Below are positions 1 through 50,049 of a DNA stretch of 50,049 bases, piece by piece; position 1 is the first letter of the stretch, and every line of letters begins with the position of its first letter. Below the pieces are notes generated by a model. That model saw only the letters and a program-made list of their open reading frames with translations, did no database searches and was not told the origin of the DNA. This stretch comes from Spirochaetia bacterium. GTDB lineage: Bacteria > Spirochaetota > Spirochaetia > Treponematales > Breznakiellaceae. Both the position numbers and the translations under genes were made by a program. Location of the stretch: the NCBI GenBank assembly GCA_025997595.1, contig BNUU01000010.1, forward strand, positions 1 to 50,049, given 5' to 3'.

Positions 1-280
1 GGCCGATGTGGAGCCCCTCCGCGCCGATTGCCAGGGCGATGTCCAGCCGGTCATTCACCACCAGGGGCACATTGTGTTTTTGGGTGATCTTCTGCACTTC
101 AAGGGCAATCTCGTAAAACTCCCGTGTGGAGGCGTTTTTTTCCCGGAGCTGCACCATGGTAACGCCTCCGGCGATGGCTGCCTCAAGGGCTTCCGTAATG
201 GGCCGCCCCAGGGACAGAAGGCGGTCGGTGCAGAGGTAGAGCAGCAGATCATTGGCATCAACGCGGTTCAATTTAATCAT
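1..280 (-). CDS. thiE: Thiamine-phosphate synthase, N-terminal part (cut by window edge)
   Basis: The enzyme joins the hydroxymethylpyrimidine and thiazole precursors to make thiamine monophosphate in the cytoplasm. The 93 visible residues match the start of the TIM-barrel family: a TDR motif near residue 18, GGVTMVQLREK near residues 42-52 (phosphate and pyrimidine binding region), then PLVVNDRLDIALA and GLHIG near the window edge. The ATG at 280 is the natural start. It lies 9 bases after the cytX stop, with only a weak GAG ribosome site, so translation is probably coupled to cytX. Both genes sit under the TPP riboswitch upstream. The 3' part lies outside the window. Confidence 0.93.
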   Translation of the reverse strand, partial: MIKLNRVDANDLLLYLCTDRLLSLGRPITEALEAAIAGGVTMVQLREKNASTREFYEIALEVQKITQKHNVPLVVNDRLDIALAIGAEGLHIG

Positions 281-289
281 TTTTTCACT

Positions 290-1456
290 CTATACTTTTT
301 TTGCAGAACGAACAAGCAAGAACGGTACATAAAAAACGCTCACCAGTATGATGCTCATCATCGTGGGAATCCAGATTTCATATTGGGTGAAAAGCCGGTA
401 GCCCGCCATACCAACAAAAATGGTCAGCAGCGCATAAAGCTGAAAGGGCTTTTTCCAGCGGCCCCTCCTGAAAAAAAATTCCAAAAACAGTACCGAGTAG
501 ACCGGCACAAAAACCATGCCGATGGCGGAAAGAAAATTGATAAGAATTTCTTCGTATCTGCTTATGGGGAACAGTACCGCTGCGAGGATCGTAAAGAGGC
601 CGATCGCCAGAATTGGAATCCTTTCATTTTTGGTTTTGACAAGCTGCCGGGAAGAAACCGCCGCAGAATAAAGGTCGAGGAAGGCGGTGGTCAGGGTGGA
701 AAACAGTACCACTGCGCAGGCCAGGAACCGCAGTCTGCTTCCCGCAATAAAAGTAAAAATATCCCCACCGGTACTGATCCCGATAAAAAGCCCAAAGCAG
801 TACATGAGCACGCTCCCGATAAAGTACCCCGCAAAGGGCATTGCCGCCGCCCCCGCTTTGCTTTCCGCCTTGCAGGCATAGTCCCCCGCCAGGGGCAGCC
901 AGGAAACCGGCATGGCAATGGAAAGTTCTATCCCCAATGTCATGCTCATGTTTTCCCCAAGGCCCGCAAAGGGGGATGGGCCGTTCCCCCGTGCTTCAAC
1001 AAAGAGAACCGCACAGAGAATTGACAAAAGGATAACCACGATTTCATTGAGCCGCGCCGCGGGGCTTCCCATGATGAGGGCCCACACCAGCACCAGGACC
1101 GACAGCGCCAGGGCCGCCCATTGAAAGGGAATCTCCGGTAGGGCGCCCACGGCGGCGCTCCCCGCCTGCACCACCATGATGATGGTCCAGCCGATAAGCT
1201 GTATCACATTGAAAACCGCCACCAGAGCGCCCCCTCCCCTGCCCAGGGAAAAGGCAACGCTGTCCATGGCGTTTTCCTTCCGGGTAAAGGAGATGCAGCC
1301 CCCAAGGGCAAGCAGAGCCGTGCCTATCAAATGGCCGACAAGAATCGCCGCGATACCCCGGCCATAGCCCAGGGACGCCATGGTCCCCCCGGTGTATATT
1401 TCCGAGATTGAGATCGCCGCCCCCACCCAGAGCAGGAACATGGTGTGCTTCCGCAT
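290..1456 (-). CDS. cytX: CytX-type hydroxymethylpyrimidine permease (NCS1 family)
   Basis: An integral membrane protein of 388 residues with about 12 hydrophobic segments and the N-terminal WVGAAISISEIYTGG region typical of nucleobase:cation symporters of the CytX branch. It probably imports hydroxymethylpyrimidine or a related thiamine precursor. The family assignment rests on the sequence plus its place between a TPP riboswitch and thiE. An in-frame TTG at 1468 could extend it by four codons, but the ATG at 1456 is preceded by GGAGG at a good distance, so I chose the ATG. The TTG lies in the T-tract of the riboswitch terminator and is an unlikely start. Confidence 0.88.
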   Translation of the reverse strand: MRKHTMFLLWVGAAISISEIYTGGTMASLGYGRGIAAILVGHLIGTALLALGGCISFTRKENAMDSVAFSLGRGGGALVAVFNVIQLIGWTIIMVVQAGSAAVGALPEIPFQWAALALSVLVLVWALIMGSPAARLNEIVVILLSILCAVLFVEARGNGPSPFAGLGENMSMTLGIELSIAMPVSWLPLAGDYACKAESKAGAAAMPFAGYFIGSVLMYCFGLFIGISTGGDIFTFIAGSRLRFLACAVVLFSTLTTAFLDLYSAAVSSRQLVKTKNERIPILAIGLFTILAAVLFPISRYEEILINFLSAIGMVFVPVYSVLFLEFFFRRGRWKKPFQLYALLTIFVGMAGYRLFTQYEIWIPTMMSIILVSVFYVPFLLVRSAKKV

Positions 1457-1466
1457 GCTTTCCTCC

Positions 1467-1502
1467 AAAAAAAACGCCTTCCCGGAAGATCCGCGAAGGC
1501 GT
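1467..1502 (-). terminator. Riboswitch-controlled intrinsic terminator before cytX
   Basis: On the minus strand an ACGCCTTC / GAAGGCGT stem is followed by eight U residues. It lies about 30 nt downstream of the TPP aptamer and ends just before the cytX ribosome site. This is the arrangement of an expression platform that stops transcription when TPP is bound. The antiterminator pairing was not worked out. Confidence 0.85.
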
Positions 1503-1530
1503 CAGGTTTAAGCAAAAGCATTAAACGTAC

Positions 1531-1617
1531 TTCCTACGCCGGCATTATCCGGATCAGGTTTAAGGGTTTAAAGCGTCACGCCGCTTACTCTCAGCCGGAA
1601 CTATCCAGCGCCCCTGT
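1531..1617 (-). promoter_or_regulatory. TPP riboswitch (THI element)
   Basis: Reading the minus strand, the aptamer opens with a GGGGCGCTGG stem segment, then carries the conserved CTGAGA and the ACCTGATCCGGATAATGC core, followed by CCGGCGTAGGAAG. These are the defining TPP-binding elements. P3 is short and contains a variable AAGCGGC/GCGTGACG arm. It precedes cytX and thiE, both thiamine genes, so the sensed ligand is almost certainly thiamine pyrophosphate. Confidence 0.95.
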
Positions 1618-1633
1618 CTATGTTGTGATTTTC

Positions 1634-1661
1634 AGTATAACAAGGCGGGGGAAAATGTCAA
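1634..1661 (-). promoter_or_regulatory. Sigma-70 type promoter of the thiamine operon
   Basis: On the minus strand TTGACA (1661-1656) and TATACT (1639-1634) are separated by 16 bases, and the predicted transcript would begin just upstream of the TPP aptamer. Both hexamers are at or near consensus. The call rests on motif and position only. Confidence 0.75.
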
Positions 1662-1729
1662 CGGGTCTGTAATTTAACTTCTCATTATTCACCGCTAATT
1701 ATTAATTTTATTTTGCCGATAAAATAGTT

Positions 1730-2809
1730 ATGAAAAGAATAACCGCAGCTTTATTCATTGGCTTGGGATTAGCGGCGCTGAGCACCGCCCAGGCTCAGCA
1801 GACCGCCGATGGGACGAGCTTTAGGCAGGAGGGGATTGCCTCCTGGTATGGAACGGAATTTGACGGCAGGCCCACAGCGTCAGGGGAGATCTTTAACGCC
1901 GCCCTGTTCACCGCCGCCCACCCTACCCTGCCTTTCGGGACGGTACTGACAGTGACTAACCGGCATAATAACAAAACGGTGTCTGTACGGGTAAATGACC
2001 GGGGGCCCTTTGTGTCCGCCCGAATTATCGATCTTTCCCGTGCGGCGGCGGAACAGCTTGACATGCTGGCTACCGGAACGGCGCCGGTGGTGATAGAAGG
2101 CGCCACGGCCGTCAGGAACCAGGGCGCCTCCCCGCAGTATACAACGGAAACCAGTTCCCAGGCTGTTTCCGAGGGCAGCTGGGCCTCAGCCTCCTCCCAG
2201 ATCAGCGCCCCTGCCGAGCCGGTAGTGGTTCAGCAGTTTCAGCCGCAGGTACAGCAGACACAGCAGGTTCAACCGGTGCAGCAGGTTCATCCGATACAGC
2301 AATATCAGCCGATTCCGCCGCAGCCGCCGGTCCAGCAATATCAGCCGGTTGTGCAGCCACAGCAGCCGGTACAGCAAATTATTCAGCCTGTCCAGCCGGT
2401 ACAGCCGCAGCAGCAGCAACCGGTGCAGCAAATTGTTCAGCCGGTACAGCCGCAGCCACAGCCGCCGATACTGCAAATCCAGGTGGTACAGCAGCCCCAG
2501 CAGCCGGCGCCTCAGGCCCAGACGGTTGAGATCACAATCCCTGCGCCGCCGGTGGAAGAAGTTAAACCCGCCATCGCGCCTGCATACGGCAAGATATACC
2601 GGATTCAGGTTGGTTCCTACAAGGTAGCCAGGAATGCGGTAGAGGCCTTTGACAGGCTGAAACGGGTGGGACTGAATCCGGTCTATGAACGGAACGGTGA
2701 AAACTTCCGGGTGGTACTTTCGGGAGTACGGGCCGAGGATGTAGAATCGGTAACACAACGGATCGGGGCGGCGGGTTTCAGGGACCCCCTGCTTCGGGCA
2801 GAAAACTAA
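1730..2809 (+). CDS. rlpA: RlpA-like septal/cell-wall protein with SPOR domain
   Basis: A secreted 359-residue protein. Residues 1-23 form a cleavable signal peptide ending AQA. Residues about 33-125 are a double-psi beta-barrel (RlpA/DPBB) with GIASWYG, TAAHPTLPFGT and VRVNDRGPF..RIIDLS; family members cleave glycan strands lacking stem peptides. Residues about 155-265 are a low-complexity Gln/Pro/Val linker with repeated QPVQQ units, probably spanning the periplasm. Residues about 285-357 are a SPOR domain (YRIQVGSY...) that binds denuded septal peptidoglycan. There is no obvious ribosome site before the ATG at 1730, but the signal peptide begins there. It stands alone, with a terminator immediately downstream. 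Confidence 0.9.
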   Translation: MKRITAALFIGLGLAALSTAQAQQTADGTSFRQEGIASWYGTEFDGRPTASGEIFNAALFTAAHPTLPFGTVLTVTNRHNNKTVSVRVNDRGPFVSARIIDLSRAAAEQLDMLATGTAPVVIEGATAVRNQGASPQYTTETSSQAVSEGSWASASSQISAPAEPVVVQQFQPQVQQTQQVQPVQQVHPIQQYQPIPPQPPVQQYQPVVQPQQPVQQIIQPVQPVQPQQQQPVQQIVQPVQPQPQPPILQIQVVQQPQQPAPQAQTVEITIPAPPVEEVKPAIAPAYGKIYRIQVGSYKVARNAVEAFDRLKRVGLNPVYERNGENFRVVLSGVRAEDVESVTQRIGAAGFRDPLLRAEN

Positions 2810-2828
2810 AGGTTCTTTTCATGAAACA

Positions 2829-2856
2829 AGGGCCCCCGAAACCGGGGGCTTTTTTA
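2829..2856 (+). terminator. Intrinsic terminator after rlpA
   Basis: A GCCCCCG / CGGGGGC stem with an AAAC loop is followed by TTTTTT. It lies about 20 bases after the rlpA stop. Confidence 0.85.
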
Positions 2857-2963
2857 TACCCTGATCGACCTGGGTAAAACGCTGCAGTGCGGGGTGGGGC
2901 ACCCTTGGGCCATTCAGAATACCGATGCTTGCCAGGGCCTTCCCCTTCCGGTACCATCAGTTC

Positions 2964-3950
2964 ATGAACAAACGCGCTTTACGTTCGGATATACTTCTGC
3001 TGCTTACCGCCTGTATCTGGGGCTTTGCCTTTGTGGCGCAGCGTTCCGGCATGGAATATGTGGGGCCCTTCAGCTTTAACGGCATACGGTTTCTGCTGGG
3101 GAGCCTCTCCCTGGTTCCCGTCATCCTGCTCAGGCGGAAGGGTGGCAAAAAAATTGATAACCATTTTTTTCCTTATTCCCTTGCGGTGGGGACCTGCCTT
3201 TTTATCGCAGCAACACTGCAGCAGACCGGGCTCATGTTTACCACCGCGGGAAACTCAGGGTTTATCACCGGGCTCTACGTGGTACTGACCCCGATCTTCG
3301 GCATCTTCCTGGGCCGGAAGACCGGGCTCCCCACCTGGGTTGGGGCGGTACTCACCCTGGCCGGCCTCTACTTCCTCAGCGCCGCAGGACATGGGGATGC
3401 TTCGCACCCCTGGGGTACGATCAACCCCGGTGATATGATCACCGCAGTAGGGGCCATCTTCTGGGCCTTTCACATCCTTTTAATCGACCGGCTGGCGCCG
3501 CGCATCGATCCGATAGTCCTTTCCGCCGGGCAATTCCTCTGGTGCGGCCTCTACTCCCTAATCGCAGCTTTTCTGCTCGAACCTTCGATCGACAGCATAG
3601 TTACCCTTATCGATCCCGGCCTGCTTGATACAGGAACCTTTTCCTGGCAGAGCCTTCCCCTTCTCATCGCCGCCGGAAAAAACAGCGTCCTCCTTTCCCC
3701 CGACGCGCTCATCCCCATCCTCTACAGCGGGATCGCTTCGGTGGGCATCGCCTTTACCCTCCAGGCAGTTGCCCAGAAGGACGCGCCCCCGGCACACGCC
3801 ACCATCATCCTCTGCCTGGAAGGCAGTTTCGCCGCCATCGGCGGAGTGATCATCCTTTCGGAACCATTGGGCCCCTGGACCCTGCTGGGCTTTATCCTGA
3901 TGTTCGGCGGCATGCTGGCAACACAGTGGGATGTGATCCGTGAAGGATGA
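2964..3950 (+). CDS. EamA/DMT-family transporter
   Basis: A membrane protein of 328 residues with ten predicted helices and two tandem EamA halves. The first opens LLLLTACIWGFAFVAQR and the second has ITAVGAIFWAFHILLIDR followed by ILCLEGSFAAIGGVIILSE, the usual marks of the drug/metabolite transporter superfamily. Substrate unknown; relatives export amino acids or other metabolites. An upstream ATG at 2925 would add 13 non-conserved residues; I chose 2964 because MNKR..RSDILLLL matches family starts. Neither start has a strong ribosome site. The 3' end overlaps the SfsA gene by 11 bases, suggesting coupled translation. Confidence 0.85.
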   Translation: MNKRALRSDILLLLTACIWGFAFVAQRSGMEYVGPFSFNGIRFLLGSLSLVPVILLRRKGGKKIDNHFFPYSLAVGTCLFIAATLQQTGLMFTTAGNSGFITGLYVVLTPIFGIFLGRKTGLPTWVGAVLTLAGLYFLSAAGHGDASHPWGTINPGDMITAVGAIFWAFHILLIDRLAPRIDPIVLSAGQFLWCGLYSLIAAFLLEPSIDSIVTLIDPGLLDTGTFSWQSLPLLIAAGKNSVLLSPDALIPILYSGIASVGIAFTLQAVAQKDAPPAHATIILCLEGSFAAIGGVIILSEPLGPWTLLGFILMFGGMLATQWDVIREG

Positions 3951-5196
3951 GGTACAGCTTTTTTCCCCCGACCGTGAAGCCTTGTTTGTACGAAGGCCGA
4001 ACCGTTTTTTGATTATCGCGAAGGACGGCAAAACGGAGATCCCCTGCCACTGTCCCAATCCGGGGCGGCTCATCGAATTTGTTTTCCCCGGCGCAAAACT
4101 CATTCTGGAAAAACGGGATGAAAAAAATGAAAAGGCCAAGACCCCCTACACGGCGGTGGGCATCTACTACCGGGACGCAGTGGCCCCCCTCTTTTCCGCG
4201 CGTGCCAATAAGGCCGCCGAACAGATCATTCTAAAAGAGATCATCCCCAACATCAAAGAGATACATCCCGAATTTACCCTGGGGGATTCCCGGTTTGATT
4301 TTCTGTGCATCGATAAAAAGGGGATGCGGCACCTTATTGAAGTAAAGGCCTGTTCCCTCATCGAATATGGGGTGGCCATGTTCCCCGACGCCCCCAGCGG
4401 CCGGGCGCTCAAACACCTTGAGGAACTTGCGGAATTAAGCGGGCAAGGTTATTCCTGTCACGTGCTTTTTGTCATCGTCCACAGTAAACCTGAACGCTTT
4501 ATCCCGAACCTCCACACGGACCCGGAATTCGCGGCGGCCCTGAGCAAGTACGGACACGCGGCCGATCCGTGGTCTGCGGGAGATACGGCGGCGGGGACTA
4601 CGACAGCGAAGCTTGCGGTAAAACACAGTAAAACTGCTGCCGGCGACGACGGCCCCGTGGCGATCCACGCCTGCCTTCTGGAATGTGACAATACCGGCAT
4701 GGCCCATCTGGCGGCGGCCCGCATACCGGTGGATCTTTCCCACGGGAAACTTGCCGCATCCGATGCCGGGAACTACCTTATCCAGCTTGAACTGGCCGAA
4801 ACCTGTGACATTGAAACCGGTGGCCTTGGGACCATTCACTTTAAGGCGGGCTGGTATGTGTACGCCGGGTCCGCCCGGAAAAATCTTGCAAAACGTATCA
4901 ATCGGCATTTACGGAAGATACGGAAACAGAAACACTGGCACATCGACTACCTCACCCCCTTTGCAAAGACCATCAAGGGATTCCCGATCATGAGTTACCG
5001 CAACCTGGAATGCGATCTGGCGGCGGAGCTTCAAAAGCTGGGGGGCAAGGCCGTTCCCGGCTTCGGGGCGTCGGATTGTCAAGGACATCCCAAGTGTCCC
5101 AGCCATCTCTACTATTTTAAGGAACGGCCCATGGGGAACCGGCAATTTGTAGAGATGCTGCTGCAGTATCGGCATGTGGTGGGGCTTGAAGGGTGA
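3940..5196 (+). CDS. sfsA: SfsA protein fused to a C-terminal DUF123 (GIY-YIG-like) domain
   Basis: This 418-residue protein starts at a GTG inside the end of the transporter gene. Residues about 1-210 are SfsA: VRRPNRF, CHCPNPGRL, and the nuclease-like core DSRFDFLC...LIEVKAC of the PD-(D/E)XK type. SfsA proteins bind DNA and were first linked to sugar use. Residues about 215-265 are a linker. Residues about 270-410 are DUF123, with GWYVYAGSARKNL, a basic stretch and KHWHIDYL, a GIY-YIG-like module also found attached to endonuclease III in some organisms. SfsA alone is usually about 230-240 residues, so the extra 180 are a real fusion. A DNA-processing role is inferred. Confidence 0.88.
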   Translation: MKDEVQLFSPDREALFVRRPNRFLIIAKDGKTEIPCHCPNPGRLIEFVFPGAKLILEKRDEKNEKAKTPYTAVGIYYRDAVAPLFSARANKAAEQIILKEIIPNIKEIHPEFTLGDSRFDFLCIDKKGMRHLIEVKACSLIEYGVAMFPDAPSGRALKHLEELAELSGQGYSCHVLFVIVHSKPERFIPNLHTDPEFAAALSKYGHAADPWSAGDTAAGTTTAKLAVKHSKTAAGDDGPVAIHACLLECDNTGMAHLAAARIPVDLSHGKLAASDAGNYLIQLELAETCDIETGGLGTIHFKAGWYVYAGSARKNLAKRINRHLRKIRKQKHWHIDYLTPFAKTIKGFPIMSYRNLECDLAAELQKLGGKAVPGFGASDCQGHPKCPSHLYYFKERPMGNRQFVEMLLQYRHVVGLEG

Positions 5197-5273
5197 AACG
5201 GGCTGAATCATGCAAAGTTTGGGCGTACTTTATGTTATCTATTCATTGAGCCAGTTCCAAAATACAAGAATTT

Positions 5274-5366
5274 TTAACCACGAAGGACACAAAGGATAGG
5301 GAAAATAAAGACTTTCGTTTCCGCGAACCAAAGGTTCGATGAGTCCTTTGTGGTTATATTTTTTTT
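5274..5366. repeat. Dispersed palindromic repeat, copy A
   Basis: The ends are inverted: TTAACCAC with ACAAAGGA on the left and TCCTTTGTGGTTA on the right, followed by a run of eight T. An inner small hairpin (GAACCAAAGGTTC) is present. Similar elements occur at 10223, 34265, 37945 and 46660. This copy lies between two convergent genes and could act as a terminator. The rest of the 458-base gap holds the HEPN remnant listed next and nothing else I can name. Confidence 0.65.
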
Positions 5367-5439
5367 AGTTGTTACAAGGTACTCTTAAAAATGGAGGCAC
5401 CTTTCGCGCCCTCCGCACACTCGGTGAACAGATTTGGCG

Positions 5440-5560
5440 CAAGGTACCTTTTCTTTCCCTAGGCTTGTTGGCTAAAGTAGGCGGTATAGAACCACCGGCC
5501 GCCTGCATACATAGTATCCGCCGTGTCAAGGTCATCCTGGGCATATTCTTTTCTTAGCCG
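5440..5560 (-). pseudogene. Fragment of a HEPN-domain protein
   Basis: Between two in-frame stops the minus strand reads KEYAQDDLDTADTMYAGG then RWFYTAYFSQQA, followed after a stop by GKKRYL. This matches the first helices of HEPN proteins, which usually read (Y/W)...DL.TA..ml..gr...a....QQA.EK.LK.yl. The intact HEPN at 41.1 kb has CFHCQQAAEKALKGYL in the same place. No start codon or full domain remains, so this is a decayed remnant. The assignment rests on a short stretch. Confidence 0.4.
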
Positions 5561-5654
5561 CTACCGGGAGAGCCGTAGCGCCGGGCTTACTCTGAAACGG
5601 TGACAGGCACTACTGTGCTCCATCTAGGCCGTAATATCAAAAATATGTTGGCTT

Positions 5655-6083
5655 TCACACAATCATTGATTCCAATGCTGTGAGAACGCGATAGCCGTCA
5701 AAGCAATTTGCTTCGAAACTTGAGATGAGGTCAGAACCAACGGTTTTTTCAATTACCATGTTTTCTGGGTTTGAGCGAATCTGCTCTATCTTTTCAGATG
5801 CCCCAGCAAAACCGGTGTTACATGCGCAGATTAAAACAAAACAACCCTTCTGCTCGCCATATTTCATTGCATTTTCTACCAGGATTTTTGTATCTCCCGT
5901 AGTGTACACGGCGATTTTCTTCTTCCGGTACATAACGACATCACAAAAATCCCTGTGGGTTGCGCCGTTCAGATGTTCAAAGCATGTTGGTTTTTCACCA
6001 GAGACGATAAGCTTTTCATGCACAAAATGCAATGCGGCGGTTTTGCCGCAGCCGTTTTTCCCTGTCAAAACGATAATTTTCAT
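5655..6083 (-). CDS. Small P-loop NTPase of unknown role
   Basis: A 142-residue protein that begins MKIIVLTGKNGCGKT, a clear Walker A loop (residues 8-15). A later hydrophobic strand, CFVLICACNTGF near residues 86-97, could serve the NTPase core. No second recognised domain is seen. The ATG at 6083 follows AAAGGAG, a strong ribosome site; the reading frame extends upstream to 6257, but that part is non-conserved filler over a hairpin. It resembles small nucleotide-kinase-like or ATP-dependent accessory proteins, but I do not recognise the family. It sits alone, convergent with the SfsA fusion. Confidence 0.6.
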   Translation of the reverse strand: MKIIVLTGKNGCGKTAALHFVHEKLIVSGEKPTCFEHLNGATHRDFCDVVMYRKKKIAVYTTGDTKILVENAMKYGEQKGCFVLICACNTGFAGASEKIEQIRSNPENMVIEKTVGSDLISSFEANCFDGYRVLTALESMIV

Positions 6084-6327
6084 TTTTCTTCTCCTTTCGC
6101 CCATTGGCGAACATTGTTTTTTCTGTCCCCCATACAACGGACAGCCCCCGCCGCAAGGCGGGGCATTGTTGTTTGTTACCCTAACCGGCGGCCAGCCGAA
6201 ACAAGCTGCCCTTAGTCCACTATTCCAGTTCATTGGAATACACTGTTTTGCCACCATACCCGCCTGCGAGTCATACTATATCAACGATATGGTATCACTC
6301 ATCAGAAATCGTTTTTTACCTGTATAA
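6084..6327. other. Intergenic stretch with a strong GC hairpin
   Basis: The stretch contains a perfect GCCCCGCC / GGCGGGG-type hairpin (about 6146-6167) upstream of the NTPase gene. A short string, CCCTTAGTC..CTATT, recurs near 6615 upstream of the next gene pair. I see no gene. Integron attC sites were considered because small same-strand genes flank it, but no convincing core sites were found. Confidence 0.4.
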
Positions 6328-6540
6328 CTAATCATCCTTATATTCAGGGAATAAATGTGAGCAATGTGGACATACTCGTTCTTTTATTTCCGCTTTACTT
6401 AAGGGACAACCACAAATAGGACAATCCCAACCATATTCCCCACTCTTCTTTAATGCTTCTCTAATTCTATCAAATTGTATGTCTTCATTTCGACATTCAG
6501 CATATTGCTGTTCCATCACTTTATCTTGAAGCATACTCAT
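6328..6540 (-). CDS. Small zinc-ribbon protein
   Basis: A 70-residue protein. The N-terminal half is predicted helical and charged. The C-terminal half holds two CxxC knuckles, CPICGCPL and CPHCSHLF, spaced as in a rubredoxin-type zinc ribbon. A GGAGGG ribosome site lies six bases before the ATG. No family is recognised. Such proteins bind nucleic acid or other proteins. It lies downstream of the giant lipoprotein gene on the same strand, but about 150 bases separate them. Confidence 0.6.
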   Translation of the reverse strand: MSMLQDKVMEQQYAECRNEDIQFDRIREALKKSGEYGWDCPICGCPLSKAEIKERVCPHCSHLFPEYKDD

Positions 6541-6692
6541 CTCTTACCCTCCTTCTCCTTTCTCAATCCCCGGCAGGAGCGGTTTCAGCTCCAAGAGCCG
6601 TTCCCCTCCCGCCCTTAGTCTGCTATTTTGCACCACAGCTTGCGCCGTGGGGATTGCCGGTTGCCAGTGTGCCGGCGCACACAATTAAAGGG

Positions 6693-9638
6693 CTAAAAAG
6701 CCCGGACAGCACGAACATTATACGTACAGTACTTATAGTCGATCTCCTGTATGCAATTGATGGGATTCATACGCATCGCCTTATCATTAGCGCCGGACCC
6801 CGAAACCCAGTAGAACGTACTGGTATTAAGGTTGCCGCCTATAGCCGCCCACATCAAGGCAAATTCAGGATTGTTGGGGAGGAACCAGTCGGTTTTACTG
6901 CCGTAGCTGTACTCATTGCAAGCTTTGGCCGCAGGTGCGTCAGGGTCTGCCTCCAGTATCGCGGCGGTATTTGCCGCGCCTTCCCCTAAGGTGTATCCCT
7001 GCGCACCGTTTATGAAAGTTGCCGTATAATCGGAAGAAGCCCACGCAAGGGTTGTGCTCATATCCGCCGGAGCCGCTTCTAGGTAGTGGCAGGTTTCGCC
7101 GGTTAAGGTGTTTATAAAGCCTTCTGTGCTTACATAGAAAATTATCCCGCCGCCGGGGCCGGTATCGCCGATGGCGAATGGAACGGTAACCACCACCCAT
7201 CCCGATACCGTCCCCGCAAAGTTACTCCCCGTCTGCTTGACACGCACATAATAAGTCCCCGCTGCCGCCGAACCACTGTAAGCAGTCCAGCCGCTTGTGC
7301 CGTTTGCGCTATATTCCATAGCCGCAGTTGCGCCGGTAATCACCCCCACGCCGCCCGATACGCTTGGCGCCCCCGGGCGCGCCGGAATCGTGAGCGATTG
7401 CGCTACGCTGTCCGTCGTGGTTGTGCCGTTGCCTTTCTTCACAATGGAAAGTGAAACGCTTGAGCTTGTGCTGATAAGGCTTGCGATACTGTATGTGCCG
7501 TCGCTCACTATCACGTTGCTGCTATTAATAGTGTAGCTTCCGTTTGCAAGCCCGGTGAGTTTTTCGGTTGCATAGTTGATAGCCGCATTGGGCTTTGTTT
7601 CAGCCGTACCGGTAAAAGCATTGATAGTGATGGAAACTTCCGCGCTCTTGAACGCGCTTGCAGTTGCCTTGATGCGCACCGCATAACTACCTGCGGCAAG
7701 TCCCGTCACACTGCTGCCCGTGATGGCTGTCCAACCGGAATCGGCGCTGCGTTTGTATTCCATGTTTGACGTCGTTCCGTTAATGCCGCCTGTCCCGCCG
7801 ATGCTGGTCGGTTGAATTGCCAATACGCCCGGCGCCCCCGGTCGCGCGGGAATAGGGAGTGATTGTGCCGCGCTATCAGTCGTGGTCGTGCCATCGCCGG
7901 TTTTCTTAATAGAAAGCGTTGTGCCGAACCAGATGCTTTCAATGGCAATCGTGCCGGAAGCATCCGCAGTTTTCGCACCATCATTCACGGTGTAGTTTGC
8001 GTTCGCGGTCAACCCGGTGAATTTTTCGGTTGCATAGTTGATAGCCGCATTGGGCTTTGTTTCAGCCGTACCGGTAAAAGCATTGATAGTGATGGAAACT
8101 TCCTCGCTCTTGAATGAGCTTTCGGCCGCCTTGATGCGCACCGCATAACTGCCTGTCGCAAGCCCCGTCACGCTGCTGCCCAAGATGGCAGTCCAACCGG
8201 AATCTGTGCTGTGTTTGTATTCCATGGCGGAAGTCGTTCCGTTGATACCGCCTGTCCCACCGATGACGGCGGGTTGAATTGCCATGACGCCGGATATTGC
8301 GGGGCGTGCGGGAACCGCAAGCGATTGGGCCTCGCTGTCCACGGTGGTCGTGCCATCGCCGGTTTTCTTAATGGAAAGCGTTGTGCCGAACCAGATGCTT
8401 TCAATGGCAATCGTGCCGGATACGTCCGCGCTCTTTCCGATGGTATTCACGCTGTAGTTTGCACTCGCCGTCAGTCCGGTCAGCTTTTCGTTCACATAGT
8501 CGATAACAGCTGCGGGCGTCACTTCAAGCGTAGCGCCAAAAGGACTAATCGTGATGGAAACTTCCGCACTTTTGAATGAGCCTGCGGCCGCCTTGACGCG
8601 CACCGCATAACTGCCTGTGGCAAGTCCCGTTACGCTGCTGCCCGAGATGGCTGTCCAACCGGAATCTGTGCTGCGTTTGTATTCCATGGCGGAAGTCGTT
8701 CCGTTGATACCGCCTGTCCCACCGATGATGGCGGGTTGAATTGCCATGACGCCGGATATTGCGGGGCGAGCGGGAACCGCAAGCGATTGGGCCTCGCTGT
8801 CCACGGTGGTCGTGCCGTTGCCGGTTTTCTTAATGGAAAGCATTGTGTCGAACCAGATGCTTTCAATGGCAATCGTACCGGAAGGGTCCGCGGTTTTGGC
8901 GCCATCATTCACGGTGTAGTCTGCGCCTGCGGTCAGTCCGGTCAGGGTTTCACCGATAAAATCAATAAGGGCTTCGGGCTTAGTTTCGGGTGTTGTACCC
9001 CCTGTTTCTATTGATACAATCACCGCCAATAGGTAATCCAGCGTTGCCTTTTCAGTACCCAAGAGGGCCTTTGCTTCCGGACTCAATCCCCCAAAAGCCG
9101 CCAATACCGCCTCCACCGCTGTTTTTACCGAAGCAAGCGCCGTTTCGTCCAAATCGGCGAAGCCCTCTGCGGTAAGCGCCAGGACTTCGGAAACCGCACC
9201 ATCCGAAAGAAAACCGTTCAATGCGTCTATAGTTGCTTCCGTAGTACCGGAGGGTACAATCTTCACCGTTGCGGCGCCCTCCTTACTCGTGTCCGCCGTT
9301 GAAACCGCCTTGACGGTTATTGTTGTTTTGCTTTCACCTGCGGCAATTGTCAGTACGTTGCCTGCAAATTTCGTGCTCTCAGCCACGCCTGTAGTCACGA
9401 TTGTCCATGTAACGGTTTGCGCGGGGCTATTCGTGCCGTTCACCGCTGCGGAAAATGTCTTGGTCCCGCCCTGTTTTATCACCACCGTTGCCGGACTCAC
9501 CGTCACGCCGGTCACCGTTGCCGGATCGCCGCCGTCACCTGCGTCTGTTGGGCAGCCCATCAGAACCAATCCGAATAGTAGCATGGCTGCTATTGCCGCT
9601 TTGCTGATAATCCCCGTTAGAATCATCTTCTTTTTCAT
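6693..9638 (-). CDS. Large repeat-containing surface lipoprotein
   Basis: A 981-residue exported protein. Residues 1-29 form a lipoprotein signal with LVLMGC as lipobox, so the mature N-terminus is a lipidated Cys. Residues about 38-130 are a bacterial Ig-like (Big2) domain (VTGVTVSPATVVIKQGGTKTF). A helical Ala-rich stretch follows, to about 215. Four repeats of roughly 154 residues run from about 219 to 800, with recurring EKLTGLTA, GTIAIESIWFGT, SIKKTG.GTTT and AMEYK.STDSGWTAI motifs. The C-terminus from about 805 is a DUF1566/formylglycine-enzyme-like fold (GDTGPGGGIIFYV ... WFLPN ... YNVRAVRAF). Likely a cell-surface adhesin or binding protein. A divergent XRE regulator sits upstream. 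Confidence 0.85.
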   Translation of the reverse strand: MKKKMILTGIISKAAIAAMLLFGLVLMGCPTDAGDGGDPATVTGVTVSPATVVIKQGGTKTFSAAVNGTNSPAQTVTWTIVTTGVAESTKFAGNVLTIAAGESKTTITVKAVSTADTSKEGAATVKIVPSGTTEATIDALNGFLSDGAVSEVLALTAEGFADLDETALASVKTAVEAVLAAFGGLSPEAKALLGTEKATLDYLLAVIVSIETGGTTPETKPEALIDFIGETLTGLTAGADYTVNDGAKTADPSGTIAIESIWFDTMLSIKKTGNGTTTVDSEAQSLAVPARPAISGVMAIQPAIIGGTGGINGTTSAMEYKRSTDSGWTAISGSSVTGLATGSYAVRVKAAAGSFKSAEVSITISPFGATLEVTPAAVIDYVNEKLTGLTASANYSVNTIGKSADVSGTIAIESIWFGTTLSIKKTGDGTTTVDSEAQSLAVPARPAISGVMAIQPAVIGGTGGINGTTSAMEYKHSTDSGWTAILGSSVTGLATGSYAVRIKAAESSFKSEEVSITINAFTGTAETKPNAAINYATEKFTGLTANANYTVNDGAKTADASGTIAIESIWFGTTLSIKKTGDGTTTTDSAAQSLPIPARPGAPGVLAIQPTSIGGTGGINGTTSNMEYKRSADSGWTAITGSSVTGLAAGSYAVRIKATASAFKSAEVSITINAFTGTAETKPNAAINYATEKLTGLANGSYTINSSNVIVSDGTYSIASLISTSSSVSLSIVKKGNGTTTTDSVAQSLTIPARPGAPSVSGGVGVITGATAAMEYSANGTSGWTAYSGSAAAGTYYVRVKQTGSNFAGTVSGWVVVTVPFAIGDTGPGGGIIFYVSTEGFINTLTGETCHYLEAAPADMSTTLAWASSDYTATFINGAQGYTLGEGAANTAAILEADPDAPAAKACNEYSYGSKTDWFLPNNPEFALMWAAIGGNLNTSTFYWVSGSGANDKAMRMNPINCIQEIDYKYCTYNVRAVRAF
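7290..8980 (-). repeat. Intragenic tandem repeat, 462-bp period
   Basis: Three highly similar units with a period of 462 bases (154 codons; landmark TTTGTAT at 7752, 8214 and 8676) and a fourth, diverged unit at the 3' side lie inside the lipoprotein gene. The period is a multiple of three, so unit gain or loss would keep the frame. The two middle units are nearly identical at the DNA level, which suggests recent duplication or gene conversion. Confidence 0.85.
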
Positions 9639-9818
9639 AAAATAACTCCCTTTTTATAGTCCTGATGAATCGAATTACCCGCCATAACAGGGGCGTGTAA
9701 GCAAAATATCAGCTATAGATACTAATAAAAATCATAATAAACAGCAATAAGCTCTTTGTCAAGATTTTTAACAGCCTATAGCATTTAAAATATGAAAGGA
9801 TATACCGGGGCGAATACG
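9639..9818. promoter_or_regulatory. Divergent promoter region between lipoprotein and XRE gene
   Basis: This AT-rich 180-base stretch separates two divergently oriented genes. It holds a partly repeated CAGC(C)TATAG string (about 9709 and 9772) that could be an operator. The lipoprotein ATG at 9638 follows GGGAG. No exact promoter hexamers are asserted. Confidence 0.45.
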
Positions 9819-10121
9819 ATGACCTTGCAGGAACTTTTTATCGAAAACCTGAAGGAGTTCCGGAAAATGCGAAAAATCTCCCAAATGGCGCTTGCCGAGG
9901 AGTGCGAATCGGCCCAAACCTATATTTCCGAGCTAGAAATGGGGAAAAAAAGCCCCTCCCTGCTCATGGTGGAGCGTATTGCCTCAGCCCTTGGCATAGA
10001 AGCGGTGTATTTGTTCCAGGACAGGTCCCCGGAAGCCCGGAAGAACCTAAGCCATACCCAGAAGCAGGAAATGACTGACCGGATGCACTCAGCCCTGGTT
10101 AAAATCGTCGAAGATTATTAG
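9819..10121 (+). CDS. XRE-family transcriptional regulator
   Basis: A 100-residue protein with a Cro/CI helix-turn-helix at residues about 5-65 (FRKMRKISQMALAEECE...TYISELEMGKKSPSLLMVERIASALGI), followed by a short helical tail. It probably binds DNA as a dimer. I placed the start at the ATG at 9819 because MTLQELFIENLK matches typical starts; an ATG at 9792 would add nine residues and neither start has a clear ribosome site. The gene is transcribed away from the repeat lipoprotein and may control it. Confidence 0.8.
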   Translation: MTLQELFIENLKEFRKMRKISQMALAEECESAQTYISELEMGKKSPSLLMVERIASALGIEAVYLFQDRSPEARKNLSHTQKQEMTDRMHSALVKIVEDY

Positions 10122-10222
10122 CAGGGGCAATGCTTATGGCGCCTCCTATGATTTTGTCAAGAGAAAAAGTCAGGGCTATTGCATTTACTTTCAGGTTTTG
10201 AAAAATCACCGGAAATTAAAAA

Positions 10223-10310
10223 AATTTTACCGCAACGGCGAATAAGGGAATACCCCGTTTTATGTCGTTTTCTTTCCTTCTGCGCCTTCTTCGCCTTTGC
10301 GGTTAAAATT
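10223..10310. repeat. Dispersed palindromic repeat, copy B
   Basis: Left end AATTTTACCGCAACGGCG and right end CGCCTTTGCGGTTAAAATT are inverted copies of each other. It lies between the convergent XRE and znuB genes. It belongs to the family listed at 5274, with CGC in place of CAC in the ends. The remaining bases of the 206-base gap show nothing else. Confidence 0.6.
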
Positions 10311-10327
10311 CTTCGCCTTAATATTCA

Positions 10328-11191
10328 TCAGCCCTTCCTTTTCACCACCACCCGGCAGACAGAGACTGCCAGAAACACTATTGCTGCGATGATCACCGTC
10401 ATTGCCCCCACGGGGACATCGAAGGTCCAGCCCAGGACGAGGCCGCTTACGGAAAAAATCGCGGAAAAGACGCAGCCCAAAAAAACCATCCACCCCAGGT
10501 TGCGGGCAAAGGTCCCGGCGGTTCCGGCGGGGAGGGTGAGCATGGCGATGACCATCACGATTCCCACAAAGGTTTGAAGCAGGACGATGGCAACGGCGGT
10601 TACCGCGAGGAGGGCCAGGAAAAAGGCTTCGGAGTTCACCCCGCGGACACGGGCAAATTCCTCATCAAAGGAAGATGCCTCAAGCTGGGGATAGAAGCGC
10701 CAGGCCAGAAAAACTACGATCACGTCGAGGATACCCATGAGGATAAGGTCCCGGTTTGAAATGAGGAGGATGTTCCCGAAAAGGTAGGCCGATGGGTCCG
10801 TGTAGCCGGGGGTCTTTGCCATGAAGAGCACACCCAGGCTCATCCCAACTGCCCAGATGGCGTTGATCACCGTGTCCTCCCGCTGCTTTGCCCGCAGTGA
10901 TACTACACCAATAATAAAAGCCGAGAGGACCGCGAAGATCAGCGCACCCGCCATGGGGGGAAAGCCGGGAACGATCTTTGCCGCCGAAAGGTACAGGGCC
11001 ATACCGATGCCCCCCAGTACTGCGTGGGAGACCGCCCCCGCAAGGCTCCCGATCCGCCGCACCGTTACTGCGGCCCCCAGTGTACCAAAAAGTATTGAAG
11101 ACAAAAGCCCCGCGTAAAGGGCGTTTCTGATAAAGGGAAAATCCGGGCTGAAGAGAACCGCAATAAAATCACCCGCAGTAATACTATTCAT
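10328..11191 (-). CDS. znuB: Zinc/manganese ABC transporter permease
   Basis: A 287-residue ABC-3 family membrane protein with about eight helices. Family marks include RRIGSLAGAVSHAVLGGIG in the first third and the LLQTFVGIVMVIAMLTLPAGTA segment. It forms the membrane channel for divalent metal uptake with the ATPase and binding protein encoded just upstream. Its ATG overlaps the stop of the ATPase gene by four bases. The specific metal (Zn or Mn) cannot be fixed from sequence alone. Confidence 0.9.
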   Translation of the reverse strand: MNSITAGDFIAVLFSPDFPFIRNALYAGLLSSILFGTLGAAVTVRRIGSLAGAVSHAVLGGIGMALYLSAAKIVPGFPPMAGALIFAVLSAFIIGVVSLRAKQREDTVINAIWAVGMSLGVLFMAKTPGYTDPSAYLFGNILLISNRDLILMGILDVIVVFLAWRFYPQLEASSFDEEFARVRGVNSEAFFLALLAVTAVAIVLLQTFVGIVMVIAMLTLPAGTAGTFARNLGWMVFLGCVFSAIFSVSGLVLGWTFDVPVGAMTVIIAAIVFLAVSVCRVVVKRKG

Positions 11192-12039
11192 GGCCGATCC
11201 TCAAAGCAACTGTCCGCAGCAATACTGTCTTTGTGGAGTATCCGCGCGCCATGGACAGAAACACGGTGACCTGCATCATTATCCCCGGCGGCTTCGGTAC
11301 GGTGCTGAACGATGCTGTAACGGTGAGACTCCCCTTCGGCGTCGCCCATGCAGAGGACCCGGTCGGTCAGGGTAGTGACAAATTCCATGTCGTGGGTGAC
11401 GATGAGGATCGTGGTCCTGCCCTTCAGTTTTCCCAATGTTTCAAAAAGCCGCCCGGCGCTTTCGCCATCCATGTTGGCGGTGGGCTCGTCGAGGATCAGG
11501 ATTTCAGGCCGGGCGGCCAGGGCGCGGGCTACGAGGACCCGCCGCCGCTGTCCCCCGGAAAGAGCCCCAAAAGAACGCCGGGCAAGGTCCGCAATATCCG
11601 CCTGTTCCAGGGCTTCCTCTGCGGCAGCACGGTCTTCCTTCTGGTATCCCCGGCAGGGCCGCAGCCGCCCCATTCGCACCACGTCCCGCACGGCGATGGG
11701 AAAGGCCTTGTCCAGCGGAGCCTGCTGGGGGACATAGCCCACCCGGTCAAGCCCCTGGGATCCCGGTAAACCGAAAAGTTCGATCCTTCCCGCGTCGGGC
11801 TTTTCAAGCCCCAGGAGCAGTTTGAGGACCGTGGTCTTGCCGGAACCGTTGGGCCCCACAAGTGCGATAAACTCACCTTGATGTATATGAAAACCGGCGT
11901 TTTCCAGCACCTTTACGGGGCCATAGGAAAATGACACGCCGTCAAAACGGAGGCTTATCTGCCGCTCCACCGGATGCAGGGGATGAGGGGCCCCAGGCTG
12001 CCCGCCCCCGCCGCCTGTATGTTCATCTGTTCCGTTCAT
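11188..12039 (-). CDS. znuC: Zinc/manganese ABC transporter ATPase
   Basis: A 283-residue ABC ATPase: Walker A GPNGSGKTT near residue 61, signature LSGGQRRRV near 160, Walker B ILILDEPTANMD near 180, and the H-loop THD near 213. The first 27 residues (Gly/Pro-rich, with His) and the last 40 (His-rich) extend beyond the usual core and may bind metal, which is an inference. It powers metal import with its partner permease. It overlaps both neighbours by four bases (ATGA), so the three znu genes are translationally coupled. Confidence 0.9.
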   Translation of the reverse strand: MNGTDEHTGGGGGQPGAPHPLHPVERQISLRFDGVSFSYGPVKVLENAGFHIHQGEFIALVGPNGSGKTTVLKLLLGLEKPDAGRIELFGLPGSQGLDRVGYVPQQAPLDKAFPIAVRDVVRMGRLRPCRGYQKEDRAAAEEALEQADIADLARRSFGALSGGQRRRVLVARALAARPEILILDEPTANMDGESAGRLFETLGKLKGRTTILIVTHDMEFVTTLTDRVLCMGDAEGESHRYSIVQHRTEAAGDNDAGHRVSVHGARILHKDSIAADSCFEDRP

Positions 12040-12935
12040 TCTTTTCCTTTCGCTGCTTTCTTTAAAGCTTCGCCCATGATCCTGATATTGGCAAGCCAGT
12101 CCGGTGAGAGGGGGTCCAGGGCTACCAGTTCCGCGCCGACGGATTCCGCGGCGGTACGGGCGGCCTGTACGGGGAACTGTGCCTGGACAAAAATTACCGC
12201 AGCCCCTTCTTGCCGGGCCTCTTCCATTATGCGCGTAAGGTCACGGGGCCCCGGCTCCTTGCCGCCGGTTTCAATCGCCTCCTGGACAAGGCCGAACTCG
12301 TCCAGAAAATAACCGAAGCTGGGGTGGTATACAAAAACAACGCTTCCCCGGAGAGGCGCAAGCTCCTCCCGCAGGCGGCCAAATTCAGTATCGATGTCAT
12401 GGATCAAACCCGCATAGTTCTCGGCATAAAGGGATGCACCCTCCCCATCAATCTGTGACAAGGCAGAGCGAATATGGGCGGCCATGATCTTCGCCGGTTC
12501 TGATCCCAGCCAGGTATGGCGGTCGATGTTACTGTCGCCGTCAGCATGTTCCTCAAGGCTGCGGAAGGTGACACCCGCCGTCCCGTCAACAATGATGAGC
12601 CGGGGAAACAGTGATTCTATTTTCGGCCGAAGGCCAATCTCGAATTCCGCCCCCGAAAGAAGCCAGATCCGGGCCTCCGCCAATGCGGTCATCTGTTTTG
12701 GGGTGGGCTCATAGCTGTGGGGGTTCTGCCCCGGTCCCGCCAGGACCATGGTCTGTACCCGATCCCCGCCGATGCGTTCAATGAACCAGGCCTGGGGGAG
12801 GATACTGGCCGCTACAAGCGGCTTCGTATCGGCGGATCGCGCAGGATTACTGCGGGAACATGAGGAAATCAAAAAAATGATTAACAGAAAAGCTGCGCCC
12901 AAAAGAAGCAAAAGCCTATGCCGCAAACAGATCAT
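12036..12935 (-). CDS. znuA: Zinc/manganese-binding lipoprotein of ABC transporter
   Basis: A 299-residue solute-binding protein of cluster A-I. Residues 1-26 form a lipoprotein signal (LIISSC-type lipobox, LISSC). Metal ligands expected of the family are visible: PHSYEP near residue 72, the His in ADGDSNIDRHTWLG near 139, and VYHPSFGYF near 200. A short acidic/His loop (EEHADGDSNIDRH) takes the place of the long His-rich loop of typical ZnuA. The ATG follows the TAG stop of the DUF1361 gene with no gap. Confidence 0.9.
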   Translation of the reverse strand: MICLRHRLLLLLGAAFLLIIFLISSCSRSNPARSADTKPLVAASILPQAWFIERIGGDRVQTMVLAGPGQNPHSYEPTPKQMTALAEARIWLLSGAEFEIGLRPKIESLFPRLIIVDGTAGVTFRSLEEHADGDSNIDRHTWLGSEPAKIMAAHIRSALSQIDGEGASLYAENYAGLIHDIDTEFGRLREELAPLRGSVVFVYHPSFGYFLDEFGLVQEAIETGGKEPGPRDLTRIMEEARQEGAAVIFVQAQFPVQAARTAAESVGAELVALDPLSPDWLANIRIMGEALKKAAKGKE

Positions 12936-13622
12936 CTACACACCTTCGTTTCGGGACGGTAAGCTCCGCTTCTGTATCAAACGAAATGACCAGTAAAGCA
13001 TATTCAAAAACAGGCCCATAAAGATGGTCATGCCCCAGGTTGTCCGATGCGCAAAGGGGTTAACAACCCGGTCGCCGATATCATACATCAATTCAAGGGG
13101 ATCGGTTAAAATATCCCAGCTGTTCCATCTGAGGTACCTGCCGATATAAATACCAAAACTTCCGATGAACAGAAATACTGTTGACAGTATGGTACTGAAA
13201 ACCGGCTTCATAAATTTATTCAAAATACCCTCGATATCCCAGAGACTTAAAAATCCGAACAGTAATCCTGTCCAGGCAAACGAGAGTATCAATAACAAAT
13301 CGTACCAGATGGGCATGGTAAACCGGCGTCTTAAATAAAAGAGATCGGTTAAGATATAGGGGGCATTGGGAAAAAACAAAAGCCAGACAATTAAAAGAAC
13401 GGCTATTCTTATTTTCGATTTCTGAATCCACGGCTTAATGATTGCCAGGCTGGTCAGCGCCCAGGGGACAAAGGCAAGAAAGAGATTCCAGTTTAAGAAC
13501 AGGAACATCCTCCCCCCCGTATAAGCGCATCTGAACACTGAAATGCCGAAACAAAAGAGCGCCGACAGACCCAGAAAAACCGTTTCATGGATCCGGTTTG
13601 TTTCTTTAAGAATTTTAAGCAC
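12936..13622 (-). CDS. DUF1361 membrane protein
   Basis: About 228 residues with six to seven hydrophobic helices, and conserved-looking WLLFFPNAPYILTDLFYL and WNSWDIL motifs characteristic of DUF1361. Function unknown. I chose a GTG at 13622, which overlaps the end of the reductase gene by eight bases and is preceded by AGGGGAG. An ATG at 13664 would add 14 residues that read from the neighbour's coding sequence. It sits between an Fe-S reductase and znuA in one operon, so a link with metal handling is possible but not shown. Confidence 0.75.
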   Translation of the reverse strand: MLKILKETNRIHETVFLGLSALFCFGISVFRCAYTGGRMFLFLNWNLFLAFVPWALTSLAIIKPWIQKSKIRIAVLLIVWLLFFPNAPYILTDLFYLRRRFTMPIWYDLLLILSFAWTGLLFGFLSLWDIEGILNKFMKPVFSTILSTVFLFIGSFGIYIGRYLRWNSWDILTDPLELMYDIGDRVVNPFAHRTTWGMTIFMGLFLNMLYWSFRLIQKRSLPSRNEGV

Positions 13623-14814
13623 CCTTCTGTTCTCCCCTGCCCAAAATTTTCCGGAAAACGGCAATACCCGCTTTGAACCAGAAGGGCTCCATCTTTTTCC
13701 GTACTATCTCCAAATTTTTGATGATAGGCAGATGCTGGGGACAGTGACCTTCGCATGTTCCGCATCTGACACAGTGACTCGGACTGCCGGTTTTTTCCGA
13801 GGTGACGCCAATACTGGTAACAAACTGCTGCATCCCCGCAACATAGCCGATGGAAAAAGAAGCGTTGTATCCGGCAAAGCAGCCGGGAATATTCACCCCC
13901 TTTGGACAGGGCATACAGTAGTTACAGCCGGTACAGCGGATCCGGTAGGCCTTATTGATCACCTCAAGGACCCGGCGGTAAACATCCTTTTCTCCTTCAC
14001 CAAGCATCCCCGGCAGAGCCTTTTCCGCAAGGCGGAGATTTTCTTCAACTTGACTTTTTGCGGACATCCCCGAAAGGAGAAGGCACACCTCGTTTTGATT
14101 CCACACCCAGTTGAGTCCCCAGCCCGCGGGGGAAATATCGGCGCCGGCCTTTTTGAATATGCTTACCGCATCCCTGGGCAGCGCATCGGCGAGCCTTCCC
14201 CCAAGCAGGGGTTCCATGATCATCACGGGCATCTTTTCCGCCGCCTTCCGTAAACCGGTGACCCCGGCCTGAAAATTTTCATCGGAATAGTTGTACTGGA
14301 TTTGGCAGAATTCCCAGGGGTAATCGTCAACAATCTTCAAAAAATCACCCTGCTTGCCGTGGTAGGAAAAACCGATCTGCCGGATTTGGCCGCTCTTCTT
14401 TTTTCCGGCGATCCAGTCCTCAATCCCCCAGGCCCTGAGCCTCTGCCACTGATCCGTATCGGTGAGCATGTGGAGGAGGTAATAGTCGATATGATCCGTC
14501 CGCAGCCGTTCCAGGCTCTTGTTGAAAAATTTCTCAAAATCATTTGGGCCCTTCGCCATCACCACCGGAAGCTTGGTCGCGATATACACCTTGTCCCGGA
14601 CCTTGTTTTTGTCCAGAATTGTCCCCAGGGCTTCTTCGTTGCCGGGGTATATGTAAGCGGTGTCGAAGTAGTTGACCCCGCCGGCAATGGCAGCCATCAC
14701 CAGGTCCTCGCTTTTCCGCATGTCGGTAATACCCAGGTTTTTGGGGAACCGCATACAGCCGAAGCCCAAAACCGACAGCCTGTTCCCCGATTTTTTATCA
14801 ATTCTGTACTGCAT
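13615..14814 (-). CDS. Aldo/keto reductase with ferredoxin-type 4Fe-4S C-terminus
   Basis: A 399-residue cytoplasmic protein. Residues about 1-270 form an aldo/keto reductase barrel with GFGCMRFP, NYFDTAYIYPGNEEALG (catalytic Asp and Tyr), TKLPVV (Lys) and DYYLLHMLTD. Residues about 300-375 carry a ferredoxin-like domain with CTGCNYCMPCPKGVNIP and CVRCGTCEGHCPQ, which probably ligate iron-sulfur clusters. This is the COG1453 type; substrate unknown. The ATG at 14814 has GGAGG eight bases upstream; an earlier ATG at 14829 contains that site and is unlikely. It heads the operon ending in znuB. Confidence 0.88.
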   Translation of the reverse strand: MQYRIDKKSGNRLSVLGFGCMRFPKNLGITDMRKSEDLVMAAIAGGVNYFDTAYIYPGNEEALGTILDKNKVRDKVYIATKLPVVMAKGPNDFEKFFNKSLERLRTDHIDYYLLHMLTDTDQWQRLRAWGIEDWIAGKKKSGQIRQIGFSYHGKQGDFLKIVDDYPWEFCQIQYNYSDENFQAGVTGLRKAAEKMPVMIMEPLLGGRLADALPRDAVSIFKKAGADISPAGWGLNWVWNQNEVCLLLSGMSAKSQVEENLRLAEKALPGMLGEGEKDVYRRVLEVINKAYRIRCTGCNYCMPCPKGVNIPGCFAGYNASFSIGYVAGMQQFVTSIGVTSEKTGSPSHCVRCGTCEGHCPQHLPIIKNLEIVRKKMEPFWFKAGIAVFRKILGRGEQKGA

Positions 14815-14843
14815 TGACACCGCCTCCATAATATCTCCATGAT

Positions 14844-14864
14844 CTTATCATATTATATAATAAG
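14844..14864. promoter_or_regulatory. 21-bp AT-rich dyad between divergent operons
   Basis: CTTAT..ATA..TAT..ATAAG is a near-perfect dyad (mismatches only at the centre and one symmetric pair). It sits between the reductase/znu operon and the copper-type operon. It could be an operator for a metal-responsive Fur-family regulator or overlap a -10 element. Evidence is symmetry and position only. Confidence 0.4.
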
Positions 14865-14883
14865 AAATACAGAGAGGAAAAGT

Positions 14884-15546
14884 GTGACCAAGGACGGAAT
14901 CATCAACTTACAGGTACGGGACATGAGCTGTACCGCCTGTGAACGCCGCATTGAGCGATCTCTTGCCGCGGAACCGGGGATTTCCCGGGTCAGGGCGAAC
15001 TATGTCCGGGGGTCCGTCCGTATCGTCTGCGATCCTGGTGCGGAGGATATCGAACATATCAAGTCCCTGCTGGACAGTCTTGGCTATCCCGTACTTGAAG
15101 GCGCCGGGGACGGGGGACCGGGACAAACCGGCGTACGGCAATGGCTCAGCACGATTCTGATTCTGCTCCTGATAATCGCCACCTATCTTGTCCTGAACCA
15201 CCTGGGGGTGTTCTACCTCTTCCCTGTCGCGGATGAACAAACCGCCCTGCCGGTGCTGTTTCTCATCGGCCTTGCCCCCAAACAGGTATCGGTGATTCGG
15301 GACGGTGTGGAAATGCAGGTTCCCCTGGACGAGGTTGAAGTCGGGGACATCGTGGTGGTACGCCCCGGCGAGAAGTTCCCCGTGGACGGCAGCCTTGCGG
15401 TGATCATCGCCATGGGCCTGCTCTTTGCCCTCGGCGGCCCCCTCTTAAACCCGGTGATCGCCGCCCTTGCCATGAGCATGTCCTCGGTCTCGGTGCTCAG
15501 TAATGCGTTACGTTTACGGGGCTTTAAACCAAGCACGTTAAAATAG
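14884..15546 (+). pseudogene. Chimeric, internally deleted copper-transporter gene (TauE-HMA joined to CopA pieces)
   Basis: The open frame encodes 220 residues from a GTG (14884) with an AGAGG site. Residues 7-75 are a heavy-metal-associated domain with MSCTAC. Residues about 84-125 (a helix, then YLVLNHLG..YLFPVA and LPVLFLIGL) resemble the first membrane segment of HMA-fused TauE/SafE permeases. The frame then switches to APKQVSVIRDG ... VGDIVVVRPGEKFPVDG, part of a P-type ATPase actuator domain, and next to GLLFALGGPLLNPVIAALAM ... LSNALRLR, the last helices of CopA. CPC, DKTGT and the ATP-binding domain are all absent, so it cannot be a working P-type ATPase. The frame has stayed open. 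It may be a deletion scar, or a retained metal-binding membrane protein. Confidence 0.65.
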
Positions 15547-15568
15547 TAGTATTATTTAAGGAGTATAT

Positions 15569-15790
15569 ATGAAGACCTTATTGAAGATTGACGGAATGTC
15601 CTGCGATCATTGCGTAAAGCACGTCAAGGACGCATTGGAAGAGATCAGCGGCGTGAAATCCGCCAAGGTAAGCCTAAAGGAAAACGGCGCCGGTGGTATG
15701 GATGGCGGCGCCGACGTGGAACATGATGCGGCGGTCACCCTGGCTGCGATGAAGGAAGCGGTCACCGAAGCGGGCTACGAAGTCGTGTGA
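15569..15790 (+). CDS. copZ: Copper chaperone-like HMA protein
   Basis: A 73-residue protein consisting of one heavy-metal-associated domain, with the GMSCDHC metal site at residues 9-15. It would carry Cu(I) or a similar soft metal in the cytoplasm and pass it to a transporter. A glycine/aspartate-rich insertion (GAGGMDGGAD) replaces part of the usual loop. An AAGGAG site precedes the ATG. Its stop overlaps the GTG start of the response regulator, so the two are probably coupled. Its natural partner ATPase seems to be the deleted gene just upstream. Confidence 0.85.
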   Translation: MKTLLKIDGMSCDHCVKHVKDALEEISGVKSAKVSLKENGAGGMDGGADVEHDAAVTLAAMKEAVTEAGYEVV

Positions 15791-16500
15791 TTTCAGTTCT
15801 CGTTGTTGATGATGAGGAAAAAATTCTCGACATCGTAAAATCCTATCTGGAAAAGAGCGGATACCAGGCGCTTTGCGCAGGAACCGGTAAAGAAGCGATG
15901 GCTTTATTAAAAAGCCATACCGTGTCCCTGATTCTGCTGGACCTGATGCTGCCCGATTTTACCGGGGAAGAACTCTGCCGCAAGGTCCGTTCGATGCCGT
16001 CGTCAATCTCGGGTGTGCCCATCATCATGATGACCGCCAAGGTGGACGAGGAAAGTGTCATCCGCGGACTCAACCTGGGGGCGGATGATTATGTCACCAA
16101 GCCCTTTAGCCCCCGGCAGCTCATGGCCCGTGTCGCAGCAATGCTGCGCCGCTCCGGAACAAGTGGGGAAGCCGATCCGCAGAAAAACGGTGTCCTCTCC
16201 GCAGGGGGCCTTAGGGTGGATCAGGAAAACCGCCGTGTCAGCCGGAACGGGGAGGACCTCACCCTCACCCCCAACGAGTACAAAATCCTCACCCTCCTTA
16301 TGTCCTCTCCCCGGAAAATTTTTACCCGGGAAGAAATCATCTCCGCAGTTAAATCCGATGACTACGACGGTTTTGACCGGGCGGTGGATTCCCACATCAA
16401 AAACCTCAGGCAGAAAATTGAGGAAGATTCAAAATCCCCCCGGTATGTCCTGACCGTCTACGGTATGGGTTACCGCTTCGGTGGAGAAGCAACATGCTAA
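15787..16500 (+). CDS. OmpR/PhoB-family response regulator
   Basis: A 237-residue protein. Residues 1-120 form a receiver domain with acidic pocket D8/D9, phospho-acceptor D52 (LLDLMLPDF), Thr near 84 (MMTAK) and Lys near 106 (VTKPF). Residues about 140-235 form a winged-helix DNA-binding domain (LTPNEYKILTLLMS...FTREEI). It starts at a GTG overlapping the copZ stop and ends overlapping the kinase start. Given the copper genes in front, it may sense metal stress; that is inference from neighbourhood. Confidence 0.92.
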   Translation: MISVLVVDDEEKILDIVKSYLEKSGYQALCAGTGKEAMALLKSHTVSLILLDLMLPDFTGEELCRKVRSMPSSISGVPIIMMTAKVDEESVIRGLNLGADDYVTKPFSPRQLMARVAAMLRRSGTSGEADPQKNGVLSAGGLRVDQENRRVSRNGEDLTLTPNEYKILTLLMSSPRKIFTREEIISAVKSDDYDGFDRAVDSHIKNLRQKIEEDSKSPRYVLTVYGMGYRFGGEATC

Positions 16501-17762
16501 GTTTAAAAAATCAGCTGGTACTGACCTATACCCTGTTCATCTGCCTTGCGGTACTCACCCTGAGTATTATGATAAACCTCATCGGGGGGAGGCTTTTTTC
16601 CGGTTATGTCCGCAGCAACATCAAGGTCCAGAGTGAGGAGATTGTCAATTCCGTTATGGATCAATACGATCCCGGCTCCAAAAGTTTTGATGTGATCATT
16701 CTGGAAGCCATGGGAATGTACTTTGTACACCAGGGAATGCCGGTCGGACAGATCAGTATTGATACCTACGGCCCGTTTTTTTACAACGAAGGTGAATCCC
16801 AATTCCTCACTACCCTGAATCAGTTTCTCATTGCCGCAGGGATACTGTTTACCATCATCAGCATATTCATTTCGATCTTTCTCGCCTCTGTCATTGCTAT
16901 GCCGATCCTATCGGCGGCCAGCGCAGCACGGGCCATCGCCGGGGGCCGCTTTAGCGTACGAATCCCCGACCGCTACAGTATCCGGGAACTCCACGAACTT
17001 TCCCGTTCGGTAAACGACCTGGCGGCAGAACTGGAAAACGGCGAACGCTGGCAGAAACGGCTTACCTCGGACATTGCCCACGAACTCCGCACCCCCCTCA
17101 CCTGTTTGCAGGGAAATGTGGAAGCCATGATCGACGGTGTATGGGAGCCGACGCCGGAACGGCTTGGCAGCTGTCACGAAGAAATCGTGCGGCTTACGAA
17201 ACTGGTAGAAGATTTAAACATCCTCTCCATACTGGAACGGGAAAATCTTATTTTACAGAAAAAAGATTTTGATCTCACCGCTCTGCTGAAACATGCGGCT
17301 GAACAGTTCCGCCAGGCCGCTGCGGAAAAGGGGAACTCCATCAAAACAGAATTTTTCAATACTGCCGATGGGATTCCCGCCAAAGCCCCCATCTACGCCG
17401 ACTATGACCGGCTCATGCAGGTCTTTATCAACCTCTTATCCAATGCGGTAAAATACACCGACCATGGCAGCATCACTATCAGGCTAAATCCCACCGCTCA
17501 AAGGGGTAATAAAAATGGCAGGCCTGCATGGGAGGTCATCGTGAAAGACACCGGAATCGGCATCCCCGCAGAAGAACTTCCCCGCATCTTCGAGCGGTTC
17601 TACCGCTCCGACAAATCCCGGATCCGTAATTCAGGGGGCGCGGGAATCGGGTTAACCATCGCCGCCGCAATCATTGCCGCCCACGGCGGCAGTATTACTG
17701 TGAATAGTATTACTGCAGAAGACGGCGGCGATCACGGTAGCGCCTTCCGGGTGCTGCTTTAG
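16494..17762 (+). CDS. Membrane sensor histidine kinase
   Basis: A 422-residue protein. Transmembrane helices lie at about 8-32 and 108-138, with a small 75-residue external sensor between them. A HAMP linker (about 135-185) follows, then HisKA with phospho-acceptor H196 in DIAHELRTPLT, then HATPase with the N box NLLSNAVKYT, G1 DTGIGIP, F box FERFYR and G2 GAGIGLTIA. It pairs with the regulator just upstream (seven-base overlap). The external region has no recognised ligand motif or Cys/His cluster, so direct metal sensing is not evident. Confidence 0.92.
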   Translation: MLSLKNQLVLTYTLFICLAVLTLSIMINLIGGRLFSGYVRSNIKVQSEEIVNSVMDQYDPGSKSFDVIILEAMGMYFVHQGMPVGQISIDTYGPFFYNEGESQFLTTLNQFLIAAGILFTIISIFISIFLASVIAMPILSAASAARAIAGGRFSVRIPDRYSIRELHELSRSVNDLAAELENGERWQKRLTSDIAHELRTPLTCLQGNVEAMIDGVWEPTPERLGSCHEEIVRLTKLVEDLNILSILERENLILQKKDFDLTALLKHAAEQFRQAAAEKGNSIKTEFFNTADGIPAKAPIYADYDRLMQVFINLLSNAVKYTDHGSITIRLNPTAQRGNKNGRPAWEVIVKDTGIGIPAEELPRIFERFYRSDKSRIRNSGGAGIGLTIAAAIIAAHGGSITVNSITAEDGGDHGSAFRVLL

Positions 17763-17770
17763 TACAAAAA

Positions 17771-18640
17771 CTACCCCTTCACCCGCTCACTTAACCCCAC
17801 CGGCCCGCCGATAGTAATACTGCTAATCTCACCTTCATGTTTGCTGACCCGGACCTCAATAATGCCGCCGCTCTGCGCCACATCACAGCAGCCCTCTCCG
17901 TCGCGAAGCCCTGCGGTCTTCCAGGCGGCAAGGGCGGCGGAACCTGAACCGCAGCTGGATTCAAAGACCAGCGAATCCGTGGCTGGGACATAAACGGCGG
18001 GCTGCAAAAATTGTTTTTCGGAATCATAAAACATCACCCCCAGGGCATCAAAAGGATGCCCGCCATCTGAAGGAAACCCGGCTGCCGCAGAGGGTCCGAC
18101 GCCTTTTTCAGGCAACAAGCCCTTTATCGCAAAAAAAGTTTCCTTATCCGGCTTAAGCCCCGGCGCGAGTACATGGGTAATCCCCTCAAACACAAACACC
18201 GGCAAGATATGACCTTCAAAACTGAGGCTGCCCTGTGCAACAGGCCGGGGTATCTCCACCTCCGCCCTGCCCGTCTCCGTATCAACATGCACGGAGAGGG
18301 GCTCCTGCATGCCGCTTATTTCGATCGTCACGGTATGACGGCCCTTAAGCCCCGTCTCACGGGCAACAAAGAGGCCGAAGCTCCGGGCGGCATTGCCGCA
18401 GAACTCGCCCCCCATCATTTCAAGCCGCCAGTTTTTACGGCCACCTGCCGGGGGAAGTACAAAGCCCACCTGCTCGGCCTTAAGGGAAGGGTCCGCCAAA
18501 AGACGCCCGGCGGCCTCCGCCCGCGCCGGGCCGCCGTCGACGCGGTCAAGGACAAAGATGGTAATGTTTTTTGCCGGATCAGCGATGACGATTTCCACGT
18601 ATTCAAGTTTACATTTTTTGAAATATGGGGTAAAGTCCAA
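17771..18640 (-). CDS. DapF-like amino-acid epimerase/racemase
   Basis: A DapF-fold protein of roughly 290 residues. Both catalytic cysteines are visible: MGGEFCGNAAR in the first half and FESSCGSGSAALAAW in the second. The usual N-terminal GxGNDF motif is replaced by ADPAKNITIFVLDR, so it is a divergent member, and the substrate may not be diaminopimelate. The start is uncertain: a TTG at 18640 and a GTG at 18598 are the in-frame choices and neither has a ribosome site; the frame runs on upstream but that would overlap the divergent gene. It faces the end of the kinase gene and diverges from an amino-acid ABC transporter. Confidence 0.75.
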   Translation of the reverse strand: MDFTPYFKKCKLEYVEIVIADPAKNITIFVLDRVDGGPARAEAAGRLLADPSLKAEQVGFVLPPAGGRKNWRLEMMGGEFCGNAARSFGLFVARETGLKGRHTVTIEISGMQEPLSVHVDTETGRAEVEIPRPVAQGSLSFEGHILPVFVFEGITHVLAPGLKPDKETFFAIKGLLPEKGVGPSAAAGFPSDGGHPFDALGVMFYDSEKQFLQPAVYVPATDSLVFESSCGSGSAALAAWKTAGLRDGEGCCDVAQSGGIIEVRVSKHEGEISSITIGGPVGLSERVKG

Positions 18641-18641
18641 A

Positions 18642-18656
18642 AGGTGCCTGGCACCT
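18642..18656. promoter_or_regulatory. Perfect 15-bp palindrome in divergent intergenic region
   Basis: AGGTGCC-T-GGCACCT lies between the epimerase and the ABC transporter genes, just before the ribosome site of the latter. It could be an operator shared by both, or a common mobile short palindrome. No regulator is identified. Confidence 0.4.
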
Positions 18657-18672
18657 ATTAAGGAGGAAAATT

Positions 18673-19491
18673 TTGAAACGGATTGGAATAATGGTGATGT
18701 GCGCCCTTTTGGGTGCGGGTATGGTTTTTGGGGGCGGCAAAAAAGACGCCGGGAGTTCCGGCGGGGATCAATCCCTTGCGAAGATACTGAGCAAGAAAAA
18801 GCTCGTGCTGGGTCTGGACGACTCGTTCCCGCCCATGGGTTTCCGGAACGAAAGTAACGAAATCGTGGGCTACGACATCGATCTGGCAAAGGAAGTCGCC
18901 AGGCGGTTGGAGGTGACACTGGTAACCCAGCCCATCGACTGGAACGCCAAGGAGCAGGAGCTCAATACCGGGGAAATCGACTGTATCTGGAACGGCTTCA
19001 CCATCACCGATGAACGGAAAAAGTCCCTTACCTTTACGCCCCCCTACCTCAAAAACGCCCAGGTTATCGTGGTCAAGGGGAATTCCCCGGCTAATACCCT
19101 GAAGGACCTTGCGGGAAAAGTTGCCGGAACCCAGGCGGGTTCTTCATCGGTTGACGCCCTTGAGGAGGCGCCGGAATTTACGTCGAGCCTGAAAGAGGTG
19201 GTCGAGTATAAAGATTTTCTCACCGCCCTCATGGACCTTGATGTGGGCGGGATAGACGCGGTGGTCATAGACCTCGTGGTAGCCAATGATAACATCAACC
19301 GCTCCGGTAAGGATTTCCGTATCCTTAAAGAAACCCTGGGGGAAGAAGAATTCGGCATCGGATTCCGCAAGAACGACAAAGCCCTGGCGGACAAGGTCTG
19401 GGAAACCCTGCTGGCCATGGCAAAAGATGGTACGGTCGCTCAGATAGCCACAAAATGGTTAGGCGCGGATATCTCCATCATCGGAAAGTAA
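18673..19491 (+). CDS. Polar amino-acid ABC transporter, substrate-binding protein
   Basis: A 272-residue family-3 solute-binding protein. Residues 1-20 form a signal peptide ending VFGGG. There is no lipobox Cys, unusual for spirochaete binding proteins, so it is probably cleaved by signal peptidase I or stays as an anchor. The core matches the family: LVLGLDDSFPPMGF, IVGYDIDLAKEVA, DWNAKEQELNTGEIDCIWNG, and KWLG near the end. The start is a TTG, supported by AGGAGG eight bases upstream. It heads a three-gene operon with permease and ATPase. The ligand is probably a polar amino acid such as cystine or glutamine. Confidence 0.9.
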   Translation: MKRIGIMVMCALLGAGMVFGGGKKDAGSSGGDQSLAKILSKKKLVLGLDDSFPPMGFRNESNEIVGYDIDLAKEVARRLEVTLVTQPIDWNAKEQELNTGEIDCIWNGFTITDERKKSLTFTPPYLKNAQVIVVKGNSPANTLKDLAGKVAGTQAGSSSVDALEEAPEFTSSLKEVVEYKDFLTALMDLDVGGIDAVVIDLVVANDNINRSGKDFRILKETLGEEEFGIGFRKNDKALADKVWETLLAMAKDGTVAQIATKWLGADISIIGK

Positions 19492-19510
19492 AAGTGGACC
19501 AGGGGGACGC

Positions 19511-20212
19511 ATGATCCAAATGATCGGCATTATGCTCAAGGGCGCAGGGGTTTCGCTGGAGGTGTTTTTTCTTACCCTCCTCTTTTCCCTGCCCCTGGCC
19601 TTGCCGATTGCATTGGGGCGAATGTCGAAGAACTGGCTGCTCCGCAATATCATCAACTTTTATCTTTTGATAATGCGGGGCACCCCCCTTATTTTGCAGC
19701 TTATCTTTATCTATTTTGCACCCAAGTATCTTCTGAAATTTTTGAACGATAGTTTTTCCGCTTATATTACATCCCCAAATTTCTGGGATACCCTGCGGTT
19801 TCTCTTCTCCTATAACCGGTTTACCGCGGTGATCATCGCCTTTGCGCTGAACTACGCCGCCTACTTCGCGGAGATCTACCGGGGCGGGATTGAGGCCATC
19901 CCACGGGGGCAGTACGAGGCCACTAAGGTCCTGGGCTTTACCGGCAACCAGACATTTGCCCGGATAGTGATGCCCCAGGTGATCAAGCGGATTCTGCCCG
20001 CCATGGGGAACGAGGTGATCACATTGGTAAAGGACACCGCACTGGCCCAGATCATCGGCGTGGCGGAACTTTTCCACGCGGCCCAAAACGCGGCGGCACG
20101 GGAATTTTCCACCACCCCCATTTTTGTGGCGGGGCTTTTCTACCTGATCATGAACTGGGCGGTTTCGGTGGCCTTTGCCCAATACGAAAAAAAACTTTCG
20201 TACTATCACTAG
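19511..20212 (+). CDS. Polar amino-acid ABC transporter permease
   Basis: A 233-residue His/Glu/Gln/Arg-type permease with about five helices. Marks: LIMRGTPLILQLIFIYF near residue 55 and the EAA loop YRGGIEAIPRGQYEATKVLGF near 120. It has an AGGGGG ribosome site. It forms the membrane pore with the flanking binding protein and ATPase. A single permease gene suggests a homodimer. Confidence 0.92.
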   Translation: MIQMIGIMLKGAGVSLEVFFLTLLFSLPLALPIALGRMSKNWLLRNIINFYLLIMRGTPLILQLIFIYFAPKYLLKFLNDSFSAYITSPNFWDTLRFLFSYNRFTAVIIAFALNYAAYFAEIYRGGIEAIPRGQYEATKVLGFTGNQTFARIVMPQVIKRILPAMGNEVITLVKDTALAQIIGVAELFHAAQNAAAREFSTTPIFVAGLFYLIMNWAVSVAFAQYEKKLSYYH

Positions 20213-20232
20213 TACCATGAAGAGGAGACTGA

Positions 20233-20985
20233 ATGGAAATAATCACAGTCAAAGGAATATCAAAATCCTTCGGCCCCTTACAGGTACTAAAAGATATTTC
20301 CTTCACCGTTAATCAGGGGGAAGTGGTCGCTATTTTAGGGCCTTCGGGATCGGGGAAGTCTACCCTGCTCCGGTGCATCACCCATTTGGAACTGGTGGAG
20401 GGGGGGAGCATCAGCCTTACGGGCAGGGATATGGTGAAGGACGGGGTTTATGCGCAGGCGGAACAGCTCCGGGAAATATGCCTCAAGGTTGGGCTGGTGT
20501 TCCAAAATTTTAACCTCTTCCCCCACTTTTCCGTTCTGCGGAACATTACCGAGGCCCAGGTCCATGTGCTCCGCCGGGACAAGAAAACAGCCGCAGACCG
20601 GGCCGCGGCGCTGCTTGAAAAAATGGGCCTTTCAGACAAGGCCGCTTCCTACCCCGGCGAACTTTCCGGGGGGCAGCAGCAGCGGGTTTCGATTGCCCGC
20701 GCCCTGGCCCTGGACCCGGAGGTCCTCTTTTTCGATGAACCCACCAGCGCCCTGGATCCGGAACTGACCGGGGACATCCTCAAGGTGATCCGCAGCCTGG
20801 CGGCGGAAAAAATGACCATGGTCATCGTGACCCACGAAATCCCCTTTGCCCGGGAAGTGGCCGACCGGGTCCTCTTCATGGACGGCGGCGCATTCATTGA
20901 AGAAGGTCCCGCCGCCGAGGTCATCGACAATCCCCGGCTGGACCGCACCCGCTCCTTCCTGGCGCGGCTCAACCGCCTGGATTAA
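20233..20985 (+). CDS. Polar amino-acid ABC transporter ATPase
   Basis: A 250-residue ABC ATPase of the GlnQ/HisP type: Walker A GPSGSGKST near residue 36, Q-loop FQNFNLFPHFSVLRNI, signature LSGGQQQRVSIARALAL near 146, Walker B VLFFDEPTSALDP and the switch His in VTHEIPFA. It energises the transporter with the two preceding genes. It converges with rpoC, only nine bases from its end. No clear terminator is visible in that short gap. Confidence 0.93.
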   Translation: MEIITVKGISKSFGPLQVLKDISFTVNQGEVVAILGPSGSGKSTLLRCITHLELVEGGSISLTGRDMVKDGVYAQAEQLREICLKVGLVFQNFNLFPHFSVLRNITEAQVHVLRRDKKTAADRAAALLEKMGLSDKAASYPGELSGGQQQRVSIARALALDPEVLFFDEPTSALDPELTGDILKVIRSLAAEKMTMVIVTHEIPFAREVADRVLFMDGGAFIEEGPAAEVIDNPRLDRTRSFLARLNRLD

Positions 20986-20994
20986 AACAAAACC

Positions 20995-23900
20995 CTATTC
21001 GTCATTATTCTCCATCGCTTCCGGGGAGTAATCCTCTTCCTCAGCCGCCATTGTGGCGGCCTCCAGCTTCCGCTGTTCAAGGATCTCCTCCATCTGCACG
21101 TCCAGGTCCTGGCTGTCCTCGTCGAAGAGCTTGACATCCCGGTAACGCCTCATCCCCGTACCTGCCGGTATGGGATGACCGATGATGATGTTTTCCTTAA
21201 GGCCCCGGAGGTGATCCGTATCTCCGGCAATGGCGGCATTGGTGAGCACCTTGGTGGTTTCCTGGAAGCTTGCCGCCGAAAGGAAGGAATCAATGTTGAG
21301 CGACGCCTTGGTAATGCCCTGGAACAGGGGCCGGGCAACCGCGGGCTGCCCCCCTTCGGCGATAACCCGGTTGTTTTCATCGTGGAACTTGTACTTGTCC
21401 ACCATTTTTCCGTAGATAAAGGAGGTATCCCCCACAGCGACGATCTCCACCTTCCGCAGCATCTGCCGGACGATAACGCCGATGTGCTTATCGTTGATGG
21501 TCACTCCCTGGAGGCGGTAGACCTGCTGGATTTCGTCCATCAGGTAGCGCTGGAGGGTGCTTTCACCCAGGATATGGAGTACATCATGGGGATTCACGGC
21601 GCCCATACAGAGGGCTTCACCGGCTTCCACGGTATCGCCGTCCCGTACCAGGAGCCGCTTGGTCATGGGGATAAGATGGGGGTATTCCTTGCCAAAGGCA
21701 TCCTCAATGGAAACCTTCCGCTTACCCTTGATAATCCCCTTAAAAGCAACCTTCCCGGAAACCAGGGCCAGAACCGCAGGAGCCTTGGGCTTGCGGGCCT
21801 CAAAGAGCTCGCTGACCCGGGGCAGACCGGAAGTAATATCCATGGCTTTTGCGGATTCGGTGAGGGTCTTTGCCAGGGTCCGCCCGGCCTCGATCTTTTC
21901 CCCCTCATCAACCTGAATATAGGCCCCGCCGGGGAGGAAATAGGAGGCAGCTTCCTTGCCCTCATCATCAACAATGAGAATCCGGGGCTGCTTGCTTTCC
22001 AGCTGGAATTCGGTGATTCGCTTCTCCGTGTTCCCCGTTTCCTCGTTGATCTCTTCCTTCAGGGTAGTGCCGGAGATAATATCCTCGTACTTTACCGTCC
22101 CGGAGGCTTCGGCGATGATCGGGTCCGAATAGGGGTCGAAACTGGCAATGGGCCTTTCCGCCGCCACCACTTCCCCTTTTTGGGCCACAAATTCTGAACC
22201 GTTACGGATTTCGATCTTCTGATCCTGCCCGATAAGGTAGAGGGTGCGTTCCTTTTTGTTTTCAAGCACCATGGCGTAGGCGATTTCCGGGGAAAGAATC
22301 TCCTTTGCCCCGTGCTTGATGATCGGTTCCCCCCGGATAATCCGTTTTCCGTCTTCCACCAGGAGGGTATCCTTGGCCTCAAGCTTGAATTCCTTCATCA
22401 CCTTGTTGACGATGGTGTAGCCCTTACGGGTAAAGAGCCAGTGGCCGCTTTCCAGGGGCACGTGGGTCCCTTCCACTTCCTTGATGTACACCGGGTATTT
22501 AAGGAAGATACGGTTTTCCTCGCTCACCTTGCTGGCGGCCCCGCCGATATGGAAGGTCCGCATGGTCAGCTGGGTTCCCGGCTGGCCGATGGACTGGGCG
22601 GCGATGGTTCCCACCGCCTCCCCGATATCCACGGAACGGTTGGTGGCCAGGTTCCGGCCGTAACAGCGGCGGCAGACCCCGTGTTCCGCCTCGCAGGTCA
22701 GTACCGTCCTGATCCGCACGGCCTCGACACCGGCGTCCTCAATTTCCCGGGCGATTTTCTCGGTGATTTCTTCGTTCACATCGATGATTAACTCCCCGGT
22801 GATGGGGTGCTTGACCCGTTCCAGGGTATAGCGGCCCACAATACGGTCGCTCAGGGGCTCCACGATGTCCTCCCCGTCCTTGATGGCGGAATAGGAGATA
22901 CCGTTGATGGTGCCGCAGTCGTCCTCGTTGACCACCACATCCTGGGCGATGTCGACCAGGCGGCGGGTCAGATAACCGGCTTCGGCGGTCTTGAGGGCCG
23001 TATCCGCCAGACCCTTCCGGGCGCCGTTGGTGGAGATAAAGAATTCGATAACCGAAAGCCCTTCCTTAAAGTTGGACCTAATGGGCAGTTCGATGATGTC
23101 CCCGGAGGGCTTGGCCATAAGGCCCCGCATCCCCGCAAGCTGGCGGATCTGGTTACGGCTTCCCCGGGCGCCGGAGTTCGCCATCATATAAATCGAATTG
23201 AACCCGTCCTTATCCTTCTCCAGGGTCTCCATCATCTTGTTGGTAAGATCTTCGTTGGTCTTGTTCCAGATTTCCACGACCCGGTTGTACCGCTCATCCT
23301 GGGTGATATGCCCCTGGCGGTACTGGCGCAAAATGGAATCGACTTCCTTGTTGGCCTTGTCGATCATCTCGGGCTTTTCCTTGGGTACGATAATGTCGTT
23401 CACCCCGATGGTGGCCCCAAAGACCGTAGCATACTTGTAACCCGTGGCCTTGATGACGTCCACCATTTTTACCGTGGTCCAGGAGCCCTTCTCGGCAAAG
23501 ACATGCTCGATAAGGGCCCGCAGTTCCTTGTCTTTCAATTCATAGTTGAGGAAGGGAATTTCCGGGGGCAGCTCCTCGTTGAACACGAGCCGGCCCGCGG
23601 TGGTCTCGATAAGGCCGTCCGCGCCGGGCTTCGCTTCCTTGCCGGCTTTTTCCCAAATGGGGAATTTGGTGGGCTTTACCTTGATGGTGGCTTCCCATTC
23701 CAGGGACTTGGCTTCCACCGCCATGAGGATCTCGTCGAGGGCGGTATAGCGCCGGCCCTGGCCCTTGGCATTGGGTTTTATCCGGGTAAGGAAGTTGATC
23801 CCCAGCACCATGTCCTGGGAGGGGAACACGATAGTTTTCCCGTTCGCCGGGTTGAGGAGGTTCCGGGCGCTGAGCATCAGGGTCCAGCATTCCATCTGGG

Positions 23901-25293
23901 CCGCCTGGGTCAGGGGCACATGGACCGCCATCTGGTCACCGTCAAAGTCGGCGTTAAAGGCGTGGCAGACCAGGGGGTTCAGCCTGATGGCCTTCCCCTC
24001 AACCAGCACGGGCTCAAAGGCCTGAATCCCCAGCCGGTGCAGGGTCGGGGCGCGGTTAAGCAGCACCGGGTGTTCCTTGACCACCTCGTCCAGGATGGCG
24101 AATACCTCGGGGGTCTCCGCCTCCACCAGCATCTTGGCCTTCTTGATATTGTAAACCACGTCCTTGTCGACCAGTTTCTTCATGATAAAGGGCTTGAACA
24201 GCTCCAGGGCCATCTTGGTGGGAAGCCCGCACTGCCACATTTTCAGGTCAGGCCCTACGGTGATAACACTGCGGCCCGAATAGTCCACCCGCTTGCCCAG
24301 GAGGTTCTGCCGGAACCGGCCCTGCTTCCCCTTGAGCATATCGCTGATAGATTTGAGGGGCCGGTTACTGGCGCCCTTCACCACCCGCTTCTTCTTGGAA
24401 TTGTCGAAGAGGGCGTCCACCGCCTCCTGGAGCATCCGCTTTTCGTTGCGGATAATGATATCCGGGGCGTTCAGCACCTGGAGCCGCTTGAGGCGATTGT
24501 TCCGGTTGATCACCCGGCGGTAGAGGTCGTTGAGGTCACTGGTGGCGAAGCGGCCGCCGTCGAGCTGGACCATGGGCCGCAGTTCCGGGGGGATCACCGG
24601 AATTACGTCAAGGATCATCCACTCGGGCTTGTTGCTGGAACTGCGGAAATTCTCCACGATTTCGATGCGCCTGAGGAGCCGTTTGTCGCTCTTGGCGCCC
24701 TTTTCGATCATCTTGGCCCGGAGATCAAGGGCCATCTGATCCAGGTTGAGGTTTTCCAGCAGGGTCCGCACGGCCTCGGCTCCCATGCCGGCGGAGAAGC
24801 CCCCGCCGTAGCGGTCCTGGGCTTCGTCGTACTCCTCCTCGGTGAGGAGCTGGTTCTTCTTTAAATCGGTGTCCCCGCTGTCGATAACCACGTACTTTTC
24901 ATAGTAAAGCACCGAACGCAGGGCGTTCATGGTAAGGTCCAGGAGCAGCCCCATGCGGCTGGGCACCGAACGGTAGTACCAGATGTGGGACACCGGGGCA
25001 GCCAGCTCAATATGGCCCATCCGTTCCCGGCGGACCTTGAAGTGGGTTACCTCAACCACGCAGCGGTCACAGATGACCCCCTTGTACCGGATCGACTTGA
25101 ACTTGCCGCAGTAACATTCCCATTCCTTGGTGGTCCCGAAGATCCGCTCGCAGAAAAGGCCGTCTTTCTCGGGCCGCAGGGTCCGGTAGTTGATAGTTTC
25201 AGGCTTCTTCACTTCGCCGTAGGACCAGGCCCGGATCATGTCCGGGGAGGCCAGCTTTATCATTATCGAATCAAAATCCTGGATATCGCGCAT
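20995..25293 (-). CDS. rpoC: RNA polymerase beta' subunit
   Basis: A 1432-residue protein, full length for spirochaetes. The catalytic motif [15 protein letters not shown] near residue 450 binds the Mg ions. The N-terminal zinc site is in [19 protein letters not shown], and a second Cys cluster ([16 protein letters not shown]) lies near 860. The trigger-loop region follows ([25 protein letters not shown]). The ATG at 25293 is preceded by GGGG within the structured element at 25296-25365. It is the last gene of the L11-rpoC series here; rpsL and rpsG do not follow, and a convergent ABC operon is next. Confidence 0.98.
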
Positions 25294-25295
25294 GT

Positions 25296-25365
25296 TAACC
25301 CCTATTTAGTGCAGCGACTGCTGCACAATTCAATCGAAGCGAAACGAAGTTTCGCCTTTCTCCTT
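25296..25365 (-). ncRNA. Structured leader element before rpoC (second copy of rplJ leader element)
   Basis: This 70-nt element matches the one before rplJ at about 60 of 70 positions without gaps. On the minus strand it has stem 1 GCGAAAC-TTC-GTTTCGC, a single-stranded TTCGATTGAATT, and stem 2 GTGCAGC-AGTC-GCTGCAC, then the GGGG ribosome site. A stem-2 base pair is changed to a different pair relative to the rplJ copy, which supports a selected RNA structure. It is an undescribed element as far as I can tell. Confidence 0.65.
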
Positions 25366-28300
25366 AGAAATTACTCCCCGACTTGGTGATCATCTCTTCG
25401 TCCCGCTCGGTGAGGGGGATCTGTTTGCCCTTGTTGTCGTAGATCGTGAGATCCAGCGCCAGGCCCCTGAGTTCCTGTACCAGTACGTTGAAGGATTCGG
25501 GGATTCCCGCCGTGGTGGAGGGTTCCCCCTTCACGATGGCTTCGTATATCTTGGACCGGCCCGTCATGTCGTCGGACTTGATGGTCAGCAGTTCCTGGAG
25601 GGTATTGGCGGCGCCGTAGGCTTCCAGGGCCCAAACTTCCATTTCCCCAAGCCGCTGGCCGCCGAACTGGGCCTTTCCGCCCAGGGGCTGCTGGGTCACC
25701 AGTGAGTAGGGGCCGGTGCTGCGGGCGTGCATCTTGTCGTCGACCAGATGGTGGAGTTTGAGGAAGTAGATGATCCCGCAGAAAATGGGGTTCACAAAGG
25801 CTTCCCCGGTTTTGCCGTCCCGGAGGACCGCCTTGCTGGTAACCGGGAGTCCCGCTTCCTTAAGCTTCTCTTCGATCTGCTCGGTTGAAGGCGACTGAAA
25901 CACCGGGGCGGAATACCATTCGTCCAGGGTGGAACCGGCCCAGCCGAGTTCTGTTTCCAGAAGCTGGCCGATGTTCATCCGGGAAGGTACCCCCAGGGGG
26001 GTCAGACAGAGGTCCAGAGGGGTGCCGTCTTCCATGTAGGGCATATCCTCTTCCGGCAGAATCCGGGCGACCACGCCCTTGTTGCCGTGACGGCCCGCCA
26101 TCTTGTCCCCCTCGCGGAGCTTCCGCTTGGTAGCGATAAGGACCTTGACCACTTCGTCAACGCCGGGGTTCAGGTCATCCCCCTCGGTGCGCTTGAGCCG
26201 CTGGATGTCGATGATGGTCCCCTCGATGCCATGGGGCACCCGGAGGCTGGTATCCCGCACTTCCTTGGCCTTCTCGCCGAATATGGAGTTGAGGAGTTTG
26301 AATTCCGGGGTGGTTTCGGTTTCACTCTTGGGGGTAACCTTTCCAACGAGGATGTCCCCGGAGCGGACCTTGGCCCCCACCCGGATGATACCCTCGGCGT
26401 CGAGGTTATCAAGGCTCTTTTCGTTGGTATTGGGGATGTCACGGGTGATCTTCTCCGGCCCCAGCTTGGTCTCCCGCACCTCGGTGATAAATTCCTTGAT
26501 ATGGATGGAGGTGAACATATCATCCTTGACCACCCGTTCTGAAATAAGAATCGAGTCTTCGTAGTTGTAGCCGTTCCAGGGCATGAAACCCACCAGAATG
26601 TTCCGGCCCAGGGCCAGTTCCCCGTTATGGGTGGCGGGGCCGTCGGCAATGACCTGCCCGGCGGTGATCTTATCCCCCATCTTTACTATGGGCCGCTGAT
26701 TGCAGCAGGTGTCCTGGTTGGTCCGTTGGTACTTTATCAGGGGGTACACATCAAGCCCTTCTTCGTTGGTCTCCGCAATGCGGGTGGAGGCATCACCCTT
26801 GATGACGATTTCCTGGGAAGTTACCCGCACCACTGTCCCGTTCCGGCGGGACTTGACCAGCACCCCCGAATCGTAGGCGCACTTCCCTTCCATCCCCGTA
26901 CCTACCCGGGGTTCCTCGGGGAACACCAGGGGCACCGCCTGACGCTGCATGTTGGAACCCATCAGGGCCCGGTTGGCGTCGTCGTGCTCCAGGAAGGGGA
27001 TAAGGGAGGCGGAAACCGAAATAATCTGCTTGGGGGACACGTCCATGTACTGAATTTCGCCGGGTGCCCGGGTGGTATAGTCCCCCTGACGGCGGCAGGA
27101 AACCTGCTCGTCCGCAAAGGACCCGTTGTTGTTCAACTTAGCGGAAGCCTGGGCGATGTAGTAACGATCCTCGTCCATGGCGGAAAGGTACTCGATGTCC
27201 CGGGAAGCGACCCCATTTACCACTTTGCGGTAGGGGGTTTCCAGAAAGCCGTACTCGTTGACCCTGGTGTAGTTGGCCAGGGACACGATAAGGCCGATAT
27301 TCGGACCTTCCGGGGTCTCGATGGGGCACATGCGGCCGTAATGGGTATAGTGAACATCCCGGACCTCGAAGCCAGCCCGTTCACGGGAAAGACCGCCGGG
27401 GCCCAGGGCGTTAAGCCGGCGCTTATGGGTCAGTTCCGCCAGGGGATTCACCTGATCCATGAACTGGGAAAGCTGGCTGGACCCGAAGAATTCCTTAATG
27501 GCGGCCACCACCGGTTTAATCGAAATCAGATCCTGGGGTTTGATGGTGTCGGTCTCTTTCAGACTCATCCGTTCCTTGGCGATCCGTTCCATCCGGCTGA
27601 ACGCGGTCTTCATGGCGTTGGCCATCAGTTCCCCCACGGACCGGACACGGCGGTTACCCAGGTGGTCAATGTCGTCGATGTTTTCATCCCCCACGTAGAC
27701 CTTGATCAGGAACTTCATGGTTTCGATGATATCCGGCTTGGTCAGGGTAAATTCCGCCAGAGGAGGCTCATGGAGGAATTTTTTGTTGAGCTTGTAGCGC
27801 CCCACCTTGCCCAAATCATAGCGGCGGGGGGTAAAGAACATCCCGTTGAGGTCCTTCTCGGCGGCGTCCACCGTGATGGATTCCCCGGGCATCAGCACCG
27901 AATAAACCGCGGAAAGGGCATCCTCACGGGAGGGCTCATCGCTTTTCTGCTCGTCCTTTACAAACTTGATCTCCTCCCGCTCAAAACAGTTAAGGAGCAT
28001 GGGAGAATTGAGGGACCCTTCGGCGGTAAAGTCGATAACCTCTATGGAAGCAATACCGTTGGCAAGGAGTTCGTCCACATTATGGGGATGGAGCTTCTCC
28101 CCGGCGCGGTAGAGTTTTTTCTTGTTTTCCCCGTCGTCGCCTTCGACGGCCACCCACACCGCGGCGGACAGCACCTTGCCGGAAAAGAGCTCCCTGGTTT
28201 CCCGGTCATCCCTTACTTCCAGGGTTTCTGTTTTGTAGAAGGCTTTGATGATATCTTCCCGGCTTTCGTAACCCAGGGCCCGCAGGAATATGGTCCCCAA

Positions 28301-28891
28301 AATACGTTTTTTCCGGTCGATCTTGGCGTAGATCAGTTCCCGCTTCTGGTCGATCTCAAATTCCAGCCAGGAACCCCGGTAGGGGATGATCCGGGAAGAG
28401 TAAATGCCCTTTTCGTGGCTGAAAATAACACCCGGGGAACGGTGAATCTGGGAAACCACCACCCGTTCGGCGCCGTTTATGATAAAGGTTCCCCGCTCGG
28501 TCATAATGGGGATGTCCCCCATGTAAATGTCTTTCTGACGGATTTCGCCGGTCTGCTGAAAAATCAGGTTTACCCGGGCCTTAAGGGACACCGCGTAGGT
28601 CAGCCCCTTCTGCTTGCAGTCCTGTTCGGAGAGCTTGATGTTTTCCTCATCAAGGGTGTAGTACTCGTATTCCAGAACCATGTCCCCGTTGGGACTTTCG
28701 ATGGGGAAGGTGGTCTTGAATACTTCCTGAAGGCCCTGCTCATCCGGAGCCTGACCCGCCCTAAGCTTGTCCCGCTGCAAAAAACGTTCGTAAGAACAGG
28801 TCTGGATATCGATGAGATCGGGAAGATCCATCACATCCTGAATATCCTTGCCGATATAAGTCCGTTTCGCGGTTACTTTCCCTTTTACCAT
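25364..28891 (-). CDS. rpoB: RNA polymerase beta subunit
   Basis: A protein of about 1175 residues with all usual blocks: the rifampicin region [33 protein letters not shown] (shown here only as landmarks [13 protein letters not shown] and HKRRL), [31 protein letters not shown], and the C-terminal [21 protein letters not shown] clamp region. At the position where sensitive enzymes usually have Asp-His-Lys-Arg-Arg-Leu this protein reads LTHKRRL, with Asn before PLAELTH; this is typical of the naturally rifampicin-tolerant spirochaetes and is worth noting. I chose the ATG at 28891 (GGGGGAA just upstream) over one at 28903. Confidence 0.96.
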
Positions 28892-28920
28892 TACTTCCCC
28901 CATACCAAAAACTACGAAAA

Positions 28921-28946
28921 GGCCCCGGCTATTTTAAGCCGGAACC
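28921..28946 (-). terminator. Partial attenuator/processing hairpin between rplL and rpoB
   Basis: On the minus strand GGTTCCGGCT and AGCCGGGGCC form a stem around TAAAAT, followed by only UUUU. The weak U-run suggests partial termination or RNA processing that lowers rpoBC relative to L10/L12, as known in other bacteria at this position. Confidence 0.55.
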
Positions 28947-28988
28947 TCCCCTCTCTTAATGAGAAAATAAACTGTTTTCCTGAACGCT

Positions 28989-29384
28989 TTACTGAATATC
29001 AACGGTACCGCCTGCGGCAGTGACCGATTCTTTGATTTTCGCGGCTTCATCCTTGGAAACATTCTCCTTAAGGGGCTTGGGAGCGCCCTCAACGAGATCC
29101 TTGGCTTCCTTGAGCCCCAGACCGGTAACGGCCCGGACTTCCTTGATAACCGCAATCTTCTTGGCTTCGTCAAAAGCCTTGAGGGTTACGGTGAATTCGG
29201 TCTGTTCCTCGGCAGCAGCCGCAGGAGCGCCCCCGGCGGCTCCACCGCCGGCCACCGCAACCGCCACGGGAGCGGCGGCGGAAACGCCGAATTTCTCTTC
29301 CAGAGCCTTAACCAGTTCGGAAACCTCCAGAACGGTCATGGATGCAATCGCTTCAAGAATCTGATCAGTAGTAAGGGCTGCCAT
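28989..29384 (-). CDS. rplL: Ribosomal protein L7/L12
   Basis: A 131-residue stalk protein: N-terminal dimerisation domain (residues 1-35), an Ala/Gly-rich hinge (about 36-60) and a C-terminal factor-binding domain ([19 protein letters not shown] ... [16 protein letters not shown]). It recruits translation factors to the ribosome. An AGGAGA ribosome site precedes the ATG. About 130 bases separate it from rplJ; that gap holds short palindromes (for example GGACCATTGGTCC). Confidence 0.98.
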
Positions 29385-29513
29385 ATTATCTTCTCCTAAA
29401 AAAACGTATTAATGTGCCCATACGGGCAACATTCCGGTTTCCCGGTAAAACCCCGACAGGAACGGCAGCATCGGACCATTGGTCCGCCCGAAGCCTGACA
29501 GGAAGATTACAAA

Positions 29514-30062
29514 TTACGCGGCGGGGCTTTCGCCCTTCTTGTCGCCAACGGCCTTGATGGTCCGTACCAGCCGTGCGGGCACATCGTTGAGGGCCCCGGC
29601 GAGGTTCCGGGCAGGGCCGTTCAGCACCGACATGAGCATGGAAATCAGTTCCAGCCTGCCCGGCAGTTTCGAGAAAGCCTCGGTCTGGGCTGCGGTATAT
29701 ACCGAATCCCCGATCAGGGCGCCCTTTACCTGCAGAGCCGGGGCTTCCCTGGCAAAGTCAACCAGGATCTTGGCGACTTCGTTTGAATCTTTGGGCGCAA
29801 TGGCCACCGCAGTGGGCCCCACCAGGTATTCCGCCACATTGGGGGCGGAAAGCTGCTCAAAGGCGAGCCGGGCGAAGTTGTTCTTTACCACCTTGTAGTG
29901 GACATCCTTGGCCCGCAGATGCTTCCGCAGGGCGGTGATCTGCTCCACCGTAAGCCCCCGGTAATCGGTAAAGATAAAATCCTGGGCCTTGCCAAAGGCA
30001 TCCTTCAGTTCCTGAATGGATGCGGTCTTGGCATCCTGTATTTTTTTCGCAACAATTGCCAT
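29514..30062 (-). CDS. rplJ: Ribosomal protein L10
   Basis: A 182-residue protein of the ribosomal stalk base. Recognised by FIFTDYRGLTVEQITALRKHLR, YKVVKNNFARLA and VGPTAVAI. The C-terminal helix binds L7/L12 dimers. In many bacteria L10 represses its own operon by binding its leader RNA; here the leader contains the structured element at 30066-30135 and two further hairpins, making autoregulation plausible. The ribosome site is GAGG, at the foot of stem 2 of that element. Confidence 0.97.
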   Translation of the reverse strand: MAIVAKKIQDAKTASIQELKDAFGKAQDFIFTDYRGLTVEQITALRKHLRAKDVHYKVVKNNFARLAFEQLSAPNVAEYLVGPTAVAIAPKDSNEVAKILVDFAREAPALQVKGALIGDSVYTAAQTEAFSKLPGRLELISMLMSVLNGPARNLAGALNDVPARLVRTIKAVGDKKGESPAA

Positions 30063-30065
30063 TTA

Positions 30066-30135
30066 TAACCTCTACTTAGTGCGGCGTCTGCCGCACAATT
30101 GAATCGAAGCGAAACAAAGTTTCGCATTATTCCTT
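30066..30135 (-). ncRNA. Structured leader element before rplJ
   Basis: A 70-nt element directly upstream of the rplJ start. On the minus strand stem 1 is GCGAAAC-TTT-GTTTCGC, then TTCGATTCAATT, then stem 2 GTGCGGC-AGAC-GCCGCAC, then TAAGTA and the GAGG ribosome site. A near-identical element lies before rpoC (25296). It may be the local counterpart of the L10-binding leader, but the known L10 leader fold (kink-turn type) was not verified. Confidence 0.65.
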
Positions 30136-30141
30136 CTTCAT

Positions 30142-30206
30142 GGAGTTTGCTGCAACCTTTGGTTGCTTGGCAAACTCCCAAAATAAAAACCCGAAGGGTT
30201 TTTATT
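30142..30206 (-). other. Two strong hairpins between rplA and rplJ
   Basis: One hairpin (30142-30178) pairs GGAGTTTGC with GCAAACTCC and contains an inner GCAACC-TTT-GGTTGC stem. The second (30182-30206) is AATAAAAACC-CGAAG-GGTTTTTATT and includes the rplA stop codon. The second could act as a terminator in part. Together with the 70-nt element the leader of rplJ has four hairpins. Confidence 0.6.
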
Positions 30207-30882
30207 CCTCGTCCTTGATCGTGAGCCAAATGCCGGGGCCCATACTGGACGCCACGGAAACGGTCTGGATAAAATCGCCCTTGGCGTCGGCGGGGCGCTT
30301 CCGTTTGATCTCGGTGACCACGGTGTTGACGTTTTCGGCGATCTTTTCCGGTTCCATGGAAACCTTTCCCACCGCCAGGTGGACCACTCCGCCCTTGTCG
30401 GCCCGGAATTCGGTGCGGCCCTTTTTCAGCTCCGCAAGGGCGCCCTTGAGGTCAAAGGTTACGGTGCCGGTCTTGGGGTTGGGCATCAGGCCCTTGCGGC
30501 CCAGGACCATACCGAGTTTTCCTACGTCCTTCATCATGTCGGGGGTGGCGACGGCCACATCAAAATCCAGCCAGCCGCCCTTCACCTTTTCGATGAGGTC
30601 TTCGGCGCCCACATAGGCGGCCCCCGCGTCCTGGGCTTCCTTCTCTTTTTCAGCCTTGCAGAACACCAGGACCTTTTTTTCGCCCCTAAACTGGTTGGGA
30701 AGCACCACCGTATCCCGCACGGACTGGTTCTTTTTGAGGTTAACCTTTATGGAAAGGTCAACGGTTTCATCAAATTTGGCAAAGGAAAGGGTTTTGACCA
30801 GTGCCAGGGCCTCTTTTACGTCATAAGAGGCGGCGGGATCGTATTTTTTGAGACTTTCAAGGTATTTTTTTCCGTGACTCAT
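30202..30882 (-). CDS. rplA: Ribosomal protein L1
   Basis: A 226-residue protein of normal length. It matches the family at [51 protein letters not shown] and [16 protein letters not shown]. It binds 23S rRNA at the L1 stalk and in many bacteria represses the L11-L1 mRNA. Its ATG overlaps the rplK stop by four bases. Confidence 0.98.
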
Positions 30883-31310
30883 TTTTCCACCTCTACACCC
30901 ATGGACCGGGCGGTCCCGGCGATAATTTTCATGGCCGCATCCACATCGTTGGCGGAAAGGTCGGGCATCTTCAGTTTGGCGATTTCCTCAAGCTTGGCCC
31001 GGGGAATTTTGCCCACCTTGGTTTTGTGGGACTCCGCGGAACCCTTTTCCAGGCTGATGGCCTTCTTGATCAGCACCGACGCCGGGGGGGTCTTGAGGAT
31101 AAAGGTGAATGATTTATCCGAATACACGGTGATAACCACCGGTATGATAAGTCCCGCTTCCATGGCCTTTGTCCGGTCATTGAACTGCTGGACAAACTGG
31201 GGGGCGCTTACCCCGTGGGGACCCAATGCAGGACCGACGGGCGGGGCCGGGGTGGCCTTGCCCGCGGGGCACTGCAGCTTGATAAAGGCCGAAACCTTCT
31301 TCTTTGCCAT
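30879..31310 (-). CDS. rplK: Ribosomal protein L11
   Basis: A 143-residue protein with the N-terminal [23 protein letters not shown] motif (landmarks [14 protein letters not shown]) and C-terminal rRNA-binding domain ending [11 protein letters not shown]. It shapes the GTPase-associated centre. It is coupled to rplA by a four-base overlap. The initiating ATG has AGGAGA upstream. Confidence 0.98.
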
Positions 31311-31393
31311 AAACTCTCCTTCGTAGTATGCCCGGCCAAAACCGGACTAGCGGGGGATTCCTCCCTCTCCTACTGCTATTATTGTAGCGTAAA

Positions 31394-31957
31394 CTACATT
31401 TTCTCCACTTGCAGGAGGTCGACTTCCACCGGGGTGTTCCGGCCGAAGATGCCGACCATCACCTTGAGCTTGTTCTTCTCCTGATTGACCTCTTCGACGG
31501 TTCCCGTAAAGGACTCGAAGGGGCCGTCAATGATCTTGACCTGTTCGCCGGCGGAAAAGGACTGCCGGGAGCGGACGGGCCGTTCGCCCTTAATTTCACC
31601 GGATTTCTGCAATATGGCCCGGGCTTCATCCCCGGTTAAGGGCTGGGGCCTCTTGTCCGCAGGGGTTCCCACAAAACCGGTAACCCCCTGAATTTTCTTG
31701 ATTTTGGAACAGGGGGCCTTCCATTCCACCACCCCTTCGGGGAGATCCATCTCCACCAAGATATAACCGGGCAGGAATTTACGGGTCTGGGTCCGCTTTT
31801 TGCCGTCCTTGACCTCGACTACCTCTTCCGAAGGGACCTTTACATCACGGACCACTTCCTTGTCGAGTTCCCCGACATCGGTCATCATGCGGATGGTTTT
31901 TTCTATTTTATTCTCATACCCCGAATAGACATGGAGAACATACCAGCCCGTAGCCAT
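31394..31957 (-). CDS. nusG: Transcription elongation/termination factor NusG
   Basis: A 187-residue protein: NGN domain (WYVLHVYSGYENKIEK ... RKFLPGYILVEMDL ... GVTGFVG) at residues about 4-120, and a C-terminal KOW domain (GEQVKIIDGPFESFTGTVEEV) at about 133-187. NusG binds the RNA polymerase clamp and joins it to Rho or the ribosome. Position between secE and rplK is the usual one. Confidence 0.98.
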   Translation of the reverse strand: MATGWYVLHVYSGYENKIEKTIRMMTDVGELDKEVVRDVKVPSEEVVEVKDGKKRTQTRKFLPGYILVEMDLPEGVVEWKAPCSKIKKIQGVTGFVGTPADKRPQPLTGDEARAILQKSGEIKGERPVRSRQSFSAGEQVKIIDGPFESFTGTVEEVNQEKNKLKVMVGIFGRNTPVEVDLLQVEKM

Positions 31958-31984
31958 TATCTTCCTTTAATTTCCTATAGTTCC

Positions 31985-32164
31985 CTAAAATATGGCTCTT
32001 ATTCCAAAGAGCAACAACACATCCACCAACCCCAGGGCTGCGGCTATTATAATAGTAGAAACAATGACAACTTTGACGGAACTCACCACGTCATCACGGC
32101 CCGGCCATACAACCTTGCGGAGCTCGGCGTAGGATTCCTTGATAAATTGAACTATCTTGCTCAT
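31985..32164 (-). CDS. secE: Preprotein translocase subunit SecE
   Basis: A 59-residue protein read directly from the minus strand: an amphipathic N-terminal helix (IVQFIKESYAELRKVVWPGR, with the conserved VVWP) and one transmembrane helix (about residues 33-52). This is the minimal one-helix SecE seen in most bacteria. It clamps SecY in the membrane. An AGGAT site precedes the ATG at 32164. It lies just upstream of nusG as expected. Confidence 0.95.
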   Translation of the reverse strand: MSKIVQFIKESYAELRKVVWPGRDDVVSSVKVVIVSTIIIAAALGLVDVLLLFGIRAIF

Positions 32165-32189
32165 GCCATCCTCTTAATAATTACTCGTT

Positions 32190-32262
32190 CAGGCCAGGTA
32201 GGAATCGAACCCACGACCTGCGGTTTTGGAGACCGCCGCTCTACCAATTGAGCTACTGGCCT
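32190..32262 (-). tRNA. trnW: tRNA-Trp (CCA)
   Basis: A 73-nt cloverleaf with acceptor AGGCCAG / CTGGCCT, D-arm GCTCAATTGGTAGAGC, anticodon loop CTCCAAA giving anticodon CCA, and T-arm GGGTTCGATTCC. Discriminator base is G. No encoded CCA end. It lies directly upstream of secE, as is common. Confidence 0.97.
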
Positions 32263-32264
32263 AC

Positions 32265-32358
32265 GATATTTATAAAAGCCCACAAGGGGTTTTCATAAAT
32301 ATCGCTAGAAAATCCTTTAGGATTTTCTATTGGAGTTTTGATTAAAAATCAAAACTCC
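32265..32358 (-). other. Array of three near-perfect hairpins between rpmG and tRNA-Trp
   Basis: Three consecutive stem-loops: 32332-32358 (GGAGTTTTGATT / AATCAAAACTCC), 32307-32328 (AGAAAATCC-TTTA-GGATTTTCT) and 32265-32303 (GATATTTAT / ATAAATATC around an inner GC-rich segment). They may separate the rpmG message from the tRNA-secE transcript by processing or partial termination. None has a long U-run. Confidence 0.6.
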
Positions 32359-32366
32359 ACATCACC

Positions 32367-32540
32367 TTACTTTATCTTGGTCTCTTTGTGCAGGGTGTGC
32401 TTGCGGTCAAAGGGACAATACTTTTTCAGCTCCAGCTTTTCCTGGGTATTACGCCGGTTTTTCGCGGTGGTATAGTTTTTCCGCTTGCACTCGCTGCACT
32501 GGAGCGCTATCAATTCAACCACTGTCTTTTTGCTTGCCAT
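32367..32540 (-). CDS. rpmG: Ribosomal protein L33
   Basis: A 57-residue protein: [19 protein letters not shown], then [18 protein letters not shown], then [16 protein letters not shown]. It has a CSEC pair and a single CP; the fourth Cys of the zinc-binding (C+) form seems replaced by Asp, so metal binding is uncertain. AGGAGG precedes the ATG. L33 sits near the ribosomal E site. Confidence 0.95.
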
Positions 32541-32580
32541 TTTTCCTCCTGCGGACTCCGGCCCGACCCTCCGTAAAGTC

Positions 32581-32653
32581 AGCCCTCGAACAGAATCGAA
32601 CTGTTGACCTTATCCTTACCATGGATATGCTCTGCCAACTGAGCTACAAGGGC
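32581..32653 (-). tRNA. trnT: tRNA-Thr (GGT)
   Basis: A 73-nt cloverleaf: acceptor GCCCTTG / CGAGGGC with one G-U pair, D-arm GCTCAGTTGGCAGAGC, anticodon stem TATCC/GGATA with loop ATGGTAA (anticodon GGT) and T-arm CAGTTCGATTCTG. The discriminator is U. Confidence 0.95.
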
Positions 32654-32752
32654 ATTACCTGCACATTTTACAAGGTTTTGTTAAGATATCAAGATTAGCC
32701 GCCCGTGTCAATAGATTGGCGCTATAAACACAAAATATTATTCCTGCAACCC

Positions 32753-32835
32753 TGCCGAAGACGGGAGTTGAACCCGTACCCCCTTGCGAGGAGGAGATTT
32801 TAAGTCTCCGGTGTCTACCATTCCACCACTTCGGC
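32753..32835 (-). tRNA. trnL: tRNA-Leu (TAA)
   Basis: An 83-nt tRNA with long variable arm (class II). Acceptor GCCGAAG / CTTCGGC with discriminator A, anticodon stem GGAGA/TCTCC and loop CTTAAAA (anticodon TAA), variable arm CTCCTCGCAAGGGGG-type, T-arm GGGTTCAACTCCC. It probably leads the tRNA-Leu, tRNA-Thr, rpmG, tRNA-Trp transcript. Confidence 0.95.
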
Positions 32836-33019
32836 TAATGCGCCGCGTGAAGCGGCGTTTAAAAACAACGTTAACACAAGTCGGCGCCAAAAAAACGCTA
32901 CCGCACCCCACAAAGGGAGGCCATCTTTAGATGGCCGTCCGCGCCGCTTCGGCAAAAGCACGGCGAAGTATCATTTTACCGAACCGCCCCCCTCAGGTCA
33001 ATGAGACCGGAGACGCACC

Positions 33020-34189
33020 CTATTCCACCGCCAGCCGGTATATCGCTTCGATGTCCTTTTCGCCAAGCTTCCGGTAATTGCCCACGGGACCGAACTTGAC
33101 CGCCCGTTTTGCCATTTCGGGAATCCGGCCGGCGTCGAGTTTCGCGTCGGCGAAAGCGACCGGGAGGCCGATGGAACGGAAGAAGTTTTTCAGGCGGAAT
33201 ACCCCTTCCAGGGCGGCCTGCTCGTAATCGTAGAAGGCGCCGTCCACGCCCCAGACCTTGGCGGCGAAGCGGGCCAGCCGGGGGGTGTCTTCCTTGATGT
33301 TGTAGGTGATCCAGGCGGGAAATATGACGGAGAGGCTTGCACCGTGGGCGAGATCGAAGAGGGCGGAAAGTTCATGCCCGATGGTGTGGCTGCCCCAGTC
33401 GGGGATGCGGCCGGTGCCGAGGAGGTTGTTGTGGGCGAGGGAACCGGCCCACATGATCTCCGCCCGGGCATTGTAGTCCTTTTCGCCGCCGGAGAAGATC
33501 CGCCGGGCGTTGCGGATGATGGCCCGCATGGCCCCTTCGCAGAGCTCATCGGTCAGCTCCACGTGGGGCTCCCTGGTGAAATACCGCTCCATGATGTGGG
33601 CGAGTATGTCCGAAATGCCGCAGGCGGTCTGGTAGTTGGGCAAGCTGTAGGTCAATTCGGGGTTAAGGATCGAGAAGACCGGGCGGATGCACTCCTCGTT
33701 GACCGATTGCTTCAGGGAGCCCTGCTCGTTGGTGATAACCGAACTGACGCTGGACTCGCTCCCCGCAGCGGGGATGGTCAGCACCGTGGCAACCGGTAGC
33801 GCCTGGGTGGCAACCTTCTTGCGATCGTAAAAATCCCACACATCCCCATCGTAGAGCGCGCCGATGGCGATGGCCTTGGCGGAATCGATCACCGAACCGC
33901 CCCCCACGGCGAGGATGAACTCAAGCTTTTCCTTTTTGCAGAGCGCCACCCCTTCGTGGACCTTGGAAAGCCGGGGATTGGGCTTTACCCCGTCCAGCTC
34001 CACCCATTCAACACCGGCCTTTTTCAAACTGGCCTTGATCTTGTCCAGCAGCCCGGACTTTACCGCGCTCCCCCCGGAATGGTGGAGCAAAATCCGCTTA
34101 GCATATGTGGCGGTTTCACTGCCAATCTGATCCTCGGTCCCTTTCCCGAATATGATTTTAGTCCGGTTACAATACTCAAAGTTTTGCAT
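33020..34189 (-). CDS. Iron-containing alcohol dehydrogenase
   Basis: A 389-residue group III (Fe-dependent) dehydrogenase of the butanol dehydrogenase/YqhD type. NAD(P)-binding GGGSVIDSAKAIAIGA near residue 95; metal-site residues in ISDILAHIMERYF and HTIGHELSALFDLAHGASL. It likely interconverts aldehydes and alcohols in fermentation. The ATG at 34189 has AGGAG at a good distance, so the upstream extension to 34297 is not used. Two hairpins lie in the 184-base gap on its 3' side (CGCCGC..GCGGCG, and GGCCATC-TTTA-GATGGCC at 32920-32937). Confidence 0.9.
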   Translation of the reverse strand: MQNFEYCNRTKIIFGKGTEDQIGSETATYAKRILLHHSGGSAVKSGLLDKIKASLKKAGVEWVELDGVKPNPRLSKVHEGVALCKKEKLEFILAVGGGSVIDSAKAIAIGALYDGDVWDFYDRKKVATQALPVATVLTIPAAGSESSVSSVITNEQGSLKQSVNEECIRPVFSILNPELTYSLPNYQTACGISDILAHIMERYFTREPHVELTDELCEGAMRAIIRNARRIFSGGEKDYNARAEIMWAGSLAHNNLLGTGRIPDWGSHTIGHELSALFDLAHGASLSVIFPAWITYNIKEDTPRLARFAAKVWGVDGAFYDYEQAALEGVFRLKNFFRSIGLPVAFADAKLDAGRIPEMAKRAVKFGPVGNYRKLGEKDIEAIYRLAVE

Positions 34190-34264
34190 GGTTACTCCTG
34201 TTCTGTAAAAGATGAAGTAAATATAACATAAAATCGGATTTTGATAAATAGGACGAAAGGGAAG

Positions 34265-34332
34265 ATAAACCACAAGGAACCGAAGGTTCCAGGACATAGA
34301 GATTTTACACAGAGGACACGGAGAAAGAAAAA
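34265..34332. repeat. Dispersed palindromic repeat, copy C (partial)
   Basis: This copy contains AACCACAAGGAACCGAAGG, identical to the reverse complement of the right end of copy D, then CACAGAGGACAC. The right end (GGGTTAAAG) is degenerate, so this copy seems truncated. Unlike copies A, B and D it lies between same-strand genes, upstream of the alcohol dehydrogenase. Confidence 0.55.
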
Positions 34333-34360
34333 GATGGGTTAAAGTCTGAACAGCATGTCA

Positions 34361-35938
34361 TCAAGGAGTTGCCTCCGCCGGCGTACCGGGGGCTTTTGGT
34401 AATGTCAGGACTATGCCGGGTTCTATCAGGTCGGCATTATTCGGGTTTTCCAGCTTGTCCCGGTTTGCGTTATACAGCAGTGTCCACAAATAGGGGTTGT
34501 TGTAAATTTGCGGATTTGCCGCAATACTCCAAAGGCTGTCCCCCTTCTTAACCGTATACGTACCCAAAGCTGCCGACCCTTGAGCGGCGGCCCCGTTTGC
34601 CTGCGGGGAAGCTGCCACAGCGGTCTCCGCTTGTTTGGCGGCGGCTTCTACCTGGGCCAGCCGCTCAGTTTCCACCTGCCGCTCCGCTTCCGCCTGCCGG
34701 GCGACTTCCGCTTCCTGGGCTTTCAACTGTATTTCCAACTGCTTGGCAGCGGCATCTGCCTGTTTAGCGGCAGCCTCAGCTTCTTTAGTTGCAGCTTCGG
34801 CCTGTTTAGTCGCGGCATCCGCCTGTTTGGTCGCGGCATCCGCTTGTTTAGCCGCAGCATCCGCTTGTTTTGTGGCAGCTTGCGCCAGTTTGTCCGCAGC
34901 ATCCGCTTGTTTTGCGGCGGCTTGCGCCTGTTTATCTGCGGCTTCCGCTTGTTTTGCGGCGGCCTGCGCCAGTTTGTCCGTAGCTTCCGCTTGTTTGATA
35001 GCAGCTTCCAACTGTTTAGCGACAATTTCCGCTTCCGGGGCCGACCGCTGCGGTTCCGTTTGTACGGCGGGCGCCGCCGGCCGGGCCGACCGCTGAGCTT
35101 CCGTTTGTGCGGCGGGCGCCGCCGGCTGGGTCGACCGCTGCGGTTCCGCTTGTCCGACGGGCGCCGCCGGCGGGGCTTGCTGCCGCGCTTCCGTTTGTGC
35201 GGCGGGCGCCGCCGGCTGGGTCGGCCGCTGCGGTTCCGCTTGTCCGACGGGCGCCGCCGACCGGGCTTGCTGCTGCGGTTCCGTTTGTGCGGCGGGCGCC
35301 GCCGACCGGGCTTGCTGCTGCGGTTCCGTTTGTGCGGCGGGCGCCGCCGGCTGGGTCGGCCGCTGCGGTTCCGTTTGTGCGGCGGGCGCCGCCGGCTGGG
35401 TCGGCCGCTGCGGTTCCGCTTGTCCGACGGGCGCCGCCGGCGGGGCTTGCTGCTGCGGTTCCGTTTGTGCGGCGGGCGCCGCCGGCTGGGTCGGCCGCTG
35501 CGGTTCCGCTTGTCCGGTGGGCGCCGCCGGCTGGGCTTGCCGCTGCGGTTCCGTTTGTGCGGCGGGCTCCACCGGCCGGGCTTGCTGCTGCGGTTCCGTT
35601 TGTGCGGCGGGTTCCGTCGACTGGGCCGACCGCTGCGGTTCCGTTTGTGCGGCGGGTTCCACCGGCTGGGTCGGCCGCTGCGGTTCCGTTTGTGCGGCGG
35701 GCGCCGCCGGCTGGGCATACGGTTCGGATGAAGAGGGCGCCTCATCCGCCGGAGCTTCCCCGTGTGTTTCGGAGGAAGATTCCTCTTGGACAGTTTCTTC
35801 GCCTGAGTCCGGAGGGGCTTCCGCCGCGGCGGGATCTTCAAGCGTCCACCATTCCCCGATACTTTCGCATCCGGGCAGACAGAGGAGCAGTAAGCCGCAT
35901 GCACATCCCAGCATCGTTTGTATTTTTTTCTTCACCAT
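34361..35938 (-). CDS. LysM lipoprotein with Pro/Gln repeats and Ala-rich coiled coil
   Basis: A 525-residue exported protein. Residues 1-24 form a lipoprotein signal with lipobox LPGC. An acidic stretch (about 28-75) is followed by fifteen 15-residue repeats based on PAAPAAQTEPQRPTQ (about 77-300), then about fifteen heptads of the KQADAAT type (about 305-415) likely forming a long coiled coil. The C-terminal LysM-like domain is YTVKKGDSLWSIAANPQIY...LEPGIVLTLP. It may tether the outer membrane or sheath to peptidoglycan, with the repeat arm as spacer; this is inference. It is followed upstream by an outer-membrane protein gene on the same strand. Confidence 0.85.
   Translation of the reverse strand: MVKKKIQTMLGCACGLLLLCLPGCESIGEWWTLEDPAAAEAPPDSGEETVQEESSSETHGEAPADEAPSSSEPYAQPAAPAAQTEPQRPTQPVEPAAQTEPQRSAQSTEPAAQTEPQQQARPVEPAAQTEPQRQAQPAAPTGQAEPQRPTQPAAPAAQTEPQQQAPPAAPVGQAEPQRPTQPAAPAAQTEPQRPTQPAAPAAQTEPQQQARSAAPAAQTEPQQQARSAAPVGQAEPQRPTQPAAPAAQTEARQQAPPAAPVGQAEPQRSTQPAAPAAQTEAQRSARPAAPAVQTEPQRSAPEAEIVAKQLEAAIKQAEATDKLAQAAAKQAEAADKQAQAAAKQADAADKLAQAATKQADAAAKQADAATKQADAATKQAEAATKEAEAAAKQADAAAKQLEIQLKAQEAEVARQAEAERQVETERLAQVEAAAKQAETAVAASPQANGAAAQGSAALGTYTVKKGDSLWSIAANPQIYNNPYLWTLLYNANRDKLENPNNADLIEPGIVLTLPKAPGTPAEATP
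35040..35715 (-). repeat. 45-bp minisatellite within LysM lipoprotein gene
   Basis: Fifteen tandem 45-bp units encode the PAAPAAQTEPQRPTQ-type repeats. Variant units alternate (AAQTEPQ versus VGQAEPQ, and RPTQ versus QQAR/QQAP). The length is a multiple of three, so copy-number changes keep the frame. Long open frames on the other strand here are a by-product of the repeats. Confidence 0.88.
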
Positions 35939-35963
35939 CGTATCCCCTTATACCGCCGGCCGG

Positions 35964-37451
35964 CTACTTTTTGATCGTAAACAGCATCGTAAACTTCGTC
36001 GTGTCAATTTCAGCTACATTCCGCGCGGTCACCAGGAGGTCAAGCGCCGTGTTTTTGGTAAAGTTCACGGTCATTCCCACCGCAAGCCGTAACGTGGGTA
36101 CCCCTACAGCGTTTTCAGTAGTTATAGCGTCGGCCACCGTATCTTCCATTTTTGTGTGCTCAAGGGAAAATAATTCAATCCCAACCCCCCCGTGCAAAGC
36201 AAAGTGATCCGGGAGCAGGATGTAACTTACACCCGCCGACACATCGGGGGCGACGGATAAGCGGGTTGCCTTAGTTTTGTATTCGACACCGCTATCATCC
36301 TCCTGGGTTATGCTTAAAAGATCAAAGCCGCCGCCTAATTTTACATTAAAGCCAAGGGTAAACCGGCTGCTCAGGTCCCGGCGGTAGGTAAACCCGAGAC
36401 TCGCCGGAATTCTCAAATCGGATATCGCCGAAGTCGTGTATTCGGTGGTAACCGGAGGAATAGCGGGCGTCGTCGTTATGTCCGTGATGGTCTGAGTGGA
36501 GGTAATCTCGCCCTTGGCGCCGTTAGTGGCATACATCCGGAAGGCAATATCCGCAATAAGGTCCAATTCCGCCTGGGAGTGTTCCGAACTGTTAAAATCA
36601 AACCCCAGGGTAATACCCCCCGAGGGTTCTAAAAAATCTATAAGGTCGTCTTTCATGATGGTATAATCGATATAATCCCCGGTGGCCAAGACGTCGAACT
36701 CTCTTACCGTTTCGGTTGTTATACCGTTATAGTGGTGAATATCGATGGCCCCCCGGAGCGCCGGTTTAAACCGGAAGCTATTGCCTACATTTAACCCTAC
36801 TTCAAAGGATGGTTTCAAACTGCTTTCCAGGATAGCATCCTGATCAGCATGGTAGGTACCCCGGATAAACTCCGCAAATCCAATTTTGGCCCCAAAGATC
36901 CCCCTGCCGATGAGGAAATTCAGATTCTGATTGCTGGTATATACCCCCTCGGATACCCTATTACCATCCGCATCTTTCAAATAGGGGGCGCTTGTCGCAG
37001 TACCACCACCACTCTCTGAAGTACCATTCACCAGCTCAAAGCCGGCCACGGACTGATTGGTAAGCAGCTTGGCCAGATCGCCTACCAGATTTCCGCTGTA
37101 GGCGAATCCGAAGTAATTCTTCCTTTCCTTGCCGAACCTGGTTCCAAAGCCGAGGTTAAACCCGTCCATTGCGAATTCGTCCACCCCCGCAAAGGCGAAC
37201 CATTTTTCGGCCGATACGGAACTAAAATCCAGCACCGACATAAACCGGTCAGCATCCGCCGTGATGGTCCCCATGGTTGCCTTAAAAAGAGCCGAATGGG
37301 GGGTATATACCGGACGGGAATCGGGCAGATCGTTGAAGCCATTGGCGCCAATCGGTGAAGGCGCCGGCTGCGCGCCCACGGTAAGGGCCGGTACAGCGGC
37401 AAGCGCCAAACAGATCAGCAACACAGCCCTATTTTTCATCTCCTGTTTCAT
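35964..37451 (-). CDS. Probable outer-membrane beta-barrel protein
   Basis: A 495-residue protein with a signal peptide (about residues 1-28, ending VGAQ). The rest is rich in alternating hydrophobic strands and aromatic belts (NYFGFAYSGNLVG, FRFKPALRGAIDIHHYNG, SRFTLGFNVKLGGGFDLL, ALDLLVTARNVAEIDTTKFTMLFTI), ending in a strand, as expected for an outer-membrane barrel. Family not recognised. AAGGAG lies before the ATG at 37451. The adjacent LysM gene (25 bases) suggests an operon; a divergent XRE gene is upstream. Confidence 0.7.
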   Translation of the reverse strand: MKQEMKNRAVLLICLALAAVPALTVGAQPAPSPIGANGFNDLPDSRPVYTPHSALFKATMGTITADADRFMSVLDFSSVSAEKWFAFAGVDEFAMDGFNLGFGTRFGKERKNYFGFAYSGNLVGDLAKLLTNQSVAGFELVNGTSESGGGTATSAPYLKDADGNRVSEGVYTSNQNLNFLIGRGIFGAKIGFAEFIRGTYHADQDAILESSLKPSFEVGLNVGNSFRFKPALRGAIDIHHYNGITTETVREFDVLATGDYIDYTIMKDDLIDFLEPSGGITLGFDFNSSEHSQAELDLIADIAFRMYATNGAKGEITSTQTITDITTTPAIPPVTTEYTTSAISDLRIPASLGFTYRRDLSSRFTLGFNVKLGGGFDLLSITQEDDSGVEYKTKATRLSVAPDVSAGVSYILLPDHFALHGGVGIELFSLEHTKMEDTVADAITTENAVGVPTLRLAVGMTVNFTKNTALDLLVTARNVAEIDTTKFTMLFTIKK

Positions 37452-37585
37452 ATAGGTCTCCTTTATCGAAATAGTCCTATCGTTATGTATTATTTTTACC
37501 GCAATTGCGCTATTATCTCATATTATAGGGAGAAGTCATTAGTGTCAATCAAAAAATACTGATTTTGCGCTATTTTTCTTATAGA
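37452..37585. promoter_or_regulatory. Divergent promoter region with 60-bp spaced direct repeat
   Basis: TTGCGCTATT occurs at 37505-37514 and again at 37565-37574, exactly 60 bases apart, in the gap between the barrel protein and the XRE gene. The spacing is near six helical turns. These may be operator half-sites of the adjacent regulator. Confidence 0.45.
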
Positions 37586-37924
37586 GTGGAGATAAATTTC
37601 AAGAAAAACCTGAGGGCGGAGCTTGACTATCTTGATTTAACGGTTAAGGAATTAAGCGCCCTGACAGACATTTCCAAGGGGACCCTGGATTGCTACCTGG
37701 GGCAGCGGGAGTCCATGCCTCCGGCTGATATTGCCGTAAAAATTGCCAATGTACTTGGGGTATCGGTAGAATATCTTGTTACCGGAAAATATGAAAAACC
37801 CATACTTTTGTATAATTCAACCATTCGTTCCATTTTGCAGATACTCCTTGAACTGAATGAAAAAGACAATGAGACTATCCTTGGCCTGGCCAAGGTACTG
37901 AAAAACCAAGCCGAAAAACCCTAG
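37586..37924 (+). CDS. XRE-family transcriptional regulator
   Basis: About 112 residues with a helix-turn-helix (LTVKELSALTDISKGTLDCYLGQ ... IAVKIANVLGVSVEYLVTG) at residues about 15-70 and a short helical C-terminus. The start is uncertain: GTG at 37586 is used here; a TTG at 37565 lies in the direct repeat. Neither has a standard ribosome site. Second case in this window of an XRE gene divergent from a large surface protein gene. Confidence 0.75.
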   Translation: MEINFKKNLRAELDYLDLTVKELSALTDISKGTLDCYLGQRESMPPADIAVKIANVLGVSVEYLVTGKYEKPILLYNSTIRSILQILLELNEKDNETILGLAKVLKNQAEKP

Positions 37925-37944
37925 GGTATTAGGGTATTATCGAA

Positions 37945-38046
37945 GATAAACCACAGAGTTCACAGAGGAAAAAAAAGGAGGAGGAAATTTCAATTTCTTT
38001 TTCCTCTGTGCCATGGAACCTTCGGTTCCTTGTGGTTAAATTCTTA
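37945..38046. repeat. Dispersed palindromic repeat, copy D
   Basis: Left end GATAAACCACAGAG..CACAGAGGA and right end TCCTCTGTG ... CCTTGTGGTTAAATTC form a long imperfect inverted repeat. An inner GGAACC-TTC-GGTTCC hairpin is present. It lies between the convergent XRE and glnN genes and could terminate both. Confidence 0.7.
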
Positions 38047-38057
38047 ATTCTTATAAA

Positions 38058-40220
38058 CTAAAGCTTAAACAGCAGCTCCTCGTAACCGGGGAAGGGCCAG
38101 GCTTCCTTGGCGACAATCCGCTCAAGGGCGTCGGTCCGGGAGCGGATCGCGTCCATGCCGGGGCGGACCTTTTCGAAGTAGGCCTTGGCCTGGGCGGCGG
38201 GGTCGTCGATACCCTGGGCTTCCGTCAGGACGGTTTCCAGTTTGGCGGTCTCGTCGTAGAGCTCCGCAGAGAGGTCGGCAATCTTCTTGGCCCGTTTCGC
38301 CTGGGGCACATTGGCGGCCCCGATGGCGGCAAGGGCGGCGGCATCGGAGGCAAGGGAGCCCGCAAAGGCGGTTACGGCGGGGAAGATGTACCGGCGGGCC
38401 AGGTCGATGGTGACCCCCGCTTCGATGTTCACCTGCTTGGCGTATTTTTCCAGGTAGATGTGGTAGCGGCTTTCCATCTCTTCCTTGGTGAATACCTTAT
38501 GGGCCTCGAACAGGGCGATGGTTTCGCTGCGGATAAGCACCGAAAGGGCGTCCGGGGTGTTCCGCACATTGGGCAGCCCCCGGCGTTCCGCCTCCCGGAC
38601 CCATTCATCGGAATAACCGTTCCCGTTGAACACCACCTTGCGGTGCTTGGCGTAGGATTCCTTGATGATCGCCTGGATGGCATCGTTCTTGTCAGAAGCT
38701 TTTTCGAGCTTGTCGGCAAATTCGGAAAGCACCTGGGCAACCGCCGCGTTGAGGTAGGTGTTGGGGGTGGCGATGGACTGGGATGAGCCCACCATGCGGA
38801 ACTCAAACTTGTTCCCCGTAAAGGCGAAGGGGCTGGTGCGGTTCCGGTCTGAAACGTCCTTGGGCAGACTGGGAAGGCTGGTGACGCCGATCTTGATCTT
38901 CGTATCAGCTTCGGATTTGCCGCTGCTTTTTCCTTCGGCGATATTGTCGAGGATTTCGGTCAGGGGGCCGCCGAAGAAGATCGAAATGATAGCCGGGGGG
39001 GCCTCGTTGGCGCCCAGCCGGAAATCGTTGGCGGCGGTGGCCGCAGAAGAGCGGATCAGCAGGGCGTAGCGATCTACGGCCTCTACCACGGCGGCGGCGA
39101 AGAGGAGGAACCGGGCGTTGGACTCGGGGTTTTCACCGGGTTCAAAGAGGTTGATCCCATCGTCGGTGGCGATGGACCAGTTGTTGTGCTTGCCCGAACC
39201 ATTGACCCCGGCAAAGGGCTTTTCGTGGAGCAGCCCCTCCATACCATGACGGCGGGCCACACTGCGGATGGTTTCCATGACCAACTGGTTGCCGTCAACC
39301 GCGGCGGTGCTGTTGGTGTAAATCGGGGCAATTTCAAACTGATTGGGGGCCACCTCGTTGTGCTGGGTCTTGGCGGGGATCCCCACCTTCCACAGCTCAT
39401 AGTTGAGTTCCCGCATAAAGTCCGCCACCCGTTCCTTGAGGGCGCCGAAGTAGTGGTCTTCCATCTCCTGGCCCTTGGCGGGGAGTACCCCAAAAACCGT
39501 CCGGCCCGTCAGGATAAGGTCAGGGCGCTGATCGTAGAATTTCTTGTCAACCAGAAAATATTCCTGCTCCGGGCCGACGGTGGTGTACACCCGTTTGCTC
39601 GTGGTGTTCCCGATGCCCCGCAGCACCCGAATCGCCTGTTTGTTCAGGGCGTCGATGGATTTGAGGAGGGGCACCTTCTTGTCCAGGGCCTGGCCGTAGT
39701 AGCTGATAAAGGCCGTGGGGATGCAGAGGGTGAGACCGGTCCGGTCCTGTTTGAGGAAGGCGGGGCTGGTCACGTCCCAGGCAGTGTAGCCCCGGGCTTC
39801 AAAAGTTGCCCGCAGACCCCCGGAAGGGAAGCTTGAGGCGTCGGGCTCGCCCTTGATCAGTTCCTTGCCGGAAAATTCCATGATCACCGTGCCGTCCCCG
39901 GCGGGGGAGATAAAGGAATCGTGCTTCTCTGCGGTCAGCCCCGTGAGGGGGTGGAACCAGTGGGTATAGTGGGTGGCGCCCTTTTCGACCGCCCAGTCCC
40001 GGATGGAAGCGGCCACAACCTCGGCCACTTCCAGGGAAAGTTCCTTTTCGCCGGCCTGAACCGCTAAAATTTCTTTAAAAATGTTTTTCGGCAGCCTTTG
40101 CTTCATTATCGCATTGGAAAAGCTATTGGAGCCGTAGAGCTCCGCCACCGGGGTTTTGGTAAAATCTATTTCTCCGCAGCAGTCGGCGCCACAAGCGGCG
40201 AAATTATCAGAACAACTCAT
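38058..40220 (-). CDS. glnN: Type III glutamine synthetase
   Basis: A 720-residue enzyme, normal length for GSIII, which makes glutamine from glutamate, ammonia and ATP as a dodecamer. Family marks: THWFHPLTG and KHDSF near residue 85, GPEQEYFLVDKKFY near 220, KTQHNEVAPNQFEIAP near 285, LHEKPFAGVNGSGKHNNWSIATD near 335 and NRTSPFAFTGNKFEFRMVGSS near 465. The N-terminus (MSCSDNFAACGADCCGE) has four Cys in fifteen residues, unusual. GGAGG precedes the ATG. The 40221-40517 gap upstream is AT-rich and holds no convincing gene; promoter not assigned. Confidence 0.95.
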   Translation of the reverse strand: MSCSDNFAACGADCCGEIDFTKTPVAELYGSNSFSNAIMKQRLPKNIFKEILAVQAGEKELSLEVAEVVAASIRDWAVEKGATHYTHWFHPLTGLTAEKHDSFISPAGDGTVIMEFSGKELIKGEPDASSFPSGGLRATFEARGYTAWDVTSPAFLKQDRTGLTLCIPTAFISYYGQALDKKVPLLKSIDALNKQAIRVLRGIGNTTSKRVYTTVGPEQEYFLVDKKFYDQRPDLILTGRTVFGVLPAKGQEMEDHYFGALKERVADFMRELNYELWKVGIPAKTQHNEVAPNQFEIAPIYTNSTAAVDGNQLVMETIRSVARRHGMEGLLHEKPFAGVNGSGKHNNWSIATDDGINLFEPGENPESNARFLLFAAAVVEAVDRYALLIRSSAATAANDFRLGANEAPPAIISIFFGGPLTEILDNIAEGKSSGKSEADTKIKIGVTSLPSLPKDVSDRNRTSPFAFTGNKFEFRMVGSSQSIATPNTYLNAAVAQVLSEFADKLEKASDKNDAIQAIIKESYAKHRKVVFNGNGYSDEWVREAERRGLPNVRNTPDALSVLIRSETIALFEAHKVFTKEEMESRYHIYLEKYAKQVNIEAGVTIDLARRYIFPAVTAFAGSLASDAAALAAIGAANVPQAKRAKKIADLSAELYDETAKLETVLTEAQGIDDPAAQAKAYFEKVRPGMDAIRSRTDALERIVAKEAWPFPGYEELLFKL

Positions 40221-40517
40221 AAAATCCTCCGTATAAAAATGGTATTGGCAAAATATCTTATTGATATATAAGCAAGTTTTGTGCCAAGCGGAGGGGATTA
40301 TCTTTAAATTCCGAATGATTGCACCATTTTCAGAATGTTATGATAATTGTATGTAATATAAGGAATTACGATGATGTTGGTGGGGACCATCCGTTCTCTG
40401 CCGGAAACTCTGGTGGGGAATAAGGCAACGGGTCGTCATCATTAAATACAAGAAGGTAGGTTTTGGGGGAATTCCTACATTTGTGTAGGTTTGTGTTTTT
40501 AGCTGCCATGCCCAAAA
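40221..40517. other. Intergenic stretch upstream of glnN
   Basis: This AT-rich stretch probably holds the glnN promoter. A palindromic CCTACA..TGTAGG pair lies near 40473-40488. A 24-codon plus-strand frame at 40370 has an AAGGA before it but resembles nothing. I see no other feature. Confidence 0.4.
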
Positions 40518-40862
40518 TTAAGTCTCAGACACTTTTGGGCAGCGCAATACTCCCCGCTGCATCTCCAAATACACTTCCTGCGCCGATTTGCAAACTGCCA
40601 TACGAAGTTCCGTTAAAGTTTGTTCATCAGGGTCTATGCCGATGGGTTTTAATTTATTTTGAAGCCGCGTGTAATGTCCGGTATAAGCTATATGAAATGA
40701 ATCGTTTGGCATGCCTTTATACCGAAATGGAGCACGGTGCGGATGCGTGTTTTCCGCGCCTTGATACATTGCGGCATCTTTTACTGATCTAAGGCTGAGA
40801 AACGCATCGTCAAAATCATGCACCGCTTCCATTATCCCAATTGTCAAGCCAGTCTTTTCCAT
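40518..40862 (-). CDS. Hypothetical protein, second gene of a small two-gene module
   Basis: A 114-residue protein, unrecognised. Predicted mainly helical, with a polar middle (HPHRAPFRYKGMPND) and HIAYTGHYTRLQN. No signal peptide or membrane segment. The ATG at 40862 follows GGAGG by six bases, so it begins inside the preceding gene (47-base overlap). Small size, tight overlap and the toxin-rich neighbourhood suggest a toxin-antitoxin-like pair, but no known toxin motif is seen. Confidence 0.55.
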   Translation of the reverse strand: MEKTGLTIGIMEAVHDFDDAFLSLRSVKDAAMYQGAENTHPHRAPFRYKGMPNDSFHIAYTGHYTRLQNKLKPIGIDPDEQTLTELRMAVCKSAQEVYLEMQRGVLRCPKVSET

Positions 40863-41079
40863 ACTTAGCCTCCACTTCTGCCATATTCCAGCCGCAATTC
40901 CGCAAATAGTCTTTGCCCCAATCAACTTTTTCCATGAGGATTCTCGCCACATAAGCCGGCATTGGTCTTGTTTTGGCTAATTCATTTGCTTCATCCTCTT
41001 TTCCTTCACGCTCCAGACGTGCACATTCTACTCCGATTGCGAGCCGTTCATCCAATGTCATTAGACGGTTCTCTGCCAT
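40816..41079 (-). CDS. Hypothetical protein, first gene of a small two-gene module
   Basis: An 87-residue acidic, helical protein (LTLDERLAIGVECARLEREGKEDEANEL...). No recognised domain. A strong GGAGG precedes the ATG at 41079, and its 3' end overlaps the next gene. It could be the antitoxin of the pair, judged from size and helical character only. Confidence 0.6.
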   Translation of the reverse strand: MAENRLMTLDERLAIGVECARLEREGKEDEANELAKTRPMPAYVARILMEKVDWGKDYLRNCGWNMAEVEAKYGKDWLDNWDNGSGA

Positions 41080-41137
41080 AATTCGCCTCCATGGGTATTT
41101 TAGCATATTCTACATCATCAATAAAGAATTTGACCAT

Positions 41138-41581
41138 TCATTCCTCTTCATCCATCGCGGCGTCAGACACCTTTTGGGGAACCTTTGACAGGGCAAAATC
41201 ATAGACCGCCTGGGCTTGTGCGATGGCCGTTTGGGTCATTTTTTCATCAACAACGATTCCACCGGGATACCAGGCATCAATACCGTAAGGGCTTAGTTTT
41301 GAAGCAGCCTCCAAAACCGTACAAAAAGAAACATCCAACTCCATACACTCCCGGCAAAGCACTCCAAGGTCATCTGTATCTATTCGCGGCGGGTCCTTTC
41401 CCTTGTATTGCAAATACCCCTTTAAAGCTTTCTCTGCGGCCTGTTGGCAGTGAAAACAAGATATGCTTAGACACCTGGGCGACATATTCTCATAACTATA
41501 CTTCGCCATGAACAAATCATTACGCGCTATAGTAAACCATTGCTTTGTAATATTCATACTTATCATGTAATAACTATCCAT
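41138..41581 (-). CDS. HEPN-domain protein
   Basis: A 147-residue protein with a HEPN fold: WFTIARNDLFMAKYSYEN helix, then CFHCQQAAEKALKGYLQYKG, then PPRIDTDDLGVL, where the usual His-Asp-Leu is replaced by Asp-Asp-Leu. Such proteins usually pair with an MNT nucleotidyltransferase; no intact MNT gene is next to it. I chose the ATG at 41581 (GGGGCAAGGGG upstream); ATG 41557 is also possible. The region upstream carries only short fragments, so the partner may have been lost. Confidence 0.7.
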   Translation of the reverse strand: MDSYYMISMNITKQWFTIARNDLFMAKYSYENMSPRCLSISCFHCQQAAEKALKGYLQYKGKDPPRIDTDDLGVLCRECMELDVSFCTVLEAASKLSPYGIDAWYPGGIVVDEKMTQTAIAQAQAVYDFALSKVPQKVSDAAMDEEE

Positions 41582-41632
41582 GGCCCCTTGCCCCTCATCT
41601 CGTTCTGCCAGCACATCGCCGTCACGCTATAT

Positions 41633-41746
41633 CTAGTTACTGTTTTTTCGAAAATTATCCGCATCGTTCAGAAAGACATCGAGAATACCGAATCGTTCTG
41701 TGAGTGCCTTAAAGCCTTCTGTCCTGAGTACTGTTTCATTAATCAT
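41633..41746 (-). pseudogene. Truncated antitoxin-like small ORF
   Basis: A 37-residue frame beginning MINETVLRTEGFKALTERFG with a strong AAGGAG ribosome site. The first 23 residues resemble the start of small proteins found before PIN toxins in related bacteria (from memory, not searched). After ILD the sequence loses similarity and stops. Probably a truncated gene, though a functional small protein cannot be ruled out. Confidence 0.35.
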
Positions 41747-41763
41747 ATACGCTCCTTATAAAG

Positions 41764-41886
41764 TCAAAATGACCATACTAATTCCAGCTCATCTTGTTTA
41801 ATGAGTTCCTGTACTCGCAGTTTTGCATCGGTTTCAAACCGAATAATTAACGATGTTTGAGCGTCATAAGGACGGTAGGTCAAAGG
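41764..41886 (-). pseudogene. Fragment of a PIN-domain toxin
   Basis: Reads TYRPYDAQTSLIIRFETDA then KLRVQELIKQDELELVWSF and stops. PIN toxins of one class begin with a strand, NRPYDD, then LE.EAKL.IQ..I.....LVWS, so this matches their first quarter without the start codon and without the rest. It overlaps the end of the restriction-enzyme scar. Decayed remnant. Confidence 0.45.
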
Positions 41887-41945
41887 GGGTGGCCACCGGA
41901 CTTTAGGTCAAGCATTTTGTCCACAAGCTTGTCGTGGGCGGTTTT
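41880..41945 (-). pseudogene. Scar copy of restriction-enzyme C-terminal segment
   Basis: Reads KTAHDKLVDKMLDLK and then leaves the homology. The restriction enzyme at 45.5 kb has KTAHDKLVSLVDKMFELK at the matching position, and the copy at 43.4 kb has VAHDKLVDKMLELK. It starts inside the stop codon of the antitoxin gene. Only about 15 codons remain. Confidence 0.55.
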
Positions 41946-42141
41946 AGATAATTACATTCCCTACACTTTTTTGTGCATTTAGTTCTAATATGAGCGGTTC
42001 TGCCCGTTTATGAATGTCGGCTAACTGCTCCTCCACAGTGGCGTCTTTCAGGCGTTCATAATTCCACTCCCGAATTTTATGAATGTCATCAAGCGTAAAA
42101 TTCGGGCTCAGTTTGGGTTTTGGAATGTCATAGTGTATCAT
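41944..42141 (-). CDS. Small antitoxin-like protein of PIN module
   Basis: A 65-residue protein, charged and helical (LDDIHKIREWNYERLKDATVEEQL). It starts one base after the PIN gene stop, with GAAGGAG as ribosome site. Its position after a PIN toxin gene and its size suggest antitoxin. Unusual order: toxin gene first. No DNA-binding domain is obvious. Confidence 0.6.
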   Translation of the reverse strand: MIHYDIPKPKLSPNFTLDDIHKIREWNYERLKDATVEEQLADIHKRAEPLILELNAQKSVGNVII

Positions 42142-42142
42142 T

Positions 42143-42619
42143 TTATTCTCCTTCTATTATTAGACTTGGCGGGGCATAAATCAAGAGATTATTATACCCT
42201 TCAAGCGCGGTCACCGCTTTTATACCTGTCATTGTTTTATGATTTACAATGTGGTTGAAGTTCCACGAAACGATGGCATCACAACCACTCACGATAGCAT
42301 TAGCTATATGACGGCAATCATCGAAGCTTTTTTGTTTAAGAATACCCAAGTCAACAATTCTGCTTGCAATATCAACAGCTTTTGGTTCTGATTTAACCAA
42401 TTCATATTCTATTTGTGCCAAATATTTCTTTAGTGTATCTCTCTTTTTTTCTTCGCAGTCATCAATTTCGATAATATCAACATCGGATATGACAACAGTA
42501 TACACCCCGGCTTTAATTTGATTCCATAGCCTACGTGTTTCCGCCATTTTTTCCGGTGCATCCTGCTGGTCAAGATAGCTGATAATCGAAGTATCAAGAT
42601 ATAGTTTAAGTTTTTTCAT
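42143..42619 (-). CDS. PIN-domain toxin (putative ribonuclease)
   Basis: A 158-residue PIN protein. LYLDTSIISYL near residue 6 gives the first acidic residue, DVDIIEIDDC the middle, FDDCRHIANAI and AIVSWNFNHIVN the C-terminal active-site region (most family members have similar WNFKHI). PIN toxins cut RNA using Mg or Mn. GAGG before the ATG; a 65-residue candidate antitoxin follows at once. AT-rich like the rest of the island. Confidence 0.8.
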   Translation of the reverse strand: MKKLKLYLDTSIISYLDQQDAPEKMAETRRLWNQIKAGVYTVVISDVDIIEIDDCEEKKRDTLKKYLAQIEYELVKSEPKAVDIASRIVDLGILKQKSFDDCRHIANAIVSGCDAIVSWNFNHIVNHKTMTGIKAVTALEGYNNLLIYAPPSLIIEGE

Positions 42620-42670
42620 AGCTTTTCCTCACTTACAGGATACACCCGATATGGCGGTAGGTCAAATTCA

Positions 42671-43330
42671 TTAGTTCAATGATGTTGCAAGAAAATTCTC
42701 AATTCCTTGAACCATTGTTACTACCTGTTCCTTATTAAAGCCTTCCTTCGCGTCATTTTCTTTTCCATGTGCGGCACTATTACGAATTGCTGCAAACCCA
42801 GTGATTTGTTTTTGTATTATTGCACTATAAATACCTGCTTTTGCCAAATCATCGTTCATTCTGTTCATTGTCCCCATTGAAATATTGTTTGAGCTACAAA
42901 GTTCTCTTAAATGTGTCTCAAGGACAACACCAGCAATAATAGCGGCGGCTACATAATAACCTACGTCAAGTAGTTCTTGTGCTTGTTCAATTTGTGAAGT
43001 AAATACTTCCGCTTCAATCAAACTTTTCGCACTTGCACAGTAACCGCCAAGATAATCATCTTTGGCAGCGTTAAATATAGCACGAACAATTTGAAAATAA
43101 CTGTAAACATTGGAGTATCCATTACTCTTTTCTGCACCAATGAATTCTTGATAATGCTCGGAGCCTTTACCGCAAGCATTGCCTACAAGATTTTTTGATT
43201 TAATTCTCCATTCAGCAAGCTTTTCTCCGTCTACACGCTCTATAGAGGAGTTGTTTTTTCTAAATACAGTTTTTTCAATTTCACTAAGTTCTTTTTCCAA
43301 TTCTTCAAATCGTTGGATGTGCTTATTCAT
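42671..43330 (-). CDS. HEPN/DUF4145-like protein with Rx4H motif
   Basis: A 219-residue helical protein. The C-terminal half has AAAIIAGVVLETHLRELC and, later, AIRNSAAHG. The latter holds the R-x4-H arrangement (R, NSAA, H) found in HEPN ribonucleases of abortive-infection systems. The N-terminal half is a charged coiled coil. The ATG overlaps the stop of the C-terminal restriction fragment (ATGA) and has GGAGGAAGC upstream. It is last in the coupled run from the restriction enzyme. An antiphage RNase role is inferred. Confidence 0.6.
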   Translation of the reverse strand: MNKHIQRFEELEKELSEIEKTVFRKNNSSIERVDGEKLAEWRIKSKNLVGNACGKGSEHYQEFIGAEKSNGYSNVYSYFQIVRAIFNAAKDDYLGGYCASAKSLIEAEVFTSQIEQAQELLDVGYYVAAAIIAGVVLETHLRELCSSNNISMGTMNRMNDDLAKAGIYSAIIQKQITGFAAIRNSAAHGKENDAKEGFNKEQVVTMVQGIENFLATSLN

Positions 43331-43542
43331 GCTTCCTCCTCCACCACCTTAATCTCATCTTCTGTCAAATTATACAACTCATACACCAACTTGTCTATCT
43401 GTGTATCAACGGCCCCAATCTGCCGCCCTATCACCGTCTTTACCTGCGGGTTCGGCTCAGTACGTTCCCGACGCTTTAATTCAAGCATTTTGTCCACCAG
43501 CTTGTCGTGGGCTACTTTACCGTACCATTTTTTATATGGCAT
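43327..43542 (-). pseudogene. Detached copy of the restriction enzyme C-terminus
   Basis: The frame encodes VAHDKLVDKMLELKRRERT, EPNPQVKTVIGRQIGAVDTQ, then IDKLVYELYNLTEDEIKVVEE. It matches the last 68 residues of the enzyme at 45.5 kb (TAHDKLVSLVDKMFELK ... EPNPQVKTVIERQIGAVDGQ ...) at about 70 percent of positions. It overlaps the radical SAM gene end by 31 bases and the HEPN gene start by four. It could be a scar of an older restriction gene, or a small expressed protein since the frame is intact. Confidence 0.6.
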
Positions 43543-44282
43543 GCAATATTTCTATCATTACAAAAATCAATGGTCTGCTGTGCCAATGTATTATAAAAAC
43601 TATCTCGTTGTTTATAAGAAGTTACATCTTTATTATAATTCAATCTACCAAAGATAATTTTATCTACAAATCCAATAGACTTAAGTATTGGCAAAAAATC
43701 TTGTTTGAAAATATTCGGTGTTGGATATGGTTCAATGCTTACCCATGTTTTACAGCCTTTGTTATGAAGTTTTTTTAGTGATTCGATTCTTTCATGATAC
43801 GGGGCTGAATTTGGCTCCATGTCTTTTCGGAAAGATTCATCAAGAGAAATGAGTGTTATTCCGTATACATTTTTTGTTGATAAATTCGCAAGAATATCTG
43901 GCAGAATGCCTTTTGTAAGCACTGAACAGGCAATGTTGTTCGCATTAAATTTTTTTATTATTTCAACACTCATTTTGCAGACGTCTGTATAGTTATACAT
44001 AAAAGGATCGGTAGTAAAGCAGAGATGTAACGATGTGATTTTATCCTTAAACTTTGGGATTTCTTTGTCTAGTAATTCCAGTGCATTATTCACGATCGAA
44101 GGTTCAATCCATTCTTCATACGATGCAACTTTTCCAAATCGTCTTGCCATCAAATACGCATAACATGGGTATTGACACCCATGAAAACACCCTTGCACAT
44201 GGTTTACGGTATAATCACCATATTCAACATTTGTTTTGTAGATTAAAGACTTTCGTGTGATTGATTTTTTACAGGTACTCAT
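43512..44282 (-). CDS. Radical SAM protein (three-Cys-motif, SPL-like)
   Basis: A 256-residue protein. NHVQGCFHGCQYPCYAYLMAR (Cys residues at about 32, 36 and 40) is a radical-SAM-type cluster motif of the SPL-like/three-Cys group. LHLCFTTDPFM, CSVLTKG and KTWVSIEPYP fit the barrel. It probably uses S-adenosylmethionine to make a radical; substrate unknown. It overlaps the TcmP gene by four bases, matching the known pairing of three-Cys-motif proteins with TcmP. Confidence 0.75.
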   Translation of the reverse strand: MSTCKKSITRKSLIYKTNVEYGDYTVNHVQGCFHGCQYPCYAYLMARRFGKVASYEEWIEPSIVNNALELLDKEIPKFKDKITSLHLCFTTDPFMYNYTDVCKMSVEIIKKFNANNIACSVLTKGILPDILANLSTKNVYGITLISLDESFRKDMEPNSAPYHERIESLKKLHNKGCKTWVSIEPYPTPNIFKQDFLPILKSIGFVDKIIFGRLNYNKDVTSYKQRDSFYNTLAQQTIDFCNDRNIACHIKNGTVK

Positions 44283-45490
44283 GTTACGCTCCTGATATAT
44301 GCTTTTGTTTCATTATTGAATGACAAAAAAGTGCTTTGTTTGCCTGTCTTTGTTTTACTTGGATCCCTGCGGATAAATACCTGTTGACTTTTTTCTAGTT
44401 CTTTTATCACGTCATTTACTTGACCGCTTTTACAGTAAGGACTATATCTTGTAAAGAACTCTGCCAGAAATATATTAATTTGTGTGTCAGTTTTAAATTG
44501 AGGAATAAGCGAAAGAACATCTTTCTTAATTCTATCTGGACTAATAAGATTATTTTCAGAATCCCCTCCAAAAAAATCCAGTTGTCCAGCATTTTGTATA
44601 TTTTGCCACGATTCCCATCGAGTGCAAATATTATCAGCCATTAAAACACAGCCATCGGGATGATTAGTTGCATGAACCATGCGATATTTTGGGTGTTGCC
44701 CTTGCTTTATGCGTAATGGCATATTCAATACATACTTATAACATTCTTGTAGTTTTTTACAGTATTGCTCTGAAAATATTTTTTCTGCCTCATAACCATT
44801 ATACTTACCCAATTTGTAATCATTGATGATTTTTATCCAGTAATCACCACCGGCAATAGTAGTTAATTCTTCGATTGATTTATCTGACGCATTAAGTTCA
44901 GTAGTGTCATACTCGACAAGATCATCAAAAAAGTCTGCATCAAAATCAATATCTGTTTTACCTAGTGCATGACACGCTTCACGAATAAATCCGAACGAGT
45001 TTAGATTAATTAAAAGTTCAATACTGTTAAAAGCACGTTTTGCAAATGCCTTGAACAGAGAATATTGCAGTGCTTTTATACCATAGGGGTCAACATAGAG
45101 AAAAATATTACAACCATCTTTCTGTGATAGAGTATCTTCGATCTTATCTTCATAAGCACCAGAAATTATTTTTATAAGTTGATTCTCTTGCGGTAGATTT
45201 TTATATAAGTCAGCCGCATAATTCAAATCAATAAAATATGCTTGAATTGACGTTTGACTAATACTCGTGGTATGGATACATTCATTTATAATATTAAGTG
45301 CTATTAGCGGAGAGCCGTCAGCTCCATCTTCAAATTTACCCTTACCAGCAAAACAGTCAACATAAACTAAAGGCTTATGTGTTGTGAGAATCTTTGCAAC
45401 ATAGGGCTTAAAGTAACAGGCCAATAATTCATCTTTTACCACTGACCATAGTTTCTTTACTTTAAAAAAATCATCATTTCGTTTAGGCAT
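44279..45490 (-). CDS. tcmP: Three-Cys-motif partner protein (TcmP)
   Basis: A 403-residue protein. LVYVDCFAGKGKFEDGADGSPLIAL resembles a Rossmann methyltransferase motif I, shown here by landmark DCFAGKG, and FLYVDPYGIKAL resembles a catalytic loop. The length and motifs match TcmP, a family regularly encoded next to three-Cys-motif proteins; biochemical function unknown. It starts two bases after the restriction enzyme stop and overlaps the radical SAM gene, so all three are likely cotranslated. Confidence 0.72.
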   Translation of the reverse strand: MPKRNDDFFKVKKLWSVVKDELLACYFKPYVAKILTTHKPLVYVDCFAGKGKFEDGADGSPLIALNIINECIHTTSISQTSIQAYFIDLNYAADLYKNLPQENQLIKIISGAYEDKIEDTLSQKDGCNIFLYVDPYGIKALQYSLFKAFAKRAFNSIELLINLNSFGFIREACHALGKTDIDFDADFFDDLVEYDTTELNASDKSIEELTTIAGGDYWIKIINDYKLGKYNGYEAEKIFSEQYCKKLQECYKYVLNMPLRIKQGQHPKYRMVHATNHPDGCVLMADNICTRWESWQNIQNAGQLDFFGGDSENNLISPDRIKKDVLSLIPQFKTDTQINIFLAEFFTRYSPYCKSGQVNDVIKELEKSQQVFIRRDPSKTKTGKQSTFLSFNNETKAYIRSVT

Positions 45491-45492
45491 TT

Positions 45493-48390
45493 TTATTCCT
45501 CACCCTTTACCATTTTTATTTCCTCATCGCTCAAATTATACAGCCGATACACTACCTCGTCTATCTGCCCATCCACCGCCCCAATTTGCCGCTCTATTAC
45601 CGTCTTTACCTGCGGATTCGGCTCATCGTGTTCCTTACGCTTCAACTCAAACATTTTATCTACAAGTGAGACAAGTTTATCATGAGCGGTTTTGTCGGGC
45701 AATACAAAAGGCAACTTTTTTACATTGACTGTTTTTACCTGTGCAAATGCCCTTCCTTGTTCTTCAGTAGCATTCTGATAACAATAATTAAGCAATCTCG
45801 AATTAAACAGGGCAAGAACATAACGCAAATCAACTTTGATATTATCATTAAGTAATATCAAATGAACAGTTTTATCATTATGATAACCTTCGGTATCTAT
45901 TGCTCCTATCAAAGAACTGGAAGTTTGGCGGTAAATTATCTTTGGTTTTGTTTCTAATAATTCAGGGGAAAATCTGAATGTATCGTTTTCTTTCAAAAAC
46001 TTGTTATAATTATGTCTTAAATATTGAGAGGGTTTACTCAGGACATACTTTTGAATGTTTGCCCCCTTATAATAAGGAATATCTTTGTCATTTTCTTTAG
46101 TGCCTGAATAGAGAACACGCGATCCTATAGAATCGCCCCGCACTTTCCCCCTACCTTCAGACCAGTAATTATAACCAACATCTTTTATGAGTAATACATC
46201 ATCAAATCTTGTATACTGGTTTAGTTTAGTAATCAATGAATTTTCAAGAACAAAAATCTCAGAAGATGAATTTATTTTACCACGCACAACACCCAAATCT
46301 GATTTTAATATCCATTTTTGTAGGGGTTTTTCTTTTGATATATTTGTTATTGCGGTAAAAACATTTGCCGCTTTGAAAACCGATTTTATTCCAAAATCTA
46401 CGACTTCATTCATCCTGAATTGTCGTAGATATTTTCTGAGCGCTTTAAAATAATCACCTTTCAGATAGGTATTCGGTGTAATAAAAGAAAAGGCACCATG
46501 TTGTTTTAACAATGAAATTGCCTTAACAATAAAAGCAACGTATAAATCATTGTTTCTCTGGAATTGGGTGTATTTGCCTTCAATATATTTTTTGTTACTT
46601 TCGTCAAACACCAATACATACGGCGGATTCCCAATCACCGCATCAAACCCGCCGGAGGAAAATTCACCACGAACCACACTAACCTCACGAATATTTTTAT
46701 TCTTGTTCGTGTTGTTCGTGTTGTTCGTGTTGTTCGTGCCGTTCGTGGTTAAATTCTTAAAAACCTCAGGAAACTCATTCTCCCAATCAAAACAGTTCAC
46801 TTTACGCGCCACCTCATCATCAAAGTCCAGCGTACCAGTGTAAAAATCCGTCCCAATCAAACTATTCCCGCACTTGATATTATTTTCCAGGGAAGGCAGC
46901 AGTGCCATGTCAAATTCGAGCTGCCCGCCGGCTTGTGTACCTTCGTTTTCCAGCAGCTTGAGGTAGAGCGAAAGCTTTGTCACTTCCACCGCCTGGCTGT
47001 CAATATCCACACCGTAAATATTGTTCTGCAAAATCTGCTGCTTTTCCGCAATGGTCAGCTTGTAGGCGCCATGTCCGCCGCCGGAAGAGGTCTCATAAAT
47101 CTTTTCTTTTTTAACAGCGGCCTTTCTGTTTTTCTCCTTCGTGTAATAGTCAAGATGATAGTTGAGCAAATACTGATAGGCGCCCACCAAAAACGACCCC
47201 GATCCGCAGGCCGGATCGACAAAACGCAGGGCGGCGATCTCATCCGGCGTTTTATCCTTTATCAGCACCCCCACCGTATTTTGCACGATATAGTCCACGA
47301 TGTACTGCGGCGTATAATACACCCCACCCGCTTTCCGCACCTCCGGCTTTTCTTCAATGACAGCAGTATGTCCACCTTTCACGCCCTTAAAATGAATCGT
47401 CTTGCCCAAAAACTTTTCGTAAATGTTTCCGAGGATTTCAACCGGCAGCACCGCGAATTCATAGGGACAATCAGGATAATACAGATTGACGATGATATTG
47501 GACAAAATCCTGTCATCAATGTTAACGTTTTCTATCCACGTTTCGCTCTTGAATAAGCCTGAATTGTATTTGATATTTGCGTTGATAAAAAGCTGGTTTA
47601 GGTGTTTATACACATTGATGCCCTGCGAAACCGTTTTAAGCAAATCAACGTCCTCAATTCCCTTGGACTCGGCGATGCGCAGGAATAATATCCGGTCGAT
47701 TGTTTTTTGAACAACCGTATTGAGGTTGTAAATTGAAATGTCGGGATTCCGCAATGCGATATTCTTTGCCAACTCCACACGCCAGTCTTCAACAAAAAGC
47801 AGCAGGTCTTCATCTATCGCTGTGGTGCCTTTCTTGTTTTTATTTTCCTCGACATACCGGTCAAAACTGCCTTTCAGAATGGCGTTTTTTGAAAAGGTAT
47901 CGCGGATAAAATCAAAATGTTGGTCATATTCCCGGAAGGTGCAGTAAAAAATCCGGGCCGCGCTTGCCTTGTCGTTTTTATCCGGCTTAATGCGGGTATC
48001 ATATACGGCAAATTCTTCAAAATTGGTCAGTATCGAAAGGGGCAGTTTGGCGGTATAAGCATAGCGCCGTACCTGAAACGCAGGATCGGCATTGTCTTTG
48101 ATGTTGACTCCCGGCTTTTTGGCTTCCACAAAAAACTTCCGCATTCCACCTATTCTGAAACAGTAATCAGGCGCCTTCTGCTGCCCGTCAATTTTTACCT
48201 TATCTTCCCGTATAACCTCACGGTAATTTTCCGAAAAGCCCTGTTCGTTCCGCACGTCCCAATCGAGCAGCTCAAAGAATTTGTCTATAAAGTCGGATCG
48301 GTGGTGGAGCGGATATATGCCGTTGACGGTCCTAACGGCTTGGTGGGTGAGACGGGACAGAACCCATGAAAAAATATATCGAGATCGCAA
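45493..48390 (-). CDS. Type IIG restriction-modification enzyme, 5' end replaced
   Basis: A roughly 930-965 residue fused nuclease-methyltransferase. From HRSDFIDKFFELLDWDVRN the sequence fits the family: a PD-(D/E)XK nuclease near the start (APDYCF...FFVEAKKPG), a helical linker, methyltransferase motif I VDPACGSGSFL, motif IV VIGNPPYV, then a target-recognition domain and C-terminal coiled coil. It should methylate and cut DNA at one recognition site. Oddities: residues before HRSDF read from the divergent ABC gene and no good start codon exists (only a TTG at 48390 without ribosome site), so the true N-terminus appears lost; and a 34-residue Asn/Thr-rich insert precedes NPPY. Activity doubtful. 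Confidence 0.8.
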   Translation of the reverse strand: MRSRYIFSWVLSRLTHQAVRTVNGIYPLHHRSDFIDKFFELLDWDVRNEQGFSENYREVIREDKVKIDGQQKAPDYCFRIGGMRKFFVEAKKPGVNIKDNADPAFQVRRYAYTAKLPLSILTNFEEFAVYDTRIKPDKNDKASAARIFYCTFREYDQHFDFIRDTFSKNAILKGSFDRYVEENKNKKGTTAIDEDLLLFVEDWRVELAKNIALRNPDISIYNLNTVVQKTIDRILFLRIAESKGIEDVDLLKTVSQGINVYKHLNQLFINANIKYNSGLFKSETWIENVNIDDRILSNIIVNLYYPDCPYEFAVLPVEILGNIYEKFLGKTIHFKGVKGGHTAVIEEKPEVRKAGGVYYTPQYIVDYIVQNTVGVLIKDKTPDEIAALRFVDPACGSGSFLVGAYQYLLNYHLDYYTKEKNRKAAVKKEKIYETSSGGGHGAYKLTIAEKQQILQNNIYGVDIDSQAVEVTKLSLYLKLLENEGTQAGGQLEFDMALLPSLENNIKCGNSLIGTDFYTGTLDFDDEVARKVNCFDWENEFPEVFKNLTTNGTNNTNNTNNTNKNKNIREVSVVRGEFSSGGFDAVIGNPPYVLVFDESNKKYIEGKYTQFQRNNDLYVAFIVKAISLLKQHGAFSFITPNTYLKGDYFKALRKYLRQFRMNEVVDFGIKSVFKAANVFTAITNISKEKPLQKWILKSDLGVVRGKINSSSEIFVLENSLITKLNQYTRFDDVLLIKDVGYNYWSEGRGKVRGDSIGSRVLYSGTKENDKDIPYYKGANIQKYVLSKPSQYLRHNYNKFLKENDTFRFSPELLETKPKIIYRQTSSSLIGAIDTEGYHNDKTVHLILLNDNIKVDLRYVLALFNSRLLNYCYQNATEEQGRAFAQVKTVNVKKLPFVLPDKTAHDKLVSLVDKMFELKRKEHDEPNPQVKTVIERQIGAVDGQIDEVVYRLYNLSDEEIKMVKGEE
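46660..46756. repeat. Dispersed palindromic repeat, copy E, inserted in frame in the restriction gene
   Basis: Left end AATTCACCACGAAC and right end GTTCGTGGTTAAATT are inverted copies, as in the family at 5274. The interior has four or so tandem GTTGTTCGT units. In the protein it encodes NLTTNGTNNTNNTNN... then IREVSVVRGEFSS, placed between PEVFK and GGFDAVIGNPPY. The boundaries of the extra residues coincide with the repeat ends. Confidence 0.7.
48300..48369 (+). pseudogene. Possible 3' remnant of the ABC exporter ATPase gene
   Basis: An open frame ending VDGPNGLVGETGQNP stops at a TGA that overlaps the ATG of the first ABC permease (ATGA), the sort of coupling expected from the missing upstream ATPase gene. 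Nothing of the ATPase core remains; the restriction gene occupies the space on the other strand. Confidence 0.3.
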
Positions 48391-49166
48391 AGATACTGTT
48401 TCGGGTACAGATGGTCTACCGCTTTGATGTAGCCATGACCGCCCTCAGCACCATAGTGCGTGTCCTCTTCGCATGGATACTGTGGGGGGCGGTGTTTACC
48501 GGCCGGGACTATGTGGGGGAATTCACCTTCCAGGCCATGCTGTCCTATTACGTGATCAGCTCCTTCCTTTCAACCAGCATGTCCGAGTGCGGGTGGGTGT
48601 CGGGGGAAGTATCCCGGCGGATACGGAACGGGACTTTCTCAAAGTATCTGGTTGTCCCCGCCAATGTGCAGGGATACTTTATGTTCGAGAAGCTCGGCGC
48701 CGTCGCATACTATACGGTGTTTAGTTTTATTGCCGCGGTCTTTTGTACCCTTGTCTTTCACGTTGAATTAATGTTCGCCGGCGAAATCGCAGCGATACTG
48801 TGCGCCGTTGTCATGATCATCATCGGCTTCAGCTTTATGGTATCTTACCATTACTTTATCGGCCTGCTCACCCTGCAGTTTCAGGATGTGGACTTCTTTG
48901 TCCATGTTCAGGGCAACATCATTGCCTTTGTCACCGGCGCGCTGGTCCCCCTCTCCCTGCTGCCCGACGGGTTCACCGCAATACTGCGCTTCGTCCCCTT
49001 TTACTACGTCACCTATATGCCCGCCATGCTGCTTACCGGACAGGCGGGAGTGGGGGAGGGCTTGCCCGGCCTCGGCATCCTTGCCCTCTGGGCTATTGGG
49101 GCGGCCCTGATCGCAGAGTTCACCTACCAAAAGCTGCGGGTCAAGTATGACGGGGTGGGGATATGA
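48366..49166 (+). CDS. ABC-2 family exporter permease 1
   Basis: A 266-residue membrane protein with six helices; SEVSRRIRNGTFSKYLVVPAN-like region (visible as VSGEVSRRIRNGTFSKYL) and FFVHVQGNIIAFVTGALVPLSLLP fit the ABC2 membrane family commonly encoded as ATPase-permease-permease. It would form an export channel with the next gene's product. No ATPase gene lies upstream in this window. The ribosome site is weak; translation may have relied on coupling to the lost ATPase gene. Confidence 0.8.
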   Translation: MKKYIEIAKILFRVQMVYRFDVAMTALSTIVRVLFAWILWGAVFTGRDYVGEFTFQAMLSYYVISSFLSTSMSECGWVSGEVSRRIRNGTFSKYLVVPANVQGYFMFEKLGAVAYYTVFSFIAAVFCTLVFHVELMFAGEIAAILCAVVMIIIGFSFMVSYHYFIGLLTLQFQDVDFFVHVQGNIIAFVTGALVPLSLLPDGFTAILRFVPFYYVTYMPAMLLTGQAGVGEGLPGLGILALWAIGAALIAEFTYQKLRVKYDGVGI

Positions 49167-49978
49167 TTGCCAATATCATGCGGAACCTGCGCCGCAATCT
49201 GCGCTTTGTGCGGATGCTGATTAAACTCAGGCTCTCGCACATGATGGTGTTCCGCCTGAGCTTCTTCGGCGCCTTCTTCGCCGATGCCTCGCTCTTTGCC
49301 GTGCAGCTCCTGGCCTTTTCCGCGATTTATTCCCAGGTGGATTCCATCGGCGATTGGGGCCGGGGTCAGATGCTTATCTTTATCGGCACTTTTTCGATGA
49401 TAAACGCCCTCAACATGGTGATCTTCTTTTTCGGCATCGTCGAGATACCGGACAAAATCCGCGAAGGGGCCCTGGACCTCTACCTGACCAAGCCCGTAAG
49501 TTCCCTCCTGCGCCTCACCTTCGAAAGCGTCAACCCCGGCTCCATCCCCCTCATTGTCCTTTCCGCCGCCATCATCATTTATGGGCTTTCGGTGGAGGGT
49601 CTTGCCGTGACACCCGCCGCAGTAACCGCATACATCGCCCTGACGCTCCTGATGACCCTGCTCTGGTACGACACCATGCTGATCATCCGCACAATTCCCT
49701 TCTTCGTAATTGCCGGCGATTCCATCGGCTGGTTTGAAGGCATCATGTTTGAGCTTAACATGAAGATCCCCGGGGTGCTGTACAAGGGCGTGTTCAAGCT
49801 GCTGTTTTACTTCGTCCTGCCCTACGGGATCATGGCCACCGTGCCCACCCAGCTTTTGACCGGCGTCCTCTCCCTGTCGGGGCTTATCCACGCCCTGTGC
49901 ATCCTGGTGTTTTTCACGGCCTTTGCCCTGTGGTTTTGGCGGCTGGGGGTGCGGCATTACAAGAGCCCTAGCAGTTAA
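49163..49978 (+). CDS. ABC-2 family exporter permease 2
   Basis: A 271-residue membrane protein with about six helices, overlapping the first permease by four bases (ATGA) and of the same family type: FIGTFSMINALNMVIFFFG, DKIREGALDLYLTKPVSSLLRL, LPYGIMATVPTQLLTG. Together the pair resembles the two-permease exporters with a separate ATPase. Substrate unknown. The 70 bases after it up to the window end show no feature. Confidence 0.8.
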   Translation: MIANIMRNLRRNLRFVRMLIKLRLSHMMVFRLSFFGAFFADASLFAVQLLAFSAIYSQVDSIGDWGRGQMLIFIGTFSMINALNMVIFFFGIVEIPDKIREGALDLYLTKPVSSLLRLTFESVNPGSIPLIVLSAAIIIYGLSVEGLAVTPAAVTAYIALTLLMTLLWYDTMLIIRTIPFFVIAGDSIGWFEGIMFELNMKIPGVLYKGVFKLLFYFVLPYGIMATVPTQLLTGVLSLSGLIHALCILVFFTAFALWFWRLGVRHYKSPSS

Positions 49979-50049
49979 AGCCTCTTGTCTGCGATACGCC
50001 CTTGCCAAAAGCCCGCATTGCTTTTTTTCAGGATTTTATCTATTATATA

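Follow-up and report, generated by a model that had tools for sequence, protein, structure and literature searches.

A tightly spaced run of genes in a genome of the Spirochaetia (Breznakiellaceae; contig BNUU01000010.1), lying within a stretch of 50,049 nucleotides that was analysed as a whole and is here called the window, raises the question whether its genes constitute one defence system. The first-pass annotation had proposed that a type IIG restriction enzyme, TcmP, a three-Cys radical SAM protein, a stand-alone restriction C-terminus and a HEPN protein form a single base-modification or abortive-infection machine. The five reading frames are all on the minus strand, joined by a gap of 2 bases and overlaps of 4, 31 and 4 bases, and the run is AT-rich as described, the five consecutive 1-kb blocks that span 42001-47000 having a GC content of 0.35-0.38 and the remaining blocks of the window 0.44-0.70. 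Beyond the HEPN gene the minus-strand run goes on with two more genes that the annotation had left out, the first PIN-like and the second small. The features are:

45493-48390, minus strand: type IIG gene, TTG start
46660-46760, no strand assigned: genome-dispersed short repeat inside the IIG gene, in frame, immediately before the NPPY motif
45509-45666, minus strand: segment at the 3' end of the IIG gene, repeated in the tail scars
44279-45490, minus strand: tcmP, RlmJ-like class I methyltransferase with a C-terminal extension
43512-44282, minus strand: three-Cys radical SAM gene, CX3CX3C, similar to spore photoproduct lyase (SPL)
43327-43542, minus strand: tail scar 2, the ORF read as an 'RM tail'; duplicates the IIG 3' end and is unlikely to be a gene
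42671-43330, minus strand: HEPN (DUF4145-like) gene, independent cargo
42143-42619, minus strand: PIN-like gene, weak PF01850 match
41944-42141, minus strand: small gene that follows the PIN-like one, probably for an antitoxin
41901-41943, minus strand: tail scar 3, truncated copy of the same segment from the end of the IIG gene

Comparison with protein families upheld the identities given to the first three genes: the IIG protein matched PADLOC REase_MTase_IIG (590 bits), TcmP matched TIGR04474 (116.1 bits, cut-off 53) and the radical SAM protein PF04055 (41.7 bits vs 29.5). Fifty-four loci were entered into a neighbourhood comparison; removal of seven duplicates, recognised by identity of the final 200 residues, and of L017, whose radical SAM gene escaped ORF picking, left 46, among which near-identical pairs persist. 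Never entered were L019 (contig ends at TcmP), L081 (the contig of L017), L020, L021, L071 and L072 (the L010 sequence), L011 and L014 (parts of the longer L038 and L039 stretches), and L025, L040 and L043 (TcmP with other radical SAM branches). TcmP lies directly upstream of the radical SAM gene in 41 of the 46 non-redundant loci, and in the window the two genes adjoin with the overlap of 4 bases; TcmP is split in L027 and the radical SAM frame is short in L039. TcmP and its three-Cys radical SAM partner make up a real, conserved two-gene module.

The HEPN protein showed a different distribution. Its proposed Rx4H motif was confirmed (R183-H188, RNSAAH) and is invariant in 26/26 aligned sequences including that of the window, these being 26 of 120 among the matches listed. 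The window protein itself gave no HEPN or DUF4145 match in Pfam at E 0.01; PF13643 or PF14355 is present in some of its close relatives. A blastp search with the window protein, which covers this kind of HEPN alone, placed it near the pair in one of the 46 loci, the window itself. Homologues were found in 26 plasmid records. Of the six that were opened, none has an annotated TcmP and in none is the HEPN gene part of a restriction-modification (RM) operon, though one contains a Dam-type methyltransferase at a distance of about 4 kb; a scan of viral contigs with the HEPN protein yielded no confirmed relative. The HEPN protein was rejected as a partner of the pair on its occurrence in a single locus and its absence from TcmP/RM settings in 6/6 plasmid records, which leaves TcmP and the radical SAM protein as the conserved unit and abortive infection through HEPN unsupported as part of it. 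Further downstream, the PIN-like protein matches PF01850 with E 0.0066, below the cut-off. A relative with 86% identity lies directly behind an IIG gene in another genome (G005, locus L065), where the small gene, a probable antitoxin, has a relative with 97% identity.

The IIG protein combines a nuclease-like N-terminus, an N6 methylase and a specificity part in one chain (Pfam HSDR_N, Eco57I and TaqI_C). Its first ~35 residues are unlike those of five aligned relatives, so that a complete N-terminus of the relatives' type is not present, and homology begins at a junction at ~48300-48306. An alignment with the L160 protein extends into the N-terminal part, yet with 8/36 identities there compared to 97/103 after it. 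The gene also contains an in-frame insert of ~33 residues, built of 9-base units, which corresponds to the genome-dispersed repeat and is missing from the five related IIG proteins compared. This repeat gave 37 further match rows in its own genome, all within query positions 655-766, several of which hit both strands of the same site. Two of 35 plasmid records for the IIG protein were opened.

The supposed stand-alone restriction C-terminus was rejected as a gene: by its look, the ORF 43327-43542 is a scar that repeats the final 173 bases of the IIG gene (158 bases, 77.8% identical). Scar 3, which falls beyond the coordinates of the first-pass annotation, shares a 31-base match with scar 2, and none arose in 100 shuffles. 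Similar scars were found between cargo genes in three related IIG loci. DNA-level scars occur in 4/10 IIG loci, and at profile level some E-values are merely 1e-3 to 1e-2. That the tail is instead a functional small protein or domain common to the cargo genes is hardly credible. In the window the frame stays open for 71 codons, and a copy in each of L155 and L159 opens a longer frame running into the next sequence; however, most other copies (L064, L154, L155, L159) are pieces of 42-165 bases without one or both tail ends, one of these copies has an in-frame stop, and the first ten codons of the window frame lie inside the radical SAM gene in a different frame.

Cargo genes begin at the IIG stop codon, and related IIG genes hold different cargo at the same position; for part of this cargo, names such as HicA-like, MNT-like or ATPase were given by recognition of the sequence. 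We favour, at roughly even confidence, the reading that the IIG 3' end is a docking site behind which unrelated cargo collects. It would gather defence and toxin-antitoxin genes, and TcmP with its partner, as a putative nucleic-acid-modifying module, would be one such cargo. The scars may come from recombination, step by step, between the 3' ends of IIG genes; these ends would also give the next cargo gene a ribosome-binding sequence (a terminal GGAGG) and, here, promoter-like sites, among them one at 43397-43369 within tail scar 2. The single machine of the first-pass annotation appears very improbable. Its tight one-strand spacing and common AT-richness are set against the rarity of this HEPN type beside the pair, the scar nature of the tail, the exchange of cargo behind related IIG genes and the finding that an IIG gene neighbours the pair in 2/46 loci (the window and L018), or three if a fused methylase-specificity protein in L118 is counted. 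IIG, TcmP, radical SAM and HEPN did not co-occur as one set among the sampled loci.

The expected proximity of the pair to RM or HEPN genes failed for HEPN of the window's type and held for RM. Genes of type I, II, IIG, III or IV systems lie within five genes of the pair in 23/46 loci, the calls resting on blastp matches (E 1e-6) to representative proteins first recognised with Pfam/PADLOC, a procedure that misses unlike RM genes; several of these loci are closely related, so that independent events number fewer than 23. In 8/19 host genomes the pair has a DNA methyltransferase at 6 kb or less, with 0.36 expected under uniform placement; these are 19 of the 20 genomes with this radical SAM branch (the divergent G408 was excluded), and several consist of very short contigs. 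The nine type III loci show short spacing between the pair and Mod, with Mod alone seen in L077 and L087, and the pair and the RM gene are on opposite strands in L018, L038 and L118. A GmrSD match in L041 is due to a shared DUF4357 domain; this locus also carries HsdM and HsdR. RM enrichment would follow for any gene of defence islands and does not prove a partnership.

A possible, though less probable, explanation is that the pair works by itself, in prophages and plasmids, against phages or in superinfection exclusion, merely sharing islands with RM systems. The 23/46 loci without a recognised RM gene within five genes agree with this, some being phage contexts (L089, L090, L092) and some contigs cut short, as do related pairs elsewhere. 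In PADLOC-DB, the A models of PDC-M30 and PDC-M41 match TcmP (E 1.7e-11 and 2.1e-7) and the B models match the radical SAM partner (E 8.6e-5 and 2.1e-5, partial coverage); unlike these B components, the window protein belongs to a CX3CX3C, SPL-like branch and does not score as DUF5131 (21.1 bits vs 28.9). In one survey PDC-M30 is predicted in 32 P. aeruginosa strains, 68.8% of which are resistant (PMC10855318). An RM association of PDC-M30/M41 was not found described in the openly licensed PMC literature searched. Pairs of TcmP (TIGR04474) and DUF5131 (PF07505, phage Gp37/Gp68) in Actinobacteria and phages likewise place TcmP beside a radical SAM-type gene, but of another branch and not always on the same strand. 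In Gordonia phage Fairfaxidum such a pair is flanked by the immunity repressor and a metalloprotease and is close to the integrase, and pairs are also present on actinobacterial plasmids and in IMG/VR contigs (5/26 plasmid and phage records for TcmP were opened). In a further study, a table of genes with NolR-dependent expression changes has the TcmP gene SMa2243 as the next entry after hna (SMa2245, phage defence; PMC12445080). Against independence from RM stand the short spacing to Mod in the nine type III loci and the recurrence with several RM types.

What the pair may do in a docked restriction locus is suggested by its folds. The TcmP model (pLDDT 85.7) has an RlmJ-like core; in Foldseek, a Trm1 structure had the best E-value with RlmJ behind. 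RlmJ (23S rRNA A2030 N6-methyltransferase, PF04378) shares this predicted core, whereas TcmP has no Pfam match at E 0.01 (PF04378 included), reads DPYG at the motif and has an extra C-terminal part. Compared by HHalign with a single RlmJ sequence, the TcmP alignment gave no significant match, and the RlmJ of a relative (L016) matches the TcmP family model weakly, below cut-off, so that the RlmJ link rests on the predicted fold and a weak family match. PDB profile searches with TcmP and the radical SAM protein detected no significant sequence relative, and BFVD no match to the TcmP model at E 0.001. Class B TcmP, like the tandem partners, has another residue in place of the SAM loop's first glycine (G49), so class B may not methylate. 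Fold similarity is no proof of a substrate.

The radical SAM protein is predicted to adopt a spore-photoproduct-lyase-like fold by the structural comparison applied, but its SPL family scores are far under the cut-offs (TIGR04070: 16.9 bits vs 400; PF20903: 15.7 bits vs 27) and its CX3CX3C motif differs from the usual Cys spacing of SPL. It is conserved among loci (53-66% identity to the window protein), TcmP varying more widely (22-58%, in local alignments some of which are shorter than 60 residues). Both predicted folds are compatible with a role in base modification, and the pair is most likely a putative nucleic-acid-modifying accessory of restriction loci. TcmP would bind and probably methylate a nucleic acid, and the SPL-like enzyme would act by radical chemistry on the same base or one next to it, and the two might jointly modify or de-modify DNA or RNA. 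TcmP would then be the diversifying target specificity and the radical SAM subunit the constant catalyst.

Some loci also carry candidate regulators. Similar to CapH/CapP, an M78 peptidase and a small HTH protein, a putative repressor, occur near the module, mostly divergent and upstream, and probably switch it on in part of the family; unlike CapH/CapP, the M78 gene precedes TcmP-radical SAM-RM and the peptidase is much longer (~650 aa). The M78 homologue of L024 lies downstream, those of L085 and L093 are short frames, and no M78/HTH regulators were seen at the window locus. Such regulators, and RNA methyltransferases as the nearest folds to TcmP, would suit a guard module that modifies host tRNA or rRNA and halts growth upon a restriction block or DNA damage. 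We consider this improbable, as no conserved antitoxin-like partner was seen among clustered neighbours and SPL acts on DNA.

Searches of the openly licensed PMC literature listed no paper about what TcmP does, about the pair in the company of RM systems or about scars at the 3' end of IIG genes. Related pairs are already listed in PADLOC-DB, merely as candidates; here, one radical SAM branch is almost constantly paired with TcmP and recurs beside type I, II, IIG, III and IV systems, which together with the methyltransferase-like and DNA-lesion-lyase-like folds makes its function directly testable. A bolder and rather doubtful extension is that the pair is an undescribed radical-chemistry arm of restriction, with the radical SAM enzyme as shared catalytic subunit and TcmP as exchangeable target recognition, whose nucleic-acid modification would be written or stripped so that an RM system of any type could tell or cut phage DNA that otherwise escapes, and which would have spread partly by scar-forming 3'-end docking. 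The scar arrays are a sequence record of how cargo builds up behind a restriction gene, and they caution against taking tight gene runs for single systems.

Five reading frames with tight junctions of 2, 4, 31 and 4 bases follow one another in the window, all on the minus strand, as the first-pass annotation had claimed:

45493-48390, minus strand, type IIG restriction-methyltransferase gene (IIG), profile match
44279-45490, minus strand, TcmP, profile match
43512-44282, minus strand, radical SAM partner, profile match
43327-43542, minus strand, open frame of the restriction-modification (RM) tail (scar 2), 158 bases matching the IIG 3' end
42671-43330, minus strand, HEPN protein, RNSAAH motif

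Profile searches backed each of the identities proposed for IIG, TcmP and the radical SAM protein. The reported AT-richness was confirmed, with a GC of 0.35-0.38 in five 1-kb blocks of 42001-47000 versus 0.44-0.70 in the other blocks. The HEPN motif also held up, RNSAAH being unchanged in 26 of 26 aligned sequences; the window's HEPN protein itself had no Pfam match, and a near relative (70%) comes from a Spirochaetia bacterium. Outside the host genome (2.26 Mb in 139 contigs, 79% complete), the closest TcmP (76%) belongs to a Treponema endosymbiont of Eucomonympha; together with the HEPN relative, this makes a gut spirochaete the likely source. A second HEPN protein lies farther downstream at 41138-41614 (PF05168, E 1.1e-18), and its homologues in loci L064, L154 and L070 adjoin nucleotidyltransferase-like genes. 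Large tandem repeat arrays are located at 7551-8926 (462-base unit, 3 copies) and 34739-35716 (45-base unit, 15 copies, GC about 0.70).

The module loci come from profile scans that covered IMG/VR together with the window's phylum and one Firmicutes-side class; 54 loci of this SPL-like radical SAM branch, minus seven duplicates and L017, left 46 non-redundant ones. TcmP is found immediately upstream of the radical SAM gene in 41 of them; of the other five, two are cut off by the contig end, one carries TcmP at another nearby position and two are divergent proteins. The branch is rare (10/391 genomes of one class and 6/392 of the window's phylum, query genomes counted). Its radical SAM proteins showed 53-66% identity with that of the window and their TcmP partners 22-58% in local alignment, the 57% of L073 covering 28 residues only. 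The folds of both partners are model predictions, RlmJ-like for TcmP. TcmP proteins were sorted into four motif classes with labels of our own. Class B (L112, L119, L075 and others) displays DCMSNSG in the SAM loop versus DCFAGKG; the first glycine is absent and DP(Y/F) is kept. Tandem pairs of TcmP genes of different classes, followed by one radical SAM gene and type III RM, are present in L077, L093, L094, L095 and L115. In Gordonia phage Fairfaxidum (L166, 3635-6490), the lysogeny region carries TcmP and DUF5131, flanked by the immunity repressor on one side and a metalloprotease on the other.

The proposed proximity of the pair to RM genes was seen within five genes in 23/46 loci; no recognised RM gene was found at this distance in the remaining 23. 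The neighbours were type III Mod (9 loci, Res seen in 7), HsdM-type (6), and IIG, HindIII nuclease with DUF1156 methyltransferase, GmrSD and McrBC (2 each). Further defence genes nearby were AIPR/AbiU, SEFIR, AbiEii, a DrmD-like helicase and a ThsB TIR domain. PF02384 or PF01555 matches within 6 kb of the pair were present in 8 of 19 host genomes, with 0.36 expected (P 5e-10; 7/18 without the own genome, P 9e-9) under uniform placement, a null that cannot tell RM partnership from common residence in defence islands. A homologue of M78 peptidases, about 650 residues long when complete, occurs in 12/46 loci (one member matches capP at 2.6e-11) and an HTH_26 protein in 14/46. In L119 (11263-13603) and similar loci, a divergent CapP-like M78 peptidase (~650 residues) and HTH_26 precede TcmP, radical SAM and type III RM; upstream of the pair, these two are likely a damage-responsive switch.

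The tail had been taken for a stand-alone restriction C-terminus; since 158 of its bases (43343-43500) copy the closing stretch of IIG (45509-45666) at 77.8% identity, it is, judged from the sequence, a scar of that gene's end. A truncated third copy (scar 3, 41901-41943) comes immediately behind the stop codon of the small gene that follows the PIN-like gene. Scars 2 and 3 have a 31-base stretch in common, absent from 100 shuffles, and both lack the same nine IIG bases. When each full-length gene of ten same-family IIG loci was compared with as much as 6 kb of its downstream sequence, nine matches emerged, every one same-strand. Four loci account for eight of them, all within the gene's final 173 bases (window 1, L064 2, L154 3, L159 2); in L065 the remaining match is a second IIG gene. 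On the upstream side, one weak antisense match was detected. L155 and L156 have additional copies at profile level. L155 (3935-7441), with no IIG gene in the examined stretch, has the order PIN-like, scar, small gene, scar, ATPase pair, scar. The genes between scars, named mostly by recognising their sequence, are presumably HicAB-like, PIN, MNT/HEPN-like, ATPase and others.

At 9 of 13 IIG 3' ends a same-strand gene starts at -4 to +9 bases, and these nine genes encode eight different-looking proteins, as judged by eye. In G005:C13, from the genome containing L065, IIG leads directly to PIN (86%) and the small gene (97%), and these to a second IIG gene; the window's TcmP, radical SAM, scar 2 and HEPN thus sit between parts that are contiguous there. 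L065 (1737-9224) has a tandem IIG pair with the PIN-small gene pair between, and a PIN-like gene at once behind each IIG. Scar 2 and the IIG 3' end contain the two best sigma-70-like matches on the minus strand between 41000 and 49000; the total of 25 matches is, however, at chance level (23.7). We infer that recombination between IIG 3' ends is the likely source of the scars; every event would add new cargo and leave the old IIG end behind.

Residues 1 to ~35 of the window's IIG are unlike its relatives, a dissimilarity reaching to about 48300. Its alignment begins at residue 33 of L067, at residue 38 for L154 and at residue 4 for L160, the L160 alignment having 8/36 identities before the junction and 97/103 after. 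The operon's own promoter may have been lost here. An insert of about 33 residues, missing from five relatives, is a short genome-dispersed repeat that gives 37 more match rows in the own genome; it lies in frame at 46660-46760, just before the NPPY motif, in 9-base units (TTGTTCGTG). The N-terminus (48290-48390) adjoins a divergent gene at 48366, an ABC-2-type permease by appearance.

The closest resource to the window's pair is PADLOC-DB with PDC-M30/M41; as these are already candidates, such pairs as defence genes are not a new idea. The SPL-like branch and its link to RM are new within the literature searched, and so are the scar array and the exchangeable classes of TcmP. What the data show directly is the pairing, the RM neighbourhood and the scars, along with the folds as predictions. 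Catalysis, a substrate and a defence role are what we infer for the pair, which is best regarded as nucleic-acid-modifying, recruited as an accessory of restriction loci and, in the window, docked behind the IIG gene.
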